Notes under the pieces: model-generated
Told to the model about the DNA's origin: nothing
The model's database searches: none
What the model saw: only the letters and a program-made list of their open reading frames with translations
Part shown: positions 1 through 36,102 of the stretch, one piece after another
How positions within the stretch are numbered: the first letter of the stretch is position 1
Layout of the letters: each line of letters begins with the position of its first letter
Assembly: GCA_017465155.1 (NCBI GenBank)
Contig: JAFTWV010000071.1
Span: 1-36,102, forward strand
Source: Clostridia bacterium
GTDB lineage: Bacteria; Bacillota; Clostridia; Christensenellales; Aristaeellaceae
Direction: 5' to 3'
Length of the DNA: 36,102 bases
Position numbers and translations under genes: made by a program

Positions 1-32
1 ATAGCCTACCATCTGTGCAGAGAAGCCGCCAA

Positions 33-191
33 ATGAAAACTACGAACGGCTGCACGGTGTCCATGCACTTTCCGGAAGCAGCCGATCCAAAGCTGCAGAC
101 GGATGTGGCAGGGATGCTGATTGCGGCCTTCCTCAAGAGAAGGAGTGTTACGCATGAAGCGGGTTGTAACTCTGTACAGAGTATCTACTAA
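33..191 (+). CDS. Small hypothetical protein overlapping the recombinase start
   Basis: A 52-codon ORF starts at ATG 33 and runs 38 bases into the recombinase gene in another frame, ending at TAA 189-191. The frame stays open up to the window edge, so the true start may lie further upstream, and no convincing ribosome site precedes ATG 33. The product would be small and soluble (begins MKTTNGCTVSMHF). Short ORFs just upstream of serine recombinases occur in clostridial mobile elements, which suggests translational coupling, but I do not recognise a family. It could be chance. Confidence 0.35.
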   Translation: MKTTNGCTVSMHFPEAADPKLQTDVAGMLIAAFLKRRSVTHEAGCNSVQSIY

Positions 192-1815
192 AGGACAAGG
201 TGACAAGCAGGACGATATCCCGATGCAGCGCCGGGAATGTATGGATTTCATTGAACGCCAGAAGGACTGGCAGTTCACCGCTGAGTTCATGGAGAAGGGC
301 GTTTCGGGCTATAAGGTTTCTGTCTCTAAGCGCGACGCGATCCAGGAGATCCGCACGCTGGCGGAAAAGAAGAAGTTTGATGTCCTGCTGGTGTTTATGT
401 TTGATCGTCTGGGCAGACGCGAGGACGAAACGCCTTTCCTGGTGCAGTGGTTCATCGAGCACGGCATTGAGGTGTGGAGCACCCGCGAGGGGCAGCAGCG
501 CCTTGACAACCGTGTGGACAAGCTGATGAACTTCATGCGCTACTGGCAGGCCGGCGGCGAATCCGAGAAAACGTCCATGCGCGTCAAGGCTGCCCACACG
601 CAGATGACCGCTGATGGCATCTGGCGCGGCGGCGTTGCTCCCTTTGGCTATAAGCTGGTGCACAAGGGGCGCATCGGCAAGAAGAACCGTCCGCTGTACG
701 ATCTGGAGATCGACGAAATCACCGGCCCGATCGTGCAGGAGGTCTTCGATCTGATCTGCCATCAGGGTTATGGTATCCAGAGGGCCGCGAATTTTCTGAA
801 CGATAAGTACCCCGATCTGGGCAAAACCTGGACGGGGCAGACGATCCGCTCGATGGTCCGCAATCCGATCTACATCGGTCGGCTGCACATGAACGACACG
901 CTGTCCGAGCCGCAGGAGTATCTGCGATTGGTTTCTGATGAAACGCAGCGTTTTGCAGATTATGCCCTGACGCGACGGATTCCCCAGAAGTACATGGAGC
1001 AGCGCAACGCGGAGAATGAAGCGCTGCCGGAGGACGCGACCACCAAGGTCAGTGTCTACGGCGCGACGCTGCTCAGCGGCATTCTGTACTGCGCCCATTG
1101 CGGACATCGTCTGGTCGGCAGCTATTGCACCAAGCAGCTGGCGACGCATGCCTATCATCGTCCAATCTATCGCTGTTACAACGGCTCCATTAAGGCGAAA
1201 ATGTGCGATGGTCAGACTGTCTACTCTGCGAAAAAGATTGAGGATGCAGTGCTGGAGGTTGTCCAGCATTACTTCCAGAACATCTCCCGTACGGTGGACG
1301 CGGTGTGGCGCGAGCAGGTGAAGATTCAGCTTCGCAGCAAACTGGGGACGCTGATCAAGCAGGCTCAGACTGAGCTGACCAAGCTGGAAAAGCAGCAGAC
1401 CAACCTGAAACAGGAAGTAGTCAAGTCGCTGTCCGGCGAGAGTCTGTTCGATCCTCAGATGCTCAAGTCCCTGCTGGATGAAAACGAAGCAGCCATTGCC
1501 GCTGCGCAGAAGAAGATCGAGCAGTATCAGAACGACCGCGAGAAGGAAGCCGAGCGCATTAACTACCTTGCAGAGCAATACCGTCAGATTGTGGACTGGG
1601 CAGAGGAATTCGGTGCAGCCAACAACGATACAAAAAAGATGATCCTCGCAAGGATCATCGAGAAGATCACCGTTGACCGCAATTACCACATTACAATGAC
1701 CTTTTTCATCACGGAGAATGACTTCCGCGAGAAGGCAATGGAGAGCGCTCCTGAGATGGAGATCGTCGAGGCCGAGGATGGTATCTTGCGGTCATGCAGC
1801 GCTTTTGCCGGATAA
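154..1815 (+). CDS. Large serine recombinase (phage integrase)
   Basis: A 553-residue large serine recombinase that would integrate and excise the phage through a serine-DNA intermediate. The N-terminal resolvase domain (about 1-145) opens with YRVST, whose Ser11 is the expected nucleophile, and contains the DRLGR motif. A recombinase domain follows (about 165-270, with FGYK and NPIYIG). Next come a zinc ribbon (CAHCGH near 313, then YRCYN and a further Cys near 350) and a long charged coiled coil (about 390-475) typical of the C-terminal DNA-binding region. I chose ATG 154 because AAGGAG lies just upstream; a TTG at 121 is in frame but has no ribosome site. The gene points at a tRNA-derived attachment-like sequence 30 bases beyond its stop. 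The length is normal for the family and no catalytic residue looks lost. Confidence 0.95.
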   Translation: MKRVVTLYRVSTKGQGDKQDDIPMQRRECMDFIERQKDWQFTAEFMEKGVSGYKVSVSKRDAIQEIRTLAEKKKFDVLLVFMFDRLGRREDETPFLVQWFIEHGIEVWSTREGQQRLDNRVDKLMNFMRYWQAGGESEKTSMRVKAAHTQMTADGIWRGGVAPFGYKLVHKGRIGKKNRPLYDLEIDEITGPIVQEVFDLICHQGYGIQRAANFLNDKYPDLGKTWTGQTIRSMVRNPIYIGRLHMNDTLSEPQEYLRLVSDETQRFADYALTRRIPQKYMEQRNAENEALPEDATTKVSVYGATLLSGILYCAHCGHRLVGSYCTKQLATHAYHRPIYRCYNGSIKAKMCDGQTVYSAKKIEDAVLEVVQHYFQNISRTVDAVWREQVKIQLRSKLGTLIKQAQTELTKLEKQQTNLKQEVVKSLSGESLFDPQMLKSLLDENEAAIAAAQKKIEQYQNDREKEAERINYLAEQYRQIVDWAEEFGAANNDTKKMILARIIEKITVDRNYHITMTFFITENDFREKAMESAPEMEIVEAEDGILRSCSAFAG

Positions 1816-1845
1816 AAACGGCCGTCACGGGCCGGGGTGTACAAC

Positions 1846-1913
1846 ATGAAGTTCATTAGCGCGCTACATTCGCATTGTAGAGGTCACCGGTTCGAATCCG
1901 GTATGCTCCACCA
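1846..1913 (+). other. 3' half of a tRNA-Ala(CGC) gene, probable attachment (att) core
   Basis: Bases 1864-1880 form a perfect anticodon arm (CTACA / TGTAG) with loop TTCGCAT and anticodon CGC. AGGTC follows as variable loop, then a perfect T arm (ACCGG-TTCGAAT-CCGGT, 1886-1902), the acceptor strand ATGCTCC, A1910 and an encoded CCA (1911-1913). No D arm can be formed upstream, so this is a 3' half and not a working tRNA. An 11-base dyad, ATGAA-G-TTCAT (1846-1856), sits at the junction. Phages that integrate into tRNA genes carry such 3' fragments. Lying directly after the recombinase gene, it is best read as attP of a circular or circularised genome, or attR of an element lying to the left. 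Confidence 0.7.
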
Positions 1914-2005
1914 AACAATGCTTATACGAACACCAGTCAAGATCAGGATGGTCGGCAGGTTGTTCGTCATGGCATTCCACTTCGACATCGAAGTGTGAAG
2001 AGAAA

Positions 2006-2038
2006 GAGTCGTCCGACATGGCTTGGACGGCTCTTTTT
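2006..2038 (+). terminator. Intrinsic terminator
   Basis: Stem GAGTCGTCC (2006-2014) pairs with GGACGGCTC (2025-2033) through one G-T wobble, followed by TTTTT. It lies in the 333-base gap between the recombinase and the regulator and would end transcription coming through the att region. The rest of that gap (1914-2005 and 2039-2118) shows no gene. A weak CGGCC/GGCCG hairpin without a T run (1819-1834) follows the recombinase stop. Confidence 0.75.
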
Positions 2039-2118
2039 GTCGTCTCTCTATCCATTTTCGATAGGATTTCCCCTATTTCGATATTATCCAACATTTTCAA
2101 GCGAATAACTCCCTGTGG

Positions 2119-2127
2119 TGCTACAAT
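2119..2127 (+). promoter_or_regulatory. Extended -10 promoter for the XRE regulator
   Basis: TGCTACAAT gives an extended -10 element (TGnTACAAT) with no good -35 box. The expected start near 2134 leaves a very short leader that begins at the ribosome site AAGGAG (2135-2140), eight bases before ATG 2149. Confidence 0.45.
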
Positions 2128-2148
2128 TTATCACAAGGAGCGATTGCT

Positions 2149-2403
2149 ATGATTAGGATTCGACTGTCCACCCTTCTTGGCGAGAAGCGGTGGACGCAAG
2201 CAGACCTCGCAAGACGGACCGGCATTCGTGCCAATACAATCAACGACTACTATCACGAAATGGCGGATAGGGTCAATCTGGAACATTTGGACAGGATATG
2301 CGAAGTACTTGGCTGCGACCTGAGCGATCTGATTGAACGCGTACCAGACGAGGCATCCTCGTTTGAATTCGCGCGAGCGGATAGCTTAAGACGAAAAGCT
2401 TGA
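2149..2403 (+). CDS. XRE/Cro-type helix-turn-helix regulator
   Basis: An 84-residue DNA-binding protein that is almost only a helix-turn-helix domain. WTQADLARRTGIRANTI (about residues 18-34) is the classic Gln-Ala-containing first helix, turn and recognition helix. LEHLDRICEVLGCDLSDLI (about 44-62) is the following helix pair that is standard in this family. The 20-residue C-terminal tail is too short for an oligomerisation or cleavage domain, so this is Cro-like, not a LexA-like repressor. The ribosome site is AAGGAG. It lies between the att-like site and a strong promoter whose upstream flank carries spaced repeats, so it may control that promoter; this is inference from position only. Confidence 0.88.
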   Translation: MIRIRLSTLLGEKRWTQADLARRTGIRANTINDYYHEMADRVNLEHLDRICEVLGCDLSDLIERVPDEASSFEFARADSLRRKA

Positions 2404-2410
2404 CAACCAT

Positions 2411-2436
2411 CGGAGGAAACTTCCGTTTAGCTTCCG
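2411..2436 (+). promoter_or_regulatory. Operator-like repeats upstream of the 2447 promoter
   Basis: CTTCCG occurs at 2420-2425 and again at 2431-2436, 11 bases apart, which puts both on the same DNA face. The first copy is also part of an inverted repeat, CGGA...TCCG (2411-2425). The block ends about 10 bases before the -35 box, where an activator or repressor commonly binds. The regulator encoded just upstream is the natural candidate protein; no binding evidence exists. Confidence 0.35.
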
Positions 2437-2446
2437 AAAGGTATCC

Positions 2447-2475
2447 TTGACGGGGGCTTCTTTCAGGTGTAAAAT
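2447..2475 (+). promoter_or_regulatory. Sigma70-type promoter TTGACG-17-TAAAAT
   Basis: The -35 box TTGACG (2447-2452), a 17-base spacer and the -10 box TAAAAT (2470-2475) match the housekeeping consensus at five of six positions each. Transcription should begin near 2482. Confidence 0.75.
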
Positions 2476-2481
2476 AACTAC

Positions 2482-2545
2482 CGTGGTTTTGTTTGAAAAG
2501 CAAACCCACACGAAGGCGCGTGCGTGAGCAGGCGCCTTTTTCTTT
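2482..2545 (+). ncRNA. Short leader or small RNA: hairpin plus intrinsic terminator
   Basis: The RNA from the 2447 promoter would first form a hairpin (GTGG/CCAC outer and GTTTG/CAAAC inner stems, 2483-2508). It then forms AGGCGC/GCGCCT (2514-2519 with 2532-2537), ending in TTTTT C TTTT. No ORF fits inside. It is either an independent RNA of about 60 nt or an attenuator that lets only some transcripts reach the membrane-protein/PP-loop/ParB operon. No other promoter for that operon is visible. Confidence 0.5.
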
Positions 2546-2578
2546 TGTCTGCTATCCTAATCAAAGCCAAAAATCTGG

Positions 2579-2616
2579 AAGGAGGCAATCAGCTCTGCGT
2601 CGCTCCTTGCGCAGAG
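2579..2616 (+). promoter_or_regulatory. Leader hairpin with orphan ribosome site
   Basis: GAAGGAGG (2578-2585) looks like a strong ribosome site but has no ATG, GTG or TTG at the right distance. It is followed by CTCTGCG (2593-2599) pairing with CGCAGAG (2610-2616). The gene actually translated starts at 2677 with its own AGAGGAGG. The pair may be a degenerate small gene or a structured leader. Confidence 0.35.
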
Positions 2617-2676
2617 GTTCAAAGCGAATCCGATCGCCACGGAATCGCCAACTGAGAAAAAAGAGGAGGAATCAAC

Positions 2677-3672
2677 ATGAAACTGTCTATTACGAAGAAG
2701 TTCAAGGCGAAGCCCCGACTGTGGTACGCGATGTCCATTGCGGCGTCGTGGGCTGGAGCGGGTTCTCTGATGAACTCCACCACGATGGCCAAGACCATCG
2801 GTGTTGTGCCGGCACTGATCTGGTGCCTGTGTAACACATTGGCTTGCATCGTATTCGGGCTTCTGATCTGGAAATTGCCCACGATCAGGCGCATCATGCG
2901 GACAAGGGTCTGCAGGATGGTGCTTGCCCTGTTCAGTATCTTTCAGATTTGGCTTGCGATGACAGCCATCAACGATGCCTGGGCGAATATCATTGGCTCT
3001 ACCGGCGCAGTGATTCTCTCGTTTGGGTTTATGCTGGCGTTTGTCATTCTTCTTTACCGTCATGGCATCATCGCCAATATCCTCACGGATAATGGCGGCA
3101 TGTATGCCATCTATGCCCTGGTCGCAGTACTGGCGACGGTGTCGCTGATTGCGTCTAAGGGCAACTTCGCCAGTCTGTCTCTCGGCCTGGAGAAAGAAAA
3201 CCTCATGGAAGGACTGTATAAGGGGCTGCTGCTTCTGCCTGGTCCTTTCACCTACCCCTACTTCTTCAAGCTCGTAGACTACAACGAGAGCAACGACGAT
3301 AGCGTAAGCCAGTGCGACATCATCCGTGCTTTCATTGGCGGCGGTATCGGCTTCGGGGTATACATGGTATTCGCTTTCTCCCTGATCTTCACCAGCATTT
3401 CGCCGGCACTCGAAGTGTGCAAGGCCATCTTGCTGACTGCGCTGGCCGCATCGACCTTGTCCTCCTTCGTTTATTCCGAATACGCAGTGTTTGGGCGTAA
3501 GCTTGGGCTGGGCATAAATCTCTTTTCCTTTGGCTTCTGGCCGCTTGTCGCCCCTCTCGGCGTGATGGGCGTGTGGACGCTTATGGCGGAGTCCCGTGTA
3601 TATCTGATCCTCGCCATGCTCGCTGCCGCGATCATCCTTCGAGTGGTCGAAAGGAAGAAGGTGTCGGAGTGA
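2677..3672 (+). CDS. Polytopic membrane protein, transporter-like
   Basis: A 331-residue protein with about nine or ten hydrophobic segments spread over nearly its whole length and a basic N-terminus (MKLSITKKFKAKPR), so it sits in the cytoplasmic membrane. The first segment, ASWAGAGSLMNSTTMAK, followed by a Gly/Asn-rich second segment, recalls the unwound first helix of LeuT-fold permeases (APC and sodium:solute symporter groups). At 331 residues it is shorter than most of those, so the assignment is tentative. Its stop overlaps the next start in GTGA, so it is translationally coupled to a PP-loop gene. That coupling suggests it serves the same module, perhaps by moving a sulfur compound or other small substrate; this is inference. 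Confidence 0.7.
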   Translation: MKLSITKKFKAKPRLWYAMSIAASWAGAGSLMNSTTMAKTIGVVPALIWCLCNTLACIVFGLLIWKLPTIRRIMRTRVCRMVLALFSIFQIWLAMTAINDAWANIIGSTGAVILSFGFMLAFVILLYRHGIIANILTDNGGMYAIYALVAVLATVSLIASKGNFASLSLGLEKENLMEGLYKGLLLLPGPFTYPYFFKLVDYNESNDDSVSQCDIIRAFIGGGIGFGVYMVFAFSLIFTSISPALEVCKAILLTALAASTLSSFVYSEYAVFGRKLGLGINLFSFGFWPLVAPLGVMGVWTLMAESRVYLILAMLAAAIILRVVERKKVSE

Positions 3673-4457
3673 GGACGATTCTCGGACGGAAACAGACCAG
3701 CACGAATGAAGACTGGCTGTATGCGGTTCGGCACATCGAAGAACTCATTTCTCCGCAGGAGGTCGCCGAGTATGCCGCGCGTGCTGTGGAGCGCATCAGA
3801 GCTGTTGCAACCGGCGCAAAAGTGGCCTACGCATGGAGCGCTGGTAAGGACAGCATTGTCCTTGGCAAGCTGTGCGAGCGGGCAGGTGTGACGTCCTGCT
3901 TCTTCGGGCATAGCGACCTGGAGTTTCCCCAGTATCTCGAATGGGCTTTTGCCAACATGCCGAACGGTTGCGAAGTGCTCAATGTTCATCTTGACCTGGA
4001 CTGGCTTGCAAAGCACCAGGATATGCTTTTTATCGATGATGCTTTCCGGCTGAACAAATGGTATGGGCTGCTGCAGCGCAGCTTCTTCACGGAGTACTAC
4101 GAGCGGCACAAGCCTGACTGCATCATAGTTGGGCATCGCATCATCGACGGAAATACCTGCGGCAAAGACCACGTTATTCGCAAGAAGTCCGGCGAAACGC
4201 GGTTTGCAGCTATCGCGGATTGGCCGCATGAAGCAATCCTTGGCTACATCCATTACAATGGGCTCGCGCTTCCGCCCACGTACGATTGGGCGGATGGGTA
4301 TGTGTTCGGACCCACGCCCTGGCCGATCTGGGGAAGGCCCAAGGATGCAGCCGATGGCTGGCGCATGATTCAGGAGCTTTACCCTGAGATCCTCCCCATT
4401 GCAGCTGAGAAGATTGAAAGCGCCCGCATCTTCCTGGAAGGGAGGGCTGGCGCGTGA
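3669..4457 (+). CDS. PP-loop (PAPS-reductase-like) protein 1
   Basis: A 262-residue cytosolic protein of the adenine-nucleotide alpha-hydrolase (PP-loop) superfamily. SAGKDS at residues 57-62 is the pyrophosphate-binding loop, and GHRIIDGN and an Arg-rich stretch follow where PAPS reductases bind substrate. I start it at GTG 3669, which overlaps the upstream stop in GTGA, with AAGGAAGAAGG as ribosome site; the in-frame codons further upstream lie inside the membrane-protein gene. Members activate a substrate with ATP or handle adenylyl-sulfate. Related proteins act in DNA phosphorothioation (DndC) and in phage loci of unknown role. It overlaps the next gene by four bases. The actual reaction cannot be read from the sequence. 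Confidence 0.82.
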   Translation: MRTILGRKQTSTNEDWLYAVRHIEELISPQEVAEYAARAVERIRAVATGAKVAYAWSAGKDSIVLGKLCERAGVTSCFFGHSDLEFPQYLEWAFANMPNGCEVLNVHLDLDWLAKHQDMLFIDDAFRLNKWYGLLQRSFFTEYYERHKPDCIIVGHRIIDGNTCGKDHVIRKKSGETRFAAIADWPHEAILGYIHYNGLALPPTYDWADGYVFGPTPWPIWGRPKDAADGWRMIQELYPEILPIAAEKIESARIFLEGRAGA

Positions 4458-5122
4458 ATATCAAACTCATGCCGCTTTCTTCTCTGCGAATCGCAGAAGT
4501 CAACGTGCGTAAGCACACCGACAAGCAGATCGCAGAATATATCCGTTCCATTGAGTCCTTTGAGCAGGTGAAGCCGATCGTCATTGACGACACCGGCGAA
4601 ATCATCTGCGGCAACGGCCTGTTCCTCGCCCTTCAGCAGATGGGCAGAACTGAGTGCTATTGCCACGTCATGGAGGGCATCACGCCCAATCAGAAGAAGA
4701 AGTTGATGCTGGCCGACAATCGAGTGTACGAGCTGGGCATCACCGACATCGACGCGTTTGAGGATATTGTCCGCAGCCTGGGTGATGATACGGACATCCC
4801 TGGCTGGGATGCAGAGCTGATCTCGGCCCTCAGCGCAACCACCGAGGAGGTTGACGACATGGTGTCCGGGTACGGGGCCTTCTCGCCCGAATACACGGAC
4901 CGAATCAAGGAAACGCCTCCTCAATCGTTCCATCCTGCGTCCGCTCCAGCAGCGCACGCTTATCCTCCCATCTCCAGCCCGTTGCAACAGGGGGTAAATC
5001 CGATCAACGCAGCACCGCCTATTCCAACCGCGGCAGCAGTGCCGCCCGCGGAAACGGCCAATCAGGGGCAAATCGAACGGTTTGTCATTTGTCCGAAATG
5101 TGGTGAGCGGATATGCCTATAA
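4454..5122 (+). CDS. ParB/sulfiredoxin-fold protein 1 with C-terminal Cys cluster
   Basis: A 222-residue protein with an N-terminal ParB-like domain (about 1-100). LRIAEVNVRKHTDKQI and IICGNGLFLAL occupy the places of the usual ParB motifs, although the catalytic-type GxHR segment is replaced by GNGLFLA. A Pro/Ala-rich linker (about 155-200) leads to CPKCGERIC at the end, a small zinc-knuckle-like cluster with only three Cys (213, 216, 221). The GTG start overlaps the upstream stop, and the 3' end overlaps the next gene by ten bases. ParB-fold proteins next to PP-loop proteins are a known phage and plasmid association (for example IbrA/IbrB). The altered motif suggests binding rather than nuclease activity. 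Confidence 0.75.
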   Translation: MNIKLMPLSSLRIAEVNVRKHTDKQIAEYIRSIESFEQVKPIVIDDTGEIICGNGLFLALQQMGRTECYCHVMEGITPNQKKKLMLADNRVYELGITDIDAFEDIVRSLGDDTDIPGWDAELISALSATTEEVDDMVSGYGAFSPEYTDRIKETPPQSFHPASAPAAHAYPPISSPLQQGVNPINAAPPIPTAAAVPPAETANQGQIERFVICPKCGERICL

Positions 5123-6228
5123 AGAGATTTGAAAGCAGCATCAATGTGCTGGATGCTGCCAAGGCTCGAATCAAAAACCTGTTTGCGTGCGGCTGCAAGG
5201 TGTATCTCTCCTTTTCTTCCGGCAAAGACAGCTTGTGTATGTCCAGCTTGGTCTATGATCTGATCGTCAGCGGCGAGATCGACAAATCGCTTCTGACGAT
5301 CGTTTTCGTTGACGAAGAAGGGCTGTATAAGTCGATGGTCGATGCTGCGTTGCGCTGGCGCAAGAAGTTCATGGGCATCGGTGTTCCGTTCCTGTGGCTG
5401 TGCCTGCCGATGAAGCAAGTCTCGGTTATCGACCATTTGTCTGCTGCGGAAAGCTGGATTACATGGGAACCTGGCAAAGAGCATCTGTGGATTCGACAGC
5501 CCCCTCCTTTCGCCATCATGCAGCATCCTATCATGCAATACCCAGGCCAGATGAATTATCAAACCTTCTGCAAAACCGCTTTTGCAGACGGGATACAGAT
5601 GATTGGTCTGCGCACATCGGAATCGCTGACGCGGCTCCAATGTGTTGCCCGGCGTGACATGGCGAAAACAGGCCCAGGCGACGCTTTCTATCCGATCTAC
5701 GATTGGAAGGACGACGATGTGTGGCTGTACATCAAGGAACGCGGCCTCGAATTCCCAGAAATCTATATGCGCCTGTATGAAGCCGGCGTGCAGCGGAGAA
5801 ATCTGCGTCTGTGCGCTTTCTTCGGTGATTGTGGTACCCAAGGCCTGCGATGGATTGCCGAAACGGACAATGAGCTGTGGCGGCGCATCGAACGGCGGGA
5901 ACCCAATGCCTATTTGGTGCTGCTCTACTGGGACAGCGAAATGTTCCGCAGATCCAGCAGCAAACGCCGCGAGCTGGAAAAGGACGAGGAACCGAAGGAC
6001 TACCGTGAAATGTGCCGCGATCTTCTGTTTGTCAATACGGACAAATACACCATCGCGCCCGACACGAAGAAACACCTTCGGAGCTGGAGGTCGCTCTTTA
6101 TCAAGACCTATGGTGTTGCAGATCAGAGCCACTACAAGAAGATGTACGAAGGAATCCTATACGGGGATCCGAAAAGCCGCATTCTTCGCATCCTGTGGAC
6201 TGACATCTTCAATGACTATAATTCGTGA
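5113..6228 (+). CDS. PP-loop protein 2, IbrA/YbdN-like (DUF3440)
   Basis: A 371-residue PAPS-reductase-family protein. SSGKDS at residues 35-40 is the PP-loop. IGLRTSES near 160 and YPIYDWKDDDVWLYIK near 192-207 match the conserved blocks of the IbrA/YbdN group, in which Trp-Lys-Asp-Asp-Asp-Val-Trp is a signature. The C-terminal ~110 residues are the basic extension (DUF3440) of that group. In E. coli the prophage gene ibrA works with ibrB to switch on other genes, and ybdN is paired with the ParB-like ybdM. Here too a ParB-like gene follows 10 bases downstream. The start ATG 5113 lies inside the upstream gene's end. The biochemical activity of the family is not settled. Confidence 0.85.
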   Translation: MPIKRFESSINVLDAAKARIKNLFACGCKVYLSFSSGKDSLCMSSLVYDLIVSGEIDKSLLTIVFVDEEGLYKSMVDAALRWRKKFMGIGVPFLWLCLPMKQVSVIDHLSAAESWITWEPGKEHLWIRQPPPFAIMQHPIMQYPGQMNYQTFCKTAFADGIQMIGLRTSESLTRLQCVARRDMAKTGPGDAFYPIYDWKDDDVWLYIKERGLEFPEIYMRLYEAGVQRRNLRLCAFFGDCGTQGLRWIAETDNELWRRIERREPNAYLVLLYWDSEMFRRSSSKRRELEKDEEPKDYREMCRDLLFVNTDKYTIAPDTKKHLRSWRSLFIKTYGVADQSHYKKMYEGILYGDPKSRILRILWTDIFNDYNS

Positions 6229-6238
6229 GGTGAGCGAT

Positions 6239-6763
6239 ATGGAACAAATGAATGTTTTTGCCCCTCTTGAATCCTTGCAGTGGGTTGACCGCAACCTCCT
6301 GAAACCCAACGGCTACAACCCCAACAAGGTATCAGAGGATAACCTGCAGTTGCTGGTTCAGTCCATCCTCACCAATGGATGGACGCTGCCTATTGTTTGC
6401 AGACCCGACTACACCATCATCGACGGTTTTCATAGATGGACGGTGTCTGGGCGTGAACCTCTGCTTTCTACCCTTGGCGGTAAAGTACCCGTCGTGATCG
6501 TAGACCATAAGGAACACTCCGATGATGTTTACGGCACCATCACCCATAACCGCGCACGCGGAACACATCTGCTCGAGCCGATGAAAGCCATCGTCAAGGA
6601 ATTGCTGGCTGACGGTAAAACCGTGAAGGAGATCGGCACTCAGCTCGGCATGAAACCAGAAGAGGTATTCCGCCTGTCGGACTTCACGCGGGAAGAGTTC
6701 CTTGCCATGATGACCGATGGCGTGAACGGGTACAACAAAGCTGTTGTTTACCGGGCGATCTGA
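6239..6763 (+). CDS. ParB-like protein 2, IbrB/YbdM-like
   Basis: A 174-residue ParB/sulfiredoxin-fold protein. WVDRNLLKPNGYNPNKV is the entry motif, and IIDGFHRWTVS (about residues 60-70) is the canonical GxHR nucleotide-binding motif, intact here unlike in the first ParB copy. NRARGTH follows near 102. The C-terminal segment (VKEIGTQLGMKPEEVFRL) is helix-turn-helix-like, so it may bind DNA. The start ATG 6239 has GAGGTGA upstream; the longer in-frame ORF beginning at 5642 lies inside the PP-loop gene and is rejected. It closes the operon, since a strong terminator begins nine bases after the stop. Pairing with PP-loop protein 2 matches IbrB/IbrA. Confidence 0.85.
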   Translation: MEQMNVFAPLESLQWVDRNLLKPNGYNPNKVSEDNLQLLVQSILTNGWTLPIVCRPDYTIIDGFHRWTVSGREPLLSTLGGKVPVVIVDHKEHSDDVYGTITHNRARGTHLLEPMKAIVKELLADGKTVKEIGTQLGMKPEEVFRLSDFTREEFLAMMTDGVNGYNKAVVYRAI

Positions 6764-6771
6764 TGCCCGGA

Positions 6772-6807
6772 CGCGGAGAGGCGTTTCCAACCCCTCTCCG
6801 CGCTTTT
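6772..6807 (+). terminator. Intrinsic terminator after the PP-loop/ParB operon
   Basis: A perfect 10-bp stem, CGCGGAGAGG (6772-6781) with CCTCTCCGCG (6793-6802), is followed by CTTTT. It separates the operon from the packaging genes. Confidence 0.85.
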
Positions 6808-6816
6808 CCGTTACAA

Positions 6817-6881
6817 ACCTATCTGGACTATATCTGACGGCCTAACACCCGCGCAAGGTGGGTTGCAACGCCGTTCCAGAT
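6817..6881 (+). ncRNA. Structured intergenic element A (upstream of the small terminase gene)
   Basis: ATCTGGA (6821-6827) pairs with TCCAGAT (6875-6881), ACGGC (6837-6841) with GCCGT (6870-6874), and CACC (6846-6849) with GGTG (6857-6860). This makes one nested structure with a nine-base bulge on the 5' side only. Its 16-base 5' part (6817-6832) matches 14 of 16 bases of 14702-14717 in the gap after the capsid gene, and TTGCAACG is shared as well. It sits 20 bases before the small-terminase start, in the only gap between the operon and the late genes, so it may regulate late transcripts or mark a packaging-related site. No known RNA family was recognised. Confidence 0.4.
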
Positions 6882-6900
6882 CAACTAATGGGGTGGTGAT

Positions 6901-7458
6901 GTGCCAAATGTAGAGTGGGAGAAGATCAAAGCGGAGTATTTGGCTGGCGGCACATCCTATCGCAAGCTGGCGGAAAAATACGAGGTTCCGCGGTCTACGC
7001 TGGAGCAAAGAGCCAAGCGTGAAGGCTGGAGAAAACAGCATGAAGACGTAAAGGGCAAAGCCGAGGCAAAGGCAAGGCAGAAAATCGTAACTCAGCGTGC
7101 CAATGATATAGCTGCTCTTGACCGTGCGCGGTCCAAGCTGATCAAGAAGTTGGAACACGCAGTAGACAAGTTTCCCGACATCCCTGGTAACCGTATGGAG
7201 CAGTCGATTACAGAGACGATCGAGGTCAAAGGCGAGCCGAATAAGTTCGGTATCCCGACGCGGAAGCCGCCCAAGAAGAAGACTGTGCTGATAGAGAGCG
7301 ATCTGTTGCGCATGGCGACTATGCTTGAAAAGCTGATGGATATGACCGGCTATGTCAATACCGACGATAGCGAACGCGACGATGGTTTCATCGACGCGCT
7401 GAACGCCACATCTTTGGAGGTGACGGAGGATGCCAGCGACGTCCCCGAAGACCTCTAA
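6901..7458 (+). CDS. terS: Terminase small subunit
   Basis: A 185-residue DNA-binding subunit of the packaging motor. The N-terminal region YLAGGTSYRKLAEKYEVPRSTLEQRAKREGW (about 12-42) is a helix-turn-helix of the type common in PBSX-like small terminases. A basic helical middle (about 50-90) would oligomerise, and an acidic C-terminus follows. The start is GTG 6901 with GGGGTGGTGAT upstream. It overlaps the large subunit by 29 bases. It recognises the packaging site and loads the large subunit. Identity rests on the helix-turn-helix and its position directly before a clear large subunit. Confidence 0.88.
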   Translation: MPNVEWEKIKAEYLAGGTSYRKLAEKYEVPRSTLEQRAKREGWRKQHEDVKGKAEAKARQKIVTQRANDIAALDRARSKLIKKLEHAVDKFPDIPGNRMEQSITETIEVKGEPNKFGIPTRKPPKKKTVLIESDLLRMATMLEKLMDMTGYVNTDDSERDDGFIDALNATSLEVTEDASDVPEDL

Positions 7459-8725
7459 CGACTTCAAATTCAAACCGTTTTCACGCCGGCAGAAGATCGT
7501 CCTTACATGGTGGTGCGCCAATAGTGCCTTTCGGGATTATGACGGAATCATCTGTGACGGCTCAATCCGAAGCGGCAAATCTATGACCATGAGTCTCTCT
7601 TTTGCCATGTGGGCAATGGAGAGCTTCAGCGAGTGTAACTTCGGCCTGTGCGGAAAAACCATTGGTTCCCTGCGCAGAAACGTGATAAACGATCTGAAAC
7701 GGATGCTTGCCGCGCGCGGGTACACCGTGGAAGATAAGAGAGGCGACAACTACCTCATTGTGACGCGCTCGGGGAAGAAGAACTTCTTCTACATGTTCGG
7801 CGGCACAAACGAGGGCAGTCAGGACCTGGTACAGGGTATCACTCTGGCCGGCGCGCTGCTGGACGAAGTCGCCCTTATGCCGGAGAGCTTCGTCAACCAG
7901 GTCACGGCTCGCTGCTCTGTTGAAGGAGCAAAGTGCTGGTTCAACTGCAACCCTGGCGGCTCCCGCCTGCACTGGTTCAAGCAGAATTGGATAAACAAGT
8001 ACGTTGAGAAGCGTTACCTTTATCTCCATTTCACGATGGAGGACAATTTGTCTTTGTCCGAGAGGACGAAGGAAAGGTACCGCAGGATGTACACCGGCGT
8101 GTTCTATCGCCGGTATATTGACGGGTTGTGGGTAGCCGCTGAGGGTGTGATCTACGACATGTGGTCACACACGGAAAACCTGTTCGACGATTCCGATCTG
8201 CTGCCGGGTGCCATCAGTGATTGCCGCAGATACATAACAGTTGACTACGGTACCGCAAACCCCATGGTGTTCCTTGATGTGCTGGATGATGGCCACACCT
8301 TCTGGATTCAGAACGAGTATTACTATGACGCCCGAAAGTCGATGAATCAGACCTCCAAGACGGACCATGAGTACGGCAAGGACTTCGACGACTTCACAGG
8401 GCAGGATCATAGCCTGCAGGTCATCATCGACCCATCGGCTCTGTCATTCAAAGCGGAGCTGAGAAACCGAGGATACCGCGTGAAGGAAGCGGATAATGAG
8501 GTGCTGGATGGCATCCGCGTCACAGCGACGCTGATCGGGCAGAGGCGCGTCCGCATCAAGCGGGGCAAGTGCCCGAATTTTGAACGCGAGGTTGAATCCT
8601 ATGTGTGGGACGAGAAGCTGTTGCAACGCGGCGAAGAAGGTCCTGTAAAGGAGAACGACCACGCCATGGATGCCATGCGCTACCTGTGTAAAACCTTAGT
8701 CAACAGGCGCAGACTTGCGCAATAG
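7430..8725 (+). CDS. terL: Terminase large subunit (PBSX type)
   Basis: The 431-residue ATPase-nuclease that translocates DNA into the prohead and cuts it. GSIRSGKS (residues 44-51) is the Walker A motif, and GALLDEV (about 141-147) is Walker B with its catalytic Glu. The nuclease half begins at VDYGTANP (about 271), whose Asp binds metal. VIIDPSA (about 338) and NDHAMDAMRY (about 408-417) supply further acidic residues. The length is typical. It starts inside terS behind GGAGGTGACGGAGG. All expected catalytic residues are visible, so the motor should be functional. Confidence 0.96.
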   Translation: MPATSPKTSNDFKFKPFSRRQKIVLTWWCANSAFRDYDGIICDGSIRSGKSMTMSLSFAMWAMESFSECNFGLCGKTIGSLRRNVINDLKRMLAARGYTVEDKRGDNYLIVTRSGKKNFFYMFGGTNEGSQDLVQGITLAGALLDEVALMPESFVNQVTARCSVEGAKCWFNCNPGGSRLHWFKQNWINKYVEKRYLYLHFTMEDNLSLSERTKERYRRMYTGVFYRRYIDGLWVAAEGVIYDMWSHTENLFDDSDLLPGAISDCRRYITVDYGTANPMVFLDVLDDGHTFWIQNEYYYDARKSMNQTSKTDHEYGKDFDDFTGQDHSLQVIIDPSALSFKAELRNRGYRVKEADNEVLDGIRVTATLIGQRRVRIKRGKCPNFEREVESYVWDEKLLQRGEEGPVKENDHAMDAMRYLCKTLVNRRRLAQ

Positions 8726-8735
8726 GAGTGATAGC

Positions 8736-9149
8736 GTGTACGTGCTCAATGATGAAATTCGGGCATTAGGCGAGTCTGTTATAGCAGAGCATGAGGAGCT
8801 GGCACACCTAAAGCACCCAGTCGCCCCGTGCAGAATAGCCTATATGTACAGCGACAAAGATAAGTCGCACCGAGGGCGTACGGTATATGCCGACACCACA
8901 AAGGTGAGCGAAATGATGCAGGCTTTAACCGGCTACGATTTCGTTATCACTTTCTACGGTCATGTGGTCGACGATCTGCCGGAAGCTCCACTCAGGATCC
9001 TCATGTACCACGAGTTGCTGCACGTCGGCTATGAACCCGAAACTGCAAAATGCTGGCTTATCCCCCATGATGTGGAGGACTTTGAGCGCATCATTACGCG
9101 GTATGGTCTATACTGGCTGGAAGAAGCGCAGCAGAAACAGGAGGCATAA
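8736..9149 (+). CDS. Putative phage metallopeptidase (HExxH)
   Basis: A 137-residue small protein with the zinc-peptidase motif HELLH at residues 92-96, in LMYHELLHVGY. This is the hallmark of a small metallopeptidase-like family that is common in phages of Gram-positive bacteria. RIAYMYSDK and FVITFYGHVVDDLP, both seen here, are typical surrounding segments. I start it at GTG 8736 with AGGAG seven bases upstream; the in-frame TTG at 8715 is inside terL. It lies between terminase and portal, one base short of touching the portal start. Its substrate is unknown. It is not the prohead protease, which is present elsewhere. Confidence 0.78.
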   Translation: MYVLNDEIRALGESVIAEHEELAHLKHPVAPCRIAYMYSDKDKSHRGRTVYADTTKVSEMMQALTGYDFVITFYGHVVDDLPEAPLRILMYHELLHVGYEPETAKCWLIPHDVEDFERIITRYGLYWLEEAQQKQEA

Positions 9150-9150
9150 C

Positions 9151-10614
9151 GTGAACAAGAAGAAGAGGCAGAAGCCTATCAGGGCAACCGCCCGGCAGCC
9201 CACCACGGCAGAACGAAAGCCCACCACGGACAGCTTTTCCAATCCCCTTGCAAGGATGGGATATGGCACCCCGAACCTGATGGAAGCGGCGGACTACCCC
9301 ATTACCAGGATGACGCAGAATTACGCGCTGCTCAATAGCATGTATCGTAATGACTGGATCGCAGCCCGAATCATTGACGCATTGCCCAATGATATGGTGA
9401 AGAACTGGTATAAGATCACCGCGCAGCTGCAGCCTGACCAGATCGGCAGACTGGAGACGGTAGAGCGCCACACTCACCTGAAACAAAGGCTGTTGGAAGG
9501 GCTCAAATGGGGTCGGCTTTTCGGTGGCGCAGCTGGGATCATCATCATCGAAGGCCAGGAAGATATGCTGTCGGAGCCGCTTGACCTGCGCACGATCATG
9601 CCAGGACAATTCAAAGGGCTCATCATTGCAGACCGATGGAACGGTGTCTATCCTGACAGCGCCATTGTCCAGGATCTTTCCGATCCCGACTTTGGCCTGC
9701 CGGAGTATTACACATTCTCCATGTCAGATACCGACCTCGCCAACGGTATCCATGTGCACCACAGCCGCGTAATCCGTTTCAGCGGCAGGGAGCTGCCGTA
9801 CATCGAGCGCATGAGCGAGAATTGGTGGGGCATTTCGGAGCTGGAGCATGTGTACACCGAGCTGACAAAGCGCAATACCAGCAGCGCGAATATTGCGCAG
9901 CTGATCTTCCAGGCCAATATCCGCACCTACAAGATGGCAGACCTTGGTCAGACGCTTATGGCAACTGACCCGCAGAGTCAGCGCGATCTGTACCAGACCT
10001 TATCCATGCAGAACTTCCTCATGTCCAACATGGGGCTGAATGTCATGGACAAGGACGACGATTTCATCACGAATCAGTACACCTTTTCGGGCTTGTCCGA
10101 AGTGTACGAGCTGTTCATGATGGATGTTGCCGGTGCTGCGGAAATCCCTGTGACGCGCCTCTTTGGTCGTTCTCCTGCCGGCATGAACGCCACGGGTGAA
10201 AGCGACTTGCGAAACTACTACGACAAGGTGCGCCAGCAACAGGAAGCGCAGCTGCGTCCCGCGTTGGAAAAGCTGCTGCCTGTCCTCTGTATGAGCACCT
10301 GGGGCGTGGTGCCTGACGAACTGACCTTTGAGTTCAATCCTGTACGCGACACCAGCGACGAGGAACGGGCAAGCCTGACACAGCAGGCGACAACGGCTAT
10401 CAATACGGTGTATCAGTCGGGCATTATCAGCCAAAAGACAGCACTGAAAGAACTCCGGCAGAGCGGTGCCACCTTCGGAATGTGGTCGAACATCACAGAC
10501 GAGGACATTGCCTCTGCTGATGATGGGACCATGCCGGATCAGGGAGAATTGCCGTTGCCTGGCGGAGAATCCATGACCGAGCCATTCAATCCCCTGTTTG
10601 GGGTAAATGAATGA
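9151..10614 (+). CDS. Portal protein (DUF1073 type)
   Basis: A 487-residue portal that would form the dodecameric ring at one capsid vertex through which DNA passes. The N-terminus is basic and Thr/Pro-rich. YALLNSMYRNDWIAARIIDALPNDMVKNW (about 61-89) is characteristic of the DUF1073 portal group. ETTFRxGAD-type stem regions are replaced here by a segment ending FGRSPAGMNATGESDLRNYYDKV (about 340-362), the well-conserved Gly-Asn-Ala-Thr-Gly-Glu block of portals. GTG 9151 follows AGGAGG and begins one base after the metallopeptidase stop; in-frame ATGs further upstream lie within that gene. A terminator follows. Confidence 0.9.
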   Translation: MNKKKRQKPIRATARQPTTAERKPTTDSFSNPLARMGYGTPNLMEAADYPITRMTQNYALLNSMYRNDWIAARIIDALPNDMVKNWYKITAQLQPDQIGRLETVERHTHLKQRLLEGLKWGRLFGGAAGIIIIEGQEDMLSEPLDLRTIMPGQFKGLIIADRWNGVYPDSAIVQDLSDPDFGLPEYYTFSMSDTDLANGIHVHHSRVIRFSGRELPYIERMSENWWGISELEHVYTELTKRNTSSANIAQLIFQANIRTYKMADLGQTLMATDPQSQRDLYQTLSMQNFLMSNMGLNVMDKDDDFITNQYTFSGLSEVYELFMMDVAGAAEIPVTRLFGRSPAGMNATGESDLRNYYDKVRQQQEAQLRPALEKLLPVLCMSTWGVVPDELTFEFNPVRDTSDEERASLTQQATTAINTVYQSGIISQKTALKELRQSGATFGMWSNITDEDIASADDGTMPDQGELPLPGGESMTEPFNPLFGVNE

Positions 10615-10627
10615 CAGCCATAGCACA

Positions 10628-10652
10628 AGCCAGCCATGATGGGCTGGCTTTT
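10628..10652 (+). terminator. Intrinsic terminator between portal and head genes
   Basis: AGCCAGCC (10628-10635) pairs with GGCTGGCT (10642-10649) around ATGATG, followed by TTT. The genes on both sides run the same way with no obvious promoter after it, so it probably attenuates transcription and does not stop it completely. Confidence 0.7.
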
Positions 10653-10681
10653 CTATTGCTTATCTCCAGGAGGTGGACCGC

Positions 10682-11554
10682 ATGACCAGAAAGCAACTCG
10701 AAGAGCTGCGGAATCAGCTATACCAGCTGCGGCTTCGTGCTGAGCGCAGATACAAGAGGCTGCTCGTCAGATTGTTCAACAAAATGGAGGAAGCGGTCAA
10801 GGGCTTGGAAAAGCCGGAAGATATCATAGCAGCCCTTCGCAGCGTCTCGGGTACACGCCTGTATGTCGAAACTGCACACGAGGCAGCGCGGCAAATGGCG
10901 ACCATGATGGCTGCGGGACAAAGGGCGACATGGAGGCTTGCGGCCAAGGAGTCCGGCCAAGGGCGGAGGGTGTATCAAGCTCTCCTGAGGGAGACGAAAA
11001 GCCCTGCCATCGCTCAGGCGATCAATGAGATCGTCACGCAGAACTCCCGACTGATCAAGACTGTTCCGCACGACATCGCCAATGAATTTTCGCACCTTGC
11101 GCAGAAGCGATGGGTGCAGGGTGTTCGCCCAGACGAAATCACATTGGAGATGAACGCGAGGGTCACTCGTCTCAAAGAGTACGAAGCGCGGCGCATTGCG
11201 CGTACAGAATCCGCAAAGGCCTCGTCTGCGCTGGTACAGGCACGGTCCGAGGCTCTGAACCTTGATTTCTACATCTGGCGCACGGCGCGAGACGGAGACC
11301 GCGTCCGCGATTCCCACCAGATCATGGAGGGCGTGATCTGCCGATGGTCGGGAGCCCCGAATCCGGAGGCAATGGCAGGCGAAAAGAGTCACGGGGCATA
11401 TCACCCCGGGGGCATCTTCAACTGCCGATGCATTGCGCTGCCGATTCTTGCGCTGGAGGACATCAGCTTCCCGTGCAAGGTTCACAAGGGCGGGACTATC
11501 CATCAGGTAGGCTCACTCAAAGAATTCCGAAGCCTGTTTGGCATCGGGGAATAG
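10682..11554 (+). CDS. Head morphogenesis protein, SPP1 gp7/Mu F family
   Basis: A 290-residue minor head protein that is packaged inside or attached to the prohead near the portal. The N-terminal half is basic and helical. The C-terminal half carries the family signature: RRIARTESAKASSALVQAR, then WRTARDGDRVRDSHQ, then HPGGIFNCRC, with conserved His and Cys. I start it at ATG 10682 behind AGGAGG (10668-10673); a GTG at 10673 overlaps the ribosome site and is rejected. The position immediately after the portal is canonical. Confidence 0.92.
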   Translation: MTRKQLEELRNQLYQLRLRAERRYKRLLVRLFNKMEEAVKGLEKPEDIIAALRSVSGTRLYVETAHEAARQMATMMAAGQRATWRLAAKESGQGRRVYQALLRETKSPAIAQAINEIVTQNSRLIKTVPHDIANEFSHLAQKRWVQGVRPDEITLEMNARVTRLKEYEARRIARTESAKASSALVQARSEALNLDFYIWRTARDGDRVRDSHQIMEGVICRWSGAPNPEAMAGEKSHGAYHPGGIFNCRCIALPILALEDISFPCKVHKGGTIHQVGSLKEFRSLFGIGE

Positions 11555-11564
11555 GAGGTAAGCA

Positions 11565-11768
11565 ATGGCCGAGAAGAAACGTGCGGAACCCGCTGCCAAG
11601 CGCAGTGTGGCCACCGAAACCTGCGCTGCTGATGTGGCAGCTGCAAACGAAAACATGCACTACGATCTTGACCCGCGCAAAACCACGAGCATTGTCAACG
11701 GCAATCGCGTTATCGTGCTGAGCAAGGGCATTGCATCGGTAGATGTGGCAAGGAGCGATAAGGCATGA
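11565..11768 (+). CDS. Small hypothetical head-region protein
   Basis: A 67-residue protein with a Lys/Ala-rich N-terminus (MAEKKRAEPAAKRS) and a small beta-prone C-terminal half (TTSIVNGNRVIVLSKGI). It has an excellent ribosome site (AGGAGGTAAGCA) and overlaps the protease gene by four bases (ATGA), so it is certainly translated in the head operon. I do not recognise a family. Its place between the gp7-like protein and the protease suggests a small capsid or assembly factor. Confidence 0.75.
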   Translation: MAEKKRAEPAAKRSVATETCAADVAAANENMHYDLDPRKTTSIVNGNRVIVLSKGIASVDVARSDKA

Positions 11769-13078
11769 GAGCATATTACGGCTCGCGCATCAGCGAAAAT
11801 CAGACCGTTACGCCCGAAGGCTATCTGATCTGCCTGAACGTTCCCATTGCAAGGACGGGCATCCAGCAGTACCTACGCTCTGAATTGGGGCTCGACGGGG
11901 ATCCGAATGAGCTGGTGGATGTCATGCGTACCGAGGATGAAGTCTTTTCCAACGCGACCATTGCGTCGTTTGAGGGCAAGACCGTCACCGAGGATCACCC
12001 GCCCACCGGCGTCAACGCGGACAATGTGACTGCCTATGACTGCGGTCATGCACAGAATGTACGACGGGGAACGGGCGAGGAAAGCGACTTGCTGATCGCC
12101 GACCTGTTCATCACATCGAAGTGCTTGATCGATGCTATCCAGAAAGGCAGGAGAGAAGTCTCCTGCGGCTATGACTGCGAGTATGTCCAGGACGAAAGCG
12201 GTCATGTGTACCAACGTAGCATACGAGGTAACCATGTGGCGGTTGTACCGGCAGGCCGCGCAGGTGCCCGTGTTGCGATAAAGGACTCCGATCCGGAGTC
12301 GAAAACCAACAACGAAAGGGGTAAAACAAACATGGCTAACAAGAAGAATTCCCTGATGGCGCGTCTGTTTAGCCACGCCGTCAAGGATATGGCTCCCGAA
12401 GAGATCTCCGACGCCGTCGAAGAGATGTCTGCGGCTTCCAGTGCGAGTGCTGACGAGCCTGCCGCTCCCGCCACTCCCCCTGCGCCTTCCAACGATGAAA
12501 GCGCGGCCAAGGATGGCGGCGAAGTGCTCCAGCAGGTGCTTGCTGCCATTAACGGCCTGGGCGAGCAGCTCAAGGCCTACTTTGCGCAGCGTGATAACCA
12601 GCCCGCGGCGGATCCTCTGGATGCGCTCGTTGAGGCGATCAACAACCAGAAGACCGACACGCCTGCGGACCAGGAGGGTTCCGTGACCGTGCCTGCCGAG
12701 ACCATCCCCAAGGACGGCGAACCCGAGGACGGCACCTCTGACGAGGAAGCCCCCATTGCTGACCCGTCTACCCTGCCCGAGAATCCCATTCCCGGTGCTG
12801 ACCGCGCTATCGTCCTGGCAACGATCAACGCCATCAAGCCCGTTATTGCCGCCCTGCCCGAGAATCAGCGCAAGGCCGCATCTGACAAGGCGGCGTTTGA
12901 AATCCGCAAGATGCTGGGCAAGGATGCGAAGCCTGCCACCAATGGCTATGCCGGTATTCTGGGCACGATGAAGCAGACCGCGAAGAATCGTGCCAAGGAC
13001 TCCGCCCCCAAGGTGGATGATGGTAAGCTCGGCCGCGACATCATGGCTTCCCGCAATCCGCACTACAAGAAGGCCTGA
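11765..13078 (+). CDS. Prohead maturation protease fused to scaffold (DUF2213 type)
   Basis: A 437-residue protein with two parts. Residues 1-185 are the protease: GKTVTEDHP near 75 and EVSCGYDCEY near 138-147 match the His and Ser blocks of DUF2213 proteases. NHVAVVPAGRAG near 163-174 closes the domain. Residues 190-437 are acidic, Ala/Pro-rich and low in complexity, ending in a basic helix (NRAKDSAPK...HYKKA), as expected of an internal scaffold that binds capsid protein and is degraded during maturation. An internal start in the same frame allows the scaffold to be made alone (separate entry). It starts at ATG 11765, overlapping the preceding stop. Confidence 0.85.
   Translation: MRAYYGSRISENQTVTPEGYLICLNVPIARTGIQQYLRSELGLDGDPNELVDVMRTEDEVFSNATIASFEGKTVTEDHPPTGVNADNVTAYDCGHAQNVRRGTGEESDLLIADLFITSKCLIDAIQKGRREVSCGYDCEYVQDESGHVYQRSIRGNHVAVVPAGRAGARVAIKDSDPESKTNNERGKTNMANKKNSLMARLFSHAVKDMAPEEISDAVEEMSAASSASADEPAAPATPPAPSNDESAAKDGGEVLQQVLAAINGLGEQLKAYFAQRDNQPAADPLDALVEAINNQKTDTPADQEGSVTVPAETIPKDGEPEDGTSDEEAPIADPSTLPENPIPGADRAIVLATINAIKPVIAALPENQRKAASDKAAFEIRKMLGKDAKPATNGYAGILGTMKQTAKNRAKDSAPKVDDGKLGRDIMASRNPHYKKA
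12332..13078 (+). CDS. Nested in-frame scaffold protein
   Basis: A 248-residue product that shares frame and stop with the protease gene. The internal ATG at 12332 (MANKKNSLMARLF) is preceded by AAAGGGG about ten bases upstream and lies exactly at the boundary between the protease domain and the acidic scaffold domain. The lambda C/Nu3 pair uses the same arrangement, producing excess scaffold without extra protease. The ribosome site and the domain boundary are visible; separate production is inferred. Confidence 0.55.
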   Translation: MANKKNSLMARLFSHAVKDMAPEEISDAVEEMSAASSASADEPAAPATPPAPSNDESAAKDGGEVLQQVLAAINGLGEQLKAYFAQRDNQPAADPLDALVEAINNQKTDTPADQEGSVTVPAETIPKDGEPEDGTSDEEAPIADPSTLPENPIPGADRAIVLATINAIKPVIAALPENQRKAASDKAAFEIRKMLGKDAKPATNGYAGILGTMKQTAKNRAKDSAPKVDDGKLGRDIMASRNPHYKKA

Positions 13079-13095
13079 TAGAAGGAGGTATAACT

Positions 13096-13602
13096 ATGGC
13101 TGGTAAGGTTATCGGCAAGACCCTGCCTGTGGGTTTCCGCGGCAACGTTACGCGGACCCCTGACACCATCATTTCTCCGCACTGCAACGTGGGTGATGCA
13201 CCCATCCAGTTCGGTGAACCCGTGATCTACGATGCTGCCAAGAAGGGCGTGCGCAAGGTTCTGAGCACCGACGCCAACGCTGCTGATCTGGTTGGCATCG
13301 CCGTCCGTCGCATCGGTCAGCCCTATGCTGATGATGCCAACGGCTGGTACTACAAGAAGGGCGACGTCGTTGATGTGCTGCTCCGCGGCAGCATTGCGGT
13401 GGAGGTTGCCACCACGACCGGCATCGCCGCCCGTGGCGATGTGTACGTTTGCACCGGCGCGACCGAAGGCGAGACTGCTGGCGCGATCGTCTGCGAAAAC
13501 GCCGGCTCCGGCCGTCTGAAGATGCCTAACGCCGTGTTTGCTACCGGCATCTACGATGGCGAGAAGATTGCTGAGATCACTATCCTCAGCCGATCTATGT
13601 AA
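13096..13602 (+). CDS. Capsid cement/decoration protein
   Basis: A 168-residue, beta-rich protein with no signal sequence. FGEPVIYDAAKKGVRKV, followed by DLVGIAVRRIGQPY and GDVVDVLLRGSIAVEV, gives the pattern of structural cement proteins (gp24-like and DUF2190-related), in which a 'high concentration of X' domain loops over the capsid surface. It lies between scaffold and major capsid protein with a strong AGGAGG site, as such proteins usually do. It would bind the outside of the expanded shell and stabilise it. Confidence 0.75.
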   Translation: MAGKVIGKTLPVGFRGNVTRTPDTIISPHCNVGDAPIQFGEPVIYDAAKKGVRKVLSTDANAADLVGIAVRRIGQPYADDANGWYYKKGDVVDVLLRGSIAVEVATTTGIAARGDVYVCTGATEGETAGAIVCENAGSGRLKMPNAVFATGIYDGEKIAEITILSRSM

Positions 13603-13618
13603 GCAGGAGGGATGAAAA

Positions 13619-14638
13619 ATGCCTAAGAACAATTTCCCGATTCTCCCCGTTCCCGTCAATGACGGTATGCCTGGCGGTATGATGCTGACCGGCGATGCGA
13701 TTTCTGGCGGCATGGCCTTCCTCGTCGGCGAGCTGGAAAAGCGCGACGAGAAGCTGCATGAGCCTCTGACTTCCATTACCTGGCCCCGTGACATGCCTGT
13801 GAAGACTGGCGGCGGCTGGGTCGATTCCGTTTCTGTGTTCGATGTGTCCTACGCCTCTACTGGCGGTACCGATGGTGGTCTGATGGGTCCCGAATCCAAC
13901 GATCTGCCCATCATGCAGGCTGACATCGGCAAGGACTCCTACAAGACCTTCCAGTGGGGTCACATCCTGAAGGTTCCGCTGATCGATCAGCAGCGCCTCC
14001 AGAAGATCGGCCGCAATCTGGACGATGTTCTGAACAAGGGCCTGCACCTCGTCCACGACAAGAAGCTGGACGAGAGCGTTTATGTCGGCTTCGCCTCCCA
14101 TGGCAGCTACGGTCTGGTCAACGATCCCCAGATCAGCACCGTCACCGCTGCGCCCCATACCGCTGATGGCACTGACACTCAGTGGAAGGGCAAGACTCCC
14201 GATGAAATCCTGGCCGATGTGAACCGTGCGCTGCTCGCCACCTGGGCTGCCTGTGAGTACGATCTCTCCGGCATGGCGAATCACATCCTGATTCCCCCGG
14301 AGAACTACGCTTACCTGGTTGCTACCAAGGTCGGCGTCACCGGCGACAAGTCCATCCTGCAGTTCCTGTTGGAGAACAACCTCGGCCGCAACCAGGGCAT
14401 TGATCTCGTGATCTCTCCCTGCCAGTGGTGCAAGGGCGCCGGTACCGGCAACAGCAACCGCATGGTGTCCTACTGCAACGACTATGATCGTGTGCGCTTC
14501 GACATCACCGTGCCCCTGCAGCGTATGATGACCCAGGCCTCCGCTGAACACCTGGCCTACCTGACCCCCTACGTCACCCAGTTCTCCGAGCTGCAGTGGC
14601 CGTATCGTACCCACGCTTTGTATATGGACGGCATCTGA
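13619..14638 (+). CDS. Major capsid protein (DUF2184 type)
   Basis: The 339-residue shell subunit. The N-terminal ~45 residues are mobile and Gly/Met-rich. The core includes ITWPRDMPVKTGGGWVDSVSVFDVSYAS, VPLIDQQRLQKIG and IPPENYAYLV, and ends with DITVPLQRMMTQ and LQWPYRTHALYMDGI, a C-terminus typical of DUF2184/HK97-fold capsid proteins in myoviruses. Codon use is strongly biased to GAC, AAG, GGC and CTG, as expected for the most abundant late protein. It starts at ATG 13619 with AGGAGGG upstream. A 159-base structured gap follows. Confidence 0.9.
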   Translation: MPKNNFPILPVPVNDGMPGGMMLTGDAISGGMAFLVGELEKRDEKLHEPLTSITWPRDMPVKTGGGWVDSVSVFDVSYASTGGTDGGLMGPESNDLPIMQADIGKDSYKTFQWGHILKVPLIDQQRLQKIGRNLDDVLNKGLHLVHDKKLDESVYVGFASHGSYGLVNDPQISTVTAAPHTADGTDTQWKGKTPDEILADVNRALLATWAACEYDLSGMANHILIPPENYAYLVATKVGVTGDKSILQFLLENNLGRNQGIDLVISPCQWCKGAGTGNSNRMVSYCNDYDRVRFDITVPLQRMMTQASAEHLAYLTPYVTQFSELQWPYRTHALYMDGI

Positions 14639-14654
14639 TGGTTTGCCAAGAATA

Positions 14655-14746
14655 GGCCATGGAGCGCGTTGCAACGGCTCTTCCGCACCACTCAGGGTAA
14701 AACCTATGTGGAATATAGAAAGGGACGCGAATCGCGCTCCATGGCC
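14655..14746 (+). repeat. 14-bp inverted repeat with structured element B in the loop
   Basis: GGCCATGGAGCGCG (14655-14668) is a perfect inverted copy of CGCGCTCCATGGCC (14733-14746). The 64-base loop holds TTCCGCA (14681-14687), which can pair with TGTGGAA (14707-14713), and ACCTATGTGGAATATA (14702-14717), which matches element A at 6817-6832. An inner CGCG-AAT-CGCG (14726-14736) competes with the long stem, so two alternative folds exist. No T run follows, so it is not a normal terminator. It lies in the gap after the capsid gene and may stabilise or attenuate that mRNA. Confidence 0.6.
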
Positions 14747-14797
14747 CTTTCCGGCCAAATACGATGCCATACTATGTGAAAGAAAGGAATGACAACG

Positions 14798-15103
14798 ATG
14801 GTCAAGGTTTTCAACAACTCCAACACCACCTTCCTGCTGACCGCTGACGATGGCACGCAGATGAAGGTGCCCTTCAAGTCTTTCGCCGAGATCGAGGATA
14901 AGTTCAAGGGTGACATCACCTATCGCATGGCCATGGCCTCTGGCGCCCTCTCTGCGTTCGAGACCACCAAGCAGGGCGATGCTGCCGAGAAGAACGCCCA
15001 CAAGAAGAACGGCGGCAAGCCCGCCAAGGATAAGGGCGACGGTGTCAAGGGCGAGGAAACCGCCGAAACCACCGCCGACGACAAGGGCGATGATGCCAAG
15101 TGA
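14798..15103 (+). CDS. Hypothetical head-tail region protein
   Basis: A 101-residue protein. Residues 1-55 form a compact beta-rich part (VFNNSNTTFLLTADDGTQMKV) and residues 60-101 a Lys/Asp/Ala-rich, disordered tail. AAGGA lies nine bases before ATG 14798; the ATG at 14789 touches that site and is rejected. The stop overlaps the next start in TGATG. Short proteins with a charged tail often sit between capsid and connector genes, but I cannot name a family. Confidence 0.75.
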   Translation: MVKVFNNSNTTFLLTADDGTQMKVPFKSFAEIEDKFKGDITYRMAMASGALSAFETTKQGDAAEKNAHKKNGGKPAKDKGDGVKGEETAETTADDKGDDAK

Positions 15104-15561
15104 TGAATGTTCAGAACGCCCGAATGGTGGCGTCTAATATTCGTGATGGAGAGAACCCGGCATATACCGTTGCAGATTTCCGCGCGGCAATGCCGGGCTT
15201 TTCTGTGGAGATTATCGGCGACGACATCCTCCAGGGCTATGTGGAAATGGCGCACAACTCCGTCAAGGAGGCCCGCTGGCACAGCCTTTGGAAGGAAGGT
15301 ATGCGCCTGTATATCGCCCACTTCGTTACGCTGTATCTGAATACGCCTGGAGAAGGGGCATCGCGCGGCGACCTGCTGAAAGCTGGGCAGTCGCAGGGAA
15401 TGGTCACGAGCAAGACCGTTGGCCCCGTCTCTGTCGGCCTCGATGTGTCTCAGGTAAACAGCGACCTTACTGGCTGGGCAGCGTGGAAGCAGACCACGTA
15501 CGGCACCCAGTTTGCCACGCTTGCCAAGATGCTCGGCAAGGGCGGAATGTACGTATGGTGA
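15103..15561 (+). CDS. Head-tail connector/adaptor (DUF4054-like)
   Basis: A 152-residue, mainly helical protein. FRAAMPGFSV, a following helix with LQGYVEMAHNSVKEARW, LWKEGMRLYIAHFVTLYL, and the closing YGTQFATLAKMLGKGGMYVW match the DUF4054 layout of connector proteins, which dock onto the portal. The start ATG 15103 shares a base with the previous stop, so translation is coupled. The position directly after the capsid genes supports the call. Confidence 0.8.
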   Translation: MNVQNARMVASNIRDGENPAYTVADFRAAMPGFSVEIIGDDILQGYVEMAHNSVKEARWHSLWKEGMRLYIAHFVTLYLNTPGEGASRGDLLKAGQSQGMVTSKTVGPVSVGLDVSQVNSDLTGWAAWKQTTYGTQFATLAKMLGKGGMYVW

Positions 15562-15577
15562 GGACGGAGGTGACTAC

Positions 15578-16093
15578 ATGCAGATCAAGGAGAGCGGCGA
15601 AGGATTTGCCGGCATCAGACGGGCTTTGAGGTTCCTTCAGAAGAACAAGTGCTATATCGGCATCCCTGCGGCGAATGCCTCCCGTGACAGCAAAGGTATC
15701 ACCAACGTGGAGCTTGCCTTTATCCATTCCAAGGGATCCCCGAGACTAAGAATTCCTGCGAGACCGTTCCTCGAACCCGCCATTGAGCAGGACGCGGCAC
15801 AACAGCAGATTCTTCGGCACATGAAGGCCGCGGCTGCTGCAGCTGCGGACGGTAACGGAGGCGGTGCCAGGGCTGAGCTTGATAAAGCTGGGCAAGCCGG
15901 AGAAAATGCCGCGAAGGATTACATTGGCTCCGGCAACCACGCCCCCAATTCAGGTTTCACGCTTACTGGTGGTTGGATGCGAAATCGTATCTCGGGCAAA
16001 CCGTTCTATGCAGAACCCAAGACCTCTGCTGTGCCGCTGATCGACACCGGCAGCTTGCGCAGATCAATAACCCATGTGATCGAGGAGGGATGA
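15578..16093 (+). CDS. Virion morphogenesis / head-tail completion protein (HK97 gp10-like)
   Basis: A 171-residue protein. ATG 15578 follows GGAGGTGACTAC; the longer frame from 15512 lies in the connector gene. VELAFIHSKGSPRLRIPARPFLEPAI (about 44-69) carries the IPxRPFL motif of gp10-like and phage virion morphogenesis proteins. VPLIDTGSLRRSITHVIEE at the C-terminus is the matching 'pLidTGrLr.Sit' ending. An Ala-rich helix lies between them. Such proteins act as tail-completion or tail-terminator factors at the head-tail joint. Confidence 0.85.
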   Translation: MQIKESGEGFAGIRRALRFLQKNKCYIGIPAANASRDSKGITNVELAFIHSKGSPRLRIPARPFLEPAIEQDAAQQQILRHMKAAAAAAADGNGGGARAELDKAGQAGENAAKDYIGSGNHAPNSGFTLTGGWMRNRISGKPFYAEPKTSAVPLIDTGSLRRSITHVIEEG

Positions 16094-16099
16094 TAGCCG

Positions 16100-16456
16100 A
16101 TGTCACTCATGCCGGATGTGACGGATCTGCTGCACGATCCTGACCTTGGTGCAAAAGAATTCATTGTCCTGCGTCGAACCGGCGAATGGGACGGCGGGAG
16201 ATTCCGTGTCAAAACCTCTGAAACCATCGAGGGCACAGGGATTATGGTACCTCCCTCGGCGGAGCAGCTTGCAACCTTCCCCGAAGGCGAAAGGCGTAAA
16301 GGCATTGTTGCCATATACACCAAGACAATACTGCATCTGACCGAAGGCGAGGACATTGCCGATGATGTTACCTGGATGGGTGAACAGTACAAGGTGATAC
16401 GTGTAGACCGTTTGGATGAATACGGATACTGCATCGCCTATGCACAAAAGAGGTGA
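16100..16456 (+). CDS. Head-tail joining protein
   Basis: A 118-residue soluble protein with GAGGAGGGA upstream. It is beta-rich (FIVLRRTGEWDGGRF, GIVAIYTKTILHLTEG, WMGEQYKVIRVDRLDEYGYCIAYAQKR). The last block, ending in an aromatic and basic strand, is common to stopper-like proteins placed between the gp10-like protein and the neck terminator. I call it by position and shape, with no definite family. It lies four bases from the next gene. Confidence 0.65.
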   Translation: MSLMPDVTDLLHDPDLGAKEFIVLRRTGEWDGGRFRVKTSETIEGTGIMVPPSAEQLATFPEGERRKGIVAIYTKTILHLTEGEDIADDVTWMGEQYKVIRVDRLDEYGYCIAYAQKR

Positions 16457-16460
16457 TGTT

Positions 16461-17021
16461 ATGGCAACGAAAAACCTCTCCCGCGAACAGCTTGAAGATG
16501 TGATGTGGAAGGTCACCGTTCTTGCACTCGGCCTGGATGAAACCAGGGAGGAAGTGCAAAAGCGAGTCCGCATCAGCTGGCCGACATCAGAAACGGGCAA
16601 CAGCAACTGGAAACGAGATGAAAATGTCGTATTCCTGAGGATTGTACCTGGAGTTGATGATTACGGGAATCTTCATGACCGCGCCTATGAACCAGATCGG
16701 CGCACAGGCGACCTCATAGAAGTCGTTACCTATCACCGCTGCCACTCCGTGACTTGGGTGTGTTATGGCCCAGATGCCGACTCTGATGCAGAAAACATCC
16801 GCATCGGCATACTGCGGGAGAATGTCAAGCAGCTGCTGCGATGTTCATCGTTGGCGGTACTCCCTCACATTCCGCCAGCAGCCCGTGTGCCTGAGCCCGA
16901 CGAAACTGGCGAATGGTGGGAACGGTGCGACTTAACTGCACAATTCTACGAGCTCGTGCGGCGTGAGTATGCCGCCGAAGAAATGCTTGTAGCTCCCAAT
17001 GTGATAACTAAAACCGAGTAG
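16461..17021 (+). CDS. Neck/tail terminator-like protein
   Basis: A 186-residue protein starting at ATG 16461 behind AGAGGTGATGTT. The N-terminus is helical (LSREQLEDVMWKVTVLALGL). The middle is beta-rich with FLRIVPGVDDYGNLHDRAY and VVTYHRCHSVTWVCYGPDADSDAENIRIGI, and a helix-rich C-terminus (WWERCDLTAQFYELVRREY) follows. The conserved 'tyhr..sv.w.cYGp.A...a..ir' block fits phage neck terminator proteins such as gp12-like ones, which cap the tail before it joins the head. The gene order, immediately before the sheath, agrees. Confidence 0.7.
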   Translation: MATKNLSREQLEDVMWKVTVLALGLDETREEVQKRVRISWPTSETGNSNWKRDENVVFLRIVPGVDDYGNLHDRAYEPDRRTGDLIEVVTYHRCHSVTWVCYGPDADSDAENIRIGILRENVKQLLRCSSLAVLPHIPPAARVPEPDETGEWWERCDLTAQFYELVRREYAAEEMLVAPNVITKTE

Positions 17022-17032
17022 GAGGGAAAACG

Positions 17033-18133
17033 ATGCCTTCTCTGAAAATCGACGATATCATCAAAGTTGTTGTGTCTGCGCCCACTGCCGCTACCCCGCG
17101 CGTGGGTTTCAACACGGGTCTGATTGTGGGCAAGTCCACCCATATCACTACGACCGATCGCTGCAAGGTCTATTCCGGCCTTGATGGCATGGTGGCTGAC
17201 GGCTTCAAGGAAACTGATGCCGAGTACAAGGCTGCCACTCTCTACTTCTCCCAGGATCCTGCTCCCGCGAAGCTCGTTGTGGGCGTCTGCGGCGAAAGCG
17301 AAACGTGGGTTGCCGCCATTACTGAGTGTCGCAACAAGAACGCGACCTGGTATGGCGTGTACTGTGCCGGCGAACTCGAACTGGCAGAGCATCAGGCCGT
17401 TGCTGCCTATGTCGAGACGATCCGCGCGACCTACTTCTACAACGACGGCTCTGATGCTGCGAAGGGTGACGGCAAGGATGATGTGTTCAGCACGCTCATG
17501 GCGCAGAGCATCAAGCAGTCCTTCGGTATGTTCTCGGCCACTCCCTACGCTGCCGCTGCCGCGATGGGCTTTGCTATGGGTGCCAACACTGGTGCCGCTG
17601 GCAGTGCCTACACGATGGCTTTCAAGACGCTGGCCGGCGTCGCTCCTGACGATCTCTCCGAGACGGAGGTTGCGAACCTGAAGGCCAAGAACGCGAACTA
17701 CTACATCATCCGCGGCGGTACCTACAAGGTCCTCGAACCCGGCGTGACCGCTTCTGGCGCCTGGTACGACGAGGTGATTGGTCTCGACCAGCTCACCAAC
17801 GACATCCAGATCGCCTGTATGGATACGCTGGCGAATACCAAGACCAAGATTCCCTATACGGACGCTGGCGCCCTGCAGTTCGTCCTGGCGTGCAACGGCG
17901 CGTGCCAGGATGCCGTGAGCCGCGGCTTCCTCGCTCCTGGCGTGTGGAATGGCGTGTCCGTCCTCGACCTGGAGAAGGGCGATACGCTCGAGGCTGGCTA
18001 TATGTGCCAGGCTGAGCCGGTTGTCGCCCAGTCTGCTGCTGACAAGGCACTGCGCATCTGCCCGCCTATCTATGTGTGCGTCAACATTGCTGGCGCAATG
18101 CACAGCGCGATCATCAAGGTCGATATGCAGTAA
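17033..18133 (+). CDS. Tail sheath protein (DUF3383-like)
   Basis: The 366-residue sheath subunit, whose presence makes this a contractile-tailed (myovirus) phage. The sequence pattern matches DUF3383: an N-terminal handle strand (LKIDDIIKVVVS), GFNTGLIVGKST near 24-35, and DPAPAKLVVGV near 75. A Trp/Tyr segment (NATWYGVYCAG), QSFGMFSATPYAAAAAMGFAMGAN and a C-terminal strand IKVDMQ follow. The subunits would wrap the tube and contract on attachment. Codon bias is as strong as in the capsid gene, fitting high expression. The ribosome site is TAGGAGGG. Confidence 0.88.
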   Translation: MPSLKIDDIIKVVVSAPTAATPRVGFNTGLIVGKSTHITTTDRCKVYSGLDGMVADGFKETDAEYKAATLYFSQDPAPAKLVVGVCGESETWVAAITECRNKNATWYGVYCAGELELAEHQAVAAYVETIRATYFYNDGSDAAKGDGKDDVFSTLMAQSIKQSFGMFSATPYAAAAAMGFAMGANTGAAGSAYTMAFKTLAGVAPDDLSETEVANLKAKNANYYIIRGGTYKVLEPGVTASGAWYDEVIGLDQLTNDIQIACMDTLANTKTKIPYTDAGALQFVLACNGACQDAVSRGFLAPGVWNGVSVLDLEKGDTLEAGYMCQAEPVVAQSAADKALRICPPIYVCVNIAGAMHSAIIKVDMQ

Positions 18134-18154
18134 TCCGAAGGGAGGTAAAAACAA

Positions 18155-18583
18155 ATGGCCACTACCACTTATAGCTTCTCTGATGTTTCCCTCGTGCTGT
18201 CCCATCCCAGCGTCGGCAAGTGTACCATTACCGGCGAAGGCGTCGGCAGCGTTACCGTGTCCCGCGCAAACGACAATACCCAGCACGATGTCGCTGCCGA
18301 TGGCTCCGTGATGGTTTCCAAGATCCACACCAAGAACGGCACCATCGCCATTGCTATCCAGCAGACCAGCAGCGCGCACGTGTGGCTGAAAAAGCTGATG
18401 TCCTACCTGCTCACTGCGCCCACGTCCGAATGGGCGAAGGCCAGCGCGGTGCTGAAGAACCCCTCGCTGGGTGAGACCATCAACATGTCTGGCATTTCTC
18501 CCCAGAAGCGCCCTGATGCTGCCTACCAGCAGACCGGCCAGCAGGTGACGTGGAATCTGATGGCTGCTACCATTAACGGTTAA
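18155..18583 (+). CDS. Tail tube protein (DUF3277-like)
   Basis: A 142-residue beta-sandwich protein. VSLVLSHPSVGKCTITGEGVGSVTVSR, then HDVAADGSVMVSKIHTKNGTIAIAIQQTS, then LKKLMSYL and VTWNLMAATING fit the DUF3277/KPP10-type tube proteins, which stack in hexameric rings to form the inner tube. It directly follows the sheath with a GGAGG site, which is the usual order. Confidence 0.88.
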   Translation: MATTTYSFSDVSLVLSHPSVGKCTITGEGVGSVTVSRANDNTQHDVAADGSVMVSKIHTKNGTIAIAIQQTSSAHVWLKKLMSYLLTAPTSEWAKASAVLKNPSLGETINMSGISPQKRPDAAYQQTGQQVTWNLMAATING

Positions 18584-18608
18584 TCACATCTGATAAGGAG
18601 GAAGCGAC

Positions 18609-19076
18609 ATGCCCACCAATATCTATACCCAGGTTACCATCGGCGAAGATGTGTACTCTATCAAGAAATTCGATGCGAAAACGGGTCTGAAGCTGGCGCG
18701 CCTTGTGATTTCCAAGGCCGCGCCCCTCATTCCTATGCTCGAATCCCTTTCCGGCGATAACGGCGAGAACAAGTCCATGGACGACAATGCCGTCTACGAC
18801 GCTGTGTCTGCGGTACTCGATACGTTGAGCGACAACGACATCGACAACCTTGTGGACAAGTGTCTGCGCGTGTGCTATGCAAACCTCTCGGCTGGCCTTG
18901 CCCCCATCATCGACGATACTGGCAACTACGGCGTCGAAGGTGTGGAATACGACATGTCGCTGACCCTCCGGCTTTGCTTTGAGGCCATCAAGTGGGGCGC
19001 CTCGGATTTTTTCGACGGGAAAAACTCGGGTTTGAAGCAGCTTTTCAACCGGGTTGGATCGTCGCAGAACCAGTAA
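18609..19076 (+). CDS. Tail assembly chaperone, short (zero-frame) form
   Basis: A 155-residue helical protein that would coat the tape measure while the tube is built. MPTNIYTQVTIGEDVYSIKKFDAKTGLKLARLVI and an acidic helical middle are usual for these chaperones. The gene sits in the standard place between tube and tape measure, with AAGGAGG upstream. The zero-frame stop is at 19074-19076. A slippery site at 19007-19013 allows a longer -1 product (see next entries), as with lambda G and GT. Confidence 0.85.
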   Translation: MPTNIYTQVTIGEDVYSIKKFDAKTGLKLARLVISKAAPLIPMLESLSGDNGENKSMDDNAVYDAVSAVLDTLSDNDIDNLVDKCLRVCYANLSAGLAPIIDDTGNYGVEGVEYDMSLTLRLCFEAIKWGASDFFDGKNSGLKQLFNRVGSSQNQ

Positions 19077-19258
19077 ACTATGACGCCTACCTGTTTGCCC
19101 CTGTGGTAGATGGGATGTGGCGTCAGCACGAAACGTGGGATGGCACATACTCCCTGGAGGATCTGCTTGATGCCCATGAAATGCTCGCCGTTCGCCGTGA
19201 GAACGAGCGGCGAGCAGAAGAACAAGCGCGTATTGAACGTGCTATGCAAGGGAGGTGA
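18609..19258 (+). CDS. Tail assembly chaperone, long (-1 frameshift) form
   Basis: Reading 18609-19013 and then slipping back one base gives a 216-residue fusion. Its first 135 residues are shared with the short form. The last 81 come from the overlapping frame (RREKLGFEAAFQPGW ... RAMQGR), which ends at 19258, six bases before the tape measure start. The downstream frame has no good start of its own; the ATG at 18992 lacks a ribosome site. DAYLFAPVVDGMWRQHETWDGTY in the second part is typical of the T domain that recruits tube subunits. Confidence 0.8.
19007..19013 (+). promoter_or_regulatory. Programmed -1 frameshift slippery site T TTT TTC
   Basis: In the chaperone frame the codons are GAT TTT TTC, giving a perfect X XXY YYZ heptamer. 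Slippage keeps full P-site pairing and changes TTC to TTT. About 16-17 bases later GGTTTGAA can pair with TTCAACC through one bulge, a possible stimulatory hairpin. G AAA AAC, ten bases downstream, is a weaker alternative. Confidence 0.8.
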
Positions 19259-19264
19259 ATTTGA

Positions 19265-22200
19265 ATGCCCGCAACCTTGAAGGATTACCTTGTTGGCATA
19301 GGGTTTGAGGTAGATGAAAGCGGAGCTCAGAAAGCGGATAACACGCTCAACCAGCTCCAGCAGATCGTGAATGATCTCGGAGAGATACTCGTTCAAACCG
19401 GCGCGGCGATCAAATCCTTCCTTTCCGAATTCCGTAACGGCAACTCCCAGATGGAGGAGGCGGCCGGTGCGATTGACGATGCCGCAGAGGCGGTGGACGG
19501 TCTTTCGCAGAATGAATTGAATGCAGCGCAGACAGCAGCAGAGATGGCAGACGCTCAGGACGCCGTTTCTGCTGCTGTTTCTGCGAGTGCAGATAATCTC
19601 CAAAGGGCTTCCCGAGCTTCCGAAGATCTCTCCGCATCTAATACTGACGCAGCGACAGCCGCAGGCACCCTTGCCAATGCACAGTCGCAGGTCGGCTCCA
19701 CGGCGCAGGTCGCCGGAGGACAGGTTCAGAACCTCGGAGACAAAACCGAGTCCGCAGGCGAAGCAGCCGAACAGGCGGCGAAGGACTTCGACAGAGCCAG
19801 TCAGAAGGCGAAAATGGACGGCGCCAAGGAAGGCGCGAAGAACGTTGACAAGCTCGGCGACAAACTGAAAGATGTCACGCAGAAGCTGAAACAGGTTGTT
19901 GCAGCCGCCGCAGGATTCATCATCGGAGACATCGTCAAGAATGCGGTTATCCGCGTTGTCGCTTTTAATGAATCGCTTGCTGCCAGTGCGAAAGAGCTTG
20001 GCAAGACGATCGAAGAAACCCGCGCCTACAATGTTGCCCTGTCTGCCATGGGCAAGACGGCTGAGGAAATCGCCGCGAGTGATTCTCTGAATGAGACCTT
20101 CAATGACTTGCAAGCATTGGGACAGCAGATGGCTTTGCCCGAAGCTGCGCAAGGCCTGACCATGATAAATCGGCTGAAGGACGGATTCTTGCAGCTGAAA
20201 GTCATCGGACAGTATGCCATGCAGTGGATATACCACAAGGTGCAGACTGTCGCCGAGGGACCTCTGACGAAGTTTCATGACACAATGACCGGCCTAAAGG
20301 ACTGGTTTGCTGGCAACATCGAGAAGGTGGCCGAAGCAGTGGCTACCGGCTTCGGCTGGGTGGTGCAGATTTTCAATTCTGTTGTCACAGCTGTAAAGGG
20401 TGTTGCAACAGCCATCGGTGCTTTGCCTGGTCCTATCAAGCTGGCAGGCGCAGCAATCCTCGCAGTCATAACAATGGTCAAGTCAAGGTTCGCCCTGATT
20501 ACGGCCATTGTAACGGGGATCCTCCTGCTCGTTGACGATTTCGTAACGTACCTCGAGGGCGGCGAGAGCGTGTTCGGTGATTTCTGGGGAAAGTGCATCG
20601 AATGGGCTGAAAAGGTTGCTCCTGCCGTTCAGAAGGTGATAGGATGGATTTCCAGTTTCTTGACCACGGTATGGAACGCGACGGTAAGCGTGGTTTCGTG
20701 GCTTGATGAAATGGGCCTGATTGAACCGCTTATCGCAGGTATCGTTGCAGCGTTCGCGTTGTTCAAGGGGCTTAAGCTGGTCGATACGATCAAGAATATT
20801 GTGACGTCGTTCAAGGGATTCTCCAGCATCCTTACCCTGCTCGGAGGCAAGACGACCCTTATTATCGCCGCAATCGGCGCACTCGTCGCCGCGGGTGTAT
20901 GGCTGTATCAAAACTGGGATGTAGTCAAGGCCAAAGCAGCCGAAGTGTGGGAAGCAATCAAAGCCTGGTGCGTTGGTGCCTGGGAAGCCATCAAGGGAGC
21001 CTGGGGAAGTGTTGTTTCCTTCTTCAGCGGCATCTGGGATGGAATCGTCGCAGCGTGGTCCGGCGCGACGGACTTCTTCGTGGGTATATGGGAGGGCATC
21101 CAAAGCAATCCCATTCTATCCGGCCTGTTCAACACGCTCTCACTCCCGTTCAGAAATGCGTGGGCGTTCATCCGGGCGATCTGGAACTCCATTACCGGCT
21201 TCTTCTCTGGGATATGGGGACTTATCACGGGAGATACCACCCTCGCAGGTCTGTGGACGAGTATTTCCCAGCCTTTTGTGGATGCGTGGAATACGATCTC
21301 TGATAATTTCAGCGGCGTTGGCACGTTCTTCTCCAACCTGTGGACAACCATCACTTCCGGCGAAGGCCTGAGCGGGATCCTCTCTGCGCTTTCCGCTCCG
21401 TTCACCGGCGCATGGGATGCCATTAAAGGCGTATGGGATACGGTAACTGGTTTCTTCTCGGGAATCTGGAGCTCGATCACAGGCGATGCGGGCCTGTCAG
21501 GTACCTCTGACGCCGTGTCGTCTCCGTTCTCCACGGCCTGGTCTACCATATCCGGCCTGTTCTCCGGCGCATATACCACCGTCACGGGCTGGTTCATGGG
21601 CCTTGGCGATGGTATCTCTACCGCCGTTGGGAATGTGGCCGAATGGGCATCGAGCGCATGGACTACCATCAGCGACACGCTGTCTGGGGCAAAAGATACA
21701 GTAGCCGGATGGTTTACTGGCATCGGTACCGCAGTAGATGGCGTTGTAGGAAGCGTATCCTCCTGGGCATCAACCGCATGGAATGACATTTTGGGCAGCC
21801 TGTCTGGCGTCCTCACTTCCGTCACGGGTTGGTTTACCGGCATCGGAGATAGCGTCTCCGGCGTCGTTGGTGATGTCGCAGCGTGGGCATCCTCCGCATG
21901 GGATTCTATCAGCGGTTTCTTCTCCGGCATTGTCGGCACCGTCACAGGATGGTTCACCGGCGCTGGTACCAGCGCAAGTGACGCCGCGGGTGACGCATCT
22001 ACTTTTGCAACGACGGCATGGACTACCATCAGCGATACGCTCTCCGGGGCGTATGCTACTGTTACAGGTTGGTTCTCTGGGATTGGCTCGGGTATATCCT
22101 CAGTTGTCGGCGGCGTTGCAGATTGGGCAACAGGGGCGTGGGATACGATCTCGTCCACGTTGTCGGGCGCCGTGTCCACCGTCACGGGCTGGTTCACGGG

Positions 22201-23725
22201 TGCGGGTACCAGTGTTTCTGATGCGGTAGGCGACGTTTCAAGCTGGGCGACAACTGCCTGGTCCACCATTTCAGGCGCACTATCCGGCGCAGCGACAACT
22301 ATCTCCAGCTGGTTCTCTGGTATCGACATTTCCGCAAGCGTTTCTGCCGTATCTGATTGGGCGGCAGGTGCGTGGTCTACGATCAGCGGTGCATTGTCGT
22401 CTGCCGGAAGCACCATTGCAAGCTGGTTCAGCGGAATCGACATCAGCAGCAGCGTAGCCGTTGTGTCTGATTGGGCGGCTGGCGCGTGGTCCACTATCAG
22501 TGGAGCGTTGTCGGGGGCAGCCACATCCATTAGCGGCTTCTTCGATGGTATCAACATATCCGATAAGGTCTCGGCGGTCTCGGACTGGGCGGCTGGTGCA
22601 TGGTCTGACATACAATCTGCATTCTCTGGCGTAACGGAGTGGTTCAGTACGACCTTCTCTGGAATTGGCACGACCGTCTCCAACGCCGTGGGTGATGTAG
22701 CCACATGGGCATCTGAGACATGGGAAGGCGTCAAGTCCGCCGCTTCCTCCGTTGGCGGCTGGTTCGCTTCCTTGTTCGGGTGGGGCAGCGAAGATGATGC
22801 TGCCGCGGCCTCCGCGGAAACCAGCTCGGGCGAAGCCGGCGCGTCCTCAAAGGCGGCGTTGATCGAAGCCTTTGCGGGAACCGATACGGAAGTATCTGCC
22901 ATCTTTGCCAACATGGTGACGCTGAGCGATGCTTCGTTCCAACTGCTCGCCATGGCTGCCGAGGCAGCCAACACGGCCATTACGGCCAGCATAGCCGCAC
23001 TGAGCACGGGAGCCAACACGAGTATGGCTGCCGTTCACACCGGCGCGACGGCCCTTGGGACGTCTTTCAGTGGGACTATGGCAACCATCGGCACCAGCTC
23101 CACAACGACCGCAACGACGATTGCAACAGCCTTTAATGGCATTGTAGCAGCCGCCAAGCAGATGGCCTCTGGTGTCCAGAGCGGGATTAACTCTCTCCCG
23201 TCTACGGTTGCCTCTGTATTCTCCAGCCTTGCGAGCAGCATGACTTCGAAATTCGCCCAGGCTGCCAGTAATGTGCAGTCTCAGGTGTCAGCCATCAAAT
23301 CCAGCCTTGCAAGCATTCCTCGTTCCATTTCCGTGAGCGTAAGCGCACAGAAAGCCTTCAGCTTCGGCGGCGTTGTCGATAAAGAAACGGATGCGAAGAT
23401 CGGTGAAGATGGACGAGAATATGTCATTCCCGTAACCAAGCCGCAGCGAGCAATCGCCCTGATTCGCTCCGCGGCCTCTGAGCTTGGTATGACGGTGCAA
23501 TCGACCAGGGAGGCAGCTGCAGCCCTGGGCGGTGCAGCGGATCGGAACATCACCCCTTCCTACGCGACCAATTCCTCTACCAACAACACCACGACCAACA
23601 ACACCACCATCAACGCTCCGGCGAACATTGTTGTACATGGTACCGACGCCAAGAGTACTGCGGATAATGTTGCTCGCAATCAGGAGCGTATCGTGCTTCG
23701 GAACATCAAGTCAGCTCTTGCCTGA
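19265..23725 (+). CDS. Tail tape measure protein
   Basis: A 1486-residue protein, by far the largest, that sets tail length and is ejected on infection. The N-terminus MPATLKDYLVGIGFEVDESG leads into Ala/Gln-rich coiled coils (to about 230). Hydrophobic segments follow near 395-430, 490-510 and 530-550 (for example IKLAGAAILAVITMVK), then Trp-rich repeats (about 560-1160; separate entry). A Ser/Ala/Thr-rich region and a C-terminal part (FSFGGVVDKETDAKIGEDG ... IPVTKPQRA) follow; the latter is common in phage tape measures. No lysozyme or peptidase motif is visible. The ribosome site is GGAGGTGA. By the usual ratio of about 1.5 A per residue the tail would be roughly 200 nm, an estimate only. 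Confidence 0.92.
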   Translation: MPATLKDYLVGIGFEVDESGAQKADNTLNQLQQIVNDLGEILVQTGAAIKSFLSEFRNGNSQMEEAAGAIDDAAEAVDGLSQNELNAAQTAAEMADAQDAVSAAVSASADNLQRASRASEDLSASNTDAATAAGTLANAQSQVGSTAQVAGGQVQNLGDKTESAGEAAEQAAKDFDRASQKAKMDGAKEGAKNVDKLGDKLKDVTQKLKQVVAAAAGFIIGDIVKNAVIRVVAFNESLAASAKELGKTIEETRAYNVALSAMGKTAEEIAASDSLNETFNDLQALGQQMALPEAAQGLTMINRLKDGFLQLKVIGQYAMQWIYHKVQTVAEGPLTKFHDTMTGLKDWFAGNIEKVAEAVATGFGWVVQIFNSVVTAVKGVATAIGALPGPIKLAGAAILAVITMVKSRFALITAIVTGILLLVDDFVTYLEGGESVFGDFWGKCIEWAEKVAPAVQKVIGWISSFLTTVWNATVSVVSWLDEMGLIEPLIAGIVAAFALFKGLKLVDTIKNIVTSFKGFSSILTLLGGKTTLIIAAIGALVAAGVWLYQNWDVVKAKAAEVWEAIKAWCVGAWEAIKGAWGSVVSFFSGIWDGIVAAWSGATDFFVGIWEGIQSNPILSGLFNTLSLPFRNAWAFIRAIWNSITGFFSGIWGLITGDTTLAGLWTSISQPFVDAWNTISDNFSGVGTFFSNLWTTITSGEGLSGILSALSAPFTGAWDAIKGVWDTVTGFFSGIWSSITGDAGLSGTSDAVSSPFSTAWSTISGLFSGAYTTVTGWFMGLGDGISTAVGNVAEWASSAWTTISDTLSGAKDTVAGWFTGIGTAVDGVVGSVSSWASTAWNDILGSLSGVLTSVTGWFTGIGDSVSGVVGDVAAWASSAWDSISGFFSGIVGTVTGWFTGAGTSASDAAGDASTFATTAWTTISDTLSGAYATVTGWFSGIGSGISSVVGGVADWATGAWDTISSTLSGAVSTVTGWFTGAGTSVSDAVGDVSSWATTAWSTISGALSGAATTISSWFSGIDISASVSAVSDWAAGAWSTISGALSSAGSTIASWFSGIDISSSVAVVSDWAAGAWSTISGALSGAATSISGFFDGINISDKVSAVSDWAAGAWSDIQSAFSGVTEWFSTTFSGIGTTVSNAVGDVATWASETWEGVKSAASSVGGWFASLFGWGSEDDAAAASAETSSGEAGASSKAALIEAFAGTDTEVSAIFANMVTLSDASFQLLAMAAEAANTAITASIAALSTGANTSMAAVHTGATALGTSFSGTMATIGTSSTTTATTIATAFNGIVAAAKQMASGVQSGINSLPSTVASVFSSLASSMTSKFAQAASNVQSQVSAIKSSLASIPRSISVSVSAQKAFSFGGVVDKETDAKIGEDGREYVIPVTKPQRAIALIRSAASELGMTVQSTREAAAALGGAADRNITPSYATNSSTNNTTTNNTTINAPANIVVHGTDAKSTADNVARNQERIVLRNIKSALA
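21541..22740 (+). repeat. Tandem 114-120-bp repeats in the tape measure gene
   Basis: About ten degenerate units begin with TGG-GC(x)-...-GC(x)-TGG codons. Unit boundaries recur exactly every 120 bases at 21541, 21661, 21781, 21901, 22021, 22141 and 22261, then every 114 bases at about 22375, 22489 and 22603. Each encodes roughly W-A-x-x-A-W-x-T-I-S-x-x-L-S-G-A-x-x-T-V-T-G-W-F-x-G-I with variation. Units of 38-40 residues with two Trp positions suggest a regular helical rod in the tail lumen that could gain or lose whole units. Three longer related units (about 21000-21540) precede them. Confidence 0.85.
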
Positions 23726-23746
23726 TGGATGGATTTGTAGTACAAT
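23718..23746 (+). promoter_or_regulatory. Promoter TTGCCT-17-TACAAT
   Basis: TTGCCT (23718-23723), a 17-base spacer and TACAAT (23741-23746) form a good sigma70-type promoter overlapping the end of the tape measure gene. It lies 37 bases upstream of the secreted-protein gene and would allow expression from the quiescent prophage. Confidence 0.65.
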
Positions 23747-23782
23747 GAGTACACATTTCAATTCCATTGGAGGTAAATCAAA

Positions 23783-24310
23783 ATGAAACGCATCCTTGCT
23801 GCTGTTCTTGTCGTGCTTCTGCTCGTGGGTAGTATTGCCTATGCGGAAGGTGTTGACGTCGCTGCTATGAGCAATGACGAACTTCACGCCCTCATCAACT
23901 CCGCCCGGGGCGAACTCGCAAAGCGTGAGCTGGTGGCTGGCGGGAAAACGGTTCTCTTTGAACAGGGTGACGTAACAGTATACCTGACCGGTAATTACAC
24001 CATTGCTGAATGGGGCGAGGGCAAGCATGTGATGCTGCTTGAAGCTGCTGTTCTCAATGGGAGCGCAGAAGATATTGGCGTCTACATTGACAACTGCTGC
24101 GTGAACGGCTGGGAGGTGTACGGCGGCAGCATCGTAGGCATCGGTGCAGGGAAGAACAAAAAGGCGACGCTGGAGATCCGGCTCCATGAGGCGGACATCC
24201 ATGCGTATGAAGCCATTGAGGATATCGAATTCAAATTCCACGTGTCCAATGCCAGCTATAAGAAGCTGTTTGATGTCGAAGGGGTTACAGTTCATTTCAA
24301 CGCAGAATAA
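23783..24310 (+). CDS. Secreted protein of unknown function (moron)
   Basis: A 175-residue protein with a clear signal peptide: MKR, a hydrophobic core (ILAAVLVVLLLVGSIA) and a probable cut at AYA/EG near residue 22. No lipobox Cys follows, so it should be released or cell-wall bound. MSNDELHALINSARGELAKRE (about 30-50) is a helical motif I associate with secreted clostridial proteins. The rest is beta-rich (DVTVYLTGNYTIAEWGEG, LEIRLHEADIHAY). It has its own promoter and a strong terminator, and it interrupts the tail genes between tape measure and baseplate. Those are the marks of a moron expressed from the prophage for host benefit or surface change. The function is not recognisable. Confidence 0.8.
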   Translation: MKRILAAVLVVLLLVGSIAYAEGVDVAAMSNDELHALINSARGELAKRELVAGGKTVLFEQGDVTVYLTGNYTIAEWGEGKHVMLLEAAVLNGSAEDIGVYIDNCCVNGWEVYGGSIVGIGAGKNKKATLEIRLHEADIHAYEAIEDIEFKFHVSNASYKKLFDVEGVTVHFNAE

Positions 24311-24328
24311 CCAATAACTATCACACAA

Positions 24329-24357
24329 GGCGCCGCCTGCAAGGGCGGCGCCTTTTT
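24329..24357 (+). terminator. Strong intrinsic terminator of the moron
   Basis: A perfect 9-bp GC stem, GGCGCCGCC (24329-24337) with GGCGGCGCC (24344-24352), is followed by TTTTT. A second small hairpin, GGCCTT/AAGGCC (24361-24378), follows. Confidence 0.9.
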
Positions 24358-24410
24358 CGTGGCCTTACGAAAAAGGCCTGATTCAACTACACCGAGAAGG
24401 GAGTGGGCGA

Positions 24411-25109
24411 ATGAGTTCTCTTACGATGATAGTCAGCCCATCCTACGGGCGATTTACTTTTGATGCTGTTTTCCGTACAGACCACATGGCCAACGTGACG
24501 GTCACGCAGCATCCTGTCCAAACGGGTGCATCTATCAGCGACCATGCGTATGCCGAACCTGACGAGGTAACGTTGGAAATCGGCATGAGCGATGCGGTTA
24601 CTTATGCTGGCACCAACCATTCCGTCAACGCTTACTCCCAACTCAGAGCGATTATGGCTAAGCGAGAGCCTGTCACGCTCATTACCAGGCTGCAGTCTTA
24701 CAAGAATATGGTCATTACTTCTATGAGTGCTCCCGATGACTACACGACGATGAACGCTCTGAAAGCCACTATCTATTTCCGTCAGATCGAAATGGTAAGC
24801 GTATCGACAATCACGGTACAGCAGAAGGTTACTGCGTCTTCGTCTACACCGACCAACACATCAAGCAACGGATCAGGCAGTGGAGCGAAGAAGCCGAGCA
24901 CTTCATCCAGCAGTCCGTCCAGTAGCTCGTCCTCGTCTTCTTCCAAGAAACAATCAGTCCTAAGCTCGCTTCTGTCCGCAGCCAAGACTGCAACAACAGT
25001 AACTACGACAAAGACAACGACGAAACCCAGCAGCACCGTCTTAGCCAAAGCAACATCGTTGGCGAAGGCAGCGGTAAAGAAAGCCTTTACGGCCGTAGCT
25101 TTGAAATAA
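24411..25109 (+). CDS. Baseplate/distal-tail-like protein with Ser/Thr-rich tail
   Basis: A 232-residue protein. Residues 1-145 are beta-rich (FDAVFRTDHMANVTVTQHPVQTGASISDHAY, then EPVTLITRLQSYKNMVITSMSAPDD), the pattern of Dit-like proteins that connect tube and baseplate in contractile phages. Residues 146-232 are a low-complexity Ser/Thr/Lys tail, including long Ser runs near 170-185, ending in a basic Ala/Lys helix (LAKAAVKKAFTAVALK). It is preceded by a GAAGGGAG site just after the moron, so it is the first gene of the resumed tail block. The tail is unusual for the family. Confidence 0.72.
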   Translation: MSSLTMIVSPSYGRFTFDAVFRTDHMANVTVTQHPVQTGASISDHAYAEPDEVTLEIGMSDAVTYAGTNHSVNAYSQLRAIMAKREPVTLITRLQSYKNMVITSMSAPDDYTTMNALKATIYFRQIEMVSVSTITVQQKVTASSSTPTNTSSNGSGSGAKKPSTSSSSPSSSSSSSSSKKQSVLSSLLSAAKTATTVTTTKTTTKPSSTVLAKATSLAKAAVKKAFTAVALK

Positions 25110-25121
25110 GGGGGTATATCC

Positions 25122-25466
25122 ATGGCATGGAATGAAATTCCGCTCGACACTACTCCTGATCAGGAAATCCACATCACGGTTGAGGTCAACAAGGAGAACA
25201 TACCGCTGATTCTCCACCTTCGCTATAACACAGAGGGTGAGTTCTGGAAGATGGATGTTTCAGATGGTACGACGGCTAAAATGCTAATCAGCAATGTACC
25301 GCTTCTGACGGGAGAGAGCCCTGCCGCAGATCTCCTGCGGCAGTTTCAACACCTCGGAATCGGTTCGGCGATGATTATCAAGGTCACCGAACAGACTGAT
25401 CGGAACATCCCTGGATTAACCGATCTTGGTACCGAGTTCGTCCTCGTCTGGGGGGATGATTCATAA
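25122..25466 (+). CDS. Baseplate plug protein (Pam3 gp18-like)
   Basis: A 114-residue beta-rich protein. IPLDTTPDQEIHITVEVNKENIPLILHLRYN and a C-terminal GTEFVLVWGDD match the small baseplate plug family of contractile phages (Pam3 gp18 group). There the N-terminal 'pl...PnQ.f.v.l.g....l.lrYn' and C-terminal 'Lg....LvwG' are conserved. It lies between the Dit-like protein and the hub, overlapping the hub start by one base. Confidence 0.72.
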   Translation: MAWNEIPLDTTPDQEIHITVEVNKENIPLILHLRYNTEGEFWKMDVSDGTTAKMLISNVPLLTGESPAADLLRQFQHLGIGSAMIIKVTEQTDRNIPGLTDLGTEFVLVWGDDS

Positions 25467-26401
25467 TGAGCATCACGAGTGGGTACCAACAGTATATGCG
25501 AAAATACCGTGTGCTCGTTATCCCGAAAACGGGCGGAACGGGGCTGGATGTGTCAGCACTTCGTTGTTCATTTTATGTGGATAAGTCAGTCAGCGAAACG
25601 CCGAATTACTCCCAGATTGCGATTTATAACCTTTCACGCGATACGATTAGCAGCATCAAGGCTGGCGACACCGTTATTCTCGAGGCTGGTTATGAAAATG
25701 GCAATTACGGCATGATCTTCACCGGCCAGATCGTTCAACCGCACATAGTTCGGGAAGGGGGAACTGATCTGGTCCTTACGCTGATCTGTCAGGATGGCGA
25801 CGCATTCCTCAATTCCAGCTTCACAGCAACCACCATCAGCGCCGGAAGTACGCATAGCGACGTCGTAGCTGTATGCACAAAGAAAGGCGGCTCTCCCGTG
25901 CAGACGGGGATGTTGACTGAATCCCTTGCCACCAAGGTGCTCCCTCGTGGGAAGACTCTGTTCGGCCGATCGGCTAAGTATCTGTCCAATGTAGCAGTTG
26001 CAGCGCAAAGTCAGTTCTACATCGAAGATGGGGTTGTCAATATCGTGGCGGCATCAGATTACAGCGCGAACAAGGCTGTGGAGCTGAACCCAATGACCGG
26101 CTTGATCGGTACTCCGTCGCAGACTGATGATGGTGTGAGTGCACAATGCCTTATTAACCCCTCAATCAAACTGAACACCCTCGTGTACATCAACGCCTCG
26201 CTCGTGGCGGCTAAGCAGGCCTCGGCATCTTCTGAAACTGCTGTGGCTGGCATCAATACCGATGGTGTCTATCGGATTGTGAAGCTGGTCTACGAGGGAG
26301 ATACCCGTGGTGACACCTGGTATTGCACCTTCGAGGCCATCACCCAATCAGGGGCCAAGCCTGACGGTCTTGTTGGCGACGCCACAAACCCGTGGAGGTG
26401 A
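25466..26401 (+). CDS. Baseplate hub protein
   Basis: A 311-residue protein with YRVLVIPKTGGTGLDVSALRCSFYVDKSVSETPNYSQIAIYNLS at the N-terminus. GDTVILEAGYENGNYGMIFTGQIVQPHIVREGGTDLVLTL and SASTHSDVVAV-like helical parts follow, then NPMTGLIGTPSQTDDGVSAQCLINPSI, a segment typical of hub proteins of the gp27/gpD type. It would form the trimeric hub that carries the spike and continues the tube. The start codon shares one base with the previous stop. Confidence 0.82.
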   Translation: MSITSGYQQYMRKYRVLVIPKTGGTGLDVSALRCSFYVDKSVSETPNYSQIAIYNLSRDTISSIKAGDTVILEAGYENGNYGMIFTGQIVQPHIVREGGTDLVLTLICQDGDAFLNSSFTATTISAGSTHSDVVAVCTKKGGSPVQTGMLTESLATKVLPRGKTLFGRSAKYLSNVAVAAQSQFYIEDGVVNIVAASDYSANKAVELNPMTGLIGTPSQTDDGVSAQCLINPSIKLNTLVYINASLVAAKQASASSETAVAGINTDGVYRIVKLVYEGDTRGDTWYCTFEAITQSGAKPDGLVGDATNPWR

Positions 26402-26405
26402 TGAT

Positions 26406-27002
26406 ATGAGACCTGTTGATGAACGGACAGGCGATATGGGAGGTATGCTGCAGGCAGGCATGCGGGCAGCGTCCTATGATGTCCGCGTAGCGATGCCTGG
26501 TATTGTTCAGTCTTGGGATGCTGACGCGCAGACGGTAACGGTGCAGGTGGCTATCCGTGAAAAGGTAGCCAACGCAGGGACGGAGACCGAAATGGAAATC
26601 CCACTTCTTGTTGACGTGCCGGTTGTTATGCCTAGGGCTGGCGGCTATTCACTCGTATTCGCTCCCACCAAGGGAGATGAATGCCTTGTCGTCTTTGCAG
26701 ACTGCTGCATCGACTCATGGTGGCAATCAGGCGGCGTGCAGTCTCAGGCAGAAAGCCGAAGACACGACCTGTCGGATGGCTTCGCTATTCTGGGGTGCTG
26801 GTCTCAGGTGCGGAAGCCGAGTATCCCCCGGTCTGGCGTCAGGCTCCAGAATGACTCCGGAAGCGCCGGCATCAGCATCAGCGGCGGCTCGGTCAATCTG
26901 TTCGGTCATGTCACTATCAACGGATCGGCCTATAGCAGCCACAAGCACAGCGTTTCTGAGGGCGCAACGCAAACCGGGGAGGTTCTCAATCCGTCAGGCT
27001 GA
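26406..27002 (+). CDS. Membrane-puncturing spike (gp138-like)
   Basis: A 198-residue protein starting at ATG 26406 behind GGAGGTGATG; the frame upstream overlaps the hub gene. MRVAMPGIVQSWDADAQTVTVQVAIRE-like text and LVDVPVVMPRAGGYSLVFAPTKGDECLVVFADCCIDSWWQSGG match the OB-fold base of gp138-type spikes. The C-terminal repeat-like strands (GISISGGSVNLFGHVTING) end near an SSHKHS, an HxH motif that binds iron at the tip of many spikes. The product would pierce the cell envelope after sheath contraction. Confidence 0.85.
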   Translation: MRPVDERTGDMGGMLQAGMRAASYDVRVAMPGIVQSWDADAQTVTVQVAIREKVANAGTETEMEIPLLVDVPVVMPRAGGYSLVFAPTKGDECLVVFADCCIDSWWQSGGVQSQAESRRHDLSDGFAILGCWSQVRKPSIPRSGVRLQNDSGSAGISISGGSVNLFGHVTINGSAYSSHKHSVSEGATQTGEVLNPSG

Positions 27003-27024
27003 TTCTGAAAAGGAGGTCGGTTAA

Positions 27025-27405
27025 GTGCTTGCTCAATACGAAACACAGCTCAAGTATCGCCGTGTGGATGAAAACGGCGATATGATGTTTGGTCGTGGGA
27101 ACGCAGACTTTCTCAGCGATGCAGAAGCCATGCGACAAGTTCTCCAGACGCGCCTTGCGGCTTGTGAGGGAGAATGGTGGGAAGGCGACGTCGGCGCGTT
27201 GCCTTATTTTAATGGCATCCTGGGGTCAACGACCACCGACGAAAATCGCGAGGCGATTGATCTGATGGTTATTGACCGAATCATGGACACTCGCGGAGTA
27301 ATCAGCGTTTTCGATGTGGAATCTACGATCACCAATCGAAATTATTCGTTCAAGTGTAAGGTACAGACCGTATACGGTGTGATAGAGGCGGAGGTGAACA
27401 CGTGA
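27025..27405 (+). CDS. Baseplate wedge protein (gpW/gp25-like)
   Basis: A 126-residue protein with GTG start 27025 placed eight bases after AGGAGG. DADAMRQVLQTRLAACEGEWW-like text and WEGDVGALPYFNGILGS fit the short gp25/W-type wedge proteins that clamp the sheath to the baseplate. The place immediately before the J-like protein is the usual one. Its stop overlaps the next start (GTGA). Confidence 0.72.
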   Translation: MLAQYETQLKYRRVDENGDMMFGRGNADFLSDAEAMRQVLQTRLAACEGEWWEGDVGALPYFNGILGSTTTDENREAIDLMVIDRIMDTRGVISVFDVESTITNRNYSFKCKVQTVYGVIEAEVNT

Positions 27406-28577
27406 GTTACTTTGTCCCCTACATTGACGAGAGCGGATTCCACTATCCCTCGTACAATGACATCCTGGAGGATCTTGTGGAAAAGATGCAGGATATCTAC
27501 GGGAGTGGAATATACCTCGGCAACGATTCGCAAGATTACCAGATGCTTTCCGCTTTCGCAGAGAAGATATTCGATTCGTATCAGACGTGCGAGATTGCCT
27601 ATAACTCTCACAGCCCTGTCACAGCTATTGGGACGGGGCTTGACTATGTCGTTGCTGTGAACGGAATCACGCGCAAGGAAGCGCGAAAGTCCACGGTGGA
27701 GCTGCTGATCAGCGGTACTGCCGGTACTACGATCGTCAACGGCATTGTCTCGGATGTTAACGGCAACATATGGGATCTGCCCTCAACGGTGGTTATCGGT
27801 GATGGTGGCACGGTATCGGTGGAGGCGGTATGCCGTGAAACTGGCATCATTCAGGCTGCTCCCGGAACTGTCGCGCGCATCATGACTCCTACCCGCGGGT
27901 GGGAAGCTGTGACCAACGATGGCGAAGCTGTTACCGGCACGGTTGCAGAAGCAGACAGCGAACTGCGTGCACGCCAGGCAGAAAGCACGGCGTTGCCGTC
28001 GCAGTCGCTTGTGAGCGGTCTTGTAGGTGCCCTCGGAGCCATCGAGGGCGTGAACCGAAAGGCTGTGTATGAAAACGACAAGAAGGTTACTGATGCAAAC
28101 GGGATTCCTCCCAACAGTATCTGCTGCGTCGTGGAAGGCGGATCGGATGAAGAGATCGCCAATGCCATTAACCTGCGGAAGAGTGGCGGCTGCGGGACGT
28201 ATGGAAACAAATCCGTGGAGATCATCCTTCAGGACGGTCAGCGGAAAACGATCCAGTTCTCTCGCCTGCAATATGTTGATGTCGAAATCGCGATTACCAT
28301 CACGCCCCGCGCTGGGTATGTTGCCTCCGTGCCTCAGGAGATCAAGACGGCCATCGTAGAGTATCTCGACTCCTTCTCCATCGGTACCGACCTCACCACA
28401 TCCATCATATGGATGGTGGCGCAGCAGGTGAACCGCGATCCCCGTGCGCCGGCGTTTTCCATCTCTTCGGTTGTGGCTGCACGACAGGGAGATAACCTCG
28501 GCATTGAGGATGTGGTGATTGCCTACAACGAGGTCGCCAAGGGGCGCGAGCCGCTTATCTCGGTCACTGTGAAATAA
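27402..28577 (+). CDS. Baseplate J-like protein (gp47/gp6 type)
   Basis: A 391-residue wedge protein. The N-terminus YPSYNDILEDLVEKMQDIYGSGIYLGNDSQDYQML is characteristic of Mu gp47/P2 J-type proteins. GTGLDYVVAVNGITRKEARKSTVELLISGTAGTTI is the 'G..LD.lg...Gi.R..' motif, and GTVAEADSELRARQAES near 180 follows. The C-terminal domain (YVDVEIAITITPRAGYVA) forms the ring of the baseplate. It starts at GTG 27402, overlapping the wedge gene. Confidence 0.9.
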   Translation: MSYFVPYIDESGFHYPSYNDILEDLVEKMQDIYGSGIYLGNDSQDYQMLSAFAEKIFDSYQTCEIAYNSHSPVTAIGTGLDYVVAVNGITRKEARKSTVELLISGTAGTTIVNGIVSDVNGNIWDLPSTVVIGDGGTVSVEAVCRETGIIQAAPGTVARIMTPTRGWEAVTNDGEAVTGTVAEADSELRARQAESTALPSQSLVSGLVGALGAIEGVNRKAVYENDKKVTDANGIPPNSICCVVEGGSDEEIANAINLRKSGGCGTYGNKSVEIILQDGQRKTIQFSRLQYVDVEIAITITPRAGYVASVPQEIKTAIVEYLDSFSIGTDLTTSIIWMVAQQVNRDPRAPAFSISSVVAARQGDNLGIEDVVIAYNEVAKGREPLISVTVK

Positions 28578-28591
28578 GGACGGTGGAGTTT

Positions 28592-29434
28592 ATGGCTGAA
28601 AAAGATATCCAGCGGTATCTGGATCGCGTTGAATCGCAGCACAAAACGAAGCCTCGTTTCATGGCCCATCTGACCGCCCTGCTTGAAATGGTCGATGGAG
28701 CGCATCGGGTAGCAAAGGACATCCCGGCAGCGTACGATGCCCACAACGCCGTAGGCGTCCAGCTTGATGTAGTGGGTAAGAAGGTCGGCGTTGACAGGCG
28801 ATTCCCGCCTGTTGCAATCCCTGGCTTGCCATCACTCCTTTCCGACAACGCATTCCGTCAGGTGATACTGGCGAGGATTATCCAAAACCATTGGGATGGA
28901 ACAGAGAGCACCTTCCAGGGAATCTGGGATGCGACGATGGCGAGTCAGCTGCAGGCGAGGTATTACGACAACCAGGACATGACCATGTCTGTTGAGGTCA
29001 TTGGTCAAATCGAACCTGTCATGGTAGAACTGATCCTCGCGGGCTACATCATACCCAAACCTATGGGCGTCGGTATGGACGTGAACATCATCGTCGAAGT
29101 TAGAGACGAATCCTCGCGCGCAGGGGCTGTTGCAACGCTCGACGATGCGCGCCTCTCGTGTCCTATGGATTATTTGCCAGATCGCGCCACGGACGATATG
29201 GCGCAAGCTGGCGCATCTATGTGTGCAAATAGCGGCTTTGCTGTATGCAGCATGGAATACCCGACGCACAGTGCGGCGTCTGACAGCGGGCGGGCTGGCT
29301 CCGTTCCGACAGCGAACAGCGGCTACATCCTGTGCGCTCTTGAATACTGCCGACACAGCGGCATTGATGAAACGGGCTATTCGGGCACGAAGGGCATCGC
29401 CAATAGTGCCAGAGTAACAATATCGACAACATGA
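28592..29434 (+). CDS. Baseplate/tail protein (DUF2612-like)
   Basis: A 280-residue protein. NAVGVQLDVVGKKVGVDRRFPP (about 51-72) and FRQVILARIIQNHWDGTESTFQGIWD (about 87-112) form the DUF2612 pattern ('GvqLD.iG..vG..R' and 'yr..l.aki..N..dgt'). The C-terminal ~95 residues contain three imperfect Ser/Cys/Tyr-rich repeats (ANSGFAVCSMEYPTHSAAS, ANSGYILCALEYCRHSGID) and may bind the fibre. I prefer ATG 28592 over GTG 28583, since GGTGGAG precedes it. It lies just before the fibre gene, as tail protein I does in P2. Confidence 0.8.
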   Translation: MAEKDIQRYLDRVESQHKTKPRFMAHLTALLEMVDGAHRVAKDIPAAYDAHNAVGVQLDVVGKKVGVDRRFPPVAIPGLPSLLSDNAFRQVILARIIQNHWDGTESTFQGIWDATMASQLQARYYDNQDMTMSVEVIGQIEPVMVELILAGYIIPKPMGVGMDVNIIVEVRDESSRAGAVATLDDARLSCPMDYLPDRATDDMAQAGASMCANSGFAVCSMEYPTHSAASDSGRAGSVPTANSGYILCALEYCRHSGIDETGYSGTKGIANSARVTISTT

Positions 29435-29448
29435 AAGGGTGAATACAC

Positions 29449-31572
29449 ATGGCACTTACCGCGTACTTGACCACTAAAGGCTATGAGGTACTGAACCGCC
29501 TGATCGCTTCCCAGGGAACGCTGGAGATTGTGAAGGCGGAGTTGGGCGCTGGTGTCAGCACCGGCGAAGCTGCGTGCAGAGCGCGAACCTCTCTGGTCAA
29601 GAAGATCTGCGACGCCTCTCTTGCGAATGTCGCATTTACGGGTGGCGAAGCTACGATCACGGTGCAGTACATCAACACCGGCTTGGCTACTGGTTTCTTC
29701 GTGAACGAGCTGGGCGTGTACGTGAAGGACCCGCAGGGCGGCTCCAACATCCTGTACTGCTATGTGACCTTCGGCGACAATCCCGACTGGATTGCCCCCG
29801 AAAGTTCCGCGCAGTACGTCCGCACCTACGACATCAAGACCATCATTTCCAGCCTGTCCAGCATTACCATTGCTACCGCTCCGTCCACTCTGGTGAGCCG
29901 CGGCGAATTCAATGCCGTCATTGCTCCGGAGTACTCGCCCAAGGCCACGTATGTGCGTGGTGACTTCGTGCTCCATGGCGGTGCGATGCATCGGGCGAAT
30001 GTCAACATCACTACGCCGGAAGCGTTCAATCCGCTGCACTGGGACGCGAACAATGTCGCCTACTATCTGGCGAGGGATGAATACATCACCACGCAGCCGC
30101 GCTTCGGCGTGCAGGGTGTGGGCGGCTCCAAGGCTGCTCTGACTCGCCTGTGGGACAGCGTAGGCAAGACTGCTACGCCTGGTACCGACACGGTTGAGGC
30201 CCACTCCGATTTCGACGGTTATGCCCCCTTCAACCGCCGCAAGTGCGTTGGCAACTGGTCCGCAGGCGTCGATCGTGCAGTCTTCAATGTCAACGCCTAT
30301 TACGGCGATGCAGACTATGCAGAGGATGGCTCCATGGGTAACTATGTGGCCGTTGAGATCGAGCCCTTCTTCTACATCGAGGACGGTGACATCATCGGCG
30401 TGTCCGCCCAGCAGTTCCCGGGTTGGAATATCCATCCCGTCTGTGTTGATCGTGATGACAATATCCGCAGCAAGACCTACATCCCGTGCTATCCCATTAC
30501 GCTGGACGAGAACGGTGATGCCGTCTCTCTGCCTGGTGGCCATAATGTGTACGGCAGCTATAAGGCGTTGCGTGACTTTGCCAAGACCTACGGTGAGGGC
30601 GTTGTCAGCGACTACGCCATCATCGAACCTACGGCTGTCGATCACTACGAATGGCTGCTGGAAACCATTGAGTTTGCCACGCAGAACATTCAGAATGTGA
30701 TGCAGGGTGCAAGCACGCTGCCTTACAGCGAATCTCATAAAATCGTTGCGGCGCCGGCTGCGAATCAGATCGTCCTCGCGAAGGCGCACGGACAGTCCTT
30801 CGTGGTGGGGCAGACGATTCAGATGTGCGATACTCCTTGGAGCACGCCGTCCAATAGCTCTGCGTACAATAAGGTTACTGCTCTGGACCTGTGCGACGCT
30901 GCAGGCACTCCTACCTCCAACGGCGAATACATGCGGATTACCTATGACGGAGAAGACCGCAGCGGTAGCGTGGTCATCGGCACCACCCTGGCTGCTTCCA
31001 GGCCTTGGCTCGCCGGTACCTGCGTAGGCGCCATTGACGGCATCGGAGCGGTTCTCGGCCATACCGGCTCTCCCATCAGCAACACCAGCGGTAAGTATCC
31101 CATGATGTACCGCTGGCGCGAGAACACCTATGGCAATCAGTTCATGACGGCTGGTGACCTGTTCGACGTCCGCGTGGAAGATGCCACGGATGTTTACCAT
31201 GTCGAATGGTATCACCTGCCCGACCAGACCCGCTTCTCTACCAATCCGGGTGTGGCTGATCTGACCGCGGAGAATGGCTTTGTGAAGCTGAAGACCATCA
31301 CGCCTTCCAGCGAATACAGGGACGGCTATGTCAAGAAGCTGGGATTCGATGATGAATATCCGACTGTCAAGGTGCCGGTTATGACAGGCGGTAGCTCGAC
31401 GACCTACTACTGCGACTGGGCGTACCTCGTCAGCGATTCCGTGGTCCGCTCGGTGCGGCGGCGCGGCAGCGTGAACTATGGCGCGTACGGCGGTCTGCGC
31501 TACTTCAACGCGTCCTCCGCGCCCTCGTACGCGACCTGGGCCTCCGGCGCCGGTCTTTTCTTTGTCCAGTAA
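29449..31572 (+). CDS. Tail fibre / receptor-binding protein with DGR-variable C-terminus
   Basis: A 707-residue fibre. Residues 1-140 (LTTKGYEVLNRLIASQGTLEIVKAELGAG, FFVNELGVYVKDPQGG) are a DUF3751-type, tail-collar-like attachment domain. A short chitin-binding-like block follows (YSPKATYVRGDFVLHGGAMHRAN, ending LHWDANN). The rest is a large beta-rich domain, ending in residues 658-704, the DGR variable region. The end, RRRGSVNYGAYGGLRYFNAS, resembles C-type-lectin-fold targets, in which such residues line the ligand face. Variable positions by template comparison are 662, 664, 674, 677, 680, 681, 689, 690, 694, 696, 698, 699, 703 and 704. It would bind the host receptor and change specificity. 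Confidence 0.9.
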   Translation: MALTAYLTTKGYEVLNRLIASQGTLEIVKAELGAGVSTGEAACRARTSLVKKICDASLANVAFTGGEATITVQYINTGLATGFFVNELGVYVKDPQGGSNILYCYVTFGDNPDWIAPESSAQYVRTYDIKTIISSLSSITIATAPSTLVSRGEFNAVIAPEYSPKATYVRGDFVLHGGAMHRANVNITTPEAFNPLHWDANNVAYYLARDEYITTQPRFGVQGVGGSKAALTRLWDSVGKTATPGTDTVEAHSDFDGYAPFNRRKCVGNWSAGVDRAVFNVNAYYGDADYAEDGSMGNYVAVEIEPFFYIEDGDIIGVSAQQFPGWNIHPVCVDRDDNIRSKTYIPCYPITLDENGDAVSLPGGHNVYGSYKALRDFAKTYGEGVVSDYAIIEPTAVDHYEWLLETIEFATQNIQNVMQGASTLPYSESHKIVAAPAANQIVLAKAHGQSFVVGQTIQMCDTPWSTPSNSSAYNKVTALDLCDAAGTPTSNGEYMRITYDGEDRSGSVVIGTTLAASRPWLAGTCVGAIDGIGAVLGHTGSPISNTSGKYPMMYRWRENTYGNQFMTAGDLFDVRVEDATDVYHVEWYHLPDQTRFSTNPGVADLTAENGFVKLKTITPSSEYRDGYVKKLGFDDEYPTVKVPVMTGGSSTTYYCDWAYLVSDSVVRSVRRRGSVNYGAYGGLRYFNASSAPSYATWASGAGLFFVQ
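31420..31559 (+). repeat. DGR variable repeat (VR)
   Basis: 140 bases at the 3' end of the fibre gene align without gaps to 31769-31908 (offset 349). By hand count there are 18 differences, each at a template adenine (A to T, C or G), and none at the other ~109 positions. The match ends at 31559/31908, where the sequences diverge. The GC-only run CCGGCGCCGG (31544-31553) near the 3' end is the likely initiation-of-mutagenic-homing region. Confidence 0.95.
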
Positions 31573-31581
31573 GGGGTTGAA

Positions 31582-31594
31582 TGCGCGAAGCGCA
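31582..31594 (+). repeat. GCGAAGC-type hairpin downstream of VR
   Basis: TGCGC-GAA-GCGCA lies 22 bases after the VR end and 10 after the fibre stop. It contains GCGAAGC, known as an exceptionally stable DNA mini-hairpin. In the Bordetella phage DGR a hairpin/cruciform at this place is needed for efficient retrohoming. A second small one, GCGC-GTAA-GCGC, is at 31625-31636. Confidence 0.65.
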
Positions 31595-31597
31595 GAA

Positions 31598-31616
31598 GGG
31601 GGCCGCAGCCCCCTTT
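31598..31616 (+). terminator. Hairpin terminator after the fibre gene
   Basis: GGGGGC (31598-31603) pairs with GCCCCC (31608-31613) around CGCA, then TTT. The T run is short, so some read-through is likely. Confidence 0.55.
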
Positions 31617-31647
31617 AATCCCTTGCGCGTAAGCGCCGGCGCGATTT

Positions 31648-31676
31648 TTGAAAAAGGCATATCGTAATCCGATATT
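31648..31676 (+). promoter_or_regulatory. Candidate TR/RT promoter with overlapping palindrome
   Basis: TTGAAA (31648-31653), a 17-base spacer and GATATT (31671-31676) could start the template/RT transcript near 31683. ATATCG (31659-31664) and CGATAT (31670-31675) form an inverted repeat covering the spacer and the -10 box, a possible operator. TATAAT at 31713-31718 is another -10 but has no -35. Confidence 0.4.
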
Positions 31677-31768
31677 TCCTATCAAAACGCGGCGGGTGGA
31701 GAAGAAAATAGATATAATCTATCATAATGGGATTGCGGTGTGCTCTTTGTGCCGGGTTTTCGGTTTTT

Positions 31769-31908
31769 GCGTACCTCGTCAACGATAACGTGGTCCGCTC
31801 GGTGCGGCGGCGCGGCAACGTGAACAATGGCGCGAACGACGGTCTGCGCTACTTCAACGCGAACAACGCGCCCTCGAACGCGAACTGGAACTACGGCGCC
31901 GGTCATTA
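31769..31908 (+). repeat. DGR template repeat (TR)
   Basis: This is the intact donor of VR, lying in non-coding DNA 164 bases before the RT gene. It has 31 adenines in the aligned span, concentrated in AAC triplets. In the VR frame each adenine lies in codon position one or two of a codon ending in C or T, so adenine mutagenesis cannot create a stop codon. It lies inside a 75-codon open frame (31727-31954) that is probably not translated. Confidence 0.95.
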
Positions 31909-32071
31909 TCCCTCGCCCAGTCTCATACAGACGCTGATGCGACATCCTGTATGATGGTCTCTGAATTTGCAATCTCCCTTTGCACACCCTTTTCCATGGT
32001 TCGTGAGAACTGAAATACGCTCGACTGGAACGGCTTAGTAAGTGATTGAAACGCCGTGAGGGCAAGAAAAG

Positions 32072-33367
32072 ATGAAAAGAGTCGGGAATTTGTGGGGCGA
32101 TCTTTGCAGCAAGCAAAACGCCATCCAAGCAATCTATGAAGGTACGGAGCACAAGCGGCAAGACCGGCAGGTGCGACGCACCCTCGGCTATACTGACGAC
32201 GACCCGAAGCATCAGGGCAAGCTGGATCCTGAAAAGGTGTCCGCCTATGCGGAGCGTCAGATCGAAAAGCTGGCAAACGGCTGGATACCGTCGCCCATGC
32301 GGCACATGACGATTCGTCCCCCGTTCGGCAAGAGCCGAGAGATTGACTGTCCAACACTATCCGACCATATCATACACTGGATGCTTATACGTGCCATCAA
32401 ACCAATCATCATGCGCGGTATGTATAAGCATTCCTGTGGATCTATCCCAGATCGCGGCATCGACAGCGCACGGAGCGCTGTCGAACGCTGGGTACAGCAC
32501 GATGACCGCGCGAAGTATTTCGTCAAGCTTGATGTTCGGAAGTTCTATCCGAACATTGACCAGGACAGACTGGTTGATCTTTTCAAGCTGGTAATCAAAG
32601 ACCCCCTCGTGATCGAGCTGATCGACAAGGTGGCACATGCACTCCCGAAGGGACTGCCGATTGGAGCCTATACCTCGCAATGGTTTGCGAATTTCTATCT
32701 TCAACAATTAGATCATCACATTGTGCAGGACCTGTTCAAATCACGGCGCGGTAAGAGAATCAATCTTGTCGCGCACTATTGTCGTTACGCTGATGACCTT
32801 CTGCTGATTGGTTCCAGCAAACGCGATTTGGAAAAGTCGGTACGTGATATCATTTCCTTTGCTGCCGGGCACAGCCGCCTGGAGATCAAGGAGTGTTGGG
32901 AGATCAAAGCCATTGCCAAGGATGTACACGACATCGGTCCGCATGTTGCACCTATTGACTTTGTCGGGTACCGCTTCTATCGTGATCACACGGAAATACG
33001 AGGCGGCATCTTCCTCCATACAACGAGGATCGCTGCCCGAATAGTAAAGCGGCTTGAATCGCAGTCGGTTGTCTTGCTTCACGATGCACAATCCATCGTA
33101 AGTCTGCATGGGTGGTTTGAGCACGCAGACAGCGAGTATTTCTTTGAGAACTACATCTATAATCGAATCAGTATCAAATTCATGCAAGAGGTGATCAGTT
33201 ATGCGAGTAAGAACGGAATTGTCGGCGATGCCGCCCGCATTTTCTGTGGTGAAAGAGGGCCGGATGGCAAGTATCACATTCTATACGGACGTTCAGGAGG
33301 TCAAACGCGAAGAGTCTACCGTGTGGACTGCAGAAGCGTGGGAGATGGACTGCGTCTGGATGGATAA
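32072..33367 (+). CDS. DGR reverse transcriptase
   Basis: A 431-residue reverse transcriptase. Motifs in order: fingers IRPPFGKSREIDCPTLSDHIIHWML (about 79-103), active-site motif A in YFVKLDVRKFYPNID (about 149-163), and GLPIGAYTSQWFANF (about 194-208), where the SQ replaces the QG...SP of group II intron enzymes and marks the DGR class. YCRYADDLLLI (about 229-239) holds the catalytic Asp pair, and FVGYRF (about 290-295) follows. No maturase or endonuclease domain is present. It starts at ATG 32072 behind a weak GTGAGGG. Its 3' end overlaps the next gene by about 104 bases. It would copy TR with adenine errors. Confidence 0.93.
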   Translation: MKRVGNLWGDLCSKQNAIQAIYEGTEHKRQDRQVRRTLGYTDDDPKHQGKLDPEKVSAYAERQIEKLANGWIPSPMRHMTIRPPFGKSREIDCPTLSDHIIHWMLIRAIKPIIMRGMYKHSCGSIPDRGIDSARSAVERWVQHDDRAKYFVKLDVRKFYPNIDQDRLVDLFKLVIKDPLVIELIDKVAHALPKGLPIGAYTSQWFANFYLQQLDHHIVQDLFKSRRGKRINLVAHYCRYADDLLLIGSSKRDLEKSVRDIISFAAGHSRLEIKECWEIKAIAKDVHDIGPHVAPIDFVGYRFYRDHTEIRGGIFLHTTRIAARIVKRLESQSVVLLHDAQSIVSLHGWFEHADSEYFFENYIYNRISIKFMQEVISYASKNGIVGDAARIFCGERGPDGKYHILYGRSGGQTRRVYRVDCRSVGDGLRLDG

Positions 33368-33563
33368 CCTTGAATCCCGCATCGCCGCAAACCCCGCGCT
33401 GTGGCTTGCCAAGGTGAAGAGCGTTACCGCATCGGAAGAAGCCGCGGCGGAACTGGAACGGCTGAAGGTGACCGCAACGGATGATGCTGTGTGCGAACTG
33501 GCGGAGCTGGTGGCGTACCTGACCGAAGCCGTTGTTGAACTCTCTACTATGATTACTGCGTAA
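33264..33563 (+). CDS. Small acidic helical protein
   Basis: A 99-residue acidic protein; ATG 33264 has GAAAGAGGG upstream. An N-terminal part with five Trp in its first half (STVWTAEAWEMDCVWMDNLESRI) is followed by Glu/Ala-rich helices (EEAAAELERLKVTATDDAVCELAELVAYLTEAVVEL). It overlaps the RT gene by about 104 bases in another frame. Avd accessory proteins of DGRs are small helical bundles but are basic, so this acidic protein is a poor fit. It more likely belongs with the following tail genes. Family not recognised. Confidence 0.65.
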   Translation: MASITFYTDVQEVKREESTVWTAEAWEMDCVWMDNLESRIAANPALWLAKVKSVTASEEAAAELERLKVTATDDAVCELAELVAYLTEAVVELSTMITA

Positions 33564-33576
33564 GGAGGAAAACGAT

Positions 33577-33696
33577 ATGGTGAATCTGTATGTCAAGCTG
33601 ATCAAGATGGGGCGCATGACGATCGACGATGTGCCTACCCTGTGGCGTGATGCCGTTGCAGCTGCGCTGGAACCTGCGGACGCTGTGGAGGGCTAA
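33577..33696 (+). CDS. XkdX-like small phage protein
   Basis: A 39-residue product with AAGGAGG upstream. LYVKLIKMGRMTIDDVPTLW follows the XkdX pattern 'lY..G.it.edv......W' seen in short proteins placed after tail-fibre genes in PBSX-like phages of Firmicutes. It is too short for most gene finders. The role of the family is not known. Confidence 0.7.
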   Translation: MVNLYVKLIKMGRMTIDDVPTLWRDAVAAALEPADAVEG

Positions 33697-33699
33697 CCT

Positions 33700-33867
33700 A
33701 TGAGCTATTTGCGAGTCATTGAGCGCCTCGAAGATATGCTGCGCATGGCATTAGAGATCATCAATGAGCAAGCTGCGCTGCTGGCGCAGCATGGGATAGA
33801 AACGGACAGTCATAAGCTGGAAGAAGCGGAACAGAAATTCCGCGAGGACATGGAAACGTGGTGCTAA
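33700..33867 (+). CDS. Small coiled-coil protein
   Basis: A 55-residue, Leu/Glu-rich helical protein (YLRVIERLEDMLRMALEIINEQ, LEEAEQKFREDMETW) starting at ATG 33700, three bases after the preceding stop. It has no membrane segment. A terminator follows directly. The position between XkdX-like and lysis genes suggests a minor tail or lysis-linked role; unrecognised. Confidence 0.6.
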   Translation: MSYLRVIERLEDMLRMALEIINEQAALLAQHGIETDSHKLEEAEQKFREDMETWC

Positions 33868-33869
33868 GT

Positions 33870-33896
33870 AGGAGTGCTCTCATGGGCACTCCTTTT
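33870..33896 (+). terminator. Intrinsic terminator before the lysis genes
   Basis: AGGAGTGC (33870-33877) pairs with GCACTCCT (33886-33893), followed by TTT. It separates the tail operon from the lysis cassette. Confidence 0.75.
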
Positions 33897-33921
33897 CTTA
33901 TGCTCACAAAGAAGGGAGCTG

Positions 33922-34062
33922 ATGCCTGTGATTGAAAGAATGCAAAGCTTTGCGATCAGGATCGCGCTACTTGCCATTGTGTTTCTGATCGTTTCTGTTG
34001 TCGTAATCGTCGCAATCGCGTGGTGTCACATCCCTGCAAAAAGGAATAAGCGAAGGCGGTGA
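33922..34062 (+). CDS. Small single-pass membrane protein of the lysis region
   Basis: A 46-residue protein with one hydrophobic helix (IALLAIVFLIVSVVVIVAIAW) and a strongly basic end (AKRNKRRR), so the C-terminus should stay in the cytoplasm. AAGGGAG precedes it. GTG 33928 is better spaced than ATG 33922, so the true start may be two codons later. Lying directly before the lysin, it could be a holin-like or regulatory partner, but one segment is not proof. Confidence 0.6.
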   Translation: MPVIERMQSFAIRIALLAIVFLIVSVVVIVAIAWCHIPAKRNKRRR

Positions 34063-34069
34063 ATGACCA

Positions 34070-35806
34070 ATGATTATTCGTGTCAAGGTGTCTCGGTCAG
34101 AGAACCTGCAGTACTTCGGATGCGTATCCGGCGACATCGTCAACGTAGACTTTGAGGAATACGTTGAGGCTGTCGTTGCCTCAGAGATCGGCAATGCACC
34201 GCTTGAAGCGTGTAAAGCTCAGGCAATCGCAGCGCGAACCTTTGCCATGCACTACATCGGGGATGATAAGTGCATTACCGATCAGAGCAGCAGCCATCAG
34301 GCTTTCCGCGCCACTCGATGGGACGCGAAGAAATACCCCAACGCAAATGCCGCTGCCGCCGATACTGCCGGAATGGTGCTCACCTACAAAGGCGACATCC
34401 TCAAAACGTGCAGCTATTCATCTTCCAATGGCGGGCGAACCGTCAGCAGCGAGGAACGCTGGGGCGGCATCCGTCCGTATCTCATTGCGCAGGATGATCC
34501 CTGGGACGCTGCGGCGTGTGCTGAACGCGAAGCTGCAGGAAAGTCCATCACCAAGGGACACGGCGTAGGTATGAGCCAGTATGGCGCATCCTGGGCAGCA
34601 CAACATGGGGTCGGGTATCGTGAGATACTCGGCTTTTATTATGTCGGTGCGGAAATCGCCGGCAACTACGGAAAGGACGATGAACCGGAAATGGAAGAGA
34701 ACACGAACCCTCTCAGCCGCGCGATGATTCCGCTCACCAATGAACATTTTATGGCGTTCATGCGGGCGATGCTGAACCGCCCCTACTGGTACGGCACCTG
34801 TATCTACAAGTGCACCAATAGCCTCTTGTCCCGTAAGACCAAGCAGTACCCCAGCCACTACGGGTCGGACCGCATGGCGACCTACAAGAAGCACATTGCG
34901 GCGAAGGAAGTATGCGGCGACTGTATCGGCGCGATCAAAGGATATTGTTGGACAAACGGCGGCCAGGGCGTGCTGGAGTCCATCGGTAACGACGGCAGCA
35001 TTACCAGCAAATACGGCTCCAACGGTTGCCCCGACAAAGGCACCTCTGGTATGTTTGCCTATGCCAAGGATAAGGGGATGCCCTGGGGCGCGATTGACAC
35101 GCTGCCTGAGATCGTCGGTATCGGAGTAACCTTCTCAGGCCACGTCGGTTACTACGACGGTAACGGCAAGGTGCTCGAATTCAAGGGGTACCGCTACGGG
35201 TGCGTTGAGACCAACCTTGCTGATGGCAAGTGGACGCACTGGTATATGTTCCCCTGTCTTGATTACGGCGACGCCGATACCGAGCAGCCCGCGCAGTCTG
35301 CTCCTACGAAGTACATCCTTGGTGCTCGCCTGTTGAAGAAGGGCAGCAAGGGTGACGATGTTGCCCAGCTGCAGCGCATCCTTGTCGATATGGGCTACAA
35401 CCTCGGCACCTATGGAGCCAACCGAGACGGTGTCGACGGCTCCTATGGCGACAAGACGGTAGCTGCGGTGAAGAAGTTCCAGAACTATGCGCAGATCTCC
35501 GTCGATGGCAAGTATGGCTCCACCACTCACAAAGCTCTGATGGGCGTGCTGGACGACATCCTGAAGAGCGAAGAAGAGGACGAAACCGAGGTTGTTGCGC
35601 CGGTGGGCAAGCGCGTGGTTGCAACTGCCGACAAGGTGAATGTGCGCACGGGTCCCTCCACCGCCTACAAGGTTATCACTCGGGTGGACAAGGGCGACGC
35701 CATGACCTACATTGCCACCGCCGATGCTCAGAAGTGGTATGCTGTGGAGATCAACGGCAAGGTCGGCTGGATCAGCGGCGAGTTCTCTGAAGTCAAGGAG
35801 GGATAA
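34070..35806 (+). CDS. Four-domain lysin: SpoIID, NlpC/P60-like, PG-binding, SH3
   Basis: A 578-residue cell-wall hydrolase. Residues about 20-200 are a SpoIID/LytB domain: VASEIGNAPLEACKAQAIAARTFAMHY holds the expected catalytic Glu, and GHGVGMSQYGASWAA is the diagnostic end motif. SpoIID cuts glycan strands. Residues about 220-395 look like a cysteine amidase/endopeptidase, with CGDCIGAIKGYCW as Cys block and SGHVGYY as His block. About 422-492 is a peptidoglycan-binding domain (GSKGDDVAQLQRIL ... FQNYAQISVDGKYG), and 512-575 an SH3 domain (KVNVRTGPSTAYKVI). There is no signal peptide, so export needs a holin. The SpoIID part suits a spore-forming host. Confidence 0.85.
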   Translation: MIIRVKVSRSENLQYFGCVSGDIVNVDFEEYVEAVVASEIGNAPLEACKAQAIAARTFAMHYIGDDKCITDQSSSHQAFRATRWDAKKYPNANAAAADTAGMVLTYKGDILKTCSYSSSNGGRTVSSEERWGGIRPYLIAQDDPWDAAACAEREAAGKSITKGHGVGMSQYGASWAAQHGVGYREILGFYYVGAEIAGNYGKDDEPEMEENTNPLSRAMIPLTNEHFMAFMRAMLNRPYWYGTCIYKCTNSLLSRKTKQYPSHYGSDRMATYKKHIAAKEVCGDCIGAIKGYCWTNGGQGVLESIGNDGSITSKYGSNGCPDKGTSGMFAYAKDKGMPWGAIDTLPEIVGIGVTFSGHVGYYDGNGKVLEFKGYRYGCVETNLADGKWTHWYMFPCLDYGDADTEQPAQSAPTKYILGARLLKKGSKGDDVAQLQRILVDMGYNLGTYGANRDGVDGSYGDKTVAAVKKFQNYAQISVDGKYGSTTHKALMGVLDDILKSEEEDETEVVAPVGKRVVATADKVNVRTGPSTAYKVITRVDKGDAMTYIATADAQKWYAVEINGKVGWISGEFSEVKEG

Positions 35807-35809
35807 GCC

Positions 35810-35980
35810 GTGCAGCAGTATGTAAAGAAGATCGTCGAACAGGTCATTAACTGGGCTGTCCCGGTGATCTGTGCAGGCCTGCTGGTCTGCTGGAAGAATA
35901 TCCCCGCCGATCTTCACCACTATTGGCCTGTTGTATGCGTATTCGTACAAGGGTTGTATTCTGTATTCGCTAAAATGTAA
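35810..35980 (+). CDS. Holin-like small membrane protein
   Basis: A 56-residue protein with GTG start 35810, AAGGAGG nine bases upstream, and only three bases after the lysin stop. Two hydrophobic segments (VINWAVPVICAGLLVCW and YWPVVCVFVQGLYSVF) are joined by a short polar loop. Size, topology and linkage to the lysin fit a small holin. Many Firmicutes phages place the holin on either side of the lysin. Confidence 0.7.
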   Translation: MQQYVKKIVEQVINWAVPVICAGLLVCWKNIPADLHHYWPVVCVFVQGLYSVFAKM

Positions 35981-36010
35981 GTGACGCAAAAGGGCGCGAA
36001 AAAGTTAGCA

Positions 36011-36086
36011 GGCTCGGGACAAAAAAACGAGCCATTGTCAACACCGGAGAAATCCGCTACCCTTAGTTTGTGCTAAGAACTAAGGG
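36011..36086 (+). promoter_or_regulatory. Two hairpins, the second masking a ribosome site
   Basis: GGCTCG (36011-36016) pairs with CGAGCC (36028-36033). CCCTTAGTT (36060-36068) pairs with AACTAAGGG (36078-36086) over a nine-base loop. The 3' arm overlaps GGGAGG (36084-36089), a ribosome site for a start at or just past the window end (GTG 36100 or later). TTGTCA (36035-36040) with TACCCT 17 bases on is only a weak promoter. No gene is visible in 35981-36102. Confidence 0.45.
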
Positions 36087-36102
36087 AGGTAGCAGAAAGG
36101 TG

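Follow-up and report, generated by a model that had tools for sequence, protein, structure and literature searches.

The 36,102-nt stretch of DNA that we analyzed (hereafter, the window) very probably contains a diversity-generating retroelement (DGR) belonging to a phage or prophage with a contractile tail. As a DGR it adds another example to a familiar class: it is ordinary and probably works. The spacer between its template repeat (TR) and its reverse transcriptase (RT) gene is a covarying RNA, a divergent form of the Rfam RT-18 RNA (RF03021). The positions of all features are collected in Table 1.

Table 1. Features of the DGR and its target gene in the window.
Feature	Position	Strand	Basis or remark
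Target gene, 707-aa tail fiber protein	29449..31572	+	VR at extreme C-terminus; PHROG 5302, 7037
Variable repeat (VR)	31420..31559	+	18 differences from TR, every one at a TR adenine
Hairpin H1, TGCGC-GAA-GCGCA, 3' of VR	31582..31594	+	arms covary
Hairpin H2, 8-bp stem, CGCA loop	31596..31615	+	putative DGR target hairpin/cruciform
Hairpin H3, GCGC-GTAA-GCGC	31625..31636	+	6/7 aligned sequences, by eye
TATAAT, candidate -10 box for template-RNA promoter	31713..31718	+	6/7 aligned sequences, by eye
Conserved leader GGGATTG, 5' of TR	31729..31735	+	identical in 7/7 aligned sequences
TR	31769..31908	+	pairs with VR at offset 349
TR-RT spacer, structured RNA	31909..32071	+	long-range helix 31917-31922/32023-32028; 96.8% of cells paired, 0/500 shuffles as high
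RT-18-type RNA	31977..32074	+	helices A, B, C; Rfam RF03021 match; covariation
Helix A of RT-18-type RNA	31998-32011		
Helix C of RT-18-type RNA	32019-32022/32060-32063		
Helix B of RT-18-type RNA	32030-32034/32053-32057		
DGR RT, 431 aa	32072..33367	+	Pfam RVT_1, PHROG 1423 (E 7e-79), PDB profile, tree

The repeat pair, its target gene and the reverse transcriptase

The initial annotation had described a VR/TR pair with adenine-only differences, and its coordinates and counts proved exact: over 140 bases the repeats differ at 18 positions, all within the 31 template adenines (A to T, 8; A to C, 6; A to G, 4) and none among the 109 other positions. If changes fell at random over the 140 positions, the probability of all 18 landing on the 31 adenines would be 1e-14. 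The open frame of the target gene spans VR, and 18 of the 46 TR codons contain an adenine, none of them able to turn into a stop codon. No further TR copy was found within the window (the next best candidate agrees at 56 of 109 non-A positions), and the genome bin (G000, 68.5% complete) holds no second VR or TR copy, the only such places being VR and TR themselves.

That the DGR is aimed at the fiber of a contractile tail, as first proposed, is borne out by the location of VR in a protein that matches PHROG 5302 (tail protein) and PHROG 7037 (tail fiber protein), and by genes for sheath, baseplate J and tape measure in the window. The VR-bearing end of the fiber is likely the receptor-binding tip. 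A profile of its last 208 residues matches the VR part of TaqVP (5vf4; E 1.5e-4) and, weakly, that of Mtd (1yu4; E 0.04), which suggests a tip with a C-type lectin fold; no Pfam family matched these 208 residues, and an AlphaFold model of the tip was too poor for use (mean pLDDT 52). The alignment of fiber ends (A5) comprises 22 of the 23 listed ends, with L055 left out.

The RT reading frame is intact and contains the motifs IGAYTSQ and YADD. RTs of the DGR clade carry the motif [I/L]GxxxSQ, to which the window RT conforms, in agreement with the SQ-type motif first reported. The phylogeny that had been proposed as a check, built from 107 of 122 RTs after duplicates and short sequences were dropped, groups the window RT with DGR enzymes, among RTs that have A-specific VR/TR pairs. 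Its top PDB profile match is likewise a DGR RT: the best solved chain for the RT family was 8ub7 (328 aa; E 6e-51), and the highest-ranking RT from a group II intron reached E 1.6e-32 in the same comparison. Chain 8ub7 has the length of Brt of BPP-1, which we take it to be.

Among the RT relatives that we fetched, A-only VR/TR pairs were present at 64 of 80 loci in a first set and 71 of 98 in a second (L245-L342, including three repeats of earlier contigs, L256, L257 and L266), as found by the same script that recovers the BPP-1 pair; several of the loci where it found none (16 of 80 and 27 of 98) are cut contigs. The pair of L255 has one C/T mismatch at a non-A site, and L248 has VR-like letters inside its TR. 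Relatives in genome contigs, of which the first scan yielded none, were found by the second. Over 2458 bp, L251/L252 are 98.3% identical to L253; they have one common TR with it and differ from it at 16 VR positions, all of them TR adenines. Because all of these differences lie at TR adenines, the even spread over non-adenine positions that would speak against retrohoming is not seen there, and the earlier claim of adenine-specific retrohoming is strengthened by contigs that vary in VR while TR stays unchanged. These relatives indirectly support the possibility that retrohoming is active. Between L250 and L253 (92.3% identical over 2458 bp) there are 18 VR differences over 92 compared positions, again all at TR adenines, and TR is identical across the compared stretch; the VR comparison of L246 with L247 was out of register and was left out.

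Hairpins and structured RNA between VR and the RT gene

Three hairpins follow VR. H1 has a counterpart, CGGC-GAA-GCCG, in L001, L047 and L125, in which both arms have changed together, and is absent from L046. We infer that H2 is the DGR target hairpin; its CGCA loop, also present in L001, L008 and L012, lies outside the published loop consensus GRNA (PMC3240598), and H2 differs in this from the GC-rich, GRNA-loop hairpin of the BPP-1 type. The loop was also considered as a marker of Avd status and dropped, there being too few cases (GAAA in L025 and L037, GATA in L028 and L032, by eye). By eye, H3 reads CCGC-GTAA-GCGG in L048 and is absent from L046, and TATAAT or TATACT stands at the corresponding position in six of the seven aligned sequences, the exception being L046; a consensus promoter scan did not pick this hexamer in the window.

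A motif search matched 64 of 78 TR-RT spacers and found no match in 14, and 32 of the 64 were aligned (A2); as these rows were picked for like length and look, the A2 figures favor the structure. Over 17 pairs, 84.6% of cells in these hand-chosen rows were paired, against 63.3% in shuffled and at most 46.8% in slid alignments, with 119 double-change cells compared with 40.7. The window spacer scores 26.6 bits (E 0.029) against RF03021, below the gathering score of 41.3, and 64 bits (E 5.7e-13) against our own covariance model R1, of which the window is one training row. At E<=0.001, R1 matched 31 of 51 non-training loci in one set and, as a check beyond A2, 79 of 95 loci in a second (L245-L342 minus only the three repeats), some of the loci being near-copies of training rows. 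The window shares with RT-18 its helix layout, UAGUA and GAAA segments and position just 5' of the RT start, but falls under the cut-off, and the Rfam name makes no mention of DGRs; in A2 the same helices covary together with members above the cut-off, in rows chosen by hand. The RF03021 gathering cut-off was passed by 15 of 16 Avd-less loci (L038 fails) and by none of four Avd-bearing loci, and the Avd-bearing loci examined here lack an RT-18-type spacer RNA.

These elements suggest a mechanism in which TR would be transcribed jointly with its 3' spacer and the spacer would fold into the RT-18-type RNA directly before the RT gene. By analogy with BPP-1, cDNA would be primed from the spacer RNA, the RT would misincorporate opposite adenines when copying TR, and the mutated cDNA would replace VR, altering the tail-fiber tip at 18 variable codons with stops impossible.

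The window DGR resembles that of BPP-1 (Mtd, Avd, Brt) in its A-specific VR/TR pair, the placement of VR in the 3' end of the gene for a tail protein, the order VR-TR-RT, a structured TR-RT spacer and a hairpin 3' of VR. It differs in that its RT is 25% identical, no Avd was found at the window, its spacer is RT-18-like whereas that of BPP-1 is Rfam Phage_DGR (RF03022), and its hairpin loop is CGCA rather than GAAA. Faecalibacterium phage FP_Epona (MG711462) shares a contractile tail module with the order fiber, RT, hypothetical gene, XkdX, a TR between fiber and RT, and the lack of Avd, but its RT is 28% identical, and at E<=0.001 R1 matched none of the loci in the 13-row clade of that RT. 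The IMG/VR contigs L044, L047 and L048 are closer (RT 58-63% identical), and the RT of L125 is 95% identical to that of L044. All four have the same three hairpins and spacer as the window and fibers that show homology to the window fiber over its C-terminal part; a homologue of the window fiber is also present in L046.

A split template repeat in two relatives

Unlike in the window, the TRs of L044 and L125 are interrupted by one 285-nt intron-like insert. Their VRs lack it and differ from TR at adenines to either side of the join, the pattern to be expected if the template RNA is spliced before copying; recent exchange is a possible alternative. The insert was found in 0 of 300 genomes of the family, in a search run without a positive control. 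In group I introns the preceding exon ends in U and the intron in G, and by eye the insert has U before it and G at its end. A fold predicted from 58 of 76 extracted introns has two or more Watson-Crick types at 38 of 45 pairs, and L044 keeps 34 of the 45. We would assign the insert to a group I-like family of phage introns; Rfam RF00028 gave no match to it at E<=10, and 20 stretches of the intron family gave three RF00028 matches, all away from the family's pattern.

Avd and the alternative readings

The DGR had been called complete, a word that calls for qualification: the Avd gene of BPP-1-type systems (PF22296) was recognized neither in the window nor in the incomplete bin, nor in the locus stretches of any of 148 sources having the same spacer RNA. 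Avd-free phage DGRs have already been published (PMC5883640); that study reports Avd in Mushu and Lagaffe only among its phages and suggests that another small protein might stand in for Avd. A small open reading frame 3' of the RT (33264-33563) was considered for this role and rejected: it has no above-cut-off Pfam match and no PHROG match, and it looks like a tail module member because a gene in its place is also found in FP_Epona, LBR48 and vir215, the vir215 counterpart having a sub-threshold tail assembly chaperone match. We infer that the window RT may work without Avd.

It is highly improbable that the element is instead a decayed DGR, bearing old A-specific differences and dead for lack of Avd. 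Avd inactivation abolished repair in reconstituted BPP-1 (PMC12875486), and no Avd was recognized in the window or its bin (68.5% complete), but decay would erode the identity of VR and TR at all 109 non-A sites, the RT is intact, relatives without a recognized Avd in their stretch show A-only VR change with a constant TR, and the RTs of the related L044 and L125 have a dN of 0.029 against a dS of 0.318. Supply of Avd in trans, by the host or another element, is less improbable but still unlikely. The genomes behind the RT-18-type loci L299 and L338 have Avd above the cut-off and those behind L313, L286 and L278 have weaker matches, with no Avd found inside any of the five loci themselves; against this, G000 gave no match, and neither did the genomes behind L272, L285, L287, L291, L293, L301, L315 and L317 (completeness not given), and one RT clade without adjoining Avd has its own RNA. 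Distant matches of the RT to group II, retron and DRT models might point to an ordinary mutated repeat beside a group II intron or defense RT, a reading we regard as practically negligible given the A-only pattern, the best profile match to a DGR RT and NCBIfam matches that all (8 of 8) fall far under their cut-offs.

We tentatively propose, at a little short of even chances, an Avd-free lineage of phage DGRs that includes the window, in which the RT-18 RNA, anchored by the long-range helix at the 3' flank of TR, would do the job of Avd plus spacer in BPP-1, and in which a group I-like intron spliced from the TR RNA of two relatives would amount to a natural intron-marker experiment. Such an experiment was reportedly performed by Guo et al. 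in 2008. The split template, if confirmed, would mean that nature alone shows cDNA made from spliced RNA. The useful part of the finding is the lineage around the DGR: the reconstituted BPP-1 DGR needs Avd (PMC12875486) and other phage DGRs are without it, and the conserved spacer RNA makes the question of Avd-independence testable with purified RT and RNA.

Adenine-directed variation in a phage tail fibre

The initial annotation described a diversity-generating retroelement (DGR) that targets the tail fibre of the window, and alignment confirmed its VR and TR coordinates exactly. Of 140 aligned VR/TR positions 18 were mismatched, every one at a TR adenine (31 in TR; changes to T 8, C 6, G 4), and the remaining 109/109 positions were identical, a pattern with a probability of 1e-14 under random placement. 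The fibre reading frame runs across the VR, and because 18 of 46 TR codons contain an A and a stop codon is reachable from none, ~5e17 proteins are possible. The best PDB profile match of the reverse transcriptase (RT) family was 8ub7, which we take to be BPP-1 bRT; its score (E 6e-51) exceeds that of group II intron RTs (1.6e-32), supporting an RT of the DGR rather than the group II kind. We conclude that the element is a real DGR and was correctly described.

The retrohoming proposed for the window is supported by related phages, where VR differences fall at adenines and are not evenly spread. Loci L251/L252 share a TR with L253 (98.3% identity across 2458 bp), and their VRs differ from that of L253 at 16 of 141 positions, all 16 at TR adenines (chance 1e-12); between L250 and L253, 92 positions were compared and all 18 differences again fall at adenines. 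Using a script that also recovered the BPP-1 pair, we found A-only VR/TR pairs in 64/80 loci of one set and 71/98 of another. Some loci without such a pair are cut contigs, and L255 has one VR/TR mismatch at a non-A site. The TR of L248 carries VR-like letters, with 7 mismatches across 151 nt, as if transfer had run from VR to TR.

The window is an entire 36.1-kb contig from a 2.8-Mb genome bin that is 68.5% complete. It encodes an integrase, terminase, portal and major head protein, and the proposed contractile tail is borne out by a tail sheath, tape measure, baseplate hub and J-like proteins, besides the fibre. It also encodes the RT and a SpoIID/SH3 protein, together with a small ORF and one of 39 aa in the place of XkdX. 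Gene order around the DGR is the same in the Faecalibacterium phage FP_Epona. A PAPS reductase-like gene also lies on this contig, and an Rfam tRNA match directly follows the integrase gene, where ARAGORN reports no tRNA. The tape measure protein matches the baculovirus PEP C-terminus in Pfam at 38.9 bits against a cut-off of 38, a match that is probably an artefact of low complexity.

Coordinates of features in the window and in compared loci
Feature	Sequence	Position	Remark
VR	window	31420-31559	
TR	window	31769-31908	
RT	window	32072-33367	
PAPS reductase-like gene	window	5113-6228	PHROG 2302
Rfam tRNA match	window	1850-1910	35.2 bits
Tape measure protein	window	19265-23725	1486 aa
TR with VR-like letters	L248	~3690-3840	
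Insert in TR	L044	3486-3770	285 nt, absent from VR
Insert in TR	L125	1547-1831	identical 285-nt insert, same site as L044
Unannotated intron-like stretch	L126	~907-1590	Bacillus phage KLEB27-3, OM634661

Spacer RNA and the accessory protein Avd

Avd (PF22296), the accessory protein of the BPP-1 DGR, was not found in the window's 68.5% complete bin. Among 23 records, four scored above the PF22296 cut-off (BPP-1 and genomes G024, G067 and G001) and two matched weakly (G187, G100); 80 viral records, often fragmentary, gave no match in a search whose controls were silent too. With a small profile made from five of the Avd proteins found, we recognised an Avd ORF at each of nine loci (L014, L021, L025, L028, L032, L033, L037, L328 and L337; L042 and L043 repeat Avd-bearing loci and are outside this count). 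In the stretches around the loci, this profile detected Avd in 0 of 148 sources with spacer RNA at E<=0.001 (9/39, 60/80 and 79/95 scanned). Avd does occur elsewhere in the host genomes of L299 and L338, with weaker matches for L313, L286 and L278. DGRs without Avd are already published for FP_Epona and other Faecalibacterium phages (PMC5883640).

The TR-RT spacer of the window weakly matches the Rfam family RT-18 (RF03021; 26.6 bits, E 0.029), which was found at the Rfam cut-off in 15 of 16 scanned Avd-less loci (exception L038). Of four Avd-bearing controls, BPP-1 matched Phage_DGR (RF03022) and three matched neither family. Four helices covary among 32 aligned spacers. Our covariance model R1, trained on such spacers including that of the window, had no match at E<=0.001 in the Avd-less loci L002-L004, L007, L011, L016 and L036 or in the FP_Epona clade. 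In the near clade, the TR 3' flank forms an extra helix with the RT-18 part (window CCAGUC/GACUGG; L047 CCAGUG/CACUGG); it crosses helix C and would thus be a pseudoknot or an alternative. The two helices together have 96.8% of cells paired over 12 distinct rows, with 0/500 shuffles as high.

In a tree of 107 RTs, a branch with 100/99 support separates 66 spacer-RNA rows from 5 Avd-labelled rows. Unlabelled rows number 36, 28 of them on the spacer-RNA side; L014 and L033, whose Avd was recognised by the later scan, both fall on the Avd side. An FP_Epona-type clade of 13 rows (L039, L097, L098, L099, L102, L106, L107, L108, L110, L114, L115, L117 and L122) is nested among the RT-18 DGRs, and several of its spacers share another segment (AAAGCGGUCGCACC), which may mark an additional class of RNA.

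The BPP-1 spacer recruits bRT-Avd and primes cDNA (PMC12875486), and by analogy we infer a similar role in RT recruitment and cDNA priming for the RT-18-type spacer. A literature search for RF03021 and RF03022 found neither id among the matches listed, where "RT-18" has other senses; the RT-18 source publication may already link this RNA to these DGRs.

An insert that splits the template

The TRs of L044 and L125, viral contigs from different metagenomes, are interrupted by an intron-like insert, whereas their VRs are continuous and unlike each other. L125 was the one further contig recovered by a pattern scan for the L044 insert. In both contigs the VR departs from the TR beside it only at adenines (21 sites in L044, 18 in L125). 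The two VRs differ at 23 of 140 positions, of which 22 are adenines in the TR and lie both before and after the insert join; at the 23rd, a non-A site at TR position 69 (0-based), each VR matches its own TR letter.

A recent exchange may have carried the insert, because the contigs are nearly identical from TR up to nt 500 of the RT (3 of 1091 nt differ) but diverge by 18% in the fibre and 13% in the RT end. Had the exchange started in the few bases that separate TR position 69 from the insert, the VRs could be older than the exchange. We nevertheless think it likely that the insert is spliced from the template RNA before copying. One literature search for an intron inside a TR returned no paper, and another returned papers that contain both terms; in the one checked, the two are unrelated.

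At least 120 viral stretches make up the family of this insert, and among the 120 members listed only L044 and L125 adjoin a DGR RT in the stretches examined. The KLEB27-3 member lies within a DnaB-like helicase gene, at the P-loop, and by eye its excision would rejoin NVG and KSG of that loop. Predicted base pairs of the family covary, and from its core we read it as a putative group I intron; the Rfam group I model RF00028 does not match the L044 insert or the KLEB27-3 stretch, and its 3 hits in 20 stretches of the family fall outside the family's pattern. What makes these DGRs interesting is a lineage that lacks Avd and has an RNA of its own, together with the split template.
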